Below, piece by piece: positions 1 to 54,679 of a DNA stretch of 54,679 bases. The notes beneath the pieces were generated by a model. The model ran no database searches, had not been told where the DNA came from, and saw only the letters and a program-made list of their open reading frames with translations. Each line of letters begins with the position of its first letter. Within the stretch, counting starts at the first letter, position 1. Origin of the DNA: Gracilinema caldarium (lineage in GTDB: Bacteria; Spirochaetota; Spirochaetia; Treponematales; Breznakiellaceae); contig NZ_JAJUHW010000017.1 in the NCBI RefSeq assembly GCF_029265695.1, positions 1-54,679 of the forward strand, in the 5' to 3' direction. Position numbers and translations under genes: made by a program.

Positions 1-269
1 AAAAGACGGCTGAGAAAGAAGGCCTTATGCTTCAGCAGTCCCTGCAGGGTGCAGCGGAACTTAAAAAGACAGAAGAAAAGGTCCGTTCAGTTACAGAAAC
101 TAAGGAGCCGGAAGATGGAGCCGAACGAATAAAAGATAGAGCATCTAAAAAAGAGAACCAGGAAGGATGGACCGAAAAAAAGGATGAAAAAAAGGAACAG
201 GGTGAAGAACCTGTATCCGGTGTCATCAAGGATCCCGATCTTGGAAAACATATTGATGTAAGCGGTTAG
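1..269 (+). CDS. C-terminal part of a Lys/Glu-rich hypothetical protein (5' end outside window)
   Basis: The reading frame is open to the left edge (first full codon at base 3) and ends at 269, so only the last 89 residues or so are visible. They are extremely rich in Lys, Glu and Asp, with no recognisable domain, and look like a disordered or coiled tail. An internal ATG at 27 has no convincing ribosome-binding site, so I treat the gene as truncated by the window. It lies 5 bases upstream of the next gene and is probably co-transcribed with it. Function unknown. Confidence 0.5.
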   Translation, partial: KTAEKEGLMLQQSLQGAAELKKTEEKVRSVTETKEPEDGAERIKDRASKKENQEGWTEKKDEKKEQGEEPVSGVIKDPDLGKHIDVSG

Positions 270-274
270 GGATA

Positions 275-916
275 ATGGAAATTTCATTTATATTTTCGGT
301 GGCGAGCCTCATTTTGTGGGCCTTTTCTTTTCTATATGTCCGATCCCTTATTATAAAACGCACAAGCAAGGACCGCATTCTTGCGGAATTTCGCGATGAA
401 GTGGATCGCCTTATTGCCGACATAGATGCCGCCACAGACCGGGATATTGGTCTTATAGAAGACCGACTTAAGACCCTCAAAGCCTTGCTGGATGAAACAG
501 ACAAACGTATAATCTCTTATACTAAAGAGCTGCAACGGAGGGCTATGCAGGAACAGGCCTATGCGGAGCTCGGGAGGCGGCAATCGGCCGCCCGGCCAGT
601 CCAACGGAATCCTATTACACAGGAAAGACAGGATAGTCTGTTTGATGAAAACAAGGCGGCATCGCAAACCGCCGAGAAAACTGTGCAAGATGAAGAATCG
701 GCAGGTGAAACACCTCAACCAATACAAACCCCGCGCTTTGTGAAGGCTGAGAAAGAAATTAAGCCGAAACCTCCATCATTTTCGGAACAGGTTTTAGAAT
801 TGTATCTTGCGGGTTTTTCTCCCGAACTGATTGCCAGTAAGCTTAAGGTAACCGTGGCAGAGGTCGATTTGGCAATTAACGTATCGGGAAAAAGCAGGGG
901 CAACAGCCCTACCTAG
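275..916 (+). CDS. Membrane-anchored coiled-coil protein with C-terminal HTH-like segment (DUF6115-like layout)
   Basis: A 213-residue protein with one N-terminal transmembrane helix (about residues 5-24), a charged coiled-coil region (30-95), a low-complexity linker, and a C-terminal helix-turn-helix-like segment (about 176-204, around GFSPELIASKLKV). The same layout is seen in DUF6115-type proteins found near flagellar and chemotaxis genes of other bacteria; I infer the resemblance from architecture only. The start has AGGGAT shortly upstream. The gene converges on cheW, and the two stop codons overlap by 8 bases. The HTH-like segment may bind protein rather than DNA, as the protein is membrane-tethered. 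Confidence 0.6.
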   Translation: MEISFIFSVASLILWAFSFLYVRSLIIKRTSKDRILAEFRDEVDRLIADIDAATDRDIGLIEDRLKTLKALLDETDKRIISYTKELQRRAMQEQAYAELGRRQSAARPVQRNPITQERQDSLFDENKAASQTAEKTVQDEESAGETPQPIQTPRFVKAEKEIKPKPPSFSEQVLELYLAGFSPELIASKLKVTVAEVDLAINVSGKSRGNSPT

Positions 917-1415
917 TCTCCGTTGGAACCGCTTCCTGTTCAAGCCTGGTTTCTATCTGAGAAAGGTTTACCACCTCGTCGGTACTGAGGATTTTATCCA
1001 TATCCAAAATGATGATAAATTTACCATCCTTTTTACCAATACCCTGGATATATTCTACCGCCAGGTTGTGACCGAATCGGGGGGCCGCCTCAATCTCCTG
1101 GTCTTCTAACTCTATCACTTCCTGAACAGAATCTGCTAAAGCTCCGATAATAAGGAGCCCCTCTCTGCTTTTTATATCCAGCACGATGATAGATGTGTCT
1201 TTTGTCACCGGTACTTCGGGCATACCGAATTTAATCCTGAGGTCAATGACGGGTATACCCATACCCCGTAGGTTTATAACTCCCTTCATGTAGGCCGCAG
1301 TCTGGGGAAGCCTGGTAATCGGTACATACTCCAATACTTCACGGACCGAATAGACGCTTACCGCATATTGTTCCTGATCGAGCCGAAAGGTAAGGTATTG
1401 GTTGATTTTTCCCAT
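909..1415 (-). CDS. cheW: Chemotaxis coupling protein CheW
   Basis: A 168-residue single-domain CheW protein, the adaptor that links methyl-accepting receptors to the CheA kinase at the cytoplasmic face of receptor arrays. The family hallmarks GVINLRG (45-51) and PVIDLR (55-60) are present, and the whole length fits one SH3-like CheW fold with a short C-terminal tail. The start at 1415 follows a GGAGG site 6 bases upstream. It is not next to cheA here, so it is a stand-alone cheW with its own promoter (1486-1514), as expected in spirochetes with several coupling proteins. Confidence 0.93.
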   Translation of the reverse strand: MGKINQYLTFRLDQEQYAVSVYSVREVLEYVPITRLPQTAAYMKGVINLRGMGIPVIDLRIKFGMPEVPVTKDTSIIVLDIKSREGLLIIGALADSVQEVIELEDQEIEAAPRFGHNLAVEYIQGIGKKDGKFIIILDMDKILSTDEVVNLSQIETRLEQEAVPTETR

Positions 1416-1485
1416 GTTAAGCCTCCATGAGCGGCCTTCACACTTGCCTTATTGTAGTGGCAGGCGAATTCAATGCCCACAAAGA

Positions 1486-1514
1486 ATTTTACTGCATCCG
1501 GCTAGTCCCGTCAA
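1486..1514 (-). promoter_or_regulatory. Sigma-70-type promoter for cheW
   Basis: On the minus strand TTGACG (1509-1514), a 17-base spacer, then TAAAAT (1486-1491). This predicts a start near 1479 and a 60-65 base leader with a good Shine-Dalgarno site. The -35 box lies in the U-tail of the terminator of the upstream outer-membrane gene. Confidence 0.55.
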
Positions 1515-1518
1515 ATTT

Positions 1519-1553
1519 AAAAAGCCGGCAAAGCTTGTGAAAGCCCTGCCGGC
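1519..1553 (-). terminator. Rho-independent terminator after the outer-membrane protein gene
   Basis: Read on the minus strand, GCCGGCA (1547-1553) pairs with TGCCGGC (1524-1530), with extra inner GCTT/AAGC pairing, followed by a T run (1519-1523) and a further T-rich stretch. It sits 29 bases after the stop codon at 1582. Confidence 0.8.
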
Positions 1554-1581
1554 ATATAATTAGTTATTGCAGCTTTAACTG

Positions 1582-2604
1582 CTAGAGCTGGAACCGTACT
1601 CCTAAGGAACCGCCGTAGCTGCCGTCGCTGAAGTTATAGAGCCCGGTGAGATCCAGGCGCAGCACAAGAATGTTGAGCGAAAGACCGCCGAAGGCCCGGA
1701 ATGCCCAACCGTTGTTGGCAAAGTAGGAAGAAATCCCCGTGGCAGAAATGTCCGGCGGGGTGATACCGTTTGCTGATAGAGTGTCCTTTATCAGTTGAAG
1801 TTGATCATTGGTAATTGTATTTCCATCATAGGTGATATAGCTCTTAACATAATACCCTGCCTTAGACATGCCATAACTAGCTCCAAATCCTGCATAGGGG
1901 GTAAAAATGAGAATTCCCTTGGATACTTGGGCTTTAAGATCTATGGTGGTGGTTTCCCAGGAAAGACCAAGTTCAGGATCTGTGGAAGCAATCGTGTGAT
2001 AATTATTCCCATCATTAAAGGTAAAACTTTGAGCTCCTGAAATGGTTGTTCCGAGTCCTCCCTTCATATAGTTGACCCCGGCACCAACGGTAAGCCTCGG
2101 GAGCAGGATGTTTCCCTTAAGGAGGGCAAAACGGATATCTGCGCCGGCGGCCAAGTAGTCCAGGTTAAGACCCCCGGTAGCCTCCTTAATGGTTGTGCCC
2201 AGCTCGGGCGGAATATAGCCGCCCTTTACGCCGATATCAAAGGGAAGGAGAAAGCCTCCGATCCGGGCTTCGGCTACCGCAGCGGGAATCGGGATAACCG
2301 CGGGGAAGATTCCCGTATCTACGCCGAGAGAACCAAGCAGGGTTTTCATCTCCTCGGCCTTAACGGTGGTGGCTCCGGCGGAAACACCGACGCCAAAATG
2401 GGGCGGTACGGCTAAAAGCTGGCCGATATAGGCATCGGACCAGTTGAGTCCCAAGGTGGAGTTAAAGGGCAGGGCCGCCGAGAGTGCCTTAGACATGCTT
2501 TCAGCGCCATTTTGCAAGTCTTCAATAGATTGGCTGAACGAGGGCATGGCAAGGGCTGCAGCAAGTATCGCAATCCCTAAGGATTTCTTTACAGAAATAG
2601 TCAT
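1582..2604 (-). CDS. Exported outer-membrane beta-barrel protein (DUF6588-like?)
   Basis: A 340-residue protein with a signal peptide (positively charged start, hydrophobic core, predicted cleavage after SFSQ near residue 25). It has alternating polar/hydrophobic, Gly-rich strands through the body and ends in VRFQL, close to a barrel C-terminal signature. I chose the ATG at 2604 because a full AGGAGGT site (2609-2615) lies 5 bases upstream and the signal peptide begins there; in-frame extension to 2637 adds no signal-like residues. It resembles spirochete and Bacteroidetes outer-membrane proteins grouped as DUF6588, but I am not certain. Transport substrate unknown. Confidence 0.7.
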   Translation of the reverse strand: MTISVKKSLGIAILAAALAMPSFSQSIEDLQNGAESMSKALSAALPFNSTLGLNWSDAYIGQLLAVPPHFGVGVSAGATTVKAEEMKTLLGSLGVDTGIFPAVIPIPAAVAEARIGGFLLPFDIGVKGGYIPPELGTTIKEATGGLNLDYLAAGADIRFALLKGNILLPRLTVGAGVNYMKGGLGTTISGAQSFTFNDGNNYHTIASTDPELGLSWETTTIDLKAQVSKGILIFTPYAGFGASYGMSKAGYYVKSYITYDGNTITNDQLQLIKDTLSANGITPPDISATGISSYFANNGWAFRAFGGLSLNILVLRLDLTGLYNFSDGSYGGSLGVRFQL

Positions 2605-2630
2605 ACATACCTCCTGTGGTAGATACGCAT
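2601..2630 (-). other. Possible 9-codon leader peptide overlapping the outer-membrane gene start
   Basis: On the minus strand an ATG at 2630 opens a nine-codon frame (MRIYHRRYV) whose TGA overlaps the ATG of the barrel gene (ATGA). It has its own GGAGGG site (2637-2642), 6 bases upstream. If translated, it would couple translation to the gene that follows. It could also be chance. Confidence 0.35.
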
Positions 2631-2676
2631 ATATCACCCTCCAACCATGTGGTCAGAAAGTAATTACGCTACTATA

Positions 2677-2705
2677 AATATATCTCTAATTACGAAGTTT
2701 ACCAA
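2677..2705 (-). promoter_or_regulatory. Sigma-70-type promoter for the outer-membrane protein gene
   Basis: On the minus strand TTGGTA (2700-2705), a 17-base spacer and TATATT (2677-2682), in AT-rich DNA. It predicts a leader of about 65 bases that contains the possible leader peptide. Confidence 0.5.
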
Positions 2706-2751
2706 TAAATTAGTGTAATCATAAAAAATAAAAAATAATCCAAGCTTTGTA

Positions 2752-2780
2752 TTGACATTTTTTTGTATCTTGGGTATAAA
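2752..2780 (+). promoter_or_regulatory. Promoter of tRNA-Phe
   Basis: A perfect TTGACA (2752-2757), a 17-base spacer and TATAAA (2775-2780), 12 bases before the mature tRNA 5' end. This is the best sigma-70 match in the window, as expected for a stable RNA gene. Confidence 0.8.
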
Positions 2781-2792
2781 GCTAACCGTGAC

Positions 2793-2865
2793 GCCGCTGT
2801 AGCTCAGTTGGTAGAGCAAAGGACTGAAAATCCTTGTGTCAAGGGTTCGATTCCCTTTGGCGGCA
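2793..2865 (+). tRNA. tRNA-Phe (anticodon GAA)
   Basis: A 73-base cloverleaf. The acceptor GCCGCTG pairs with TGGCGGC (two wobble pairs at the inner end), the D arm is GCTC/GAGC, and the anticodon stem AAGGA/TCCTT closes the loop CTGAAAA with anticodon GAA. The variable loop is GTGTC, the T arm AAGGG/CCCTT with TTCGATT, and the discriminator is A. The 3' CCA is not encoded (the discriminator is followed by CAAAG), so it must be added by nucleotidyltransferase. It is a single-gene transcription unit with its own promoter and terminator. Confidence 0.97.
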
Positions 2866-2869
2866 CAAA

Positions 2870-2907
2870 GGCTGGTTGCGGTTCCCGTAACTGGCCTTTT
2901 TTATTTT
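2870..2907 (+). terminator. Rho-independent terminator of tRNA-Phe
   Basis: An 11-base-pair stem (2870-2880 with 2886-2896, three wobble pairs), a 5-base loop GTTCC, then TTTTTTATTTT. It begins 5 bases after the tRNA. From here to 3032 I see no further gene. Confidence 0.85.
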
Positions 2908-3032
2908 CCAAGTAAGTTGTACTTAAAATCTGCGATGAGTCTCCTCTTCTGCACTGCAGATCTTATCCGAGGCAAGAAAAGTAAAACACATAAACCCTAC
3001 CCAAGCGCGTAATTTTAGTTTAAAGTAGTAGT

Positions 3033-4577
3033 ATGACAAATTGGTTTATATCACAAGAAGTGTGGCTCACCCTCTTTTCTGCAGCCTTTGTAAGTTTTAT
3101 TGGAACGGTGGAACTCGCCTTTTCTGCCTTTTATCTGGGGACTTTTTTTTATTCCCGAGAACGGAGCAGGTTTTCCAGATCCATCATTTTTACCCTGTCG
3201 ATCCTCTTTTTGCTCTTTGCCCTCTTAGTGTTAAGCCCCCTTGTGTATTTGCTTGCAAAGCAGCAGCCCCTGAAATTTCAAGATTGGATGCAGGGCCTTT
3301 TAGCCCTGCTTTTAGCACAGGAAGCAGGCCTCGGAATTCTAATACTTGCGAGCCGTTCAAGCCTGCCTGCCCTGCGTTCTGCCTTTGTGGTTGGCGGGAT
3401 TGAACTAATCGCTCTTGGGGCAACCATTTTTTTAGGGCCCTTCTTTCTCATACCATTTGAAGCAGGAACGCTGTTTCTCGGCCTTTATTTTTTCATATAT
3501 GGGCTTGTGGTTCTTAAAAATAAGCGCAAGGGAGGCCTTGTCCTTTTAAACTATGGTCTTTTTATTATTGTCTCTGCTGTTCCTTATGGCCTGCAATACT
3601 TAGGTCTGCTTGAAACTAGTCCAGATCTCCAGCTTTTATTGCTTCTCACCCATATTTTGCTTCTCTCATTCTTCTTTGTCTTTGTTATTTTTTCAAAAAA
3701 CCCCGCGGTCAGCGAGGAACCCCTTTTATCTGATTATGTTGATAAAGTTTCCATAGCCCTGACCCGCTTTATTCCCAAGGAGTTCCTGCAAATTCTTGAA
3801 AAGCCGAGTGTGGTTGATTTAAAACTAGGCGATCATGTTAAACGGGAAATGACTATTTTCTTTTCCGATATTCGGCAATTTACCAACCTCTCGGAAGACT
3901 TAACCCCCGAAGAGAGCTTTAAATTCATCAACTCATATCTTTCCCGGATTGTACCGGCGATTACTCAGCATGGGGGCTTTGTCGATAAATATATGGGAGA
4001 TGCCATTATGGCCCTTTTCCCCAACGAAGAAGGTCCCGACGCAGCGGTCAGGTCAGCCATAGATATGCAGCGCATTATTCTTGAATACAACGGTCACCGG
4101 GCTAAGTGTAATTACCGGCCCCTTTCTATGGGAATAGGATTGCATACGGGAACCTTGATGCTCGGCGTTGTGGGTGTAAAGGATCGCATGCAGAATACGG
4201 TTATTTCTGATGCGGTCAACCTGGCGAGCAGGCTGGAGAGTATTACAAAGGTCTTTAATATTTCTATTGCCATTAGCGATGAAACATTCAAGAGCCTCAA
4301 GGATCCGGGAGCTTACATGTACCGCTTTATCGGAAAGGTGAGGGTCAAAGGCAAAGAGGCCCCGGTCTCGGTCTTTGAGATATTTGACGGCCTTGATCCG
4401 CAGCTTTTGGAACGGAAAATGAAGGCCAACAGCTTTTTCGAACAGGGAATGATGAGCTATTACCGCAAGGACTTTACCGATGCCATGTATCAGTTCAGAA
4501 AGGTCTTGGATATTATGCCCGAAGACGGGGCGGCTATTTTTTATCTTGATAATTGTATGATAAAGGTCCGGGCTTAA
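3033..4577 (+). CDS. Membrane class III adenylate cyclase with TPR-like tail
   Basis: A 514-residue protein that makes cAMP from ATP. Residues 1-225 form about seven hydrophobic helices with no recognised ligand-binding domain. Residues 270-460 are a class III cyclase domain: metal-binding Asp279 (in FSDIRQFT) and Asp323, substrate-selecting Lys319 and Asp393 (the adenine-type pair), and transition-state Asn396 and Arg400 are all present, so it should be active on ATP as a homodimer. The last 50 residues look like one TPR-type hairpin. No Shine-Dalgarno is visible before the ATG. It precedes an ankyrin protein by 11 bases, probably in one transcript. Confidence 0.88.
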   Translation: MTNWFISQEVWLTLFSAAFVSFIGTVELAFSAFYLGTFFYSRERSRFSRSIIFTLSILFLLFALLVLSPLVYLLAKQQPLKFQDWMQGLLALLLAQEAGLGILILASRSSLPALRSAFVVGGIELIALGATIFLGPFFLIPFEAGTLFLGLYFFIYGLVVLKNKRKGGLVLLNYGLFIIVSAVPYGLQYLGLLETSPDLQLLLLLTHILLLSFFFVFVIFSKNPAVSEEPLLSDYVDKVSIALTRFIPKEFLQILEKPSVVDLKLGDHVKREMTIFFSDIRQFTNLSEDLTPEESFKFINSYLSRIVPAITQHGGFVDKYMGDAIMALFPNEEGPDAAVRSAIDMQRIILEYNGHRAKCNYRPLSMGIGLHTGTLMLGVVGVKDRMQNTVISDAVNLASRLESITKVFNISIAISDETFKSLKDPGAYMYRFIGKVRVKGKEAPVSVFEIFDGLDPQLLERKMKANSFFEQGMMSYYRKDFTDAMYQFRKVLDIMPEDGAAIFYLDNCMIKVRA

Positions 4578-4588
4578 GAGGATAAACG

Positions 4589-5479
4589 ATGAAAGTGCTT
4601 GTGTTATGCGAAAAGGCTGATGCTGAGCAGGCAAGGGCCATTCTTAAAATGCTAAAAACCATAGAAATAAACGCAGAAGCCTTTCAGATCGGCAAGAACT
4701 GGCGGGCCGATAAGCACCGGCTTGATGAAATAATTAGCCCTGCCACCCATTTGGTGGTGGTGTATTCAATGTTATCCGCAGCCAGTGCCTGGCTGTCCTT
4801 CGTTGCAGGCTTTTCCCTGGGCTCCGAAAAACCGATGATACTCTATCGACCTTCCCGCGAACCGATTCAAGCGCCCTTTTTAGCCCCTTTTTTCCTGGTT
4901 TTATCCCTCGATGACCTCGGGAGTTTTTTAGAGGCCGAAAAGAAAGAATGGTCCGATGTGGCGGAACGGCGTTCGGCCCGCCGGGAACTGCTTGAATTGG
5001 GCATATCCATACGGGGCGATGCCTTTGCAGAAACGGTTCGGGAAGGCAATACCCACGGGGTAGACCTCTTTTTGCGGGCCGGTTTTCCTGCGAATACGAG
5101 GGATAAAAAGGGAGTCCCCGTTCTCTGCATCGCCGCACGGGAACAAAATAGGGCAATGGTGGATCTTTTAATTGATGCAGGGGCGGACGTTAATATGCGG
5201 TCCGAAGATCGGGGCAACACGGCCCTTATGGATGCGGTTGCAGGGGGCTATATCAAAATTGCCGAGGATCTCATCGAAGCAGGTACGGACGTTAATATAC
5301 AGAGCAAGGATGGTCAAACGGCCCTTGTTATTGCCGTAGGCAAAGGTGATGTGGCCCTGTGCAAGCTGCTCCTTGATGCAGGCGCAGACCCAGATATAGA
5401 AGATAAGCTTGGTCTCAGTGCCAGAAAATATGCAAAATTATTTCATAACGAAGCCATCATCAATCTTATGCAATCCTAA
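4589..5479 (+). CDS. TIR-like N-terminal domain plus ankyrin repeats
   Basis: A 296-residue cytoplasmic protein. Residues 1-100 alternate beta and alpha: a KVLVLCE strand, a THLVVVYS strand, then SAASAWLSFVAGFSLG and a KPMILY strand, which resembles the core of TIR or TIR-like folds. A charged helix follows (115-140). Residues 145-296 hold about four ankyrin repeats (for example LLIDAGADVN, LIEAGTDVN, LLLDAGADPD). GAGGA precedes the start by 6 bases, and it follows the adenylate cyclase closely. Ankyrin repeats bind proteins; the partner is unknown. The TIR-like assignment is my inference from strand pattern, and I cannot place a catalytic Glu with confidence. Confidence 0.7.
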   Translation: MKVLVLCEKADAEQARAILKMLKTIEINAEAFQIGKNWRADKHRLDEIISPATHLVVVYSMLSAASAWLSFVAGFSLGSEKPMILYRPSREPIQAPFLAPFFLVLSLDDLGSFLEAEKKEWSDVAERRSARRELLELGISIRGDAFAETVREGNTHGVDLFLRAGFPANTRDKKGVPVLCIAAREQNRAMVDLLIDAGADVNMRSEDRGNTALMDAVAGGYIKIAEDLIEAGTDVNIQSKDGQTALVIAVGKGDVALCKLLLDAGADPDIEDKLGLSARKYAKLFHNEAIINLMQS

Positions 5480-5530
5480 GAGGATATCTTTTTAGTTGCG
5501 AAAATATCAAGAATTGTGTAGCTTTGTTCT

Positions 5531-6625
5531 ATGACAACCATAGCTTTTACCGGTGGAGGCACCGGCGGACATATTTATCCCGGACTTGCGATAGCCCGGG
5601 AACTTGCACAGAAAGGTTCTTTTCGTCTTGTCTGGATCGGCAATAAGGAAGGTATGGACAAGAGAATTGTAGAAGATGCGGGAATCGAATTTTATGGAAT
5701 ACCCACGGGTAAATTTCGCCGCTATGTATCTTTTAAGAATCTTACTGACCTTTTTAATATAGCTGCAGGCTTTTTTAAGGCCCGCTCCATACTTTCTCAT
5801 ATAAAACCGGATTTATTATTTTCCAAGGGGGGCTTTGTAAGCGTACCCCCCTGTGCAGCGGCGGCATCATTGGGTATCCCTGTTTTTTCCCATGAATCGG
5901 ATTATAGTCCGGGACTGGCTACGAAGCTTAATCTTCCTTTTTCAAGAAAACTCTATACCGCCTATCCGGATACTATTTCATTTCTCCCGAAAAAACACCA
6001 AGAAAAGGCAAGCGCTATCGGTAATCCGGTCCGAGCCGCCTTTTACAATGGCGATGCTGCATTAGGCAGACAGTTTCTTGGTATCACGGAGCAGGAGCGG
6101 ATTCTGCTTGTATTAGGCGGGAGTCAGGGGGCTCGGCAGGTTAATGAACTCATAGAAGCCTGCCTTCCTGAAATAATTAAAGACTATGTGGTGGTACATC
6201 AGACTGGGCCTAGCCAGGAATCTCGCATAGCCGCCACTGACCGCTATAAGGCATATCCCTATATTAAAGATGAACTTCCCCATGTGCTTGCAGCCGCAGA
6301 CCTGGTTGTGGGGCGCAGCGGCGCCGGCACCATTTGGGAAGCGGCAACTGCGGGTAAGCCTATGATTTTAATTCCCCTTGCAGGTTCTGGTACCCGGGGA
6401 GACCAGGTGGTAAATGCCGAGTATTTCCAAAGGGCCGGCGCCGCGGAGCTGCTTATAGGCGATGCGGCTACCCCTGAAAATCTTTTAGGCCTCATCAAAA
6501 AGCTGAGCCGCGATTCTGAACTCAGGGGGCAAATGGCAGCGGCTTCGAAAAAAATTGGCTCTGTACATACTGCGCAGCAAATCGCCGAAGATATTATCAA
6601 TTTTATCAAAGGAGATCTCAGATGA
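5531..6625 (+). CDS. murG: UDP-N-acetylglucosamine--undecaprenyl-PP-MurNAc-pentapeptide transferase MurG
   Basis: A 364-residue GT28 glycosyltransferase that converts lipid I to lipid II on the inner face of the cytoplasmic membrane during peptidoglycan synthesis. The N-terminal lipid-binding loop GGGTGGH (8-14), the G-loop around LVLGGSQGARQVNE and the UDP-GlcNAc-binding region GRSGAGTIWEA are all present at normal spacing. Length is typical. The 4-base overlap with cvpA (ATGA) indicates an operon running through cvpA, the delta-prime-like gene and the two-component pair. No clear Shine-Dalgarno is visible before the ATG. Confidence 0.97.
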   Translation: MTTIAFTGGGTGGHIYPGLAIARELAQKGSFRLVWIGNKEGMDKRIVEDAGIEFYGIPTGKFRRYVSFKNLTDLFNIAAGFFKARSILSHIKPDLLFSKGGFVSVPPCAAAASLGIPVFSHESDYSPGLATKLNLPFSRKLYTAYPDTISFLPKKHQEKASAIGNPVRAAFYNGDAALGRQFLGITEQERILLVLGGSQGARQVNELIEACLPEIIKDYVVVHQTGPSQESRIAATDRYKAYPYIKDELPHVLAAADLVVGRSGAGTIWEAATAGKPMILIPLAGSGTRGDQVVNAEYFQRAGAAELLIGDAATPENLLGLIKKLSRDSELRGQMAAASKKIGSVHTAQQIAEDIINFIKGDLR

Positions 6626-7107
6626 ATATTGCCACCATTGATATTATTTTAGGAGCACTGCTTATCATTTTTGCACTCCGCTGTACCCTGCGCGGTTTTG
6701 TAGAAGAATTTATGTCCGTTGCGGCGATAGTGCTTGGCCTCATCGTAGGTTTTCTTTTGTTTAAAAATGGGGCAGATTTATTGCGAACTCGATTTGGCTT
6801 TACCATTTTCCCTGAACTAGCGGCCTTCGTTATTCTTTTTGTCATCACCTTCGTGGTTGTAAAAATTCTCGAAGCTATTTTGCACGATATTATTGAACGG
6901 ATACATTTGGATTCTCTGGATCACCTCTTTGGCCTCCTGCTGGGTTTGGTAGAAGGTCTGCTCGTGGTCTCGCTTATATTGTTCCTATTGGCATATCAGC
7001 CCCTCTTTAATCCTGCCTTTCTTTTAGAAAAAAGCTGGTTTGCAAAACTGCTGTTACCCCTAATTGGTGAACTGCAACGGAATACACCTCTTAAGCTGGG
7101 AGCCTAA
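6622..7107 (+). CDS. cvpA: CvpA family membrane protein
   Basis: A 161-residue integral membrane protein with four hydrophobic helices and the CvpA-typical opening (IDIILGALLIIFALRCTLRGFVEEF). CvpA proteins are named for colicin V production in E. coli and are linked to envelope homeostasis; the molecular role is unsettled. It starts in an ATGA overlap with murG, consistent with a cell-envelope operon. The start has GGAG (AAAGGAGATCTC) upstream. It ends 3 bases before the next gene. Confidence 0.88.
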   Translation: MNIATIDIILGALLIIFALRCTLRGFVEEFMSVAAIVLGLIVGFLLFKNGADLLRTRFGFTIFPELAAFVILFVITFVVVKILEAILHDIIERIHLDSLDHLFGLLLGLVEGLLVVSLILFLLAYQPLFNPAFLLEKSWFAKLLLPLIGELQRNTPLKLGA

Positions 7108-7110
7108 GGC

Positions 7111-8406
7111 ATGTTTGAAAATGTTCTGGGACAAAATGCGGTTACCCAGCTTGTCTTGGATGTATCGAGCGGTACTTTGCCGCCGTCCATCTTGTTCGAA
7201 GGTCCTCCTGCTTCCGGTAAGGGGACGGCAGCCCTTGAGTTAGGCAGGGCTCTGTCTTGTCTAAGCCCCGGGGCTCCCTGGAACTGTACTTGTTCTGAAT
7301 GTGCCAAGCACAGGCAGCTTACCCATCCTGATCTCTTGCTGCTGGGAAGCCGTTCGTTTTCCGCAGAGATTGCCGCTGCTGCCGCAGCATACCTGCGGGA
7401 GCCAGAATCGGCAGCGAAGCTGCTTTTTTTTAGATCCCTCAGAAAACTCTTGGCACGCTTTAACCCTGTGTTATGGGAGGGAGAAGAAGCTCGACTGGGA
7501 AAATTTACTCCCCTTATTTCGGTTTGCAACGAAACTTTAGAAGAATTGGGAGCCCTGGAGCTAAGTCAATCAGACCGGGAAAAACTTACCTCCCAGCTCA
7601 TCAAGAATGCTTTCCAACTAGAACGGGAAGGTATTTCCGATACCATCCCCATTTTTCAAATCCGTCGAGCCGCCTATTGGGCGCGGCTTGCTCCTTTGGG
7701 GAAAAAGAAGCTTTTGGTCATCGAAAATGCGGACCGTATGCAGGATGGAGCCCGAAACGCCTTGCTTAAAATTCTCGAAGAACCTCCTGAAACAGCGCAG
7801 ATAGTACTGTGTACTACGAAAAAGGCGGCCCTGCTTCCTACTATCCGGTCGAGGCTCAGGCCCTATATGTTCGAAAAACGAAACGAACAAGCTGAACAGG
7901 ATGTCATAAGACGGGTTTTCAGAGATGGCAGCGCCCTTTCCGGTTCTGAACCGGTCAGCCTGGAAGGCTATTTAGAATCGTTTTTACCGATTCAGCCTTC
8001 GCAAATCTCAAGAGCCGCAGCGCTCTATTTTGCGACCATTGTACTTAAGGCGCAGCAGAAAAAGCTTGTTCGGAATCCCCAGATTCTCGATGACCTGCAG
8101 GCTCTGATGCAAAAATGGCAGGATGTTGAAATCCCTCAAAATATAACAGTCCGTCATAGCCTTCTTGCTTTGACCAAAGATATGGACAACTTTTCGGCTT
8201 CTTTTATCTTTACCGATTTTTTAAAAGAACTTTTGTCTATATGCGGGCATCTTCTCCGTTCTAGTCAGTCAGAACCGGATATGGTCAATTTAGTTAATAT
8301 CTGGAAGGATCAGATAAAAGAAGCGGACAATGCGGTCTCCACCTATAATCTGAACCCCTTTAGCAGCCTTGAACGGCTGTTTGTTTTAATGCTGGAAGCA
8401 ATATAA
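7111..8406 (+). CDS. holB: DNA polymerase III delta-prime/gamma-like clamp-loader subunit
   Basis: A 431-residue AAA+ protein of the clamp-loader family. Walker A is GPPASGKGT (31-39), a Zn-ribbon-like Cys set lies at 50, 59, 61 and 64, and the Walker B region LLVIENADRM (201-210) is followed by LLKILEEPP. The sensor-1 arginine-finger motif SRC is SRL here (247-249), and Walker B lacks DE, which fits delta-prime more than an ATPase gamma. About 75 extra residues (roughly 80-155) separate the Zn site from the next conserved block, longer than in the usual family. The second Cys pair is spaced C-x-C rather than C-x2-C. The sensor kinase ATG follows its stop directly. Confidence 0.82.
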   Translation: MFENVLGQNAVTQLVLDVSSGTLPPSILFEGPPASGKGTAALELGRALSCLSPGAPWNCTCSECAKHRQLTHPDLLLLGSRSFSAEIAAAAAAYLREPESAAKLLFFRSLRKLLARFNPVLWEGEEARLGKFTPLISVCNETLEELGALELSQSDREKLTSQLIKNAFQLEREGISDTIPIFQIRRAAYWARLAPLGKKKLLVIENADRMQDGARNALLKILEEPPETAQIVLCTTKKAALLPTIRSRLRPYMFEKRNEQAEQDVIRRVFRDGSALSGSEPVSLEGYLESFLPIQPSQISRAAALYFATIVLKAQQKKLVRNPQILDDLQALMQKWQDVEIPQNITVRHSLLALTKDMDNFSASFIFTDFLKELLSICGHLLRSSQSEPDMVNLVNIWKDQIKEADNAVSTYNLNPFSSLERLFVLMLEAI

Positions 8407-9624
8407 ATGAGAACCTTTATAGAACGGGCTCTTAAAAAACTGCCTAAAATGACAGCAGAACAGATAACGGATCTGCTGATCAGAACTGCCGCTGAAAACG
8501 AACGGCTTGAATCAGTTCTGGATTCTCTCGCCGAGGGCTTATTGGTTTGCGACGCTGAATACAACCTTATTTTGGTTAACAAATCCGCAGAGCGGCTGCT
8601 TCCCTTGGTGTTTCATGACCAATTAGAGCGGCCCCTCTGGTCGAGTATCGCCGATGATAGGATTGCAGAATTTCTGCACAAAACGCTTACCGATGGGGAC
8701 CGTGTTGTAGACCGAGAATTTGATATCGAAGTAAAGGGCATACAGCGTTTATTGGCGATCAGTGTACTCCCTTTGGTAAAAGACCGGCGGGTAACCGGGT
8801 CATTGGTTCATGTGGAGGACATTACCGAAAAGCGGGCAAAGGAAGCCCGGCTCAGGCGGGCAGAAAATCTTGCAAGCCTTACGACCCTAGCCGCCGGTGT
8901 TGCCCATGAAATTAAAAATCCCCTGGGTTCTATTTCTATCCACATACAACTTATTCAAAAGGCCCTGCAGGCTAGTCGTGCAGCCTGTTCTGATGATCCA
9001 GAGAATGCTCAACAAATAAGCCTGGATGCTGCTCCCTTTGATCTCCTTGAAAAATACCTTGCTGTTGTTAATGAAGAAATAGACCGGCTCAACCGTATTG
9101 TAGTGGATTTTCTCTTTGCGGTCCGTCCCATGAACATGGAATTGCGGGAAGGCAGCCTTAACAGCCTTATTCAGGAACTAGTGGATTTTGTACATTACGA
9201 ATTGGAAGAAAATCACATTACCACCCTGCTTGAACTGGACGAGAAACTTCCGCCCCTTTGTTACGATGAACGGTATATCAAACAGGCGCTGCTCAATTTA
9301 ATAAAAAACGCGATTGCAGCCATGCCAGACGGCGGACGGCTGACTATTAAAACCGAAAGCACAGGATCGGAGGTCCATATTTATATAATTGATACCGGTA
9401 TCGGTATCAGCGAAGAAAACCTTTCAAAAATATTTGAACCCTATTTTACCACGAAAGAGACCGGGTCCGGTTTGGGGCTTACCCTGGTATTTAAAATAAT
9501 AAAAGAACACCGGGGTGAAATTTCTGTAAAATCTAAAGAAGGGGAGGGCAGCACCTTTATGATTACCCTGCCTGTGCCTCAGAAAGAAACAAAATTGATT
9601 ACCTATGGGGGCTTTGAGCCATGA
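8407..9624 (+). CDS. PAS-domain sensor histidine kinase, NtrB/AtoS type
   Basis: A 405-residue soluble kinase with no transmembrane segment. An N-terminal helix is followed by a PAS domain (about 40-140), a HisKA domain with the phospho-acceptor in VAHEIKNPLG (His167), and HATPase_c with the N box (LLNLIKNAIAAM), G1 (IDTGIGIS) and G2 (GSGLGLTLVF). It should phosphorylate the sigma-54 activator encoded next, with which it overlaps by 4 bases. It resembles the AtoS/AtoC pair of T. pallidum, also found near cvpA and murG as I recall. The absence of membrane segments implies a cytoplasmic cue sensed by PAS. Confidence 0.92.
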   Translation: MRTFIERALKKLPKMTAEQITDLLIRTAAENERLESVLDSLAEGLLVCDAEYNLILVNKSAERLLPLVFHDQLERPLWSSIADDRIAEFLHKTLTDGDRVVDREFDIEVKGIQRLLAISVLPLVKDRRVTGSLVHVEDITEKRAKEARLRRAENLASLTTLAAGVAHEIKNPLGSISIHIQLIQKALQASRAACSDDPENAQQISLDAAPFDLLEKYLAVVNEEIDRLNRIVVDFLFAVRPMNMELREGSLNSLIQELVDFVHYELEENHITTLLELDEKLPPLCYDERYIKQALLNLIKNAIAAMPDGGRLTIKTESTGSEVHIYIIDTGIGISEENLSKIFEPYFTTKETGSGLGLTLVFKIIKEHRGEISVKSKEGEGSTFMITLPVPQKETKLITYGGFEP

Positions 9625-10988
9625 AATTTAAATTGCTTGTGGTGGATGACGAAAAAAATATCAGAGAGGGGCTAGCCGCGGCATTGCGGCTCGAAGGTCA
9701 CGATGTAGTAGTTGCCGCTGACGGCGACGAAGCGTATAAACGATTCCAAAAGGGCGATATTGATCTAGTCATTACGGACCTCCGCATGCCCGGCTTAAGT
9801 GGCGAAGAGCTTCTGCGGAAAATTAACACCGAAAGCCCCGGGGTCCCGGTTATTGTGCTCACCGGACATGGCACGGTGGAAACCGCCGTGGATGCCATGC
9901 GGAACGGAGCCTATGACTTTTTGACCAAACCCCTCAATTTGGACCGGCTTTCTTTGCTCGTAAAACGGGCCTTGCAAAACAGGGAGCTCATCCTCCAGCA
10001 CCGCCGTCTCGAAGAAGAACTGGAACACAATAAAACCTTTGAGATGTTTATTGGCAACAGTCCTGCCATGCGGAAAATCTTTGACACCATACGGCAGGTG
10101 GCTCCCACCAAAGCATCGGTGCTCATTACCGGCGAATCCGGCGTGGGAAAGGAGCTAGTGGCCAATGCTATTCACGAACTATCGCCCCGAAAAAATAAAC
10201 CCCTTATCAAAGTTCACTGTGCGGCCTTAGCTGCAACGCTATTAGAAAGCGAGCTCTTTGGCCACGAAAAGGGCGCTTTTACCGGCGCGGTTGGCAGAAA
10301 ACGGGGCCGCTTTGAGCTTGCTCACGAAGGCACCTTATTCCTCGATGAAATCGGGGAAATTGACCAGAATGTGCAGATAAAAATACTCCGGGTGCTGCAG
10401 GAAAAGAAATTCGAGCGGGTCGGCGGCGAAGAGACCTTGGAGGTAGATGTCCGTATAGTGGCTGCGACTAACCGGGATCTCAAGGCAGAAATAGAGAAGG
10501 GGAGCTTCCGGGAAGACCTCTATTACCGGCTCAATGTGGTCAACATTCATGTGCCGTCCCTCCGGGAACGGAAAGAAGACATCCCCCTTTTAGCAACCGC
10601 ATTTCTTAAAGAGTTTTCAAAAGAAAACGGCAAACAGATTGATGGAATTGACCCTCGGGCGCGAACAGCCCTGTACAGTTATGACTGGCCGGGGAATGTG
10701 CGTGAATTGCGGAACTGCATGGAAAGTGCTGTCGTGCTTGCCAAAGGTTCAGTTATCACTCTGGATGATTTACCACCCACGGTGAGAAAGTCCTCCGAAT
10801 CTACTTCTATACAGATTCCCCTTGGAATTTCGCTAGAGGAAGCTGAAAAAATTATTATTCGGGAAACCCTGGGAGCCCAAAAGGGCAATAAAAGCAAGAC
10901 CGCAGAGGTCTTAGGCATCGGCAGGAAAACCCTGCACAGAAAACTGGCTGAATGGGGAGATGTAAGCGGAGAAGAAGACGAAGACTAA
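9621..10988 (+). CDS. Sigma-54-dependent response regulator, NtrC/AtoC type
   Basis: A 455-residue activator with three domains: a receiver with phospho-acceptor Asp53 (ITDLRMPG), an AAA+ domain with Walker A GESGVGKE (about 171-178) and the sigma-54-contacting GAFTGA loop (218-223), and a C-terminal Fis-type HTH (NKSKTAEVLGIGRKTLHRKL, about 424-443). It uses ATP to open sigma-54 promoters after phosphorylation by the kinase upstream. The intact GAFTGA means a functional RpoN is expected in this organism. I found no convincing intergenic sigma-54 promoter in this window, so its targets lie elsewhere. Confidence 0.95.
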   Translation: MKFKLLVVDDEKNIREGLAAALRLEGHDVVVAADGDEAYKRFQKGDIDLVITDLRMPGLSGEELLRKINTESPGVPVIVLTGHGTVETAVDAMRNGAYDFLTKPLNLDRLSLLVKRALQNRELILQHRRLEEELEHNKTFEMFIGNSPAMRKIFDTIRQVAPTKASVLITGESGVGKELVANAIHELSPRKNKPLIKVHCAALAATLLESELFGHEKGAFTGAVGRKRGRFELAHEGTLFLDEIGEIDQNVQIKILRVLQEKKFERVGGEETLEVDVRIVAATNRDLKAEIEKGSFREDLYYRLNVVNIHVPSLRERKEDIPLLATAFLKEFSKENGKQIDGIDPRARTALYSYDWPGNVRELRNCMESAVVLAKGSVITLDDLPPTVRKSSESTSIQIPLGISLEEAEKIIIRETLGAQKGNKSKTAEVLGIGRKTLHRKLAEWGDVSGEEDED

Positions 10989-11049
10989 ATAATCTGCGCT
11001 TTGTTACAGAACTCGCAAATCATATGCTAAGCCAATTTAATTGGTCCCA

Positions 11050-11532
11050 TTATTCGACCTTGCCGGTTTCACGCCAGGCTTGTATTCGTTGATATGATAC
11101 GTTAATCCGTGCGGATTTTTCGGTAGCCTTTTTCATGTTGCCAGGATGTCCCGCATGACGGTCCGGATGGTGAATCTTAAGGAGCCGTTTATAGGCTGCC
11201 TTACACTCATCTTCGCTTGCGCCGAAGGGGACTCCCAATTCCTCAAAATCCTTTCGGAGAACCTCTGGAACAGTATGAGCCGCCTTTGGTTGCCTTGAAG
11301 TGTCTGTATAGGCTTGTCGTCCGGCCCTTTGCTCCGTTTCTGACCAGGAATAGGAATGTTTCTGCTGATTCTTCCCGGTATTTAAAAATTCTTCCAGTTC
11401 ATCATAGGCTGCATCAAGATCCGGATCCCCTGAGTATCGCCTGCTCTGCCGGGCCCCCAATATATCATCATCCGAGTCATCGTTCAGAAAACTCTTGAGA
11501 ACATCCCCAAGCCGGTCAAAAAATTTGTCCAT
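11050..11532 (-). CDS. J-domain protein with C-terminal J domain
   Basis: A 160-residue protein whose last 65 residues form a DnaJ-type J domain with HPD at 122-124 (LLKIHHPDRHAGHP). The first 90 residues are acidic, polar and probably disordered. It lacks the Gly/Phe, Zn-finger and substrate domains of DnaJ, so it is a specialised co-chaperone that would stimulate DnaK on an unknown client. The ATG at 11532 has a -10 box only 7 bases upstream and no Shine-Dalgarno, suggesting a leaderless message. It converges on the response-regulator gene. Confidence 0.85.
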   Translation of the reverse strand: MDKFFDRLGDVLKSFLNDDSDDDILGARQSRRYSGDPDLDAAYDELEEFLNTGKNQQKHSYSWSETEQRAGRQAYTDTSRQPKAAHTVPEVLRKDFEELGVPFGASEDECKAAYKRLLKIHHPDRHAGHPGNMKKATEKSARINVSYQRIQAWRETGKVE

Positions 11533-11539
11533 GTCTGGT

Positions 11540-11569
11540 ATTTTACTCCAAATTAGTAGATACTATCAA
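11540..11569 (-). promoter_or_regulatory. Promoter of the J-domain gene (leaderless arrangement)
   Basis: On the minus strand TTGATA (11564-11569), an 18-base spacer, TAAAAT (11540-11545), then only 7 bases to the ATG at 11532. The transcript would start at or within a base or two of the start codon. Confidence 0.5.
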
Positions 11570-11590
11570 TCAGGAACATCATATTTTCAC

Positions 11591-11620
11591 TTGAATATGA
11601 TAAATGAGATTTGATATAAT
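11591..11620 (+). promoter_or_regulatory. Promoter upstream of galM
   Basis: TTGAAT (11591-11596), an 18-base spacer and a perfect TATAAT (11615-11620), 39 bases before the galM ATG. It is divergent from the J-domain promoter and may also feed the V-ATPase operon. Confidence 0.65.
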
Positions 11621-11659
11621 CAAATCGTTCAAAAATTATAGAAATGAAGGCAGGCGGTC

Positions 11660-12691
11660 ATGAAAATTACGAAAAATACCTTCGGTGTCATTTCAAGCGG
11701 AGAATCGGTTGACCTTTATACACTCAAAGCCGGTGATTTGCAGTTTAGTTTATCAACCTATGGGGCAACCTGGGTTTCCTTATATCTGCCTTCAAAAAAA
11801 GGTATTAAAGATGATATTTTGCTTGGATATTCTACATTAACCGAATACACCCATAATCCCAGCTTTTTTGGGGTAACCGTCGGCCGCTTTGCAAATCGTA
11901 TATCCAAAGGGCGTTTTACTTTAAACGGTTCAGCCTATGGCCTGTATAAAAATGACGGTGAAAATACCCTTCACGGAGGCCGCCGCGGTTTTGACAAACG
12001 GGTCTGGAAGGCCGAAGCTTACGAAGATAAGGGCTCTGTGGCTGTCAGGTTTGAGCTTGAAAGTCCCGACGGTGAGGAGGGCTTCCCCGGCAGCGTAAAA
12101 GCGGTGGTGACCTATACATTAAACAATAACAACGAAATACATTGTGAGTACAAGGCAAAGGCAGACGCTCCAACACCCATAAACCTTACCAATCATGCCT
12201 ATCTTAATCTCAAAGGAGAGGGCTGCGGAGACATTCTATCCCATGAATTAACGCTTTACTCCAACCACATTGTAGAATCTGATGCACAGCTTATTCCCAC
12301 GGGAAATCTTGTTCCGGTAAAAGATACCCCCTTTAATTTTCTTGAGCGCAAGCCGATCGGCAAGGATCTTTCCCATGTTCCCGGCGGTTATGATCACTGT
12401 TATGTGGTCGATGGGAAATTAGGTAAAATGCGGCCCTGCGCAGAAGTATATGAAGGGCATACGGGCCGAATCATGAAAGTGTATACTACTCAGCCTGGTG
12501 TCCAGTTTTATTCTGGAAACTTCTTAAACGGAGAGCCAGGGAAATCTGGTTCCCGTTATATAAAACATGCAGGTTTTTGTCTCGAAACCCAGCACTATCC
12601 AGACAGTCCCAATAGGCCCGAATTTCCTTCCTGTATTTTCGGTCCCGACAGAAAATATCATGAAGAAGCATTATTTACTTTTGAATGGTAG
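11660..12691 (+). CDS. galM: Aldose 1-epimerase (galactose mutarotase)
   Basis: A 343-residue mutarotase that interconverts alpha and beta anomers of aldoses such as galactose or glucose in the cytoplasm. The family signatures are clear: ITLTN-type substrate loop with catalytic base/acid pair His179 (in NLTNHAYLNL) and Glu309 (in CLETQHYPD), plus the early arginine in GVTVGRFANRI and NDGENTLHGG. No signal peptide. It has its own promoter with a 39-base leader. It lies 57 bases ahead of the V-ATPase operon, which has its own candidate promoter, so co-transcription is possible but not required. Confidence 0.95.
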   Translation: MKITKNTFGVISSGESVDLYTLKAGDLQFSLSTYGATWVSLYLPSKKGIKDDILLGYSTLTEYTHNPSFFGVTVGRFANRISKGRFTLNGSAYGLYKNDGENTLHGGRRGFDKRVWKAEAYEDKGSVAVRFELESPDGEEGFPGSVKAVVTYTLNNNNEIHCEYKAKADAPTPINLTNHAYLNLKGEGCGDILSHELTLYSNHIVESDAQLIPTGNLVPVKDTPFNFLERKPIGKDLSHVPGGYDHCYVVDGKLGKMRPCAEVYEGHTGRIMKVYTTQPGVQFYSGNFLNGEPGKSGSRYIKHAGFCLETQHYPDSPNRPEFPSCIFGPDRKYHEEALFTFEW

Positions 12692-12697
12692 GAATGC

Positions 12698-12726
12698 TTG
12701 CAAAAGCCTATTCATACCGTTACACT
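12698..12726 (+). promoter_or_regulatory. Candidate promoter of the V-ATPase operon
   Basis: TTGCAA (12698-12703), a 17-base spacer and TACACT (12721-12726), in the 57-base gap after galM. The start would fall near 12733, just ahead of the GGGAGG site of the first gene. Confidence 0.4.
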
Positions 12727-12748
12727 AGAATATACAGGGAGGTTCTGT

Positions 12749-13114
12749 ATGCCAGAACGGAAGTTGCTGTTCATGAAAATACTTAAGGCCGAACTGGAAG
12801 ATTGTCTGGAAGATGTAGAGGATTTAAAAAACTTATACGAGCGGCGCCTGCTTAAAAACGATGTTACCAATTACGTTTACAATGAGAACGAGGCCCTTCT
12901 GAAGCGTGAGCTTAATGGAATTCGGAAGGCCATGGAATCTTTGGATGATATTGATATTAATACATATGAAAATGTAGATACACTTGCGGCTGCAGTGGAT
13001 GCTGTGATACAAAAGAAAGTGCTTGAATACGAAGACCCCGAAGCGGTTTACCAAATAGCTAAACGTAAACTTCTCAAGGTCTTAAGATATGTGAACGAAC
13101 GCACAAACCAATAA
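12749..13114 (+). CDS. Small helical protein, first gene of the V-ATPase operon
   Basis: A 121-residue acidic/basic, almost wholly helical protein with no signal peptide or known domain. I chose ATG 12749 because GGGAGG (12737-12742) lies 6 bases upstream; in-frame extension to 12698 would start inside the promoter. It is 14 bases upstream of subunit E and so belongs to the ATPase transcript. Its size and coiled-coil character would suit a stalk or assembly partner (for example a G/H-like peripheral-stalk protein), but this is inference from context only; I recognise no family. Confidence 0.65.
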   Translation: MPERKLLFMKILKAELEDCLEDVEDLKNLYERRLLKNDVTNYVYNENEALLKRELNGIRKAMESLDDIDINTYENVDTLAAAVDAVIQKKVLEYEDPEAVYQIAKRKLLKVLRYVNERTNQ

Positions 13115-13128
13115 CAAGAGAGGAGCCT

Positions 13129-13743
13129 ATGGATATTCAATTGCAGGAACTGATTGATAAAATAAAGAAAGACGGAGTGGAATCCGCATCGGTTCAGGCC
13201 GAAAAAATTATTCAGGATGCACAATCTGAGGCACGCAAAATCGTAGATGCTGCAAAAAAAGAAGCCGATACGATTGTAGCTGCTGCAAAACGGGATGCTG
13301 AACGGTCCGAAAAGGCTGGTATTGCCGCAATAGAACAGGCCTCCCGCAATTTGCTTCTTAGTTTCCAGTCAGAGATTCAGAAACTTTTGGATGCGGTGGT
13401 TCGGCGGGAAGTAACCGCTGCCTTTGATGATGAAGCCCTCAAGACAGCGATTCCTCAGATTATTACTGAATGGGCTCGGAAAGATAAGGATGAGCTTGCG
13501 GTATTGCTGCAGGCTGATACCTTGGCACGACTCGAAGGTTATTTTGCAAAAAAACTGTCTGCAGAACTTGCAAAGGGTGTGGAATTAAAATCCGATCGGA
13601 ATCTTGCTGCGGGCTTCCGAATTGCTTCAAAAGATGGTTCTGCTTATTATGATTTCTCCGCAGAAGCCGTAGCAGAGCTGATGTCTGCTTATCTTAATCC
13701 TCGGCTGGCTGAGCTCATTAAGTCTGTAGCAAAGGGGCTGTAA
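13129..13743 (+). CDS. atpE: V-type ATPase subunit E
   Basis: A 204-residue peripheral-stalk subunit. Residues 1-95 form a long amphipathic helix rich in Ala, Lys and Glu (IIQDAQSEARKIVDAAKKEA), and the C-terminal half is the globular E domain that contacts the catalytic head. It acts as a stator between the A3B3 head and subunit I. The gene has a strong GAGAGGAG site upstream and is followed after 3 bases by the DUF2764 gene. The typical partner subunit G/H is not recognisable in the operon. Confidence 0.9.
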   Translation: MDIQLQELIDKIKKDGVESASVQAEKIIQDAQSEARKIVDAAKKEADTIVAAAKRDAERSEKAGIAAIEQASRNLLLSFQSEIQKLLDAVVRREVTAAFDDEALKTAIPQIITEWARKDKDELAVLLQADTLARLEGYFAKKLSAELAKGVELKSDRNLAAGFRIASKDGSAYYDFSAEAVAELMSAYLNPRLAELIKSVAKGL

Positions 13744-13746
13744 ATC

Positions 13747-14352
13747 GTGGGTTCCTATTACTATCTGGTTTCACAGCTGCCTTCATTAAATTATGGTGTT
13801 TCGGCTGCTATAGAAACTAAGGATTTTGTGGACCTGTGTAAAACCTTTCTTACTCCACAAGATTTTTTCCTCCTACAATCCTGCCGATTAGATCCAGAGG
13901 GACTTCAACCGGGCAGCCTAGGACAGGGGTATCAAGAGATGCCAGAACCGCTTGGGTCCTATCTGCTTGATAATTGGAGAACATGGGAGCGAGCTTTGAG
14001 ACTGCACCTCGCACGGTTCAGACTGCAGCATTTAAAACGCGAAGGTGCTCATATTGCCGATGGACCTGCAGAACCAATGGATGCAGCCACGGTTGCTAAA
14101 AATGCAGCAGCTATGGAATCTCCTCTTGAAGCCGAACTGTTTCTGGATCGGGCCCGATGGGTAACGATTGAGAATTTGCAGGGTTTTGACTATTTCGGCC
14201 GGGATACGATCTATGCGTACTACCTTAAGCTGCAACTGATAGAACGGAAGCAGAAATTTAAGGTTGATGAAGGATTTGAAGCTTATCAGGGGCTCTATGC
14301 TTCCATTATGGATGCGGCCCAATCTAGAATATATGCGGGAGAACCGAAATGA
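13747..14352 (+). CDS. DUF2764 protein of the V-ATPase operon (subunit C/d-like candidate)
   Basis: A 201-residue protein with the DUF2764 opening YYYLVSQLPSLNYG, seen only in V-ATPase operons of spirochetes, chlamydiae and Bacteroidetes, always between subunits E and A. The start is GTG at 13747 with AAGGGG upstream; the next gene overlaps by 4 bases (ATGA). Because this operon type lacks the C/d subunit that joins the rotor shaft to the membrane ring, DUF2764 is a likely functional replacement; its tyrosine-rich helical character fits, but this is inference. Confidence 0.88.
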   Translation: MGSYYYLVSQLPSLNYGVSAAIETKDFVDLCKTFLTPQDFFLLQSCRLDPEGLQPGSLGQGYQEMPEPLGSYLLDNWRTWERALRLHLARFRLQHLKREGAHIADGPAEPMDAATVAKNAAAMESPLEAELFLDRARWVTIENLQGFDYFGRDTIYAYYLKLQLIERKQKFKVDEGFEAYQGLYASIMDAAQSRIYAGEPK

Positions 14353-16109
14353 TCGGAACTAAGGGTACAGTAGTAGCCGTTAATGGCAATATGGTCGGCG
14401 TCCGTTTTGAAGGCGTTGTGTCGATGAACGAAGTCGGCTATGTAAAGGTTCAGGATAAACGACTAAAAAGTGAAGTCATCCGTATTAGAGGTGATCTTTG
14501 CTATCTTCAGGTTTTTGAAATGACCAAAGGCATCGCGGTAGGTGACACTGTTGAATTTACCGGCGATATGCTTTCGGTAGAAGTGGGCCCGGGCCTTTTG
14601 GGGCAAGTTTTCGACGGTCTCCAGAATCCTCTTCCAAAACTGGCGGAGGAAGCGGGTTATTTCCTTGAACGGGGTATTTATCTTGATGCCCTGCCTCTGG
14701 ATGCGCAATGGGAATTTACCCCTGCGGTCCAGGTTGGCGCCATGGTTGAGCGGGGAGATACCTTGGGTACCGTACCCGAGGGTGCTTTTACTCATCAAAT
14801 CATGGTCCCCTTTAATATGTACGGCCGCTATACGGTGGCATCTATAAAACCAAAAGGAACCTACCACGTCCGGGATTCTATCGCTGAACTGGATGACGGC
14901 AAGGGAAACCGAATTCCCGTGGCCATGTCGTTCCGCTGGCCTGTTAAGCGTGCGGTGGACTGCTATGCGGAACGGCTTAAACCGGTAGAGCCCATGGTTA
15001 CCCGGGTTCGCCTCATCGATACCTTCTTTCCTGTGGCCCGTGGAGGCACCTACTGTATACCAGGTCCTTTCGGTGCAGGAAAGACGGTGCTCCAGCAGAT
15101 AACGAGCCGTCATGCAGATGTGGACGTGGTAATCATCGCCGCCTGCGGTGAACGGGCCGGCGAAGTTGTAGAAACTCTTAAAGAGTTCCCCGAACTGTTG
15201 GATCCCAAAACTGGCAGATCCCTCATGGAACGGACAATCATTATTTGTAATACCTCTTCCATGCCCGTAGCGGCCCGTGAAGCTTCCGTATACACCGCGG
15301 TTACCCTGGCAGAATATTACCGGCAGATGGGGCTCCATGTATTGCTTCTGGCAGATTCAACAAGCCGCTGGGCACAGGCCATGCGCGAAATGTCGGGCCG
15401 GTTGGAGGAAATCCCCGGAGAAGAGGCCTTCCCCGCATATCTAGAATCGGTAATTGCCGCCTTCTATGAACGGGCAGGCATTGTGCGGCTCAAGGATGGC
15501 CGCACCGGTTCGGTAACCATCGGCGGTACCGTATCTCCCGCGGGCGGTAACTTCGAAGAGCCAGTTACCCAGGCAACCTTAAAGGTCGTCGGCGCCTTCC
15601 ATGGTCTTTCCCGCGAACGGTCAGACGCTCGCAAGTACCCTGCTATTCATCCGCTTGATTCGTGGTCAAAATACAAAGGTATTATCGATGGACAGAAGGT
15701 AGCCTATGCACATAAGTTCATGTCCCGGGGCAGTGAAGTAGAACAGATGATGAAAGTTGTCGGCGAGGAAGGAACCAGTCTGGATGACTTTATTATCTAC
15801 CTTAAGGGTAATTTCCTTGACTCAGTTTACTTCCAGCAAAACTCCTTTGATGCTGTCGATGCTGCGGTCAGCCCTGAACGGCAGAAACACGTATTCTCCA
15901 TACTGCTTACAATTCTTGCTTCCCAGTTCAAATTTAAGGACAAGGAAGATGCCCGCAGCTGGTTCAACCGGCTCAGGCAAAAATTCTTGGACTACAATGG
16001 ATCGGAATGGAAGAGCGAGCGCTTTGCAACGCTGGAAAAAGAAATACTCGAAGCAGTTTCCGAACGCTCCGCGGGTCTTGATAAAAACGCGGAAAAGATT
16101 CTTGCATAG
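14349..16109 (+). CDS. atpA: V-type ATPase catalytic subunit A
   Basis: A 586-residue catalytic subunit that binds and turns over ATP in the A3B3 head. The P-loop GPFGAGKT lies near 238-246, the catalytic glutamate lies in CGERAGEV, and the non-homologous region typical of A subunits is present before the P-loop. Motifs [13 protein letters not shown] and [16 protein letters not shown] are intact. It overlaps DUF2764 (ATGA) and is 14 bases upstream of subunit B, with GGAG before the next start. There is no sign of an intein or truncation. Confidence 0.98.
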
Positions 16110-16123
16110 GACGGAGTGGCGAA

Positions 16124-17422
16124 ATGAAAAAGGTATACAGCAAAATAGAATCCATTACCGGTAACGTCATTACCGTTCGCGCAACGGATGTACGCTACGG
16201 CGATCTGGCTGAAATTGATACTGCCTTTGGAACTTCCCTGGCGGAAGTCATTCGTTTGCAGGATGACCTGGTATCCTTGCAGGTTTTTGCCGGCGGCCGC
16301 GGAATTTCAACCGGCGATACGGTCCGGTTTTTAGGCCATCCCATGAGAGTTTCGTTCTCTGAAAACCTTATGGGCCGGGTCTTTACCGGTTCAGGTTCTC
16401 CCCGGGACAAGGGACCGGAAATGAAAGAAAACCTCATTCCCATCGGAGGACCATCGGTTAATCCTTCCAAGCGAATTATTCCCCGCCGGATGATCCGTAC
16501 TGGTATCCCCATGATCGACCTTTTTAATACCCTGGTCGTATCCCAAAAGCTTCCGATATTCTCCGTTTCAGGTGAACCTTACAACGAACTCTTGGCTCGG
16601 ATTGCCATGCAGGCCGAAGTCGATGTCATAATCCTCGGCGGTATGGGTCTTAAATACGATGACTATCTCTATTTTAAGGATACCCTGGAGGAAGGGGGTG
16701 CCCTTTCACGGACGGTTATGTTTGTTCATACCGCCGCAGACCCGGTAGTAGAATGTCTTATGGTACCCGACATTTCCCTTGCGGTGGCTGAACAATTTGC
16801 TTTACAGGGTAAAGACGTGTTAGTACTCCTCACGGATATGACTAACTTCGCCGATGCCATGAAGGAAATTGCCATTACCCAGGAACAGGTTCCATCAAAC
16901 CGCGGTTATCCTGGAGACCTTTACAGTCAGCTTGCCGCCCGTTACGAAAAGGCTGTCGATTTCGACACCGCAGGCTCTATCACTATACTGGGCGTTACTA
17001 CCATGCCCGGTGACGACGTAACACACCCGGTTCCGGATAATACCGGATATATTACCGAGGGGCAGTACTATCTTAAAAACGGCCGTATCGAACCCTTTGG
17101 ATCCCTGTCCCGTCTTAAACAGCAGGTAAATGGCAAGACCAGGCCAGATCATCGCGCCTTGATGGACGGTATGATAAAACTCTACGCGGCGTATAAGGAT
17201 ACGCTGGAAAAGAAGGCCATGGGCTTTATGATGTCCGACTGGGACCGGAAACTTCTTAAGTACGGCGAATTGTTCGAAAAGGAAATGATGGATCTTTCGG
17301 TTAATATTCCCCTTGAACGGGCCCTTGACCTGGGATGGGAAATACTCGCTTCCTGTTTCTCTCCCGAAGAAACGGGATTGAGAACCGAACTGATCAATAC
17401 CTATTGGCCAAAGAAAGCGTAA
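16124..17422 (+). CDS. atpB: V-type ATPase regulatory subunit B
   Basis: A 432-residue non-catalytic nucleotide-binding subunit that alternates with A in the head. As expected, it lacks a Walker A lysine: the equivalent stretch is [15 protein letters not shown]. The B-type signatures [17 protein letters not shown] and [15 protein letters not shown] are present. Length is slightly below the usual 440-470. It follows subunit A after 14 bases and precedes D by 13 bases with GGAGGA. Confidence 0.97.
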
Positions 17423-17435
17423 GGCCGGAGGATCT

Positions 17436-18038
17436 ATGGCCAAGATTAAGCTTACAAAAAATGAGCTTAAAAAGCAGAAGGATGCGCTTAAGATGTATCA
17501 GCGCTATCTGCCGACGCTCATGCTTAAAAAACAGCAACTCCAAATGGAAATCCGGAATACAGAAAACCGTATTCGGGTCCTTATGGAAGAAAAAAATAGG
17601 GTGAATGAACAATTTAAAAGCTGGATTGCTGTGTTCGGCGAAGAAGGGTATTTTACTCCAGAGCTCCTCTCGGTCACATCCATTCACGTTGACTCTGGAA
17701 ATATTGCGGGTGTTGAAATCCCCGTGTTTAAGGGAGCTGAATTCCAGGTTCAACCCTATGATGTATTACGGACACCCTTATGGATCGATACTGCGGTAGA
17801 ACGGATGCGGCAGGTGCTGCTGCTTGATTTGGAAGCAAAAACATTGGAAGAACAGCAGCGTCGGCTTGAACGGGAGTTGCGTACCACCACACAACGGGTC
17901 AACCTGTTTGAAAAGGTTAAAATTCCCGAAACTAAAAGCAATATAAAAAAAATCAGGGTATATCTCGGAGATCAGCAAACCGCCGCTGTCGTACGGGGTA
18001 AAATCGCGAAGCGTGGAATGGAGAGGGCTGCACAATGA
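17436..18038 (+). CDS. atpD: V-type ATPase subunit D (rotor shaft)
   Basis: A 200-residue subunit forming the central coiled-coil shaft that turns inside the A3B3 head. The N-terminal helix has the D-family opening (LTKNELKKQKDALKMYQRYLPTLMLKKQQL), and the C-terminal helix (LEEQQRRLERELRTTTQRVNLFEKVKIP) pairs with it. GGAGGA lies 6 bases ahead of the ATG. Its usual partner F is not encoded here. It overlaps subunit I by 4 bases. Confidence 0.93.
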   Translation: MAKIKLTKNELKKQKDALKMYQRYLPTLMLKKQQLQMEIRNTENRIRVLMEEKNRVNEQFKSWIAVFGEEGYFTPELLSVTSIHVDSGNIAGVEIPVFKGAEFQVQPYDVLRTPLWIDTAVERMRQVLLLDLEAKTLEEQQRRLERELRTTTQRVNLFEKVKIPETKSNIKKIRVYLGDQQTAAVVRGKIAKRGMERAAQ

Positions 18039-19894
18039 TTGTACCCATGAAAAAGGTCTCTCTAGTCATTTTTGATCGCGAAAGGGAAGCATCTCTTGAT
18101 GCTTTGCGAAAACTTGGGGTGCTTCACCTCGAGCAAAAGGGCATTGTTTCGGAGTCCCTCTCCGCTGTCATGGAAAAGAAAACCCAGGCAGAACATGCTC
18201 TTGGCATTCTGAGAAATTTTGCGGCAAAAAAAACGCAACCCAATACCAGTGAAGCAGAAGTACAGGCTGAGGAGCTCGTTACGCTTGTTTTAACCCTTTT
18301 CGATCAGCGTAAACAAGAACAAGAATTGTTGGCTTCTGACTTTAAGGAGCTCTCAAGAATTCAGTCCTGGGGTGATTTTGATCCTGCAGGCTTAGAGGAG
18401 CTTAAGCAAAAGGGTATTACTCTTATCCCTTATGAACTTCCGAAAAAGGTATATGAACATATTGATCCTTCAATAGAGATCCTTACCCTGTCAAAGGATA
18501 AAAATATGGTTCGCTGCCTTGCGGTAGGTACTCCTATTCCCGGAGAGACCCCCTTTGCCTTGCCAGAGCTTTCAACTGCCGCGCTTTCGCAGCGGATTGA
18601 GAAGCGAAAACAAACTATTGCGGACATAGAACGGAGGCTTTCAGCCCTTTCTGTAAACCAGGGATTAATTGAAGGCTATATAAAGAAATTAAACGAAAAG
18701 GCAGAATTCGAAGCTGCAAAGGCAAGCATGGAAGTTACCGAAGATACGCCTCCTGGACTTGCTATTTCTTGGATACATGGCTATATCCCGGCTGACGTCG
18801 CGGGCAAGCTAAAACGGGCTGCTGCAGAAAACGGCTGGGCCCTTCTCATCGACGACCCTTCGGAAGGCGATGCTCCCCCGACCCTTGTTCGCAATCCACC
18901 TTACATCAGAATTGTGCAGCCCATTTTTGACCTTCTTGGTACTGTGCCGGGTTATCATGAATATGATATCAGCATGTCCTTCCTGGTCTTTTTCTCCCTC
19001 TTTTTTGCCATGATTATCGGAGACGCAGGATACGGCGTTTTGATTTTGCTGCTGAGTCTGTGGGCTGGATTAAAAGGTAAACAGAAAACAGGGAAAATTG
19101 CGGATGGGGTACTTCTTTTGTTGCTGCTTTCTTCTGCAACAATTATTTGGGGTGCAATAAATGGCACCTGGTTTGCGCTCCCTTACGAAAGTTTGCCGTC
19201 TTTCTTGAAAAGCTTGGTTATTCCTCCTTTTAGGCCAAATCCTGCGTTGTCTTCTAAAGAAGCAGCTCGTTTGGTACAGCAGAACGTAAAGCACCTGTGT
19301 TTCATTATAGGGACAGTACAGCTTGTATGGGCTCATACAAAAAATATTAAAAAAGCACTGCCTTCATTAACTGCCTTTGCACAGCTCGGTTGGCTTTCAA
19401 TGGTTTTAGGACTTTATTTTCTCGTACTGAACCTGGTGCTTGACAAGACCGCCTTTCCGGTTCCGCCATTTGCCCTCTGGATGATAGGGGGCGGGCTTGT
19501 CACCTATTTTGTATTTGCCGAACAGAAAGGAGGAAACTTTTTTGCTAATATTTTAAAGAGTTTTGCCAACTTTCTGCCGACCTTTCTTTCTGCGGTATCA
19601 AGTTTCTCTGATATTATCAGCTACATTCGTCTGTTTGCAGTTGGACTTGCGGGTTATGCTATCGCAGAGAGTTTTAACGGTATGGCGGCGGGGCTTCCAG
19701 GAGGCTTAGTCAGGATACTCGCGGGGGCCCTCATACTGTTCTTTGGACATGGGCTTAACCTGGCAATGAGCGCCCTTTCGGTTGTCGTTCATGGGGTTCG
19801 GCTTAATATGTTGGAATACTCCGGCCATCTCGGAATGGAATGGTCTGGTGTCAAATATTCGCCCTTTGCTGTAAAAGAAACTTCCCAGCAATAG
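18035..19894 (+). CDS. atpI: V-type ATPase subunit I (membrane stator subunit a)
   Basis: A 619-residue subunit. The N-terminal 310 residues are a soluble stalk-contacting domain with coiled coils; residues 320-600 carry about seven or eight membrane helices. The essential ion-path arginine is Arg532 in SYIRLFAVGLAG. This subunit forms the two half-channels next to the K ring. ATGA overlap with D; K follows after 27 bases with AAGGAG. Length and motif order are normal for the bacterial family. Confidence 0.96.
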   Translation: MIVPMKKVSLVIFDREREASLDALRKLGVLHLEQKGIVSESLSAVMEKKTQAEHALGILRNFAAKKTQPNTSEAEVQAEELVTLVLTLFDQRKQEQELLASDFKELSRIQSWGDFDPAGLEELKQKGITLIPYELPKKVYEHIDPSIEILTLSKDKNMVRCLAVGTPIPGETPFALPELSTAALSQRIEKRKQTIADIERRLSALSVNQGLIEGYIKKLNEKAEFEAAKASMEVTEDTPPGLAISWIHGYIPADVAGKLKRAAAENGWALLIDDPSEGDAPPTLVRNPPYIRIVQPIFDLLGTVPGYHEYDISMSFLVFFSLFFAMIIGDAGYGVLILLLSLWAGLKGKQKTGKIADGVLLLLLLSSATIIWGAINGTWFALPYESLPSFLKSLVIPPFRPNPALSSKEAARLVQQNVKHLCFIIGTVQLVWAHTKNIKKALPSLTAFAQLGWLSMVLGLYFLVLNLVLDKTAFPVPPFALWMIGGGLVTYFVFAEQKGGNFFANILKSFANFLPTFLSAVSSFSDIISYIRLFAVGLAGYAIAESFNGMAAGLPGGLVRILAGALILFFGHGLNLAMSALSVVVHGVRLNMLEYSGHLGMEWSGVKYSPFAVKETSQQ

Positions 19895-19921
19895 GGCATA
19901 TTACATGATAAGGAGAAGATT

Positions 19922-20347
19922 ATGGATATCGGAATGATTGGTGTTGCTGCTGCATTGGGCCTTTCAGCTTTTGGTTCTGCCCTCGGAGCCGGTATTGCCG
20001 GTATGACCGCCATCGGTTCTTGGAAAAAATGTTTCTTGCAAAACAAGCCGGTGCCGTTCCTCTTGGTCGCCTTCGCCGGTGCTCCTCTTACCCAGACCAT
20101 TTATGGTTTTATATTGATGAATGCTATTAGAAGTGGCGGCCTTGACGGAGTCGGTAAGTTGGCAGTGGGCCTTTTTGCCGGACTTGCCATGGGAGCTTCA
20201 GCTCTTTATCAGGGAAAAGCCGCAGCCTATGCATCCGATGCATTGGCAGAGACTGGACAGGGCTTCGGTAACTATATTCTTGTGGTAGGCCTTATCGAAA
20301 CTGTTGCACTCTTTGTGATGGTTTTCTCCCTGGGTATCGCAGGTTAA
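19922..20347 (+). CDS. atpK: V-type ATPase proteolipid subunit K, probable Na+-binding ring
   Basis: A 141-residue, four-helix proteolipid formed by two fused hairpins; only the second carries the ion carboxylate, Glu126 (LIETVAL). The first hairpin has APLTQTIYGF with Thr57, Gln58 and Tyr61, and the third helix has ALYQGKAAA with Gln97. These line up with Thr64, Gln65, Tyr68, Gln110 and Glu139, which form the Na+ site of Enterococcus hirae NtpK, so sodium coupling is likely. This is the last gene of the operon; a terminator follows 23 bases later. Confidence 0.95.
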   Translation: MDIGMIGVAAALGLSAFGSALGAGIAGMTAIGSWKKCFLQNKPVPFLLVAFAGAPLTQTIYGFILMNAIRSGGLDGVGKLAVGLFAGLAMGASALYQGKAAAYASDALAETGQGFGNYILVVGLIETVALFVMVFSLGIAG

Positions 20348-20370
20348 CCCAATCCTTTGCCACGGATACG

Positions 20371-20411
20371 CGGAGAAACTCAGTCTAGTACGAACGGGTT
20401 TCTCCGTCTTT
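20371..20411 (+). terminator. Terminator/attenuator between the V-ATPase operon and ispG
   Basis: An 11-pair stem (20371-20381 with 20396-20406, one G-T pair) with a 14-base loop, then TCTTTTC. It lies in the 78-base gap before ispG, for which I see no separate strong promoter, so partial readthrough may supply ispG. Confidence 0.7.
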
Positions 20412-20425
20412 TCATGTGGTAATCC

Positions 20426-21544
20426 ATGAAACAAATAAAGATGGCTCGTGTTGTAAAAATCGGTGGTTTTGAACACCTATCCTCGGTTCTTATAGGTGGT
20501 TCTTATCCTGTGGCTGTTCAGACCATGTGGAAAGATCATTTAGATAAGACATTGCTCAAAGGTGAAGCTGGAAAAAAAATAGAGCAGCGTATTGAAACAT
20601 TGCAAAAAATGGGGTGCAGTTTACTTAGATTTGCTGTACCTGATATAGAATCTGCAGAAGTCCTAGGTGAGTTGACCCGACGAGTAACCATGCCTCTTGT
20701 GGCAGATATCCATTTTGATTACAAAATTGCCCTCCGCTGCATGGACTTTCCCATTGCTAAGATACGAATTAATCCTGGAAATATTGGCTCTTTAGACAAA
20801 GTAAAAAAAGTTGTATCAAAGGCTGCCGAAAAGGGTGTTCCCATTAGGATTGGTATTAATGCAGGGAGTCTTCCGGTTGAACTAAGAAATGCAGTTGATA
20901 ATAAAACAATGAGCAGAGCTGAAGCTCTGGTTGCGACCGCAGAGCGGGAACTTGAGATTTTCGACTCTCTAGGTTTTACCAATGTTCTCTTATCTATGAA
21001 AGCTTCCTCCGTATATGATACATTGGAAGCCAATCGAATTATCGCAAAAAAAACAGATGTGCCACTTCATTTGGGAGTGACTGAAGCGGGACCGTTGATC
21101 CCCGGTATTGTACGGAGCGCTGTTGCACTGCATGCGCTGTTGTCAGAAGGTATAGGTTCTACAATCCGAGTATCCTTATCTGATACAGTAGAAAATGAGG
21201 TTATTGCCGGCAGAGAAATTGTGAGTGCCCTGGCAGATTCAAGCGGTAAAGGTAGCAAAGGTCAGGGGGTAATCATCGTTTCCTGTCCTCGCTGTGGAAG
21301 GAACAGCTTTGACACCCATGAATTTACTGAGCGTTGGCGGGATCGGCTTTATATGCTAAAAAAGGATATAACCGTGGCAGTGATGGGCTGTGTGGTTAAT
21401 GGCCCTGGCGAAGCACGGCACGCTGATATTGGCATTACCGGGGCTGGAGACAAGGTTCTTATTTTTAGAGAAGGTAAGATCGTACGAACTGTTGAAGCAA
21501 AAGATGCTGACCATGCATTCAGCGAAGAATTGGATAAATTATGA
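20426..21544 (+). CDS. ispG: 4-hydroxy-3-methylbut-2-enyl diphosphate synthase IspG (GcpE)
   Basis: A 372-residue [4Fe-4S] enzyme of the MEP isoprenoid pathway, converting ME-cPP to HMBPP using reduced ferredoxin or flavodoxin. Cluster cysteines are Cys287 and Cys290 (SCPRCGR) and Cys322 (GCVVNGPGEA), with the GPGE glutamate present. The TIM-barrel signatures VAVQTMWKD, VADIHFDY and RINPGN are normal. The ATG at 20426 and one at 20441 are both possible; neither has a clear Shine-Dalgarno, and the second better matches family starts. It overlaps the next gene by 4 bases. Confidence 0.96.
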   Translation: MKQIKMARVVKIGGFEHLSSVLIGGSYPVAVQTMWKDHLDKTLLKGEAGKKIEQRIETLQKMGCSLLRFAVPDIESAEVLGELTRRVTMPLVADIHFDYKIALRCMDFPIAKIRINPGNIGSLDKVKKVVSKAAEKGVPIRIGINAGSLPVELRNAVDNKTMSRAEALVATAERELEIFDSLGFTNVLLSMKASSVYDTLEANRIIAKKTDVPLHLGVTEAGPLIPGIVRSAVALHALLSEGIGSTIRVSLSDTVENEVIAGREIVSALADSSGKGSKGQGVIIVSCPRCGRNSFDTHEFTERWRDRLYMLKKDITVAVMGCVVNGPGEARHADIGITGAGDKVLIFREGKIVRTVEAKDADHAFSEELDKL

Positions 21545-22674
21545 AACGAAGATTTTCTGAAATACTTTGTTTTCTTGCTCTTTTACAATTTACCAATCCA
21601 TTGCCATTATTGGCGCAAGTATCGGAAGATCCTTATTGGCTTGTCTTAGAAAAGGGAAAACAGTATTTCCGAAACAGTGAATACGGAAAGGCGCTGAATG
21701 CATTTGAAGATGCAAAAAGAAAACGAGATGCTGTATATAGCAAAATGCAGAAAGACTGGATTGATTTCCTTTCATTAAATGAAGTTCGTGCTTTAGGTGA
21801 CTCTCTGGGTAAACTAGAACTGTTTCTTAAGGATAAGCCAAATAAGAGGATCTCAGATATAATATCCGAAATAAAATACCAATATAAAGATACGGTTATC
21901 CAAGATTCTTCTCAAAAAATTATTGGCCTTATTGACCAGTTACGGATATACCCTGAAGCTGAATATTGGATTGGCGAAGTGTATAGAATTGAAGGAGAAC
22001 TAAAAATAGCCTTAAAACAGTATGAACGCTCCCTTTCACAGCAGCTTGCCATAGAAAATAACGGATTTACAACTGTAATTAGGTATAAAATTGCAGAAAT
22101 GCATTATTTATTAAAAGATTATCTAAACTACGAAAAGGTCCTTATCAATATATTATCTAGTGACACGCTATGGTCCGCTGACACCCGTTCTCAATCATTT
22201 ATAAGGACCGCGATGTTTAAAACCTTAACTGAAGACGGAATAAATCGTTTTCTTGTTTTATACAGATATGATCTCACCGATGTTGAACAAGCCCACCGTA
22301 AACTTGGTTTTTATTACTATGCAACAGGTAGATATGATAAGGCTGTGGAACATCTTACCTACGCGTTTCTTATACAAAATACCTTGCTCATTAAGGAAAT
22401 TCAGCGCCGTGAATACGGCTTTATATTTTCTGATTACACTCAATTACTGCGCAATCTCGAACGTTATGTCGATCTAGAACCTTTTATAATTGATATTGAC
22501 TATTACAAGACAAACTACTATCTTGCAGCAGCACTCTTTGCCGTTGGCCAAAGATCTACCGCATTTTCATTGTGGACCATATTGTCAAAGTATGAGCAAG
22601 CTGAAGAATGGCAAAAAAGGTCCCAGACACAATTAAAAAAACCTTTTATTGAACCAATAAATCAACAGCCATAG
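21541..22674 (+). CDS. Exported TPR-like protein
   Basis: A 377-residue protein with a signal peptide (about 1-26, ending PLLAQ) and many predicted helical hairpins with TPR-like spacing (for example YRNSEYGKALNAFEDAKRK and YYATGRYDKAVEHLTYA). Probably periplasmic, with a protein-binding role. Translation is coupled to ispG through an ATGA overlap. No catalytic motif is visible. The set ispG, TPR protein, small barrel, UPRTase and TPR lipoprotein is packed with gaps under 12 bases and is probably one operon. Confidence 0.75.
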   Translation: MKRRFSEILCFLALLQFTNPLPLLAQVSEDPYWLVLEKGKQYFRNSEYGKALNAFEDAKRKRDAVYSKMQKDWIDFLSLNEVRALGDSLGKLELFLKDKPNKRISDIISEIKYQYKDTVIQDSSQKIIGLIDQLRIYPEAEYWIGEVYRIEGELKIALKQYERSLSQQLAIENNGFTTVIRYKIAEMHYLLKDYLNYEKVLINILSSDTLWSADTRSQSFIRTAMFKTLTEDGINRFLVLYRYDLTDVEQAHRKLGFYYYATGRYDKAVEHLTYAFLIQNTLLIKEIQRREYGFIFSDYTQLLRNLERYVDLEPFIIDIDYYKTNYYLAAALFAVGQRSTAFSLWTILSKYEQAEEWQKRSQTQLKKPFIEPINQQP

Positions 22675-22684
22675 GAGGAGCAAT

Positions 22685-23197
22685 ATGAAATTAAGGGCTA
22701 TAGTAATTTTTATTCTTGTGACATTATTCATTAAAACCGAACTGTTTGCTGATCATGGAAAAGGTACTGGTATCGGTGGCGTTATTGGAACCAGTTATGG
22801 GCTCGCTGGAACCGGTGCCAATTTAGGTTTAAGTCTTAAGCTGCCCAAAATACCTATTTATTGGGCTGCTTATCTTGGCATCCAAAATAACAATGTGGCT
22901 TTCGGTGTTACCGGCGATAAGTACATATACGATCAGGATCTGGTTTCCGAAAAAGATTTTAATCTTGACTGGTATTTTGGTATTGGCGGATATCTTAATA
23001 TGGGATCTATTCAAGGGGAGTTCTTATCAGCCGCTGGATTGCGTCTTCCGATCGGCTTATCATGGCATATAAACAAGGAATACGAATTATTTCTAGCCCT
23101 CGATCAATCGCTTGGTTTGTCTATATCCCCAAATCTTAAGTTCCCCGATTTCTTTTTTGCCGCTGAGCTTGGTTTGCGTTATTGGATGAAAAAATAA
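22685..23197 (+). CDS. Small outer-membrane beta-barrel protein (BAPKO_0422-like)
   Basis: A 170-residue exported protein: signal peptide 1-22 (ending ELFAD), then about eight amphipathic strands, Gly-rich turns and a terminal aromatic strand ([10 protein letters not shown]). The [23 protein letters not shown] opening and size resemble the BAPKO_0422/OmpX-like eight-stranded barrels of spirochetes; I infer this from memory of the family. AGGAGGAG precedes the ATG. The next gene's start lies 12 bases beyond its stop, and that gene's Shine-Dalgarno spans this gene's stop codon, so translation may be coupled. Confidence 0.75.
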
Positions 23198-23208
23198 GGA
23201 GCCTTATC

Positions 23209-24273
23209 GTGAATAAGATTGTATTAAAAGCTCAAGACCTGGATGGATTCTTAACGGAAAATGACAAAGAAAACATCACAAAAATGGATGCTTTATACCG
23301 GCAGGTAATGCTTTCGTTTAGCATTTTAACGACTACCCAATCAGCTTCTGAACGAGCCAGGGAAGAGCAGAATCTTATAGAACTGTACAACGAAATGGGC
23401 AGAAAAATGCAGGAAATCTGCAAAGAAGAACAGGGTATTCATGTCTATTCCTTTTTAACTCCTCAAGAAAGCCATCCTGAAGCATCAAGACTTATTGCAA
23501 AGCTCAGGGACGTCCGTACTGGTGGACAGGAATTTGTCTATTATATACAACGGGCCTATGAAATGCTGTTCAAGCTTGCATACGCAGGAACGCAGGTATC
23601 AAGTAAAAATTATCTTATCGTAAAAACACCGGTTACCGTACCGGTACAGAATTATGCGGTCCATAAAATACCTAATATTGATGACAAAATAGAAAATACC
23701 GTTATGTGTGTCATGCTGCGCGGCGCTCTGCTGCCATCGATGATTATGTCAAAAGAAATACAAGAATATTCATCCCATAGCTATGTTACTCCTTTTGCTT
23801 TGTTTAAGATTAAGCGTGATGATACGAAGCACGAAAACGACATGGAGTATATTCTCGATTTAGAAAAATCTTATTTTGATTTAGAGAAATTGAATGACAA
23901 GGACCTCATTTTCGCAGATCCCATGAATGCTACTGGCGGAAGTTTGGTTACAGTTGTTAAGTATCTGCTCGATCAGGGAGTAAAGCCCCGTTCGGTACAA
24001 TTTTTCAATGTTATTTCTGCCTTAAAAGGCGCATTACGGGTGGTGCGAGCCCTGGATAACTGCAAGGTATATACGCTCTGGATGGATCCAGTGCTCAATG
24101 AAGCTGCCTATATTCTCCCCGGTTTAGGTGATGCGGGGGACCGCATCAATGGAAAAGATGGAGAAGAGCATCCAAGGAATATTATGCAGCTTATAGCAGA
24201 CTATGGTTCTAACATAGCTAATCTATACCGGTCCCAGTTGAGGGAAATAGAAGACACTGTGCTTGGCCAATAG
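23209..24273 (+). CDS. Long uracil phosphoribosyltransferase-family protein
   Basis: A 354-residue member of the UPRTase fold (PF14681 type), which makes UMP from uracil and PRPP. The PRPP loop DPMNATGGS lies at 237-245, and uracil-binding features such as [10 protein letters not shown] near residue 305 match the family. It is about 140 residues longer than classical Upp (roughly 208); the extra N-terminal helical part (about 1-115) has no known domain. I start it at GTG 23209, behind AAGGAG at 23196-23201, rather than at the TTG inside the upstream gene. It is packed between envelope protein genes, so a role other than salvage is possible. Confidence 0.82.
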
Positions 24274-25191
24274 ATGAAGAAAACTATAGTATTGGTTAAC
24301 ATTCTTTTAACAGGTTTGTTTCTTTTTTCTCTCTCATCCTGCGTTACAGGACCTGCTTCTGTTTCAGAAGAAGAGCTTTATTCTATAGGAAAAGCATATT
24401 TTGATCTTGGTAAATATAATGAAGCAGAAGTATGGTTCCAAAAAGCAAGCAGATATAAAAAAACCGAGGCTGCATCTCTTTATTATATTGGAAGGATACT
24501 TTTTATACAGCAAAAATATGATGAGGCTGCACAGATTTTCGAAAACTTATTAAAAAAAGATACTGAAAATCTTATACTTTTAAAGGCTGCAGCCTTTTCA
24601 TATTTGGCTTCACAAAAATTTGAAAAAGCGGAAACCCTATATAAAGAAGTTGTAGCACTCAGCCCAGAAAGTAAAGACAGCTGTTACGCTTATGCGCTCG
24701 TTTTATATGGATTAAAAAAGTATGATGATGCCATATCCATACTTAAAAATTTGAACGCCCATTCGGGTGAAGATAGGGATGCACTGCTGCTGCTTGCAAG
24801 AACAGAAAAAAAACTTGGATATCCGGAAGCGCTGGACCATTATTCAAAATGGCTTGAGAAGGGCGATGATCCAGTGGTATTAAAAGAATTTGCAGAAGTA
24901 GCTGGAGGGCAATCGATGTTTGCCCGTGCTATTGAGGCTCTTAAAAAAATAAAACAAGGTAGCCGGGAATCAGCGGCAGGACTACAGAAGGGAGAGATCG
25001 ATTTTCTTTTAGGAAAATATATTATGATTTCAGATCCTTCTGATACTCAAGGATTAAAGTATATTGAATCGGCTCTTGCTGCAGGCTACGAAGATGAAAC
25101 CCAATTTAACCTTCTTCTTTCCGATCCAAAACTTTCAGACAATCAAAAGCAATCAATCAAGGTTTTGATGTCAAAAGCAGAAAAAAAATAA
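24274..25191 (+). CDS. TPR lipoprotein
   Basis: A 305-residue protein with a lipoprotein signal peptide (lipobox SLSSC, Cys near residue 23) followed by about six TPR repeats (for example AYFDLGKYNEAEVWFQKAS, LFIQQKYDEAAQIFENLL). It should be anchored to a membrane and act as a protein-binding scaffold in the periplasm. The ATG directly follows the UPRTase stop. It is the last gene of the ispG operon and ends at a strong bidirectional terminator. AT content is higher than in neighbouring enzymes, common for such lipoproteins. Confidence 0.88.
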   Translation: MKKTIVLVNILLTGLFLFSLSSCVTGPASVSEEELYSIGKAYFDLGKYNEAEVWFQKASRYKKTEAASLYYIGRILFIQQKYDEAAQIFENLLKKDTENLILLKAAAFSYLASQKFEKAETLYKEVVALSPESKDSCYAYALVLYGLKKYDDAISILKNLNAHSGEDRDALLLLARTEKKLGYPEALDHYSKWLEKGDDPVVLKEFAEVAGGQSMFARAIEALKKIKQGSRESAAGLQKGEIDFLLGKYIMISDPSDTQGLKYIESALAAGYEDETQFNLLLSDPKLSDNQKQSIKVLMSKAEKK

Positions 25192-25225
25192 AGGCCATCC
25201 AAAAAATCTGGATGGCCTTTTTATT
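25190..25225. terminator. Bidirectional terminator between converging genes
   Basis: A perfect 11-base-pair stem (25190-25200 with 25210-25220), a 9-base loop, T tract to the right for the plus strand and, on the minus strand, a T run made by the A-rich 25181-25189. It serves both the TPR lipoprotein gene and the FecR-domain gene. Confidence 0.92.
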
Positions 25226-25240
25226 ATCTATAATGTCGTT

Positions 25241-27424
25241 TTAGAAATGAATCCTTGTCTCAAATGTAATGGTTGGACTTGTTTTGTATTGTGGCTCTGC
25301 CAACGTTGGGCTTGTAGTCAGCACTGCATTGTTCGCAAGTACAACTGCAAAGTCAACCGTACTGGCTATGGGAACAACGATTTCACCTGAGAAAATAGTG
25401 TTTGCATCCACCAGAGGTTGTCCCTTGCTGATCGCATAGGCGAAACCGGTCCGTTCGTATGTGATGGCACCGGAAATGTCATAGAAGGGCAGAAGTCCTT
25501 TGTTGATAACCAGTTTTGCAAGGATATAATCCTGTTGAGCAATTACATCCCAGCTTGCATTTGAATCGGGACTCCATGGCATCATGTAACCTGCGGTAAA
25601 TACAATTTTGTCTTTAATCAGGGAGAAACCTGCTTCGCCGTATATGCCATTTACCGTTACATCGTTTGAAGCGTTTGTTGCAGTGAGCAGACTGTAGAAA
25701 TCCAGAGCGTATTTTACCCTGTTCCGTTCATAGGTATTGTCAAAGAAGGTTGGCCGATAGGCACCGCGGTAATACCGGTATTCAAGCCGCCAGTCTACCA
25801 TCAATGCCTTGCCCATAAAACCGGATACAAAGCCGTAGTTTCTGAATGCCTCGAAACCGCTGCCATACTCAGGATTGTAAATTGCCTGATACTGCAAACC
25901 CTCTTTGAGACTGCCAGCGGCGGTTCTATTATAGGGGGCTACCGCAGCTACATCGGCAAAGGCCCGGAGGCTCAAGAAGCTCAATTTCAGAATGGGGAAA
26001 TCAAGGTCCAGGGCAGACCCTATAATCATAGGATCGCCGATGCTGTCCCGTTCAGCCTGGGTCGCAAGGCTCCCTGCGGGATTAATGTCAGCTATAGCGC
26101 TTACACCAAAGAATGAGAGCAATTTAATGCGACCGCCGAAAATCTCAGGTTTTCCGAGATCATTTACAACCCCTTCCACTCCCCATGGACCGGCATCGTA
26201 GCCAGCGTTAATGCCAACCCGTCGTACCGAGGGGAAATCCGCGTCGTTGGCGAAATTCCGCATCAGGACTCCATGGCCGATAGTCATGTTCGAAAGATTT
26301 CCGACTTTGAAATACAGGGGGTCAACCAGAGGTTGTCCATACTCAATAAAGCGGATTTTAAGAGCCAGGTCCTGCAGCGCATCCAGGGCTCCCTGCGTTG
26401 GATCCGTATTCCAGTATTCGCTTCCGAAGGACCATTCATCGTTCCCATTGGGATGGTACCAGCTGTTGGGATTAAAGAGATCATTGGTATAAATGACAGG
26501 GAGATACAATCCCATTTTCAGTTTCCCAATGGAGAATACGGGTTGAATTACTGCTTTAGAATAAGTATTTCCATCGATCACCACAGAACCAATTTCAAAG
26601 CCCAGGATGTCTCCCAGCCAAGCCATGAGTTTTGATTCCTGGGCAGGCTTAGATGCTGGTTTTTCAGCAGTTTCGGAGCTAGGAGTGCTGGTCTCTGCTA
26701 CGGGAGAAGTTGTCTTTTCCTCAGATTTAGCCTTTTCCTCTCCCTGTGTGGTTTCTTCTTGGGGAACTGCAGCTGGATCTACCGCTTTGAATTCATCAAT
26801 ATCACCGAAATCATTGGAGAATTGTTCCGGAGTAAAGGGCGAAGGAATAAAACTCGGTCCGAAAACATCGGCAAATTGACCAGCGCCAACTAAAATCGGC
26901 TGCAAAGTACCATCAGCCAGGGTTTTCGCAAACTCTACAAGGCCCCGCTGTACATAGACTGCATCCCGGGCACCTTCTACAACAAGCATGCTAAAATCGG
27001 TTCCACGGACGCCGCAGACCGCGGTCGGTGTTTTTATCTGGTATTTATTGCTGCCGACTGTCTTTGCCGCTACGGTTCTAATTTTACCGCCAAGAAGGGC
27101 AAACTCGTTGGTATCTTTGCCTGCGGAACCCGCGAGGCCTTCTACCTTAAAGCTGGTATTCCGGGCTATTTTGATAATACTGCCGTTTGGATCCAGTTTT
27201 AATTCCGCGTTGGTGGCCAGAGTTTTAATTGTTTCTCCCGGCAGTATCTCGTCTCCGACATAGGCGCTGCGGATGGTCCCTCCGCTGGTCAGTATTTGGA
27301 TTGCTGTTTCATCGTCCGCATATACCAGGAGCGCTTTCGGTCCTGTCTGGGCAAACAGACCGTTTGCGACCACAAACAAAGCAATGAAAAATAATGCAAA
27401 AAATCTATTATGTTTTTGCAACAT
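25241..27424 (-). CDS. FecR-domain protein fused to an outer-membrane beta-barrel
   Basis: A 727-residue exported protein: signal peptide 1-25 (ending LFAQ), FecR domain about 40-185 (LPGETIKTLATNAELKLDP, TPTAVCGVRGTDF), a Glu/Ser/Pro-rich linker 225-262, then a barrel-like half from 275 that ends in TRIHF, an aromatic terminal signature. FecR domains usually sit in inner-membrane anti-sigma regulators or in cell-wall-binding proteins; here one is joined to a probable outer-membrane barrel. Residues 360-440 match the barrel encoded upstream (27440-28831), so the two are paralogs. AGGAGGA lies 6 bases before the ATG. No FecI-type sigma factor gene is near. Confidence 0.8.
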   Translation of the reverse strand: MLQKHNRFFALFFIALFVVANGLFAQTGPKALLVYADDETAIQILTSGGTIRSAYVGDEILPGETIKTLATNAELKLDPNGSIIKIARNTSFKVEGLAGSAGKDTNEFALLGGKIRTVAAKTVGSNKYQIKTPTAVCGVRGTDFSMLVVEGARDAVYVQRGLVEFAKTLADGTLQPILVGAGQFADVFGPSFIPSPFTPEQFSNDFGDIDEFKAVDPAAVPQEETTQGEEKAKSEEKTTSPVAETSTPSSETAEKPASKPAQESKLMAWLGDILGFEIGSVVIDGNTYSKAVIQPVFSIGKLKMGLYLPVIYTNDLFNPNSWYHPNGNDEWSFGSEYWNTDPTQGALDALQDLALKIRFIEYGQPLVDPLYFKVGNLSNMTIGHGVLMRNFANDADFPSVRRVGINAGYDAGPWGVEGVVNDLGKPEIFGGRIKLLSFFGVSAIADINPAGSLATQAERDSIGDPMIIGSALDLDFPILKLSFLSLRAFADVAAVAPYNRTAAGSLKEGLQYQAIYNPEYGSGFEAFRNYGFVSGFMGKALMVDWRLEYRYYRGAYRPTFFDNTYERNRVKYALDFYSLLTATNASNDVTVNGIYGEAGFSLIKDKIVFTAGYMMPWSPDSNASWDVIAQQDYILAKLVINKGLLPFYDISGAITYERTGFAYAISKGQPLVDANTIFSGEIVVPIASTVDFAVVLANNAVLTTSPTLAEPQYKTSPTITFETRIHF

Positions 27425-27439
27425 GAATATCCTCCTTTT

Positions 27440-28831
27440 TCAGAACTGAATCGAGCTCATGAGGCTCGATGTCACTATATAATTTCCAGTAGCGGGATCG
27501 TAACGTAGGTTGTATAACAGGCTTAAGACCGCAGGACCCGTTCTATAATTAATTTTAGCACCGATTACTGCGTTTTCAGGGCTCACAAGATCTTTCCAGA
27601 AGTTGCCTGTACCAATGGGACTTGGAGCGCCTAAATAGTATTTTTCATAGAGGGCGTCAAAAGAAAAGCCTGCGAGGAATCCCTCTGCCAAAGTAAATAC
27701 GCCGCGGAGATGGGGGTAGTCGGTAATGCGAGGATTGGTATCAGGGGCAGCCTTAAATGGCCCGTCCAGCGTGGCCTGGAATACGATTGCGTCGGAAAGC
27801 AATGAAAAACCGAGGTTCGCGAGCCAGCCAGCATATACGGAACCAGAGGCTTCCTGCAGGAGAGCCTGATATTTAAGATGCCGGAAAAGATCATAAGAAC
27901 CATCAAAATAGGTTGGAATAAAATCAGGTCCAAGGAGTCGGATCTGGGCTCCGTACAGCATGAAGCCCGCCAGTTTTCCTCCCACACCAACCATACTGCC
28001 CCAGCGGCCTTTGGGTTCAAAGGCAAGGTCTGCAAAGGCGGCCATGTTGACAAGGGGCGTACTCAGGACCGGCAATTTTGTGTCCACCCCTGCGATGGTA
28101 ACTGTGTCGGCAGAACCAATCGCAGTCCTAAAGGCATCGCTGGCATAGCGCAGCGGATCCGTATCTGCTGCGACGGTGGCTCCGATTTGCAGATTTTTAA
28201 GCAGCGGCATCTCGGTGCCGGCAAGGGGCCTTACATAAAGGCGGCTTCCAAAAACATCAAATTTTGCGAGGTTTCCCGCAAAGGTTTCGATTCCTACATA
28301 GGGAAAGTCTAAGAGCTGGCCATCCACATCCAGGGCGGCACCAAAAATTCGTGTTTCAGGAAGGAAGCGAGTATTGGAGTAGTTTCCCATAATAAAGCCG
28401 TTTCCCAGGGTGCCGTCATCGAAGGATCCGAGCTTTACAAAAAGGTTTTCACCCTTTTGGCCATAGCGGACATAGGCAATTTTGGGTAAATATAACTCAA
28501 AAAAGCTTTTTCCTGCTTTTTCAGGAATCCAGTCCGGTTCGTATATTTCTATGGCCATTCCGTTTTGCCCTGGTTTGATATTGAAATGCAGGGTAACATC
28601 CAGGCCTACACCAATCTTCCCAAATGAAATATCAGGTTTTAAGGCAAGCTTTTGATAGGTTGCCTGATTGGTACTGTCTGCAGGTGCAGTAGGATCTATT
28701 GGTAAGGTTTCTGTTCCCAGACCTAGTTCAAACTTAAACCCAAATGGTGACGCTGCATCGCTTCCTTCAGCCACAACAAAAGAAAGGCTGATAAAAACTA
28801 ATAGGGTGACGATTAAAAGCCTGTTTCTCAT
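27440..28831 (-). CDS. Outer-membrane beta-barrel protein, paralog of the FecR-barrel
   Basis: A 463-residue protein with a signal peptide (1-22, ending FVVAEG) and a barrel body ending in SSIQF. Residues about 125-190 (VRYGQKGENLFVKLGSF, TLGNGFIMGNYSN, then an R..G step) match the FecR-barrel gene downstream in order and spacing. I chose ATG 28831, behind GGAGG (28841-28845); an in-frame ATG at 28852 lies too close to the -10-like element. It is 15 bases ahead of the FecR-barrel gene, so they are co-transcribed. Pore or adhesion function is unknown. Confidence 0.75.
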   Translation of the reverse strand: MRNRLLIVTLLVFISLSFVVAEGSDAASPFGFKFELGLGTETLPIDPTAPADSTNQATYQKLALKPDISFGKIGVGLDVTLHFNIKPGQNGMAIEIYEPDWIPEKAGKSFFELYLPKIAYVRYGQKGENLFVKLGSFDDGTLGNGFIMGNYSNTRFLPETRIFGAALDVDGQLLDFPYVGIETFAGNLAKFDVFGSRLYVRPLAGTEMPLLKNLQIGATVAADTDPLRYASDAFRTAIGSADTVTIAGVDTKLPVLSTPLVNMAAFADLAFEPKGRWGSMVGVGGKLAGFMLYGAQIRLLGPDFIPTYFDGSYDLFRHLKYQALLQEASGSVYAGWLANLGFSLLSDAIVFQATLDGPFKAAPDTNPRITDYPHLRGVFTLAEGFLAGFSFDALYEKYYLGAPSPIGTGNFWKDLVSPENAVIGAKINYRTGPAVLSLLYNLRYDPATGNYIVTSSLMSSIQF

Positions 28832-28854
28832 ACAACTGGTCCTCCATGTCATTC

Positions 28855-28868
28855 ATAGTATACTACAA
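28855..28868 (-). promoter_or_regulatory. Copy 1 of a shared 14-base promoter element
   Basis: On the minus strand this reads TTGTAGTATACTAT, with a palindromic core TAGTATACTA containing a TATACT -10 box. It lies 24 bases before the barrel start at 28831. The same 14 bases recur before the giant protein gene (34117-34130). Confidence 0.45.
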
Positions 28869-28902
28869 AACTGCTTAAAAACCAGCAAAAATACCTATTT
28901 TG

Positions 28903-31900
28903 TCAGAATTGGACTTTAATTTGGATTCCCGTACTGCCAAGCAAGGTAAAGCTGTTTTTTTCTAAATTGTGGTCATACTGAGCCTTGCCGAAGGCGCTTA
29001 TGGTAAGGCGGTTGCGTATCCTTACAATAGACTCATGGCTTAAGCTTAATTGCCATGTATCAGAACTGCCCATATCTATCTTTGTTTCCAATGTCTCTTT
29101 TTGCAGCAATTCTGCCGGTGCTGCTGCTATTTCAGCAAGGCCGGGTATGCTGTTTTGCATCCTTGTATTTGATGAAAGGGTTCTGAAAAGCGCCCCCAAT
29201 AGGCTCTGAGAATTGGGGCGGGTCCAAGAGAGGCTCAGAGCATCAGACCAGCGGGTTTGCATAAGATTCAATGCATTGTTGATTTCTAGGCTAGACCCAG
29301 AAAAACCATAGAAGGAAGAGCGCTGCTGGAGGACCGCTTTCCATTCTTGCAGTATATAGTCGCTGTAAGTGAAATTAAGACTTAGCTGCTGTGAAAATTC
29401 ATCATCCCGATAAACCTTAAAGAGAGGGCTTTGGCCATAGGCTCCAAACAGATTGACCGCCGATGAGGCGACGCTGGTTTCCCAGGAAAGTTTATCCGTA
29501 TAGTTCGATAAATTCTGTTCAGCCCTTCTTGCTATTTTAGACTCTACCCTTGCAGGGAATATGAGGGCCCACGGATTTGCAGGGGCTGGGGCCTGAATAG
29601 AAAACGTGTAGCTATCAATAAAAGATAATGAACCCAGTCCGCTGCTTTGCCCATCCTGATTTAAAATGAAATAATCTTTGAGCTCTGGCGCAAAAAGCCC
29701 ATAAACCGGAGGAAACAGCACTATATTTTGATGAGCGCTGATAAACGACCCGTATTGGTCTGCATCAGTCCATAAGCTTGAGCCTGCGTCAGAACTATTC
29801 TGTTTAATCTCCCGGCGAAATCCCACATTTCCCTTAATGGGCGAAAAGATAAATGGAAATGAAAACCCGTAATGAATAGCCTGATCCGCAGCATTCAAAT
29901 TCTTCTGAGACCGGGAACTCATGACAGCATCAGCAGAAAAACCTAAAGGTTTAAGTTCTAGTCCGCTTTTTGCACCAAGAGTCCAAACTCGGCTTCGTGC
30001 ATCGAGCCCTTCGTCCGGCAAAAGACTTTTTATGCTTTCGGTCCATACAAGGGAGTATCCCACGCTGGTCCCGGAAAACGCCTCCGCTGCGCTGTTGATA
30101 TACGATAGATCCCCTGTAGAAGCTATAAAGAAGACTTTATTCCGGCTTTCAGCGCTGTATTTCCATTGGCGCTGAACAGTAACAATTTCCTGACTTGCCT
30201 GGGCAGAAAGGCTGGCTGTAAAGGACAAGTCGGACATGAGTATCCGCGGGATACTTACTTTTCCAGACCCCTGCTGCATATAACTTGTTTGGTCTAGGGA
30301 AAAACTGTTCTCGACTTCCAGAGGGCCTAAGGGGAGGGTAATGCGGTGGGCGCCGTTCCAGATAAGACTATTCTGCTCCGCGGTGATTCCGCCCCGCAGC
30401 TCTATCGGGCAGCCCAGGAGGACAAAGGCCGCAGAAGATTGGTTCTGAATGTTGGCAAAGGCTGAAGGGTAGGGGGCCTCCGCGGGAAGCTGGTACAGGC
30501 CTTCAGAGGAACTTAGAAGCTTAAGGTCAGTGAGGATGGGAACCTTGTTCAGGGATAGGAGCGGCCCTTTTTGATTCCACTGCACCGAGATGCCGCCCCG
30601 TCCCTGGAAGCTTGCAACAGCCTCGGTGAATAGGATCTCATCAACAGCAAAATTCCCATCGGGTAAGGTTGATGAACTATCCTGAGGTAAAAGATAAAAG
30701 GCTACATATTGATAAAGCCCCTCCGCAGTAGTTCCGCCGAGGCCCTCGGTCCCCGCGGGCATAAAAGTTACCGTTGCATTTTGTATGGACTTTCCATCTA
30801 TAAAAACCTGTTTCTGGCTCGTATTATATTGAATATCAAGCTTAGACCATTGGTCTGGGGTAAAGGTAGAAATGGGAATATGGGCCTGGATATGGGGGCT
30901 TGTGAAAAGGTCCAGGCTGGAAGACACGAGGATAACCAATGTGCCGCTATTTAGGCTTGTCTGATCCGTGTTTGCCTTCGGGCCCCGGACAAAAAGAGTC
31001 AGGTTTTTGTAATTTTCTGGCGGCGGCGCCAGTACCCGACTGTCCGCTCCGGCCCCTGTGCCGCCCGTGCTGGTGCCAAGACCGCTAAAGGAGACTTCAA
31101 GGATCCGCTGGGAAGCGCCTGCGGGATGGAGCTTGTCGATAAGTTCGCCGTAGCGGCTGCGGAGGCTCGAATCGTTACGTTCTAACGCATCGACCTGCGC
31201 ATTGCTCTCCGCAGCCGCTGGCCGCGGCAGCCCTCCAGAAACTACGATGGGCCGGGTACTGGCGCCGCTCACGACCGGCGGGCCTGAGAGGAGCCGGGTG
31301 TTCAGCGTGTAGCTCGTGCCGCTTGTAACCACCACAAACCGCAGGGCCCGGGCCCCAGCCAGGGCCCGCCGGTCGGCTTCGCTTAAGGTAAGGGTGGCGG
31401 TCTGCCATTGGGTCGGCAGAACACCGGCAGGATTAGCGGTTGCGCTGTCAAATATTTTCGCGGTAAGGACGATAGCGCTGTTTTCCCAGCCCGTGCCGCT
31501 TGAGCCGGTGCTGCCAGAAGCGGAACCAGCCGCGCCGTCCAGGGCGCCGATCTGGAGGTAAACCTGGACCGTTACACCCGATAATGAAGAGGGCACATCA
31601 TAAAACCGAAAGGGTATAGCAATTTGGCGGGCCCCCGCCAAGGCGCCTGCGGCATCTTCCATCGGTACTTGGAAGCCCGCCCAGAAACGGCTCTCAGTAT
31701 AAGTGGCTTCGCCGACTAAAACTCTTGTGTCCAGGGTGCTGTCGCTCACCAGGTAGGGGCCGGTTTTGTCCGGAATAAGCTGGGCTCCGTCCCAGTCAAT
31801 TCCGTGGAGTGTGCTGATGCCGAGGATGTCCGTAGAACTATAGGAACGGTAGACCAGGCCCGCCTGGTTATCTGCTGTTAGCGCAGGCAAAGGTGAGCGA

Positions 31901-34107
31901 TAATCATTAAGGCTTCGGGGTTCAGGACTCTGATAAAAGCCTGAAACAGGGAAGGGTTCGGCGTAACGGGCCCCTTCCATCCCTAAAATGCGGTATATAC
32001 CCGTTGTGTCTTCCTGCCGGTAGAAGAGACCCGCCCTGCTGTAAAGAGCCAGATGCTCCCAATCCCATCTGAGGCTTCCCGAAAGGCCCACTGTGCCGGG
32101 ACTGGTGCTGGAGCCTTCCGAAAATGCATCGGGGCTCACGTTCCAGCGCAGTCCCATGGCTAGTTCTGCGGAAAAGGGCCCCCCGCTCTGGTAGCTCGCC
32201 CCGATACCTGCAGAGAGGCTCCCGAAACGCCGTTCCTCACTCCGTTTGAGATATTGGATCCGTATCCGTTCCTGGTCTGACGGAGGACTCGCCAGACGAA
32301 CCTCTCCGGTTTCGCTGTCATAGCTTGCAAAGGGATCCGGAAGTCCGTTCCGGTATACCTGTACCGAGCCGGGAAGTACATCCTTTCCTATAAAGAGGGC
32401 TCCCGGACTACCATAGGTGGTAACAAGAATCGCTTTATAAAGGCTCGTAGAATTGGAGGCGGGAAGGTACAGCTCAGGGTGCTGATTGACCAGGGGCCAG
32501 CGGCTTTCGGTACTGCGGATGTCGTAGTCCTTCGTCGTATCCACCAATTCATAGATAGTTGCACCGGAGCTGCTACCGTAGGTGGTACTGCTTGCAGTAC
32601 CGCTTTCGGTACTAACATCAGCGCTGGTAGCAGCGCTGGAAGCTGTATCGCTGGTACTGCTAGAACCAGCCGCTGTGGCTGATGCTGTGGATGTAATGAC
32701 GCTATATGAAGAGAGGGGCTCCAGGGAAAAGCCCTTTTCAGGCTCCCCTGCGGAGCGGTTAACAAATTGTACTTTAGCAGAGGACCCCGCTTGGATCTGG
32801 TACCGGCTGAGACGCTCAAAGGGAGAGAAGGTACCCCGCTCCCAGATAACCAGGCAGCTTGTGCCGCCAATAGTCACCGTTGCAGGTTTGTTGTTGTCAG
32901 TCCCGATGTAATTTGTATCTTTCTGCCCCGGCTGCGGGTAGTTCCGGAGGGCAAACTTAACCGCACTGGAATTAAAAGCCCCCTGTGCCGCGCCGAGGAA
33001 ACCGTTGGCTCCCGCACCAGAAGTATCTCCGTAGGTGCCGAGGCTGCTTGACCAGGGGTTTTCAACTCCTCCCTTCCGGTAAGCCACGGAGAGGCGCTTC
33101 CCCGCCGCAAGGGCCGAAGGGCTGCGTATTTCAATGATTCCAAAGCGGGCGCTTGCGGCGTATTCGGAAGCTAAAGCTAATCTCCAGCGAGCCCCATATT
33201 CATCAATCTGGTCACCCTTGGGATCTTCAATATAGAGCACCGGGACCGTTTCGAGGTTTTCATCGGGGAGCACAAAGGAGTAGCCCCGGACCATGCTGGA
33301 AAGTTCGATGCTGCTTGTGCTTATTTCCCGGCTTCCGATGTAGTTTTTTTCTTCCAGTTTTGCCCCGTCGTAGCGGACCATGCCGTGTACGGTAAGCTGC
33401 GGTTGTTTATCGCTGTTCTGCGGCTTAGGACTCTTACTTTGGCTATCCTGGGCAGACGCCTCACTGGGCTGGCTTGTTTTTTCACCCCTGAGAATGTCAG
33501 CAAAGAGCCAGCGAGTATAAAAGCCGAAGGAAGAGGGGCTTGAGCCCCCCAGGTCCAGATATGGAAAACGGGGAAAATCGAGGCCCGTGTTGCCCACCCC
33601 AGCGTATTGCAGTTTCTCATTAAGAGTTCCCTGATAGCCTGCCCGGTAGGTATTGAGATCATAGTTATCTAAAAAGCTTGCTTCTAAAAACCAGCGGTCC
33701 TGGATCCAGAGACTCAAGGTAAGATCCGCCTTCTGGGTAAAAAGCAGGGGATTGTTTGTTGCTGCGGCTTGTAAGCCCAAATCGGTTAAGGCAAGGCCGC
33801 CCTGGGCAGTGAGACCCGCTTCCCAGGCCCCCTGGAGGAGGAGATTCACCGAACTGTCGTTTCTTGAAAGATTAAAAAGAGAAGGAGAAGCTTCCTCGGC
33901 CTGTCTTGATGGTATTGATGAAAGCCCCCCTCCGCCAGTAGCGGTAGTGGAAAGGCTGCTTCCCTGTACAAAAGCAGGTGAGGGACTGTCGATTTGCGCT
34001 TGAACTGGGCTCGCGAATAAACTCATGAATAAAATCAATATCAGGAAAAGAAAAATGGGTGAGTCTTTTTGTTTTACTGTGTGACAGATGCTTCGCAAAG
34101 AACCCAT
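28903..34107 (-). CDS. Giant exported protein (1734 residues), probable outer-membrane/surface protein
   Basis: The largest gene in the window. A signal peptide (about 1-37, ending SPVQAQ) is followed by long beta-rich regions, a Ser/Thr/Ala-rich low-complexity linker near 470-510, a glycan-binding/LamG-like stretch in the middle (rough guess), and a C-terminal third of amphipathic strands ending in KVQF, a barrel-like terminus. A motif of the type NGLPDPFASYDSETGEVRL suggests presentation domains as in very large barrels such as SprA, but I cannot claim homology. I start at ATG 34107, where the signal peptide begins; no Shine-Dalgarno. Central bases 31000-32700 are more GC-rich than the flanks. 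Confidence 0.7.
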   Translation of the reverse strand: MGSLRSICHTVKQKDSPIFLFLILILFMSLFASPVQAQIDSPSPAFVQGSSLSTTATGGGGLSSIPSRQAEEASPSLFNLSRNDSSVNLLLQGAWEAGLTAQGGLALTDLGLQAAATNNPLLFTQKADLTLSLWIQDRWFLEASFLDNYDLNTYRAGYQGTLNEKLQYAGVGNTGLDFPRFPYLDLGGSSPSSFGFYTRWLFADILRGEKTSQPSEASAQDSQSKSPKPQNSDKQPQLTVHGMVRYDGAKLEEKNYIGSREISTSSIELSSMVRGYSFVLPDENLETVPVLYIEDPKGDQIDEYGARWRLALASEYAASARFGIIEIRSPSALAAGKRLSVAYRKGGVENPWSSSLGTYGDTSGAGANGFLGAAQGAFNSSAVKFALRNYPQPGQKDTNYIGTDNNKPATVTIGGTSCLVIWERGTFSPFERLSRYQIQAGSSAKVQFVNRSAGEPEKGFSLEPLSSYSVITSTASATAAGSSSTSDTASSAATSADVSTESGTASSTTYGSSSGATIYELVDTTKDYDIRSTESRWPLVNQHPELYLPASNSTSLYKAILVTTYGSPGALFIGKDVLPGSVQVYRNGLPDPFASYDSETGEVRLASPPSDQERIRIQYLKRSEERRFGSLSAGIGASYQSGGPFSAELAMGLRWNVSPDAFSEGSSTSPGTVGLSGSLRWDWEHLALYSRAGLFYRQEDTTGIYRILGMEGARYAEPFPVSGFYQSPEPRSLNDYRSPLPALTADNQAGLVYRSYSSTDILGISTLHGIDWDGAQLIPDKTGPYLVSDSTLDTRVLVGEATYTESRFWAGFQVPMEDAAGALAGARQIAIPFRFYDVPSSLSGVTVQVYLQIGALDGAAGSASGSTGSSGTGWENSAIVLTAKIFDSATANPAGVLPTQWQTATLTLSEADRRALAGARALRFVVVTSGTSYTLNTRLLSGPPVVSGASTRPIVVSGGLPRPAAAESNAQVDALERNDSSLRSRYGELIDKLHPAGASQRILEVSFSGLGTSTGGTGAGADSRVLAPPPENYKNLTLFVRGPKANTDQTSLNSGTLVILVSSSLDLFTSPHIQAHIPISTFTPDQWSKLDIQYNTSQKQVFIDGKSIQNATVTFMPAGTEGLGGTTAEGLYQYVAFYLLPQDSSSTLPDGNFAVDEILFTEAVASFQGRGGISVQWNQKGPLLSLNKVPILTDLKLLSSSEGLYQLPAEAPYPSAFANIQNQSSAAFVLLGCPIELRGGITAEQNSLIWNGAHRITLPLGPLEVENSFSLDQTSYMQQGSGKVSIPRILMSDLSFTASLSAQASQEIVTVQRQWKYSAESRNKVFFIASTGDLSYINSAAEAFSGTSVGYSLVWTESIKSLLPDEGLDARSRVWTLGAKSGLELKPLGFSADAVMSSRSQKNLNAADQAIHYGFSFPFIFSPIKGNVGFRREIKQNSSDAGSSLWTDADQYGSFISAHQNIVLFPPVYGLFAPELKDYFILNQDGQSSGLGSLSFIDSYTFSIQAPAPANPWALIFPARVESKIARRAEQNLSNYTDKLSWETSVASSAVNLFGAYGQSPLFKVYRDDEFSQQLSLNFTYSDYILQEWKAVLQQRSSFYGFSGSSLEINNALNLMQTRWSDALSLSWTRPNSQSLLGALFRTLSSNTRMQNSIPGLAEIAAAPAELLQKETLETKIDMGSSDTWQLSLSHESIVRIRNRLTISAFGKAQYDHNLEKNSFTLLGSTGIQIKVQF

Positions 34108-34116
34108 GAATAGTGT

Positions 34117-34130
34117 ATAGTATACTACAA
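34117..34130 (-). promoter_or_regulatory. Copy 2 of the shared 14-base promoter element
   Basis: Identical in 14 of 14 bases to 28855-28868. On the minus strand TATACT (34119-34124) sits 11 bases before the ATG at 34107, with ATTACA (34141-34146) as a 16-base-spaced -35. The palindromic core could also serve the divergent DUF503 gene. Confidence 0.45.
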
Positions 34131-34162
34131 GATTGCCTGGTGTAATGCCAGGGGGGCAGACT

Positions 34163-34450
34163 ATGGTTGTTTCGATGATACAGATGATCTTTGAAATCCC
34201 CGATGTGGAAAGCATTAAGGACAAACGGAAAATAGTAAGGTCCGTAAAGGATAAGCTCCAGCGCCAGTTTCATATGAGCGCAGCAGAGATAGACCTGCAG
34301 GATTCACTTTCTTTTGCCCATATCGGCGGAGCTTTGGTTTCTAATTCCCGAACCTTTGGCGAATCGGTGCTAAACAAGGCGTTTTCCATGATAGAACAGG
34401 AAGTACCGGTAAGAATTCAGGATGTACAAATATATTCGGAAGAATTTTAA
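34163..34450 (+). CDS. DUF503 family protein (YlxP-like)
   Basis: A 95-residue protein of the DUF503 family, small ferredoxin-like-fold proteins often found in ribosome-biogenesis gene sets (YlxP). The KDKRKIVRSVKDKLQRQF segment and the C-terminal VRIQDVQIYSEEF match the family pattern. I start at ATG 34163, behind an AGGGGGG site; in-frame extension upstream runs into the shared promoter element. It lies 12 bases ahead of a lipoprotein gene. Function is not established. Confidence 0.85.
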   Translation: MVVSMIQMIFEIPDVESIKDKRKIVRSVKDKLQRQFHMSAAEIDLQDSLSFAHIGGALVSNSRTFGESVLNKAFSMIEQEVPVRIQDVQIYSEEF

Positions 34451-34462
34451 CAGGAGTGTGTT

Positions 34463-35125
34463 ATGAAAAAGTTTCTAAAAGAGTGTATAGATAGGCGGAA
34501 CACCTGTGGCTGTATCGTGGCAATGCTGTTCATCATTTTCTCTTTCAGCTCCTGTATCGGTCTCAATTCTAATGTGACCATCCGTCAGAATGGTTCCGGT
34601 ACCATTCAAATGGAATACCGGCTCTCCCGCATGTTTGAAGCTTTGGGAAAGCTGGACGGCAATGAAAAACAGCTGCCACTGCCGGTAAGCCGCACCGATT
34701 TTGAACGAACCCTCACTCGCGTTCCTGGTTTGTCTCTTTCATCTTATTCAAGCAGCCAGGATGATAAAGATATTATTGTAAAGGCCGAACTCGCTTTTAC
34801 GAACCTAGAAGCCCTTAAAGGTTTTCTGGATGCCACAGGCCAATCGGTGCGGCTTGCAACAGAAGGCGGAAACAGGACCCTGGAACTTTTGCTTGTGCGT
34901 GGAATAAAGAATGTTGACAAGGAATTGGAAAACCTGGTTCGCACCATATTTTCTGGCTATAATATAGATATGCGTTTTACTCTTCCCTCGGTACCGACCA
35001 TGTCTACTACAAGTAAAATAGGCCAAGGTACTGTAACAGGAAAATCTGCCAGGTATAGTTCATCGGTAACTGATCTGGTTTTGAGTTCTGATGCTGTCCA
35101 GCTAAAGCTTTCTTGGAAAGAATAA
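34463..35125 (+). CDS. Lipoprotein with LppM/DUF3153-like body
   Basis: A 220-residue protein with an extended signal peptide and lipobox SFSSC (Cys near residue 31). The stretch NVTIRQNGSGTIQMEYRLSRM, then a mixed alpha/beta body, looks like the LppM/DUF3153 type of small lipoproteins; this is a tentative resemblance. It is preceded by an AGGAG site 7 bases before the ATG and followed closely by another exported protein gene, so the set DUF503-lipoprotein-exported protein is probably one operon. Function unknown. Confidence 0.72.
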   Translation: MKKFLKECIDRRNTCGCIVAMLFIIFSFSSCIGLNSNVTIRQNGSGTIQMEYRLSRMFEALGKLDGNEKQLPLPVSRTDFERTLTRVPGLSLSSYSSSQDDKDIIVKAELAFTNLEALKGFLDATGQSVRLATEGGNRTLELLLVRGIKNVDKELENLVRTIFSGYNIDMRFTLPSVPTMSTTSKIGQGTVTGKSARYSSSVTDLVLSSDAVQLKLSWKE

Positions 35126-35138
35126 TGGGGTGAAAAGG

Positions 35139-36293
35139 ATGAATAATCGCCGTATCAATTTATTTTTTGCGGTCATGCTATTCCTTTTTTTGCTAGCTAA
35201 TGGCCTCAGCGTATCCGCCCAGAGCCAGAATGTGCTTTCATCCATGGAAAGCCTTATGAAGGCTTCCCAGGACGCCTTTGATACCAACCACCCGGTAGAA
35301 GCTTTAAGACATTTAGTGGCAGTGCTAGCCCTCAACGAAGAAGGCCAAGCAGAATCCTCCGCGGCATCGAAAAGCCGCAGGGCCGAATTGGTGAGACAGG
35401 CGGATCAAAAACTCACAGAAATCGGAGCCCGGCTTACCTTGGAAGCTGGAGACGGATGGATGAATAATGATGGCACCCAGCGAGCCGGAAATGTCAGGGA
35501 TCTCGCTAAGGGAAACGGCCTTATGCCCTCAGTACGATTGGTTGTAAATTACGATTTTGGCAAAGCTGTGGTGGCCGATGCACCGATCCGCTTCGCCTTT
35601 GTAGACGGTCTTGGAGACATCACCTTTTCTGCAACTACGGATGCGAATGGAGTTGCTTCCGCGGTGGTTCGCAGTGTACAGCGGACTGACAAACCGGTGT
35701 TGATTAGGGCCACCCTGGTAATTTCCAACCGGGGTAAAACGAGGGTTTTCCCCGAAGTTCATAGGGATTTTGCCTATGTTCTGCCAGCTCGGACTGCTCG
35801 GATCTTTGCATCAGAAGGACCCGCTATCCCTAGTGCTGATACAGGCTTCCAAGCAAATGGTGCAGCAGCCCTTGCGGACAGTATTGGCAGGTCCCTGAAG
35901 ACCGCAGGGCTCGATCTGGTTCCGGCCGATGCTGCATTGGATCCTAAAACCTTTACGGCAGCTATGCAGGGTGATCTTGATGCGATTCAAAAGGCATGTA
36001 CTCTAGGGGGGACCAGTGTTTCCTATCTTGTGCTTGCCGAAGTTCGTTACGATGAGCCTCGCCAAATGTTTCTGAACGGCAAGGCATACAATATTTACAC
36101 CGCTACTGCCCGGGCTCAGATTCGAATTGTGAGACGCAACGGCACTATTGCTATAAGCAGACCGGTGATCTCCGTAAAAGGTCAGGGCGGCAACACTGAG
36201 GCAGCGATACAATCAGCCCTCGCGGAAGCGCGCAAGGCGGTAGAACAGGATCTCGCAACAAGTGCAGATGAGCTTGTAAAATCGCTGGACTAA
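35139..36293 (+). CDS. Exported protein with LPP20/FlgT-like domain
   Basis: A 384-residue protein with a signal peptide (about 1-28, ending SVSAQ), a helical segment, a short beta-sandwich-like region (about 110-215) and a C-terminal alpha/beta domain (about 220-384) with alternating strands, as in LPP20/CsgG/FlgT-type periplasmic proteins. I chose ATG 35139 because GGGG (35127-35130) is well placed; GTG at 35130 is possible. It converges with the next gene, stop codons 9 bases apart. No catalytic residues stand out. Confidence 0.65.
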   Translation: MNNRRINLFFAVMLFLFLLANGLSVSAQSQNVLSSMESLMKASQDAFDTNHPVEALRHLVAVLALNEEGQAESSAASKSRRAELVRQADQKLTEIGARLTLEAGDGWMNNDGTQRAGNVRDLAKGNGLMPSVRLVVNYDFGKAVVADAPIRFAFVDGLGDITFSATTDANGVASAVVRSVQRTDKPVLIRATLVISNRGKTRVFPEVHRDFAYVLPARTARIFASEGPAIPSADTGFQANGAAALADSIGRSLKTAGLDLVPADAALDPKTFTAAMQGDLDAIQKACTLGGTSVSYLVLAEVRYDEPRQMFLNGKAYNIYTATARAQIRIVRRNGTIAISRPVISVKGQGGNTEAAIQSALAEARKAVEQDLATSADELVKSLD

Positions 36294-36302
36294 AAGCTAT
36301 AC

Positions 36303-38249
36303 TTATGGAATTTCCTGGACCTTTTCTGCTTCTGCTGTTCCAAGGAAACCTCGTACACGCACTTTGATCTTTTCGTCCTGAGGCAAAAGTAGTTCGAATC
36401 GGAGCGGATTATCTGGATGGATCCCCAAAGAGGCTGTCATGGTTTTTGAGCCCGGATTATCAAAGGGGATCGTACTCTCGATCAACTGAATTTGACCATC
36501 ACCATTTTGTTCAAGTCGTATGTCGTAGCGGTCTACGGGACTGTTTGCTGTAATTTGTATAGAAATAGAACGTTGGTTCAGAAAGATGGTACTGGAATGG
36601 CTTACCGTAAATTGGGGCTTTTTGCTGTCAATGACAGACTTAGCCTGCAGTTCGGTCTCTGGCATCTTCATGGTAAAGAAGGCTAACAGAATCGCGGCTC
36701 CAAAGATATACCTTCCAACAAAGATGCGATTTTTACTTCCCGCTTTTCTTGCTTTTTGTATTTTCAAGAACACGGTTCGTTTCCATAACAAAACAAAGGG
36801 AAGCATGATAAGGGCAAATAAAAGACTGTAGACCAAAGATGATGGATAAATTAAAGCTGTATGTATAGTCTGCCCTTTCGTAACAGCACTTGTGAATAGG
36901 ATGAGAATAAGACCGGGAGCCATAACCGTACTCATAAGGCTGATGGAAAATGAATGCACAAAGGAGCCGATAAAAATCCACATGAGGGCCCATAAAAAGA
37001 TGGGCATCAGGGTAATATCTATGGCTATAGCGGTAAACAAACCTACTAAGACCAAAATAAGGGCCCCATGTCCGTAAAAACTTGAACGTTTGGGTATGGT
37101 AATTTTCTCAGTGACCGGAGAAACAATGCTAAAGAAGGAAACCCATAGGAGCAAAAACATAAAGTCCATGGCGGGGAAATTGCTTTCTTCTGTATAATGT
37201 ACGATGAGCCAGAATTTTACAGCCAGCCGAGCGGCATAGAGACTTAAAACAAGGAGGCCAAAATAAAGAAGGAATACCCAGGAACGGCGGAGAAAAACGA
37301 GCCAATGGCTTAAGATTTTACGCCGATAAAGAATAGAGTAAAGGGAAAAAAACAGAATAATTCCAAAAAAACTCCCAATAATAAATAAAACCGTCGTTTT
37401 TTCATCGATAATAAAATAATTTTTATTAAATGCAACCAGAGAATAGTGATAATCAAAAAGAGAAGTGTCTTCGGGAAGCTGGGTATACATCAATATAAGA
37501 AATTGGGACAGTACATCAGAGTCAATACCGCTGCCTTCGGCGGGTAGCGTTATATACAGGGCAGGAAAACTGCGGTCTTGAATTGTTTGCAATGCCCTTG
37601 GAGAAGGAATCCACCCAAGGCGGAATAGCTCGCTATAGGGCTGGGGTATTTCGACGGGGATGGCTAGCCGCTTACCGTTTGAAAGCGCTTGTGCAATGAG
37701 CTGCCGGGGACTAATATGCCCTTCTGATCCCTGGTATATAGAGAGTGGCTGACCTGCCGCAGCACTATCATCAAAATATAACACCGATACCGATTCTGGA
37801 TCATCAATCTGATCTAACTGATCTATGAGACCCCGCTGGCCATCTTTTTCATCCGCAAGAAAGGCTATTCTGATTCTCCAGGAAGGGATTTCTTGGGCAA
37901 TATGGGAAAGCATGCCGAGGGCCACGTTTACAGCCGTCTTGGCGTACAAAGGGACCGCGACTAGGAAGGCTATGTCTGTATCATTACCTTTACCGCCCCA
38001 ATCAAACTGAATTGAAGTACCAAAACCGCCATAACGAGTAAGAAGGGGCCTGAGGTTATAGGGAAGTCTTAGCTTTTCCGCGTAATTAATAATTTCTAAA
38101 ACCCTTTGATCTTCTTCATTGCCTTGGGCGGCCCGCAGGACTATACGTTGTTTGTCTGCACCTTGGCCATGGGTAAACCATAGGGGCAGCATGAGGAAGA
38201 TAATTCCAAGAATCTGAATATTCAATAAAGGGTTGCGTCTAAAATACAC
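36303..38249 (-). CDS. Polytopic membrane protein with a possible degenerate M28-like ectodomain
   Basis: About 648 residues. A signal-anchor-like helix is followed by a soluble region (about 35-280) with the alternating pattern and the segment NDTDIAFLVAVPLYAKTAVN then WRIRIAFLADEK, resembling the M28 peptidase/GPI-transamidase fold but without clear metal ligands. Eight or nine membrane helices come next (about 290-530), and a C-terminal beta domain of 100 residues. The frame extends upstream to a TTG at 38276, but that falls inside the promoter (38256-38284), so I use GTG 38249. The start remains uncertain. Function unknown. Confidence 0.6.
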   Translation of the reverse strand: MYFRRNPLLNIQILGIIFLMLPLWFTHGQGADKQRIVLRAAQGNEEDQRVLEIINYAEKLRLPYNLRPLLTRYGGFGTSIQFDWGGKGNDTDIAFLVAVPLYAKTAVNVALGMLSHIAQEIPSWRIRIAFLADEKDGQRGLIDQLDQIDDPESVSVLYFDDSAAAGQPLSIYQGSEGHISPRQLIAQALSNGKRLAIPVEIPQPYSELFRLGWIPSPRALQTIQDRSFPALYITLPAEGSGIDSDVLSQFLILMYTQLPEDTSLFDYHYSLVAFNKNYFIIDEKTTVLFIIGSFFGIILFFSLYSILYRRKILSHWLVFLRRSWVFLLYFGLLVLSLYAARLAVKFWLIVHYTEESNFPAMDFMFLLLWVSFFSIVSPVTEKITIPKRSSFYGHGALILVLVGLFTAIAIDITLMPIFLWALMWIFIGSFVHSFSISLMSTVMAPGLILILFTSAVTKGQTIHTALIYPSSLVYSLLFALIMLPFVLLWKRTVFLKIQKARKAGSKNRIFVGRYIFGAAILLAFFTMKMPETELQAKSVIDSKKPQFTVSHSSTIFLNQRSISIQITANSPVDRYDIRLEQNGDGQIQLIESTIPFDNPGSKTMTASLGIHPDNPLRFELLLPQDEKIKVRVRGFLGTAEAEKVQEIP

Positions 38250-38255
38250 CGATAC

Positions 38256-38284
38256 AAGATAGTAAGGGACGGACAAACCGTCAA
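38256..38284 (-). promoter_or_regulatory. Promoter for the polytopic membrane protein gene
   Basis: On the minus strand TTGACG (38279-38284), a 17-base spacer and TATCTT (38256-38261). It lies 6 bases before the GTG at 38249, a leaderless arrangement, and diverges from the promoter at 38292-38320. Confidence 0.45.
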
Positions 38285-38291
38285 GATTGGG

Positions 38292-38320
38292 ATGACAGAA
38301 GCACTAGTCTCAGTTATAAT
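38292..38320 (+). promoter_or_regulatory. Promoter for the GHKL-like gene (leaderless)
   Basis: ATGACA (38292-38297), a 17-base spacer and a perfect TATAAT (38315-38320), then 8 bases to the ATG at 38329. No Shine-Dalgarno lies in between. Confidence 0.6.
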
Positions 38321-38328
38321 AACTTTGT

Positions 38329-39495
38329 ATGTCAAATCAAGAAAGAAAAACCGTGTTGGACTTGCCTCTTAAGATTGTGTTGTCCGAAGAGGGAACCACT
38401 GTTTTTATTAAACAAAACAAGAAACTTGCTAAATTTAAACTGGCAGACAATAAGGAAGAGTACGGCTTATTGCTCGATAAATTTGTGCCCGCCGCCATAC
38501 AGCGGCTTTTGCTCATCGATTATATCTCAAAAATAGAAATTTCGCGGCCCGAATTTGTATCCCGCCGCCAGGAAGTAATGGACCTTTGCAAGCTCATTGT
38601 CTACAGCTTGCTGTACCGGCAGTTCAACAATGCATTGTTTTCAAAACTGCTGGCATCAGAGGTTATCAAGAAATGGAACCGTACCAACCCGTCATCCATA
38701 ATTGATGAAAAGACAAAATTTAATGAAACCTTTTTGCAAAACTATTTAAAAGAACAGGAAAAACAGGTTTTTGAATTAAAAGAGGAAATTTTATCTCCTA
38801 TTCGTACCGCGGTCACGAGAAATTCCAATCTGCTTCCGGAAGAAAAAAATATACAGCTTTTTTTAAGTGAAAAGCTCCTTAATAATCTCCGATCGATTAT
38901 CTGGTTTATACTTATCAAGTTCCGCGGAGTAGAGAATTTTGATAATCTTATAAAAGATATCCGATATAGCGTCGCGGAATATATTGAAAAGTCCCGTATT
39001 GCCGAATATGTGGCCCTCATGGTGATAGAACTGGCGGTGAACGCGGAAAATACCAACTTAAGACGGGAAGCCGCGACGCTCTACCGGGGAGCAGTGGATG
39101 CCAATGCGGTCCTTTTTGACCAAAATATCCGTATGAGGGTTATTGAGGAACTAACCAGAAAAAATGACCTGGTCTACGTTTCCTGGAAAATTGGCGGAAC
39201 CAGTACCAGCATAGGGACCCAGGGAAAACTCCAGATTACCTTGTACAACAAAGAAAGCGAATATCAGGAAATTAAAGATAGCATCGATTCCAAAAAATCG
39301 GCGGATCTTAAAAAGAAGAGCCTCTTTGATTTTTACAAGGAAATCCCTGAAGGTGGAGCCGATACGGAGCTGGGACTCTACTATCTATCATACCTGAGCG
39401 AAGCCTGTGAAAAGGTAGGAGTGAAATTTGAGTCCCTGGTGAGTCAGATAAAAAGCTCCGACACTACAATAATTACCTTAAGTTTTTATCTATAG
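38329..39495 (+). CDS. Cytoplasmic protein with a C-terminal GHKL-ATPase-like fold
   Basis: A 388-residue protein with no signal peptide and no named domain that I recognise. Residues 1-220 are helical. The C-terminal part shows histidine-kinase-like boxes: an N-box-like IELAVNAENTN (Glu234, Asn238), a strand pair, and a G2-like ELGLYYLSYLSEACE (347-361) followed by DTTIITLSFYL, the order of a GHKL ATP-binding fold. There is no phospho-acceptor His motif, so it would be a kinase- or chaperone-like ATPase, or a degenerate one. It is probably leaderless. Its stop overlaps the converging FTR gene by 6 bases. Confidence 0.6.
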   Translation: MSNQERKTVLDLPLKIVLSEEGTTVFIKQNKKLAKFKLADNKEEYGLLLDKFVPAAIQRLLLIDYISKIEISRPEFVSRRQEVMDLCKLIVYSLLYRQFNNALFSKLLASEVIKKWNRTNPSSIIDEKTKFNETFLQNYLKEQEKQVFELKEEILSPIRTAVTRNSNLLPEEKNIQLFLSEKLLNNLRSIIWFILIKFRGVENFDNLIKDIRYSVAEYIEKSRIAEYVALMVIELAVNAENTNLRREAATLYRGAVDANAVLFDQNIRMRVIEELTRKNDLVYVSWKIGGTSTSIGTQGKLQITLYNKESEYQEIKDSIDSKKSADLKKKSLFDFYKEIPEGGADTELGLYYLSYLSEACEKVGVKFESLVSQIKSSDTTIITLSFYL

Positions 39496-39825
39496 AGCCT
39501 TAAAGGGGCGACGCTCAGGAATTCCCTGGGGTTGTTTCCCTGACTTTGCAAAATCTTCTGACCAGTAAAGAGAACAATAGCAATGGCCGTATTCGGCTAT
39601 GTCCTGGGCTGCATATTCGCAGGGGCACAGTATATCCTTATCTGCTTCCCGGGATCCTCCGGTATCCCGGCAGGGACATAGATAGTATCCATATCGGTTC
39701 CAGTTGGTATTAAGGCCCTGTACGAGGTCTTCGTATAATGCAGAATCAGCGGTAAGCACCCAGCCCTGTTTTCGGGCTACCATCTGGGTAAAGGTTTTTG
39801 TTTCTTCCAAAGATTTTGGGTTCAT
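39490..39825 (-). CDS. Ferredoxin-thioredoxin reductase catalytic subunit (FTR-beta type)
   Basis: A 111-residue [4Fe-4S] protein that passes electrons from ferredoxin to a disulfide. The six signature cysteines are Cys50-Pro-Cys52, Cys67-Pro-Cys69 and Cys82-Tyr-Cys84. Plant FTR has CHC where this has CYC, with His81 just before it; spacing between the second and third pairs (12) is larger than in plants (8), as in archaeal and anaerobe homologs. AAGGAGG precedes the ATG. It lies 21 bases after the glutaredoxin-like gene, its probable substrate. No FTR-alpha (variable) subunit is encoded nearby. Confidence 0.88.
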   Translation of the reverse strand: MNPKSLEETKTFTQMVARKQGWVLTADSALYEDLVQGLNTNWNRYGYYLCPCRDTGGSREADKDILCPCEYAAQDIAEYGHCYCSLYWSEDFAKSGKQPQGIPERRPFKAL

Positions 39826-39846
39826 AGTTTCCTCCTTGCTTGCCTA

Positions 39847-40146
39847 TTAGTCCAGCAGTGTTTTGCGCCAGTCCTGTTCAAGAAATCCAATGAGGGTTGT
39901 TTTTCCGTCGATCACCGCAAAGGGGAAGGAAACATGCTCCTTAAATTGTGCATATAGGGCTTCTTTAATTTTGTTCTTCACATCGATAGGGATAAGGTCC
40001 ACATGGATATAACGATGAGCTATCCCCTGATCGCGGAGAAACGCCAGGGCTCTTTTGCAAAAGCCGCAGGTAGAAAGGGCATAGACTTCCACATCGTGTT
40101 TTTTATTCGGCCCTTCAACGGTGGTATATTCAACATAATCGAACAT
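39847..40146 (-). CDS. Glutaredoxin/NrdH-like thiol-disulfide protein
   Basis: A 99-residue thioredoxin-fold protein with active-site Cys27-Gly-Phe-Cys30 and the glutaredoxin-type cis-proline region (VSFPFAVIDGKT). The N-terminal 18 residues are an extra strand. CxxC with GF and the following FTR gene suggest an electron acceptor reduced by FTR rather than by glutathione. GGGGAGG lies 6 bases before the ATG. It sits between photolyase and FTR in one operon. Confidence 0.88.
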   Translation of the reverse strand: MFDYVEYTTVEGPNKKHDVEVYALSTCGFCKRALAFLRDQGIAHRYIHVDLIPIDVKNKIKEALYAQFKEHVSFPFAVIDGKTTLIGFLEQDWRKTLLD

Positions 40147-40158
40147 TAGATCCTCCCC

Positions 40159-41544
40159 TTATTTGTAAAGAGTAGCATATGTATCCGCATCAAACTTCCG
40201 CCTGAGGCCCGCGGCATTCATGTACCGCACGGTCCCATAGATTGGGCGGCCAGACCAGGGCCTGTCGTGTTTCCCAAAACACCAGGCAATGCCTGCATAT
40301 CCGTTTGGATCCCTGCCATCTAAAGAATACTGATCATTTAAAAAAATGGCAAATTTCATGGCCGTTTCAAAGTCACCCACCCACGAAAGAAGCCGTTTAC
40401 CCCAGTACATCCGCATATAGCCATGCATATAACCGGTTTTTACCATTTGATTCTGGGCAGCGTTCCAGTAGGGATCTTCAGTTTTAGCATCCTCCAGGTT
40501 TTCTAGGGAATAAAGATGTTCCCGGGGATGCAAATTGCCTTCGCTGAGGGTTTTTACCGCCCAGTCAGGAAGTCCGAGGGGAGAATCATAATAGTCATTG
40601 TAATAACAAAAATTGATGCCCAATTCTCGCCGTACTATAAGTTCTTCAAGATAGGCGGCTGCCCCCGGGTGGTCACAGGAAGAAATCCGCGGAAGCTCCA
40701 GCTCCTGCTGGAGCGCCAATACAAGCTCGAGGGGAGAAACAAAACCAAAGTGCAGGGCCGCGCTCATACGGGAGGTCCCCTCTGCAAGCGGATTATTCCG
40801 GCCCGTTTCATAGCTGTCCAGTTTTGTTCTGATGAAATCCATGAAGCGTTCCATGGCAGCGCTGTGTCCCGCTGGTTCGGCAATCTGCTGTCCCTTAAGC
40901 CTCCTGGGCCGGGTGCCCGGGATGTTGACAAAGAGGGATCCTAGTTCTACCGCTTGCAGCGGTACCACTTCCAGCGCTAAATCAAAATTAAGTGATGTGA
41001 GTACTGGCACCGCTTCTGTGGATACATCAAGAAAATCGTCTAAAAGAGGAGTGATTTTTCGCCTGAGTGTATAGGCGGACCATTCTTCTTTAACGCTTGC
41101 GGTTTCTACTGGTATAACCACATTGGATTCAATCCAAACGGTTCTGCAGGGAAGCAGCTCTCCCAATGTTTTTCTCCAGGTGCGCTGATGCCTGAGGTAG
41201 CCCGTATCAAGCACCGCAAGGGCCGCATGCTGGGCAAGACGCGGGATTATATCCAGGGGGCTGCCCTGGAAAATATAAAGTCTTATACCCTTGTCCGCAA
41301 GAACCTGCTGGGCTTCCGCGAGGCCTGTGAGGAGATGTTTATAATGAAGGACCGATGCAGAAAGGTACCTATCCTGCAGACAGAATACGGCGATAAGGGG
41401 GAGTTTTTTGCGGTTTGCCACTTCTACAGCCCAATCCAGGGCAAGGTTGCCTTGCCCTCGAACTGAGGCCTGCATCCAATAGAGGACAAAACTTCCCCGC
41501 TGTTCATCGCGGCTATTGCATTCATGGATTCGCTGTACCTGCAT
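40159..41544 (-). CDS. phrB: Class II CPD DNA photolyase
   Basis: About 461 residues. It repairs UV-induced cyclobutane pyrimidine dimers using blue light and FADH-. Class II features include YWMQASVRGQGNLALDWA at the start, EELIVRRELGINFCYYN, MHGYMRMYWGKRLLSW and the C-terminal DPNGYAGIAWCFGKHDRPW block that binds FAD and the lesion. The frame continues upstream to a TTG at 41580, but the promoter covers that site, so I start at ATG 41544. First gene of the photolyase-glutaredoxin-FTR operon. Presence implies exposure to light or acquisition from a light-exposed lineage. Confidence 0.93.
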   Translation of the reverse strand: MQVQRIHECNSRDEQRGSFVLYWMQASVRGQGNLALDWAVEVANRKKLPLIAVFCLQDRYLSASVLHYKHLLTGLAEAQQVLADKGIRLYIFQGSPLDIIPRLAQHAALAVLDTGYLRHQRTWRKTLGELLPCRTVWIESNVVIPVETASVKEEWSAYTLRRKITPLLDDFLDVSTEAVPVLTSLNFDLALEVVPLQAVELGSLFVNIPGTRPRRLKGQQIAEPAGHSAAMERFMDFIRTKLDSYETGRNNPLAEGTSRMSAALHFGFVSPLELVLALQQELELPRISSCDHPGAAAYLEELIVRRELGINFCYYNDYYDSPLGLPDWAVKTLSEGNLHPREHLYSLENLEDAKTEDPYWNAAQNQMVKTGYMHGYMRMYWGKRLLSWVGDFETAMKFAIFLNDQYSLDGRDPNGYAGIAWCFGKHDRPWSGRPIYGTVRYMNAAGLRRKFDADTYATLYK

Positions 41545-41552
41545 ATGTTCAG

Positions 41553-41580
41553 AGTATATGCTCTTGCGGGGATAACTCAA
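41553..41580 (-). promoter_or_regulatory. Photolyase operon promoter (leaderless arrangement)
   Basis: On the minus strand TTGAGT (41575-41580), a 16-base spacer and TATACT (41553-41558), then 8 bases to ATG 41544. It overlaps the divergent promoter at 41564-41592 on the other strand, so the two may compete. Confidence 0.5.
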
Positions 41581-41592
41581 GGGCGATATGAT
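41564..41592 (+). promoter_or_regulatory. Promoter of the lipoprotein-trmB-ligA operon
   Basis: TTGCGG (41564-41569), a 17-base spacer and TATGAT (41587-41592), then 6 bases to the ATG at 41599. It is interleaved with the divergent photolyase promoter. Confidence 0.45.
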
Positions 41593-41598
41593 AGGAAC

Positions 41599-42243
41599 AT
41601 GCGCCGAATGTTGCCCCTTTTACTCATCAATTTGATACTGCTTTCCTGTTCCCGTTCTGTTCCGCAAATTCAAAACTTCAGTTACAAGCTTATTTATACC
41701 GAGACATCCAAGGGCATCAAAGAACAGCTAAGCCTTTTTGTGCTGGCCCAGGATGAAGATGGAAACGAAGACCTGGACAGCATTTATATAATACATGATG
41801 ACCAACAACTCTACTGGACCTTAAGTTCCGAAGATTGGCTCAAGGTAAACAGGGATAACCAAATGTGGATTGGAAGTCATAGTATATCTATGGTTGATGA
41901 AAGTCCGCTGCCCCGGGGACTGTACCGTATTATTCTTACTGACAAGGGCGGAGAACGGACAGAAAAAATTATTGGCCTCGATGCGCCGCTCCAAAGCAGG
42001 TATGCCTTTCCTCAGCTCCAGGTTATGGGAGATTCCTATACTATCCGTTCTGCCTATCCTAAAAACACTATCTTATGTTATGATAAGGACGGCGCTCTGG
42101 TTAAGTCGGTGCCTGTAACAGCTGCTTCAGGAAGCCTTAAGGCTCTTGGACTTCCTTCCTCAGTGTTTGCCTTTGCCCTCTGGGCAGAAGACCCTGAGGG
42201 AAATACCGGAGCCCTGACAAAAACAATACCAGCAAATTTCTAG
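41599..42243 (+). CDS. Putative lipoprotein
   Basis: About 214 residues with a short signal peptide and lipobox ILLSC (Cys near residue 17), then a beta-rich body with Ig/FN3-like spacing (YKLIYTETSKGIKEQLSLFVLAQDEDG, then LYRIILTDKGGERTEK). I start at ATG 41599; 41608 is an in-frame alternative. The only Shine-Dalgarno-like stretch (AGGA) overlaps the -10 region, so the message may be leaderless. It lies 34 bases ahead of trmB. Function unknown; no match that I recognise. Confidence 0.7.
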   Translation: MRRMLPLLLINLILLSCSRSVPQIQNFSYKLIYTETSKGIKEQLSLFVLAQDEDGNEDLDSIYIIHDDQQLYWTLSSEDWLKVNRDNQMWIGSHSISMVDESPLPRGLYRIILTDKGGERTEKIIGLDAPLQSRYAFPQLQVMGDSYTIRSAYPKNTILCYDKDGALVKSVPVTAASGSLKALGLPSSVFAFALWAEDPEGNTGALTKTIPANF

Positions 42244-42277
42244 TATGGAATAATTATTCACGAGTGGAGCTTTACAA

Positions 42278-42961
42278 ATGCCAGAGACACCCCTAGGAAC
42301 TATCCGGAGCTTTGTATTACGGGCGAGCCGCATGAGCGATGCCCAAAGACGGAGCTATGAAACTCTTGCTCCACAGTATTGTATCCCCTATCAAAAACAA
42401 ACCATAGACCCCAGTACTCTGTTCGAAAAGAAACAGCCCGTTGTTGTGGAAATAGGTTTTGGCATGGGTTCCGCTACAGCTCTGATTGCAGAACAGAATC
42501 CTTCTATCAACTATATTGGGATCGAAGTTCACCGGCCTGGTGTGGGTAAACTGCTGTGGGAGATTGAAAAGCGGGGGCTTAAAAACATAAGAATTATTGA
42601 ACATGATGCGGTAGAAGTTTTAAATGATATGTTCCCGCTAGAATCGGTTGATGCCTTCCATGTGTTTTTCCCCGACCCCTGGCCCAAAAAGCGGCACCAT
42701 AAACGGCGGCTTATCAAGCGGCCCTTTACAGACCTTCTTGTGTCCCGAATGAAGCAGGGCGCCTACTTTTATATGGCTACCGATTGGGCCGATTATGGCA
42801 CCTGGGCCATGGAAGAACTTTCCGCCACGCCGGGCCTGGAAAATCCCTATGATGGCTTTGCCCCTCGGCAAACATGGCGGCCAGAAACTAAATTCGAAAA
42901 GAAAGGGCTCGAAAAAGAACACCGGGTATACGAAATCTATATGATACGGAGCAAAACCTGA
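42278..42961 (+). CDS. trmB: tRNA (guanine-N7-)-methyltransferase TrmB
   Basis: A 227-residue SAM-dependent enzyme that makes m7G46 in the tRNA variable loop. The SAM-binding motif VVEIGFGMGSA and the family hallmark PDPWPKKRHHKRR (PDPWPKK at 132-138) are present, as is the C-terminal TKFEKKG motif that contacts tRNA. GTGGAG lies 9 bases before the ATG. Its TGA overlaps the ligA ATG by one base, so the two genes are translationally coupled. Confidence 0.96.
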   Translation: MPETPLGTIRSFVLRASRMSDAQRRSYETLAPQYCIPYQKQTIDPSTLFEKKQPVVVEIGFGMGSATALIAEQNPSINYIGIEVHRPGVGKLLWEIEKRGLKNIRIIEHDAVEVLNDMFPLESVDAFHVFFPDPWPKKRHHKRRLIKRPFTDLLVSRMKQGAYFYMATDWADYGTWAMEELSATPGLENPYDGFAPRQTWRPETKFEKKGLEKEHRVYEIYMIRSKT

Positions 42962-45033
42962 TGAACCAGGACCGGATTGCTACCTTAGAGCGTCTTATCC
43001 GCCGTTACCAGGCTTCTTATTATAACGGAGAAGCGGAGATCTCCGATGCCGAATTCGATGCCCTCTGGGATGAATTAAAAAGCCTTGCTCCTGATCATCC
43101 CCTCTTTGCCCAGGTAGGAAAGGATGCCGACGATGGTTTTCCCAAGGCATCCCATCTTATACCGATGGGGAGTCAGGAAAAGGCCGCTAATCCAGAGGAA
43201 TTCCGCGCTTGGGCTATGAAAACCGCTGCCTCTGCCTATGTAGTGCAATATAAGCTTGATGGTGCGAGTCTGGAGCTCCAATATGAAAAGGGAGAGCTTG
43301 CCCGGGCCGTAAGCAGGGGCGACGGGCTTGTAGGAGACGATATCACCCCTAATGCCCGTCGTATGAAAGGTGTGCTTATCAAACTGGATACCGATTTTAC
43401 TGGAGGGGTACGGGGAGAAGTACTCATGCCCCGTGCTGTATGGCAGACTAAATACAATGACAAGGCAAATTGCCGCAACGCAGCTAACGGGCTTATGCGG
43501 CGAAAGGATGGGGCTGGCTGCGAGGACCTGGAATTGGTCTGTTATGACGTTTCCGATCCAAATAACGACAGCATGTTTAGAGAAGAGCTTGAAAAAATTC
43601 GCTGGCTTGAGGCCCGCGGGTTTATGGTAACTCCTGCGCGGGTCTTTACTGATCCAGAGCAGATAATACAGTACCGAGAAACCGTAGCTGCCCAGCGGGA
43701 CTCGCTGCCCTATGATATCGATGGTCTTGTGGTCAAGGATATAAAAACCAATATGGATGACCTGAGACGGACCAGGCCTGAACGTCAGATAGCCTTTAAA
43801 TTTGACCTGGAAGAAGCTATTACCATATTAAGGGCTGTTGAATGGAGCGAGTCCGGTTCTACCTATACTCCTATTGGGATTGTGGATCCCGTTCGACTTG
43901 CGGGAACCACGGTCCAGCGGGCTAATCTGAACAACCCCGATATGATCCGCGCCCTGGGCCTTAAAATCGGCAGCCCCGTGCGGGTTGTAAAACGGGGAGA
44001 AATCATACCCAAAATAGAAGGACTTGCCCATAACATGCTGGACCAGGTAGATCCGGCAGCGATGCAGGAAATCGAACTTCCCCAGGTTTGCAGTACCTGC
44101 GGAACAAACCTCGTGGATGGAGGAACTCGGCTTTATTGTCCAAATGCCCAGTGCCCGAAAAGGATTCACCACCGGATAGAAAAATGGATTTCTGTTCTTG
44201 ATATACGGGAATTCGGCGACAAGCTGCTTCAGCGGCTGTACGAAGCGGGGCGGCTCAACCGCATTGCGGACCTTTATACGCTGACCGAAGAAGAATTATC
44301 TGCTTTGGACCGGATGGGAGAGCTTTCCGCAAAAAAGGTGATCCGCCATTTGCGAAGTCCAAAAACACTATCGTTATCTACTTTTGTCGCGGGCTTTGAT
44401 TTTGATGGAGTAGGGGAACTTATTATGGAACGGGTGACCGACGCGGGGTACAACACCTTAGAAAAGCTCCGTAGGGCCACGGTAGAAGAACTGGCCAACA
44501 TTTACGGCCTGGGAGAAATTACCGCCCGTACTATTGAGGAAGGCCTTGCTGAAACCAAGACTGATATGGATGCCGTATTGGCCACCGGTATCATCAGCAT
44601 CGCCGAACCGCCAAAAGAAGAAGCCCTCCTACTGCGGGGTTATTCCTTCTGCTTTACCGGAGAACTGCGGAGCATGAAACGGTCAGAGGCGGAAGAACGG
44701 GTAAAAGCCCTGGGAGGACAAGCTAAAAGTTCTGTGGTGAAGGACCTTTCTTACCTTATCACCAATGACCCCGCTTCCGGCTCCAGCAAAAACCAAAAGG
44801 CCAGGGAGCTCGGGATCCCGGTTATCAGCGAAGAGCAATTTCTAGAGGTCCTTGAAAAACCAGAAAAAGCTCAGTGCTTGGGAAAGCCCCACGACAATGG
44901 GCCTCTAGGACTTCAATCGGAGAACAAAGAGGGAGACAAACCTTTGCCAAGGGACACTCGGGAACATTCATGGAAAAAGAGCCCTCCGGAACAGACTGCG
45001 GGGATGCGCCAGGGGGATTTATTTGAAAACTAA
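42961..45033 (+). CDS. ligA: NAD-dependent DNA ligase LigA
   Basis: A 690-residue ligase sealing nicks with NAD+. The NMN-binding domain Ia is present (QASYYNGEAEISDAEFD), the adenylated lysine is Lys98 (KLDG, 98-101), then comes an OB fold, a Cys4 Zn finger (about 377-400, CSTCG and CPNAQCPKR), helix-hairpin-helix motifs and a BRCT domain (about 555-635). The active-site flank is KLDGASLEL instead of the common KIDGLA, an odd variant. About 50 Lys/Gln/Glu-rich residues follow BRCT, beyond the usual length. Confidence 0.95.
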   Translation: MNQDRIATLERLIRRYQASYYNGEAEISDAEFDALWDELKSLAPDHPLFAQVGKDADDGFPKASHLIPMGSQEKAANPEEFRAWAMKTAASAYVVQYKLDGASLELQYEKGELARAVSRGDGLVGDDITPNARRMKGVLIKLDTDFTGGVRGEVLMPRAVWQTKYNDKANCRNAANGLMRRKDGAGCEDLELVCYDVSDPNNDSMFREELEKIRWLEARGFMVTPARVFTDPEQIIQYRETVAAQRDSLPYDIDGLVVKDIKTNMDDLRRTRPERQIAFKFDLEEAITILRAVEWSESGSTYTPIGIVDPVRLAGTTVQRANLNNPDMIRALGLKIGSPVRVVKRGEIIPKIEGLAHNMLDQVDPAAMQEIELPQVCSTCGTNLVDGGTRLYCPNAQCPKRIHHRIEKWISVLDIREFGDKLLQRLYEAGRLNRIADLYTLTEEELSALDRMGELSAKKVIRHLRSPKTLSLSTFVAGFDFDGVGELIMERVTDAGYNTLEKLRRATVEELANIYGLGEITARTIEEGLAETKTDMDAVLATGIISIAEPPKEEALLLRGYSFCFTGELRSMKRSEAEERVKALGGQAKSSVVKDLSYLITNDPASGSSKNQKARELGIPVISEEQFLEVLEKPEKAQCLGKPHDNGPLGLQSENKEGDKPLPRDTREHSWKKSPPEQTAGMRQGDLFEN

Positions 45034-45709
45034 AAGTAAAGCTGAAGAAGAAAAAAGGGGCAGGGGGCGTTTCAGAGGTTTTTTAAGGACCCTGATAGCC
45101 CTGTTTATCATAGGCCTCATTGTAATAGCCATTGGGGCAGGTTGCTTCCTCCAGCAGCAGCAAAAAATAATTCGCTCCTTGGAAGCCTCTATCGAAGCTC
45201 TTAAAATGACGACCATACCCCTGCGTTTTGTGGTCCTATCCCGCAGTGATACGGAGATCTCCGCCCGCTTTAAGTTTTATAATGCCGACAGCCGGGAAAT
45301 TGCATCCTTTGAAAGATCCTGGAAAGGCAGCGAACTCTATATCGATTCACTGGTGGTTCCACTTAAAACAGGAGCCTTAGTTTTCCCAGTGCGGGTTTTT
45401 ACCGATGCGGTTGCGCCCCGGGGCGGTACCATGCTCTTAAATTACTATGATTTTGATGGCATGCCGGGGATTTATGATTCAGCTTCTCAGGATGGACAAA
45501 AACGGCTCATGCTCAAGGAACTTTTTACCAAGCTTAAAGCTTCAGAGGGCCTCTATGGCACCAATAATACTGGAAATCCCGGAAGCCGTCTTTTAAATTA
45601 TTTTGGTAATGCAGTTCATGATATTAAACAGCTTCGGCAATTCGAAATCGGCACAGTCTATTCCCTTGTCATACATTCCGACGGTGGAATCGAAATTATG
45701 AGCGAATGA
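45023..45709 (+). CDS. Single-span membrane protein, paralog of the next gene
   Basis: A 228-residue protein: a basic cytoplasmic start, one transmembrane helix (about 25-45), a short coiled coil, then an exported alpha/beta domain. The start is TTG 45023, 6 bases after AGGGGG, overlapping ligA by 11 bases. Its domain matches the neighbour: ELYIDSLVV and VRVFTDAVAP here against DIYIDAIVL and YRVFSDVVPQ there, then DGMPGIYD against KGIPYMFH. Function unknown; coupling with ligA is probably incidental to operon packing. Confidence 0.72.
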   Translation: MKTKSKAEEEKRGRGRFRGFLRTLIALFIIGLIVIAIGAGCFLQQQQKIIRSLEASIEALKMTTIPLRFVVLSRSDTEISARFKFYNADSREIASFERSWKGSELYIDSLVVPLKTGALVFPVRVFTDAVAPRGGTMLLNYYDFDGMPGIYDSASQDGQKRLMLKELFTKLKASEGLYGTNNTGNPGSRLLNYFGNAVHDIKQLRQFEIGTVYSLVIHSDGGIEIMSE

Positions 45710-45718
45710 GGTAGGGCT

Positions 45719-46612
45719 ATGGCACTCGAAATTGTTAAGAAAGTATCTTCCGCAATTTTATTTCTTACGACGAATCCAATTGGCTATATTATTGACGGCA
45801 GCCTGTTAATCCTGTTTGTTATCTTTACGCTTGCTCGCTCACTGCGCCGGGAACGGCTGCTTGCCATGGCGGCGGGGACCCAATTGAGCGGGGCTCAAAA
45901 GTTTTTTGTCTGCCTTGATGAACTTGGCAGTCTCTTCGCTGCTCTTGCGGCGAACCTGCCGGTGCTGCTCGTCGTGGCGGTGCTTTCAGTTTCTGTAGTA
46001 GCCATTGGTGAAACGGTGAAAAAAGTTGAATCATCCCTCGAAGCAGCGAGCCGCATAAAGGAATTGCAGACCGTACTCAGAAATCTTGAGCGGAGTCTCA
46101 AGGTCGCAGAAATTCGAGTCCTTTCGACTCAAAACGACCGGACCACCTTTGAAATAACGTTTTTTGACCCCGCGAATCAGCAAAGTATTGCGGAGACAAA
46201 AACAATAAGCATTGACGGACGGGATATTTATATTGATGCCATAGTCCTCAATTTTGATTATTCGGAAATTGCTTCTGGCCGCCGGGTCAATATTGCCATA
46301 CCCTACCGGGTGTTTAGCGACGTGGTTCCTCAGATCAACGGCATTAGTCTCGGCGGCGTGGACAGCAAAGGGATTCCCTATATGTTTCACCGTGCCGATG
46401 ATGATATCTATGGTATCGCGCCAGAGGTATACCGGGAAAGGCTTGCGGAACTGATAAAAATAAGCAGCAATGAGTCCAGCGCACGGTCTGCGGGGATTGT
46501 GCGATCCCTGTATGGCAGCGCGCTGCACCGACGCTTTTCTGCCGGCGACCGCTTTGAACTGAGAGTTGAGCAGACTGGAGGGCTAACCCTCCGGGAACGG
46601 TTCCCTTTCTAA
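45719..46612 (+). CDS. Membrane protein, paralog of the previous gene
   Basis: A 297-residue protein with two hydrophobic segments (about 20-38 and 70-98, the first part of a longer N-terminal region absent from its paralog), a coiled coil near 100-130, then the same exported domain as the gene before. The pair arose by tandem duplication, with the N-terminal parts changed. GAGGTAGG lies before the ATG. It ends 3 bases before hrpB. No named family is recognised. Confidence 0.72.
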   Translation: MALEIVKKVSSAILFLTTNPIGYIIDGSLLILFVIFTLARSLRRERLLAMAAGTQLSGAQKFFVCLDELGSLFAALAANLPVLLVVAVLSVSVVAIGETVKKVESSLEAASRIKELQTVLRNLERSLKVAEIRVLSTQNDRTTFEITFFDPANQQSIAETKTISIDGRDIYIDAIVLNFDYSEIASGRRVNIAIPYRVFSDVVPQINGISLGGVDSKGIPYMFHRADDDIYGIAPEVYRERLAELIKISSNESSARSAGIVRSLYGSALHRRFSAGDRFELRVEQTGGLTLRERFPF

Positions 46613-46615
46613 ATA

Positions 46616-49252
46616 ATGAATCTTAACCGAAATCTCACCAAAACGGAGCTGCCCCTCCTTCCGTGGCTGCCCGAGATTGTCAATATACTACGACAACAGG
46701 GCCGGCTTATCCTCCAAGCCGAGCCCGGAAGCGGTAAATCAACCCTGGTTCCGCTTGCCCTTTTGGATCTCCCTGGTTCAATTGTTATGCTGGAGCCCCG
46801 CCGAATTGCGGCCATCGGTATTGCTTCGCGAATGGCTGAACTTTTAGAAGAACCCCTGGGAAAAACCGTGGGGTATTCGGTCCGCGGAGATCGATGTATA
46901 TCTCGGGAGAGCAGGATAGAAGTCCTCACTGAAGGGCTTTTAGCACGCCGTATACAGACAAATCCCGAACTACCCGAGGTCTCTACGATTATTTTTGATG
47001 AATTTCACGAACGGTCCCTGTTCACGGACCTTTCTTTTGCCCTGGTGCTGGATCTCTGCCGTATTAGGCCGGATCTAAAAATTCTCCTTATGTCTGCTAC
47101 CATGGATTGCGATGCAATCGCTGAACACTTAAATAAAATCGAAAATCGGCAGGGTGCAGACAAGGTACAGGTCCTGAACTGTCCGGGTAAAACTTATCCG
47201 GTAGAAACCGAGTACCGGCCGCCGCGGACCGGAGAATCTATCATAGATTGCTGCGGCAGAACTATCAGGTCCCTCTTAGAAGAGTCCCGCAGGGCTGTGC
47301 CACAAGGAACCCTTTCATCTACACATCAATATTCTTCTGGGGCTGAGTCATACGGAGCATCTGGCTATGCCATTCTTGCCTTTTTACCGGGCAGAAGGGA
47401 GATAGCGGCTGTTTATGCACTCCTTGCGGACCTGGGTCCCCATACGGAAGTTCTGCCCCTCCATGGAAGTCTTCCCTTAAGCGAGCAGCGCCGTGTTCTA
47501 GGGGGCGCAGAACCCGGCACAAACAGGGTAATCCTTGCCACCAATATCGCCGAAACAAGCCTTACCGTCCCGGATGTTTCGATAGTGGTTGATACAGGCC
47601 TCGTCCGGCTCCAGCGCTACCACCTGCGGACCGGTATGGACCGGCTGAGTCTGGAAGCCGCCAGTATTCAGTCCGCAGACCAGCGGCGGGGCCGGGCGGG
47701 GCGGATTGGTCCCGGGCGCTGCATCCGGCTCTGGGCGCCCCAGGAAACTCGTCCTGCCGCAACGGAACCGGAAATCCTGCGACTCGACCTGGCATCCCTG
47801 GTACTCGAATCTGCCCTGTGGGGCGCTTTGGATCGGGAAGCCCTGCCCTGGCTCGAAGCGCCGCCCCGCCCGGCCTGGGAATCCGGCAAAAACCTTCTTA
47901 CGGCTATGGGCTCCCTTGACCAGGAGGGCCGCCCCACTGAAACCGGCCGTCAGCTTGCACATCTTGCCCTCCACCCGCGGCTCGGTATGCTTGCACTGGC
48001 AGGGCGTGAAAAAGGCGACCCGGTTCTGGGTGCCCTGCTTGCAGCCCTCCTTTCTGAACGGGACCCATCGGGCTTTGAAAACGAAGCGGACATCAGGCTC
48101 AGGCTCGAAGCATTTACAAGCCCCATCATCCCCAGCAGATATAGGGCCGCTGTTGATCTGGCCCTCGATATCCTTAGCCGGCTCGATGCGGCGAACCAGG
48201 TTAGCGGGGGCAGCAAAAACAAAGATCTCAGGCTTTCGCCCCAGTCCATTGAACTAGCTGGGACACTTCTAGCCCGTGCATTCCCTGACCGGATTTGCCG
48301 CCGCCAGGAAAGCGGTAATTACCGTTTTACCTCAGGCAGGGAAGCCATGGTAAAGGGGAGCCTCGCACAGGAAGAATGGCTTGTTGCTCCCGATGCGGAT
48401 GCGGGGGAACGAAGCGGTTATATCTATCTTGCATCTCCGATTTCTAAATTGCAGGCGCTGCACATCCTGGAACCGCAAACCGAATCTACCACTTCCATTA
48501 TATGGAATGGCCTCGTGCCGCGGACCGTGGTAAGCGAGCGGGCAGGCAGGCTTGTTTTACAGGAAACACAGAGGCGGAGCGATCGCACTGAAGTTTCATC
48601 AGCCCTGACTGAACTTCTTAAAAATAAGGGTCTAGAAATACTCCCCTGGGATGAAAATGCGGAAGCCAATACGGGGAGCCATCGATCCCAGCAGAAGTCA
48701 ACGGCCCGGCAGCTTTTAAACCGTATCCGCTTTCAGGAGAAGCGCCTATCAGAGACTTCTCATGATGCACCTTCGCTGTGGTCCGACGAAGCCCTCATTG
48801 CCGAAGCTGAAAGGTGGATTGGCCCCTTTGTTTGGAACGGAAAAGACAGCGGAGAGGGGCCCATCTTAAGCGGTGAAACACTCCTCATGGCCTTAAAAAA
48901 CCATTATGGCTGGGAAGAGCTTTCCGCGCTCGATAAGGAAGTCCCCGCCTTTTTTGTAAGCCCCGCAGGCACAAGCCGTCCAATCGACTATACGTCAGGA
49001 GAACCGGTGGTTTCAATCAGAATACAGGAGGTCTACGGCCTCGTCACATCCCCCCTCATTTTGGGCTTACCCCTTACCTTTGAATTACTCTCCCCCGCGG
49101 GCCGGCCAATCCAGATTACCCGTGACCTGGGCCGATTCTGGACCGGCTCCTATAAGGATGTACGAAAGGAAATGCGGGGCCGGTATCCTAAACACGACTG
49201 GCCCGAGGATCCCCTGAATGCCCAGCCTCATGCAAGGGTAGCCAAATCGTAG
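46616..49252 (+). CDS. hrpB: ATP-dependent helicase HrpB
   Basis: An 878-residue DExH-box helicase of the HrpA/HrpB type. Walker A EPGSGKST (36-43), motif II DEFH (near 128), motif III SATMD, motif V TNIAETSLTVPDV and motif VI QRRGRAGR are present, and the C-terminal HrpB domain (about 700-870) with the LPLTFELLSPAGRPIQITRDL segment is intact. RNA helicase activity is assumed; a defined role is lacking even in E. coli. No clear Shine-Dalgarno. Its 3' end overlaps the converging metA gene by 25 bases. Confidence 0.94.
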   Translation: MNLNRNLTKTELPLLPWLPEIVNILRQQGRLILQAEPGSGKSTLVPLALLDLPGSIVMLEPRRIAAIGIASRMAELLEEPLGKTVGYSVRGDRCISRESRIEVLTEGLLARRIQTNPELPEVSTIIFDEFHERSLFTDLSFALVLDLCRIRPDLKILLMSATMDCDAIAEHLNKIENRQGADKVQVLNCPGKTYPVETEYRPPRTGESIIDCCGRTIRSLLEESRRAVPQGTLSSTHQYSSGAESYGASGYAILAFLPGRREIAAVYALLADLGPHTEVLPLHGSLPLSEQRRVLGGAEPGTNRVILATNIAETSLTVPDVSIVVDTGLVRLQRYHLRTGMDRLSLEAASIQSADQRRGRAGRIGPGRCIRLWAPQETRPAATEPEILRLDLASLVLESALWGALDREALPWLEAPPRPAWESGKNLLTAMGSLDQEGRPTETGRQLAHLALHPRLGMLALAGREKGDPVLGALLAALLSERDPSGFENEADIRLRLEAFTSPIIPSRYRAAVDLALDILSRLDAANQVSGGSKNKDLRLSPQSIELAGTLLARAFPDRICRRQESGNYRFTSGREAMVKGSLAQEEWLVAPDADAGERSGYIYLASPISKLQALHILEPQTESTTSIIWNGLVPRTVVSERAGRLVLQETQRRSDRTEVSSALTELLKNKGLEILPWDENAEANTGSHRSQQKSTARQLLNRIRFQEKRLSETSHDAPSLWSDEALIAEAERWIGPFVWNGKDSGEGPILSGETLLMALKNHYGWEELSALDKEVPAFFVSPAGTSRPIDYTSGEPVVSIRIQEVYGLVTSPLILGLPLTFELLSPAGRPIQITRDLGRFWTGSYKDVRKEMRGRYPKHDWPEDPLNAQPHARVAKS

Positions 49253-50142
49253 GGTGTTTCCTGGTAAACATAATTAATCCAGTTAGAAAAGAAAAGGTGC
49301 GCATGGGCCCGCCAGCGGACCACCGGAGCTTTTTCCGGATTGTCCTCCGGGTAATAGTTGCGGGGCACCTGTATGGGGAGCCCCTTTGCCATATCCCGGC
49401 GGTATTCCCGGTCAAGGGTCATGGCATCGTATTCCAGGTGGCCCGTAACATAAATTTCCCGACCTTCCCGGGCGGTGGCAATAAAAATACCCGCCTCTTC
49501 GCTTTCCGATTCCACCGTAAGCTCAGGATGCTTGCGGATCTCATCCTGTATGCTTTCAGTGTGTCGGGACTGGGGCGCAAGAAATTCGTCATCAAAGCCG
49601 CGGAACAGGATATTGCGCTTCTCGTGTACCGCATGGGGAAAGATGCCAAATAATTTTTGCGGCAGCTGCCGTTTTCCGATGCCGTAGCGGCGGTACAGCC
49701 CCGCCTGGGCGCCCCAGCAAATATGCAGGGTTGACCAGACATGGTCCCGGCTGTAGTCAATGACTGACACAAGCTCATCCCAATAGTCTACGGCCTCAAA
49801 AGGCAGGGTCTCCACAGGGGCACCGGTGATAATAAGCCCGTCGTATCGGTTATGCATGACATCAGAAAAGGTAACGTAGAATTTTTCAAGGTGCCCCGGC
49901 GGCGCATTGCGGGATTCGTGGCTTCCCATACGGAGCAGGGTTACATCAACCTGGATAGGCGTGTTTCCTAAAAGCCGCAAAAGCTGAATTTCCGTATCGA
50001 TCGTGGTAGGCATCAGGTTCACGATGGCAATCTGAAGGGGCCGGATATCCTGGTGCTCCGCCCTCGTTTCGGTCATAACAAAGACATTTTCCTGCTTCAG
50101 TGCATCGTAGGCCGGTAAATCCGATGGAATTTTAATGGGCAT
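49228..50142 (-). CDS. metA: Homoserine O-acetyltransferase (MetA family, acetyl-CoA type)
   Basis: A 304-residue enzyme activating homoserine for methionine synthesis. The catalytic Cys142 (HICWGAQAG), His235 and Glu237 (TGHLEYD) form the MetA triad. Position 111 is Glu (GAPVETLPF); Glu at this site marks acetyl-CoA users such as Bacillus cereus MetA, whereas E. coli with Gly uses succinyl-CoA. I start at ATG 50142 behind AGGAG, where the family's MPIKIP opening lies; upstream in-frame codons add non-homologous sequence. A 17-base inverted repeat (50164-50180) sits just upstream. Confidence 0.93.
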   Translation of the reverse strand: MPIKIPSDLPAYDALKQENVFVMTETRAEHQDIRPLQIAIVNLMPTTIDTEIQLLRLLGNTPIQVDVTLLRMGSHESRNAPPGHLEKFYVTFSDVMHNRYDGLIITGAPVETLPFEAVDYWDELVSVIDYSRDHVWSTLHICWGAQAGLYRRYGIGKRQLPQKLFGIFPHAVHEKRNILFRGFDDEFLAPQSRHTESIQDEIRKHPELTVESESEEAGIFIATAREGREIYVTGHLEYDAMTLDREYRRDMAKGLPIQVPRNYYPEDNPEKAPVVRWRAHAHLFFSNWINYVYQETPYDLATLA

Positions 50143-50163
50143 CCTTAACTCCTGATTAAAATA

Positions 50164-50180
50164 GTCATATATAAGATGAC
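50164..50180. promoter_or_regulatory. Inverted repeat upstream of metA (possible operator)
   Basis: GTCAT (50164-50168) and ATGAC (50176-50180) flank a 7-base AT-rich centre, between the EamA-gene terminator and the metA Shine-Dalgarno site. It is in a position where a repressor of methionine genes could act. No SAM riboswitch fits in the 39 bases available. Confidence 0.3.
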
Positions 50181-50212
50181 AAAAAAAGCGGCAAAGCGCA
50201 AGGGCTGCCGCT
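50181..50212 (-). terminator. Terminator after the EamA transporter gene
   Basis: On the minus strand AGCGGCA (50206-50212) pairs with TGCCGCT (50187-50193), loop of 12, then a run of seven T (50181-50187). It ends the transporter transcript 7 bases after its stop and implies a separate promoter for metA. Confidence 0.8.
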
Positions 50213-50218
50213 CTATAA

Positions 50219-51133
50219 TTAAGTTCTTTTATTGCTCCATATTGATGAAAAGATGACCGCCCCAAGTATTACCGCTCCGCCAGCTACGGTAGCCGGTCCC
50301 GGCCGTTCTCCGGTGACAAGAAAAACCCAGACCGGATTCATTACCGGTTCTACAACGGCGGTTAACATAGACTGGACCGCCGTTACTCGCCGTATGCCGT
50401 AGGCAAAAAGCAATGATGCAAGTCCTATCTGGAATACGCCGAGCCCCAGGATGGAGGAAATCGCAAGGGGGGTCAGCTGGGGTGGGTGCAGCAAAAAAAA
50501 GGGGAGACAAAAGAGGGCTGTTCCCAGGTGGGCAATAAGAATCGTGTCTTCGGGCCTGCCATCCTTTTCAAGGCGCATAAAAACCGAATAAAGGGCAAAG
50601 GTAATGCCTGAAAGGACTGCTATGCTATTACCGAGGATAGCATTAGGGCTTTCTCCTCCGCCTCCCCGCCCAAAGCTCGCAAAAAGACTATCCTTAAAAA
50701 AGATAACGAGTCCTATAGCCACGGCAGCGAGTGCAACCCAGTGTTCAAAGCGGGGTTTCTCTTTAACTAAAACCCAGCCCAACAGGGCTGCCCAAACCGG
50801 CGCTATGTATTGCAGGAGAATTACATTGGCAGAACTGGTCAGCTTGTTTGCGAGGACAAAAAGAATCATCGTAGCCCCATAAGAGAGGGCTCCAAAGATT
50901 TTGTATCGTTTTCTGCTTTTCCCCACAAATTTTGGTTTTTCTATAATTCTTACGGCAAGGATAAAGAAGAAGGCAATCAGGCTGCGGCTGCCTGAAATAA
51001 CGAGGGGATTCCAGGGTATCAGTTTGATTAAAAGCCCGCTGGTGCTCCACAGGAGGGCACACACAAAAATAGCCGCCAGGCCCTTTGCCTGTTCGGGCCT
51101 GCCGGACATACCGCCGATGTTATATTTATTCAT
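50219..51133 (-). CDS. EamA/DMT family transporter
   Basis: A 304-residue integral membrane protein with about ten helices in two EamA repeats, each of about 140 residues (first at 17-150, second at 160-295), as in RhaT/YdcZ-type drug/metabolite exporters. Substrate unknown; some relatives export amino acids. I start at ATG 51133, with its -10 box 10 bases upstream and no Shine-Dalgarno; an alternative is ATG 51109. A terminator follows, so it is not in a simple operon with metA. The membrane segments are normal in number. Confidence 0.9.
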   Translation of the reverse strand: MNKYNIGGMSGRPEQAKGLAAIFVCALLWSTSGLLIKLIPWNPLVISGSRSLIAFFFILAVRIIEKPKFVGKSRKRYKIFGALSYGATMILFVLANKLTSSANVILLQYIAPVWAALLGWVLVKEKPRFEHWVALAAVAIGLVIFFKDSLFASFGRGGGGESPNAILGNSIAVLSGITFALYSVFMRLEKDGRPEDTILIAHLGTALFCLPFFLLHPPQLTPLAISSILGLGVFQIGLASLLFAYGIRRVTAVQSMLTAVVEPVMNPVWVFLVTGERPGPATVAGGAVILGAVIFSSIWSNKRT

Positions 51134-51143
51134 AAGTGACGCT

Positions 51144-51172
51144 ATAATAAACACTTAGCAAAACTATTGCAA
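51144..51172 (-). promoter_or_regulatory. Promoter of the EamA transporter gene
   Basis: On the minus strand TTGCAA (51167-51172), a 17-base spacer and TATTAT (51144-51149), then 10 bases to ATG 51133. A start a few bases before the ATG would leave almost no leader. Confidence 0.6.
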
Positions 51173-51206
51173 GTCCAGAAAAAGACTCACCCTGTTCATG
51201 ATCCCT

Positions 51207-51233
51207 TAAGGTACAGTTCCCTGCTGCCGATAT
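51207..51233 (+). promoter_or_regulatory. Sigma-28 (FliA)-type promoter for the flgF operon
   Basis: TAAGGTAC (51207-51214), an 11-base spacer and GCCGATAT (51226-51233), against the enteric consensus TAAAGTTT-N11-GCCGATAA. The spacer length is exact and the -10 octamer differs only in its last base. The predicted start is near 51240, at the Shine-Dalgarno GGGAGG (51240-51245) of flgF. Confidence 0.75.
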
Positions 51234-51253
51234 TAAATAGGGAGGCAACGAAC

Positions 51254-52102
51254 GTGATACGAGGATGGTACACCGGCGCAAGCGGTATGACCGCACAGCA
51301 ATACCGGCTCGATGCGGTTTCGAATAATCTGGCGAATGTAGATGTGGATGGCTATAAAAAAGATATTGCGGTACACAAGGCATTCCCGGAGCTTCTCATG
51401 CGGCGCCTGAACGATGACGGCGTTTATCAGCATCCCTTTGGTTCAGCCGACGCGGCCCCCATTATTGGTAAAATAGGAACCGGCGTGGAACTCAACGAAC
51501 TCTTTACGAGTTTTGAACAGGGGGCCATGAAGGAAACGGAAAATGACTTTGATCTTGCCCTGGATGGCAAAGGCTTTTTTGCTGTGGCAACTCCCTATGG
51601 AGAGCGTTATACCCGAAACGGTTCGTTCCAGCTTGGTAAAGAGGGGTACCTTGAAACAAAAGAAGGTTATCCTGTATTGGGCGAACATGGCCCTATCAGA
51701 ATAAAGGCGAATAACTTTAAGGTCGATAAGGACGGCAGGGTCTGGGTAAACGCCGACTATCCCGATGATCCAGAGGTATTTGCATCAAAAGAAACAAACA
51801 CCTGGGAAAATACGGTGCTCCTGGATACCCTTAAAATAGTCGATTTTGATAACGACCGGTATATCCAAAAACAGGGTTCGAGCCTGTATAAGGATACGGA
51901 TGTATCGGGACCAGCTAGAGTTATAGAACTAGGACGGAGACCCAAGGTCGAACAGGGTTTTGTAGAAGCCAGTAATGTGAATCCGGTCACTGAAATGGTG
52001 CAGATGATCGAAGTAAACCGGGCTTATGAGGCAAACCAAAAGGTAGTGCAGGCAGAAGATGCAATGCTGGGTAAATTGATTAACGAAGTAGTGCGGGTGT
52101 AG
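51254..52102 (+). CDS. flgF: Flagellar basal-body rod protein FlgF
   Basis: A 282-residue proximal/distal rod protein of the flagellar basal body, exported by the type III flagellar apparatus. The N-terminal rod/hook signature (WYTGASGMTAQQYRLDAVSNNLANV) and the C-terminal FlgE/F/G segment (ASNVNPVTEMVQMIEVNRAYE) are present. The start is GTG 51254, 8 bases after GGGAGG; upstream in-frame sequence contains the promoter. First gene of flgF-flgG-rod-binding protein. Spirochete flagella are periplasmic, so the rod spans to the periplasm. Confidence 0.94.
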   Translation: MIRGWYTGASGMTAQQYRLDAVSNNLANVDVDGYKKDIAVHKAFPELLMRRLNDDGVYQHPFGSADAAPIIGKIGTGVELNELFTSFEQGAMKETENDFDLALDGKGFFAVATPYGERYTRNGSFQLGKEGYLETKEGYPVLGEHGPIRIKANNFKVDKDGRVWVNADYPDDPEVFASKETNTWENTVLLDTLKIVDFDNDRYIQKQGSSLYKDTDVSGPARVIELGRRPKVEQGFVEASNVNPVTEMVQMIEVNRAYEANQKVVQAEDAMLGKLINEVVRV

Positions 52103-52112
52103 GGGGATATAA

Positions 52113-52907
52113 ATGGTACGAAGCTTATGGACCGGCGCGTCCGGCATGATTGGCCAGCAGGCGAATATTGATACGATTTCAAATAACCTAGCGAACGTAA
52201 ACACGTCAGGTTTCAAAAAAGTACGGGCCGATTTCGAAGATCTTTTGTATCAGACCATAAAAACCGCGGGAACCCCTGCTACGGAAGATACGGTTACCCC
52301 CGTTGGTGTTCAGATGGGCCATGGTGTTAAAGTTTCTGCCACCCAGCGGATGTTTACCCAGGGACCGCTGCAGAATACGGAAAATATATCAGATTTTGCC
52401 ATACAGGGAGATGGCTTTTTCCGTATCCAGATGTACGACGGAACCTATGCGTATACCCGGGATGGTGCCTTTAAAATTGACAGCGACGGCAGACTGGTAA
52501 CATCAAACGGCTACCATGTGCTGCCCGATGTGGTGCTGCCCGAAGGCTTTATCCCCGAGACTTTGAGCGTATCCCAGGATGGCCGCATTTCCGTAAAGGT
52601 ACCCGGCAGGGATGACCCAATTCAGGTAGGTCAAATGGAACTGTATCGATTCCCGAACCCGGTGGGACTTACCGCAGTGGGCGAAAACCTATTTAAGGTT
52701 ACCAATGCATCAGGTAATCCTATTGCTGGCCGGCCCGGATTCGACGGTATGGGCAAGGTCGTTCACAAATTCCTTGAAATGTCCAACGTTTCGGTGGTGC
52801 GGGAAATGGTCAATCTCATCGTAGCCCAGCGGGCCTATGAGTTTAATTCAAAGACCATTCAGACCAGCGACAACATGCTCGGCATTGCAACGGGATTAAA
52901 ACGGTAG
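52113..52907 (+). CDS. flgG: Flagellar distal rod protein FlgG
   Basis: A 264-residue protein forming the distal rod. N-terminal motif SLWTGASGMIGQQANIDTISNN and C-terminal SVVREMVNLIVAQRAYEFNSK are typical; length equals that of most FlgG. A GGGGGA site lies before the ATG. It follows flgF after 10 bases and resembles it throughout, as FlgF and FlgG are paralogs. Confidence 0.96.
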   Translation: MVRSLWTGASGMIGQQANIDTISNNLANVNTSGFKKVRADFEDLLYQTIKTAGTPATEDTVTPVGVQMGHGVKVSATQRMFTQGPLQNTENISDFAIQGDGFFRIQMYDGTYAYTRDGAFKIDSDGRLVTSNGYHVLPDVVLPEGFIPETLSVSQDGRISVKVPGRDDPIQVGQMELYRFPNPVGLTAVGENLFKVTNASGNPIAGRPGFDGMGKVVHKFLEMSNVSVVREMVNLIVAQRAYEFNSKTIQTSDNMLGIATGLKR

Positions 52908-52963
52908 TCGGAATTAAAACAGGGTAGGTAAGTTAACAGGTTGATGAAAGGGTAGGCGCTTTT

Positions 52964-53410
52964 ATGAAGATAGGAGAGTACGGAAGTTATTTAGTACAGC
53001 AGAATTTAATAAGCGGGTCAGCAGGACCGGTGCCAGCTGAAAATGATGCTTCCTTTGCGGCCCTGCTTGAAAAGGCAAAAAAAACAGATAGTAATACCGA
53101 AACTAATGAAAAACCATCGGCGGTAACATCAGATCGCCACACTTCAAATGTCCATATAGACAAAAAAAGTAAGCTCTACGAACAATGCGAAGCATTGGAA
53201 AGTTTTCTCGTAAAGAACCTGCTCGAGGGCATGCGGAAAACAGTCATGAAGTCGGAGCTCATTGACGAAGGCTTTGCGGGTAAAATGTATGAAGATATGC
53301 TTTATGATCACTATGCGGAAAGCATGACCAAAAATAGCGGTTTCGGTCTTGCTGACCTAGCGTACATTGAGCTTACGGGCCAGCGGGGAAAAGTTATTAC
53401 AAGTCAATAA
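52964..53410 (+). CDS. FlgJ-type rod-binding protein without muramidase domain
   Basis: A 148-residue protein with a polar N-terminal half and a C-terminal rod-binding domain (ALESFLVKNLLEGMRKTV, then YEDMLYDHYAESMTKNSGFGLAD). It lacks the glucosaminidase domain of enteric FlgJ, as usual in spirochetes, so it would cap or guide rod assembly only. It lies 56 bases after flgG; the gap has no gene. Its stop overlaps that of the converging Omp85-like gene by 7 bases. Confidence 0.88.
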   Translation: MKIGEYGSYLVQQNLISGSAGPVPAENDASFAALLEKAKKTDSNTETNEKPSAVTSDRHTSNVHIDKKSKLYEQCEALESFLVKNLLEGMRKTVMKSELIDEGFAGKMYEDMLYDHYAESMTKNSGFGLADLAYIELTGQRGKVITSQ

Positions 53411-54679
53411 TGCTGATCTATACCTATATATACTTCTCGGTAATCACCATTTGGCAATGTTTTTATTCTTAAAGCTTCATTTAAGTTAAACCCGATGCTG
53501 AGACGAAGAAAAAAGCTTCGGATAAAAAGGGGAAATGTAATAATCTCTATGCCACTAGTAAAAAGAATATCTTGAGCTGAAAAATTCTTGTTATTAACCG
53601 GATCTCTCACCATAGCCGTATCTATGAATGGAATCCATTGCTGTTCAAGATCAAAGATGCGCATCCAAGATTTTCCAAACCATTCAGAAGGAACAAATCG
53701 GATAACCCTAACAGGTAAGTCAAGATTTGTATAAAGACCATATTGAGTAATCAATGCGGAATCCAAGATGCCCCGTAAAGGACTGCCGCCAAGTAAATCA
53801 GGATCATCAAAATAGTAATCTGCTTTAAGTCGTAATGAAGCACCAAAAAAAGTGAAGATAGGATAATGTCCAATTAATTCAGCCTGGATAGATCTATTCC
53901 AAGTTAATTTGGTGAAATTATAATCGTTAGTATTTAAAACTACTGCACTTAAGCCGCGGCGAAAATTACCAATCCAATCGATTCTGCCAAAGGTAAGTTC
54001 CTGAGCGATAGTTCCAATGGGTCCAATACGCTCTTCTCCAATTTTCCCAAAGGGAAGATAATTTTGTTTAATTTGGACTGATGGTGTATAGGTAAGGGAG
54101 CCAAATTCTTCTAATCTCAGTGGTGTCGGTATAATCCAGTCTGCCCGAAGCCAATTACTAAGATACCAATAACCGGAATAGCGCTCTCCGTATATTGGTT
54201 TATATTTGTCTTCATTTTCTTCATTAATAGAGACCCCCTGATAAGCAGAAAACATCAGGGTAGTATTTTTTATAGGGAATGATAAACTTAATCCTGTTTC
54301 GTTTAGATATTCAAAACCATATTGAGAGGTGTAACTCAAATAATGGTCAAAATCAAAATTCCAATCTAAATTCAAAGCCTTAAAAGGAAGATTTGAATCT
54401 ATTTCAAGAAAAAACGCTCCATGATCAAAAGCCTGATTAATTAATGGTTCCCGTTCAATAACATAGCCCACATCAACTCTAAGGGGCTGCATGGTTCCAA
54501 AAAAGTTGTAATCTCGGGCTTTAGCACTGATTTCTAAACCCTTGCTTGAATCATACTTAAAATAGGGAAGGGCTATAATGTTCCATGTGTCGGTAGTTCT
54601 AACAGCAAGATACACCGGAATACGGCCGTCTGTGTCAGGTTCCCCCAGGGTATATTCCAACTGAGCGTCTTCTAAAACC
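53404..54679 (-). CDS. Omp85/BamA-TamA-like outer-membrane barrel, C-terminal part (5' end outside window)
   Basis: The frame is open to the right edge; about 424 residues are visible. The first 60 resemble a POTRA-to-barrel junction (VRTTDTWNIIALPYFKYDSSKG, ARDYNFFGTMQPLRVDVGY), then long amphipathic strands up to a terminal Tyr (YIGIDQHY). The DYNFFG step and strand spacing are like Omp85 proteins (surface antigen D15 family), so it may help insert or move proteins in the outer membrane. A TTG near 54660 is only an internal codon. It converges on the flagellar rod gene. Confidence 0.6.
   Translation of the reverse strand, partial: VLEDAQLEYTLGEPDTDGRIPVYLAVRTTDTWNIIALPYFKYDSSKGLEISAKARDYNFFGTMQPLRVDVGYVIEREPLINQAFDHGAFFLEIDSNLPFKALNLDWNFDFDHYLSYTSQYGFEYLNETGLSLSFPIKNTTLMFSAYQGVSINEENEDKYKPIYGERYSGYWYLSNWLRADWIIPTPLRLEEFGSLTYTPSVQIKQNYLPFGKIGEERIGPIGTIAQELTFGRIDWIGNFRRGLSAVVLNTNDYNFTKLTWNRSIQAELIGHYPIFTFFGASLRLKADYYFDDPDLLGGSPLRGILDSALITQYGLYTNLDLPVRVIRFVPSEWFGKSWMRIFDLEQQWIPFIDTAMVRDPVNNKNFSAQDILFTSGIEIITFPLFIRSFFLRLSIGFNLNEALRIKTLPNGDYREVYIGIDQHY

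Follow-up and report, generated by a model that had tools for sequence, protein, structure and literature searches.

The V-type ATPase operon and the fold of subunit K

The analysed stretch of the Gracilinema caldarium contig NZ_JAJUHW010000017.1 (54,679 nucleotides, the window hereafter) contains a V-type ATPase operon in the order E-DUF2764-A-B-D-I-K at 13129-20347, with the proteolipid gene K as its final gene (Table 1). The nearest named records to the window were Treponema sp. M74 (100%), a MAG labelled Treponema denticola (89%) and Breznakiella homolactica (88%). The K ORF scored 198 bits against NF005174, the NCBIfam spirochete equivalog for V-type ATP synthase subunit K (cut-off 127), and 46.4 bits against PF00137 (cut-off 24). 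Its score of 29.6 bits against NF005124 (PRK06558), another V-type subunit K equivalog, was below the cut-off of 127; K shares its kind with the members of that family and belongs to a different subfamily. No C/AC39, F or G subunit was recognisable between 13129 and 20347. The operon does hold a DUF2764 protein (PF10962).

Table 1. Genes of the V-type ATPase operon and ion-site codons of subunit K
Feature	Position	Strand	Evidence
V-ATPase subunit E-like (peripheral stalk)	13129..13743	+	NF002424, 229 bits, just below cut-off 241
DUF2764 protein, between E and A	13747..14352	+	PF10962, 35.4 bits, cut-off 24.1
V-ATPase subunit A (catalytic)	14349..16109	+	NF003220
V-ATPase subunit B	16124..17422	+	NF002555
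V-ATPase subunit D (central shaft)	17436..18038	+	NF002565
V-ATPase subunit I/a (stator)	18035..19894	+	PF01496 and NF004429
ntpK/atpK, V-ATPase proteolipid subunit K	19922..20347	+	141 aa ORF; NF005174
Ala54 codon (NtpK Leu61, backbone-carbonyl ligand position)	20081..20083	+	alignments; Ala in 48/48
Thr57-Gln58 codons (NtpK Thr64-Gln65, discriminating Na+ ligands)	20090..20095	+	T/S and Q in 48/48
Tyr61 codon (NtpK Tyr68, which fixes the carboxylate Glu; present in proton-type c as well)	20102..20104	+	
Gln97 codon (NtpK Gln110, discriminating Na+ ligand)	20210..20212	+	Q in 48/48
Glu126 codon (NtpK Glu139, ion-binding carboxylate)	20297..20299	+	E in 48/48

Helices were predicted at residues 3-39, 47-71, 76-111 and 115-140 of K, placing Glu126 within the fourth. 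An AlphaFold2 model of a single K subunit, made with a 48-row alignment as input, had a mean pLDDT of 90.6, and Foldseek and VIA-align matched this model end to end to Enterococcus hirae NtpK (2bl2_A) and to other four-TM V-type c subunits. VIA-align gave a Z of 16.9 and an rmsd of 2.3 over 137 residues for 2bl2_A, and slightly better values, with Z up to 18.1, for eukaryotic proton-type c subunits. The modelled fold is that of a V-type c subunit and, since the eukaryotic proton-type proteins rank above 2bl2, fold alone does not separate Na+ rings from H+ rings.

Register of the ion-site residues with NtpK

The initial annotation had matched five residues of K to those of the Na+ site of NtpK, and placed an Ala at the Leu61 position. 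BLASTP, MAFFT, hhalign (run with the 48-member K profile) and hmmsearch all supported this register, aligning T57/Q58/Y61 with T64/Q65/Y68, Q97 with Q110, E126 with E139 and Ala54 with Leu61 of an NtpK reference sequence that we verified to be identical to PDB 2bl2 chain A. The spacing from Gln to Glu is 29 residues in both proteins. A two-sequence BLASTP search of K against NtpK gave 27% identity (E 5e-9), and hmmsearch with the 48-member K profile against the PDB returned 2bl2 as the best match (E 7e-4). Searching the PDB with K alone (phmmer) found nothing at E 0.01 and, up to E 10, only weak Thermus matches, so a profile was needed.

Six NtpK residues (L61, T64, Q65, Y68, Q110 and E139) make up the published site, in which Y68 holds E139 rather than Na+ (PMC10382590); PMC2359735 gives the same list and the same role for Tyr68. 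The human proton-type c subunit has Ile at all three of NtpK positions 64, 65 and 110 and retains the Tyr and Glu. Thus, all five signature residues are present in K as first claimed, but the Na+ signal resides only in T57, Q58 and Q97, as Tyr61 and Glu126 are common to proton-type c. Eukaryotic V-ATPase c subunits (6wlw, 6vq6) resemble K in fold and share the Tyr and Glu, differing by Ile at these three discriminating positions, and belong to proton pumps. A rule stated in PMC2359735 links a polar residue at the Gln65 position to Na+ enzymes and an aliphatic one to proton enzymes. A proton-type c subunit would have an aliphatic residue there and an incomplete ligand set; K has Gln58 and the complete set. 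K further combines the features of a Na+-type rotor subunit, namely a fused double hairpin (4 TM), a single carboxylate in helix 4, and equivalents of T64, Q65, Q110 and E139 plus Y68. The spaced ligand pattern appeared in 0 of 200,000 shuffles of the K protein, showing that it is not due to chance.

NtpK itself is likewise a four-helix fused double hairpin with one carboxylate and the T/Q/Y/Q/E ligands. Apart from the low identity, K departs from it in having Ala for Leu at the backbone ligand and PLT in place of PGT before the ligand Thr, in falling within NF005174 and outside NF005124, and in an operon without recognisable C, F and G subunits.

Conservation of the site among spirochetes

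K-like matches were found in 189 of 296 genomes of the phylum that were searched. In an alignment of K with 47 relatives, Ala54, Q58, Y61, Q97 and E126 were each invariant (48/48) and position 57 was Thr in 43 sequences and Ser in five. The full ligand set also occurs in 14 Borrelia-like genomes and in a genome of 1,139,633 bases (G056). Among the spirochete K loci read, (T/S)Q..YG and the Gln and Glu were retained with one clear exception, L034; helix 2 of L039, which ends at a contig edge, was left out of the ligand judgement. Its conservation across the 47 aligned relatives shows the ligand set to be a real, old and clade-wide trait that is not peculiar to the window locus.

The adjoining Ala-Pro-Leu and Gly residues were just as invariant in the 48-sequence alignment, as might fit a role of the conserved polar residues in helix packing or ring assembly instead of ion binding. 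We consider such a role highly improbable: the polar residues that never vary coincide exactly with the Na+ ligands seen in the crystal structure, and a proton-type protein of the same fold has Ile in their place.

The exceptional locus, L034, lies in a relative from the same family (G177), where SLSNVIYG and TQAM replace PLTQTIYG and YQGK and the Gln65 ligand position is Asn. Judging from these substitutions, this K may have lost Na+ specificity, making it a natural test case. Close relatives of spirochete K (58-67%) were also seen in records labelled Aminicenantes, Ruminococcaceae, Omnitrophota, Clostridia, Neomarinimicrobiota, Lachnospiraceae and Clostridiales (L096, L110, L112, L126, L127, L129 and L150); these spirochete-like K genes in non-spirochete records would reflect either gene transfer or mislabelled bins.

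Coupling ion and a second V-type ATPase

The PF00137 search of the window's genome (G000) found two loci only, K and the proteolipid of locus L033, with no F-type c subunit and no third proteolipid. L033 (contig C34, 1578-10099) is a second, complete V-type operon that encodes C/AC39, I, a single-hairpin proteolipid, F, A, B and D, of which A, B and D were recognised from ORF translations. This enzyme is of the same class as the K enzyme but differs in its single-hairpin proteolipid and in having C and F, and its site, AEGICLWG, has Gly/Ile where a Na+ ring has Ser/Thr plus a polar residue (Thr/Gln in K). AEGICLWG was identical in all 20 second-type loci read; the Gln of the first helix is replaced by Lys or Arg in some. 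The L033 proteolipid is proton-type under the published Gln65 rule, and its enzyme is probably proton-coupled. Second-type proteolipids were matched in 79 of the 99 genomes of the order and, judged by these signatures, two V-ATPases of unlike ion type per cell are common in the order, G056 included; the cell that carries the window likely runs Na+ and H+ rotary machines separately. A 4.06-Mb genome of the same family (G212) encodes, in addition to the two V-type c subunits, a third one that is F-type-like (L176, ALAESTAIYG).

The window's genome also encodes three NqrB/RnfD-family genes with Rnf/Nqr-type neighbours and the beta subunit of a Na+-pumping decarboxylase; a membrane pyrophosphatase gene was not found in it. 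The presence of the Rnf/Nqr-type and decarboxylase genes makes a supply of, or use for, a Na+ gradient plausible, as circumstantial evidence. On contig C18, L075 is a third, divergent Rnf/Nqr-like set whose RnfC-like protein carries C-terminal ferredoxin-type cysteine motifs.

We judge that K, with good probability, builds the rotor of a bacterial V-ATPase coupled to Na+. Na+ coupling had been proposed for "this spirochete V-ATPase"; the complete, in-register and clade-conserved ligands and the several Na+-pump gene sets in the genome speak for the K enzyme, and the proposal extends to one of the two V-type enzymes only, as L033 is without the ligands. Residues, register, fold, conservation and gene context are observed here; occupancy by Na+, coupling ion and direction of operation we infer as follows. 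Each K folds as two fused hairpins and would hold one Na+ mid-membrane, coordinated by the Glu126 carboxylate, the Thr57, Gln58 and Gln97 side chains and the Ala54 backbone carbonyl, while Tyr61 keeps Glu126 in place. ATP hydrolysis by A/B/D would turn the K ring past subunit I, each site taking Na+ from the cytoplasm and releasing it outside; in reverse mode, a Na+ gradient would drive ATP synthesis. Occupancy of the site depends on outside Na+ and pH.

The V-type enzyme of Thermus is proton-coupled, and its aligned chain sequence retains a Gln and a Glu-Thr at matching places. This is consistent with an alternative in which the spirochete enzyme is proton-coupled or ion-promiscuous, keeps an ancestral Na+ site and carries protons or both ions according to habitat. 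PMC2359735 points the same way, describing some Na+ ligands that persist in proton enzymes and Na+-dependent ATPases that translocate protons if Na+ is absent. Because Na+-type enzymes can do so, coupling cannot be shown by sequence, and the ligands in K are necessary, not sufficient, for Na+ coupling. Two observations nevertheless make this alternative unlikely: the Gln65 ligand is absent from the Thermus and eukaryotic proteins (Leu/Ile), and the full set is near-invariant over highly diverse spirochetes, which implies selection on the entire site, although the Asn in the G177 relative demonstrates that the position can change.

Deducing Na+ coupling from such ligands is established practice (Mulkidjanian 2008; Chitinispirillum 2016). 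For c/K subunits it goes back to PMC2359735, which names Treponema and Borrelia among the organisms with a V-ATPase. By description, the V-ATPase of Chitinispirillum alkaliphilum (operon KIDBACE) resembles the present one in that Na+ coupling was inferred from the K motif and that Rnf and oxaloacetate decarboxylase form its context; it differs in belonging to another phylum, in listing a C subunit and in coming from a haloalkaliphile in which Na+ use is expected (PMC4814513). The Na+ reading had been set against a usual assumption of proton coupling. That assumption is in print for Borrelia, where a review presumes that the V-ATPase maintains a proton gradient (PMC4033020). For Treponema, sodium energetics had been proposed in 2001: according to PMC5142292, Haese et al. 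held that the energetics of T. pallidum depend entirely on sodium motive force. An Rnf pump driving an ATP synthase is now proposed for this organism (PMC7512555). The present analysis contributes a survey across the clade, the pairing of two ion types in one genome and the predicted Na+-only state of Borrelia-like genomes.

In ten Borrelia-like genomes (family f6, main contig of ~0.9 Mb), K was the only PF00137 protein. Its gene lies mostly near base 86,000, and all f6 K loci read had the full ligand set. Neither PF01992 nor PF01990 proteins were found in the six Borrelia-like genomes tested, which hold only the K-type enzyme. We give about even chances to a broader scheme in which, for K-only spirochetes including the Borrelia-like ones, a Na+ pump is the sole rotary ATPase, Na+ forms the primary ATP-driven gradient and any proton gradient is secondary, two-enzyme relatives such as the window's genome use two ions, and the Na+ version is a reduced machine with DUF2764 and without recognisable C and F. 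If the K enzyme is coupled to Na+, many spirochetes, relatives of the syphilis and Lyme disease agents among them, would draw their energy from a sodium circuit of Rnf/Nqr, decarboxylase and V-ATPase, in contrast to the proton circuit presumed for Borrelia. With V-ATPases of the Na+ type and the proton type side by side in a single genome, a two-ion economy can be tested directly.

Six f6 genomes each carry one divergent NqrB/RnfD-like domain. In G076, G101, G134, G237, G234 and G254, an ORF of ~770-780 codons near base 67,000-77,000 of contig C1 contains such a divergent NQR2/RnfD/RnfE domain (E ~1e-9 to 1e-15).

Follow-up and report, generated by a model that had tools for sequence, protein, structure and literature searches.

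A cluster of three genes in Gracilinema caldarium probably encodes (at a probability of about 0.6) the outer-membrane part of a reduced T9SS-like export system, in which a SprA-type pore is accompanied by an accessory pair of barrels. The genes were analyzed within a 54,679-nucleotide stretch of DNA (the window) from contig NZ_JAJUHW010000017.1 of RefSeq assembly GCF_029265695.1, a 3.04-Mb draft comprising 88 contigs. They encode a giant exported protein, a small barrel, and a second barrel fused to a FecR domain (the FecR-barrel). For this reading, the domain architecture, the paralogy of the barrels, the SprA fold, the gene order, and the co-occurrence of the giant with a C-terminal tag were computed.

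Organization of the gene cluster

ORF calling placed the trio on the minus strand, with lengths of 1734, 463–470, and 727 aa for the giant, the small barrel, and the FecR-barrel (Table 1). The better-supported start of the small barrel is the ATG at 28831 (463 aa), which has GGAGG upstream and gives the MRN start conserved in relatives. With this start, the gap to the giant is 71 bases (50 bases with the 470-aa start), and the small barrel is separated from the FecR-barrel by 15 bases. The ORF coordinates thus bear out the original prediction of a tight same-strand cluster of three genes with gaps of these two sizes. Its statement that no ECF sigma gene is adjacent agrees with the scan of the ten ORFs annotated around the cluster, none of which is a sigma factor; the flanking clusters of relatives were annotated only in part.

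Analysis of the upstream regions revealed that the 12-mer GTAGTATACTAT has exactly two matches in the window, compared with 0.02 expected, and that it is conserved before the giant and before the small barrel in related genera. In the first codons of the giant, which also contain TTTGCGAAG, the element TTGCGAAG is identical down to the wobble positions across genera, and this conservation at sequence level suggests an element in the DNA or RNA, or else a leaderless start. A search of the window with Rfam gave no support for an RNA element before the giant, its one match being a tRNA.

Table 1. Positions in the window of the three genes, their domains, and the associated sequence elements
Feature	Position	Strand	Details
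Giant SprA-like outer-membrane protein (predicted)	28903..34107	-	1734 aa from ATG at 34107
SprA-colinear region of the giant (model)	30508..33891	-	residues 73-1200; SprA 129-1538
CBM-like jelly-roll insert of the giant	31258..31980	-	residues about 710-950; CBM27, mannanase CBM, FlaA1, Z 11-12
Small barrel	27440..28852	-	470 aa; paralogue of the FecR-barrel
FecR-barrel	25241..27424	-	727 aa
FecR domain	26867..27337	-	residues 30-186; Pfam 73-164; motif TAVCGVRGTDF
Disordered Pro/Glu/Ser/Thr-rich linker	26642..26803	-	residues 208-261; 227-261 below pLDDT 50
Barrel, about 18-20 strands	25244..26620	-	residues 269-727
GTAGTATACTAT with -10-like TATACT	34117..34128	-	9 bases before the giant's ATG
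Second GTAGTATACTAT copy	28855..28866	-	directly before the small barrel
TTTGCGAAG	34091..34099	-	inside codons 3-6 of the giant

Predicted SprA-type fold of the giant protein

The giant carries a signal peptide and ends in GIQIKVQF, with a terminal Phe as in outer-membrane barrels. Comparison of the protein encoded in the window with Pfam and NCBIfam gave no convincing family match. Among 27 relatives of the giant, the only recurrent family was TIGR04189 (T9SS translocon SprA), which matched 6 of the 27 with a best E value of 0.0019; the four matches that were located, in 12 relatives scanned again, all map to positions 163–256 of the SprA model. In this genome, TIGR04189 has no match. The SprA chains among the PDB sequences were also missed by four profile searches, run with full and regional profiles of the giant, and the identification therefore rests mainly on structure prediction.

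We modelled residues 61–1200 of the 1734-residue giant as a fragment by AlphaFold, with a pLDDT of 74 and a pTM of 0.58. When this fragment was compared with 350,542 PDB chains using Foldseek, the best four matches were the only SprA chains listed (8gl6, 8gl8, 6h3i, and 6h3j), with E values of 2.2e-24, 5.2e-24, 9.6e-22, and 3.9e-13, followed by reelin at 1.9e-5. Alignment of the fragment to SprA with VIA-align gave a Z score of 13.1 with 817 residues in order, in which model residues 13–1140 correspond to SprA 129–1538. Across the SprA chains, the colinear alignment spans 693–817 residues. The superposition has an rmsd of 28.7 Å, a large value that we attribute to the cutting of the large barrel and to domain shifts; the SprA claim is therefore based on topology and on how far all other matches, other large barrels included, fall behind. 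Judged by the fold search and the weak TIGR04189 matches, the giant is very likely homologous to SprA. It corresponds to the SprA/Sov pore of the T9SS at the level of the fold, the curated sequence model TIGR04189 being weak at most. The original prediction had named it a giant exported protein and missed that, according to the model, it is itself a SprA-fold outer-membrane protein.

The CBM-like insert of the giant is followed by a second, CBM11-like jelly roll. The jelly-roll part (window positions 30792–32187) also matches the flagellar sheath protein FlaA1 (9cyn, Z 11.5).

Architecture of the FecR-barrel and its paralogue

The FecR-barrel consists of a signal peptide, a FecR domain, a disordered linker, and a barrel of 18–20 strands, as counted from the secondary structure of its model. 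This AlphaFold2 model, based on a 66-sequence alignment, has a pLDDT of 88 and contains a signal-peptide-like helix at residues 2–23, the FecR domain from residue 30, and no other transmembrane helix. The fusion of a FecR domain to a barrel was upheld by the match to Pfam FecR PF04773 (38.3 bits, cut-off 24) and by the OprD-like barrel of the model. In fold comparisons with the PDB, the FecR part resembles PupR (6ovk, Z 16.5) and BDI_1681 (4m0n, Z 16.7), and the barrel resembles the OprD/Occ porins (Z 13) and AlgE (Z 12). The PorV/FadL fold is absent from the best 50 fold matches of the paired-barrel search.

PupR is an anti-sigma regulator, and the match of the FecR fold to its cell-surface signalling domain would suit a signal transducer of the cell-surface signalling kind, with the FecR domain reporting the barrel's or pore's state to a partner in the inner membrane. 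However, the FecR domain directly follows the signal peptide, and both a cytoplasmic anti-sigma part and an inner-membrane anchor are missing; the ten annotated neighboring ORFs hold no sigma gene, and the alignment covers only about 137 of the 213 residues of PupR, as expected if no more than the FecR subdomain is shared. Such a transducer is thus highly improbable. A FecR-type sigma regulator is ruled out by the architecture, because there is neither an anti-sigma part in the cytoplasm nor an inner-membrane helix before the FecR domain. The FecR domain of the FecR-barrel is probably active in the periplasm, where it may be a cell-wall tether or a gate; the original prediction had suggested a tether to peptidoglycan or a sensor of its state. 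In two relatives (L115 and L116), the FecR domain has been lost, so that the barrel comes directly after the signal peptide; the barrel and its partner are kept, indicating that the FecR domain is not essential to the barrel.

Profile–profile comparison of the small barrels with the FecR-barrels by hhalign gave a probability of 99.9% and an E value of 8.6e-34 over 360 columns. The motifs YGQ/YGQ, GN/GS, TIGHG/TLGNG, MRNFAN/MGNYSN, and RRVG/RIFG are aligned between the two, and these include all the motifs from which the paralogy had been proposed. The small barrel and the FecR-barrel are true paralogues. On the three points at which the original prediction had exposed itself to refutation, the C-terminal half was modelled as a barrel, the FecR domain was present, and the two barrels were related.

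Three Leptospira families show distant likeness to the pair. The ImpL63 model (NF047543) matches the small barrel with an E value of 1.4e-6, and the LipL45 and Lsa33 models match the FecR part of the FecR-barrel, all far below their cut-offs. ImpL63 has been described as inner-membrane associated (PMC2698987); if related to the small barrel, it may in reality be a barrel of the outer membrane that remains associated with the protoplasmic cylinder. A tandem duplication of the barrel pair was observed at L099:2211-9807.

Conservation of the cluster in Spirochaetota

A search of GTDB species genomes for the FecR-barrel yielded 126 relatives, which rules out chance ORFs and an isolated fusion. Among the 80 listed of these 126, all are Spirochaetota by name, except for 2 titled "bacterium". 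A phage or mobile origin was also rejected, with no relative found in viral contigs. The small barrel lies directly upstream of the FecR-barrel in 71 of 77 relatives, at a median gap of 15 bases, and in the remaining 6 the upstream side is cut by the contig end; the pairing is therefore not due to chance. The giant precedes the pair in 39 of the 62 pairs with at least 1.5 kb of upstream sequence, and the order giant, barrel, FecR-barrel also occurs in two genomes of other classes (G073 and G061). The search of other spirochetes for this architecture and its neighbors, as proposed with the original prediction, thus found both the pair and the trio order conserved. The trio is an ancient unit of Spirochaetota and not an oddity of this genome.

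Around the trio, a mutL-like gene (read from sequence) often lies downstream of the block in relatives. On the upstream side, relatives have a conserved DUF503 protein, an ion-channel-like protein, and a further conserved protein, all read away from the trio.

With OprD/Occ and AlgE as their best fold matches (Z 12–13), the small barrel and the FecR-barrel could be plain OprD-type nutrient porins. This is improbable in view of their one-to-one pairing and fixed order with the SprA-like gene across the phylum; moreover, their identity to OprD is 6–9%, and a Pfam scan of the window proteins gave neither OprD nor any porin family match.

Comparison of the distributions revealed that the giant is encoded elsewhere in the genome in part of Treponematales and that many genomes have the giant but no barrel pair; the pore therefore does not always require the pair. 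In Spirochaetia, the giant is present in 29 of 29 genomes with the FecR-barrel, and in six genomes of other classes the FecR-barrel is present and the giant was not detected. The retention of the barrel pair where the giant has moved away is consistent with a cell-wall tether, and so is the layout, in which a long flexible linker joins the exported domain to the barrel. The FecR-barrel would then be a porin that, like SLH-domain porins, fastens the outer membrane to peptidoglycan, in this case through its FecR domain, and the SprA-like neighbor would be historical only. We consider this explanation rather unlikely, as L115 and L116 keep the barrel after loss of the FecR domain, and no Spirochaetia genome with the FecR-barrel lacks the giant.

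Co-occurrence of the giant with a C-terminal tag

TIGR04183 (T9SS type A sorting domain) exceeded its cut-off in 10 of 20 relatives, but FlgD_ig scores better. The long proteins matched by TIGR04183 end in a very conserved 95-residue domain, hereafter the tag. Its best family is FlgD_ig, with further matches to the C-termini of PorU, PorZ, and Por_Secre_tail. In the proteins inspected, the tag is located at the extreme C-terminus. The tagged protein is nearly always single in a Spirochaetia genome and has a length of about 900–7500 aa. At L136:1951-11226 and in relatives, very long exported proteins end in a strikingly conserved FlgD-Ig/CTD-like domain.

Searches for the tag and for the giant were run on the same 295 Spirochaetota genomes. 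Within Spirochaetia, the giant was found in 78 genomes, among them all 72 in which the tag was found (72/72), and no tag was found in the 33 listed giant-negative genomes. The 6 giant genomes without a detected tag include the assembly of this window, for which the tag search gave none; its close relatives have one. In the Treponema-like genus g44, the tag is present in 28 of 29 genomes with the giant versus 0 of 12 without it (Fisher p 1.6e-9, with genomes counted as independent and no correction for relatedness). Tag and giant are also present or absent together within other single genera such as g52. The distribution suggests the tagged very long protein as the candidate cargo of the SprA-like pore.

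Searches for T9SS components

PorV_fam matches were obtained in 17 of 20 relatives, at up to 79 bits and below the cut-off of 90, and the match in this genome is a UPF0164 protein. The UPF0164 protein at L135:2759-4030 (G000:C34), which has a C-terminal TPR, appears as kin of the PorV/PorQ family (69 bits, E 5e-19), a relation of possible relevance to treponeme proteins of the FadL-like type. The wider UPF0164 family also occurs in spirochetes in which the giant was not found. A PorU-type C25 peptidase was found in 4 of the 295 Spirochaetota genomes, not including this one. One peptidase C25 gene (gingipain/PorU family, 741 aa) lies at G040:C1:2368092-2369168 and is absent from the listed relatives of this treponeme. 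The search for GldM in 20 genomes gave no match, but control genomes gave none either. With PorU missing and no sign of a motor in the search for GldM, the system is not a standard T9SS.

The absence of PorU and the CBM-like jelly rolls of the giant would fit a SprA-fold protein with another job, such as the export of lipid, lipoprotein, or polysaccharide, with the tag co-occurring because both were lost in reduced lineages. The reported distribution of the T9SS, with 60 systems in Bacteroidetes and none elsewhere (PMC4793230), points the same way. The joint presence or absence of tag and giant within genera such as g44 and g52 and the extreme C-terminal placement of the tag in the inspected proteins argue against such a job, which we regard as unlikely.

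DISCUSSION

In the export system that we favor, the giant would form a SprA-type pore in the outer membrane and carry across it one very large surface protein with a C-terminal FlgD-Ig/CTD-like domain. The small barrel and the FecR-barrel, both OprD-like, would in part of the phylum be accessory subunits located next to the pore, taking the place held by PorV or Plug in Bacteroidota. The FecR domain would hang in the periplasm below the barrel on about 54 flexible residues, where it may hold the complex to the cell wall or gate cargo entry. Cargo export, a physical complex, and this role of the FecR domain are the steps that we infer. In its broader form, to which we would give even odds, the proposal is of an unrecognized SprA-type secretion in spirochetes: a minimal relative of the T9SS that would generally export a single giant tagged surface protein per cell. 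In part of the phylum, a paralogous barrel pair with one FecR-anchored or FecR-gated member would replace the PorV/Plug and PorU modules.

Comparison with known systems indicates both likeness and distance. Like SprA/Sov, the giant is a huge single-chain protein, predicted to lie in the outer membrane, that shares fold and domain order over model residues 13–1140 and co-occurs with proteins bearing a C-terminal Ig-like tag; unlike SprA/Sov, it occurs in Spirochaetota rather than Bacteroidota, its sequence similarity is almost gone, and it has 1734 instead of about 2400 residues. The spirochete partner barrels are OprD-like, whereas PorV of the T9SS is FadL-like, and the spirochete set is without PorU or a detected motor and usually has one tagged candidate cargo per Spirochaetia genome. 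The FecR part shares with the periplasmic FecR/PupR domain (6ovk, 4m0n) its fold (Z 16.5–16.7) and the GVRGT motif, but it belongs to a protein made of a signal peptide and an outer-membrane barrel, with no anti-sigma part, inner-membrane anchor, or adjacent ECF sigma gene. The barrel has about 18 strands, as in OprD/Occ and AlgE, from which it differs in its 6–10% identity, in the FecR domain and linker in front, and in having a paralogue and a SprA-like gene as partners. SLH-domain porins of other diderms have a layout of periplasmic domain, linker, and barrel. The FecR-barrel has this layout in common with them, with FecR instead of SLH and with putative cell-wall binding. Leptospira ImpL63 resembles the small barrel, and LipL45 and Lsa33 the FecR part, at the distant level given above.

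The T9SS has been described as restricted to Bacteroidota (PMC4793230, PMC7463736). In the literature outside subscription journals and preprints, we found no report of SprA-like proteins in spirochetes, and the novelty is accordingly provisional. The genomes with the predicted SprA-fold pore and the co-occurring tag include complete genomes of a Treponema group resembling the T. denticola lineage. If the proposal is true, the T9SS-type secretion principle extends from Bacteroidota to a second phylum, Spirochaetota. Spirochete surface biology, in which outer-membrane export is poorly known, would gain a pore and a candidate cargo that can both be named, and in the FecR-barrel a domain familiar from signalling would have found a new use.
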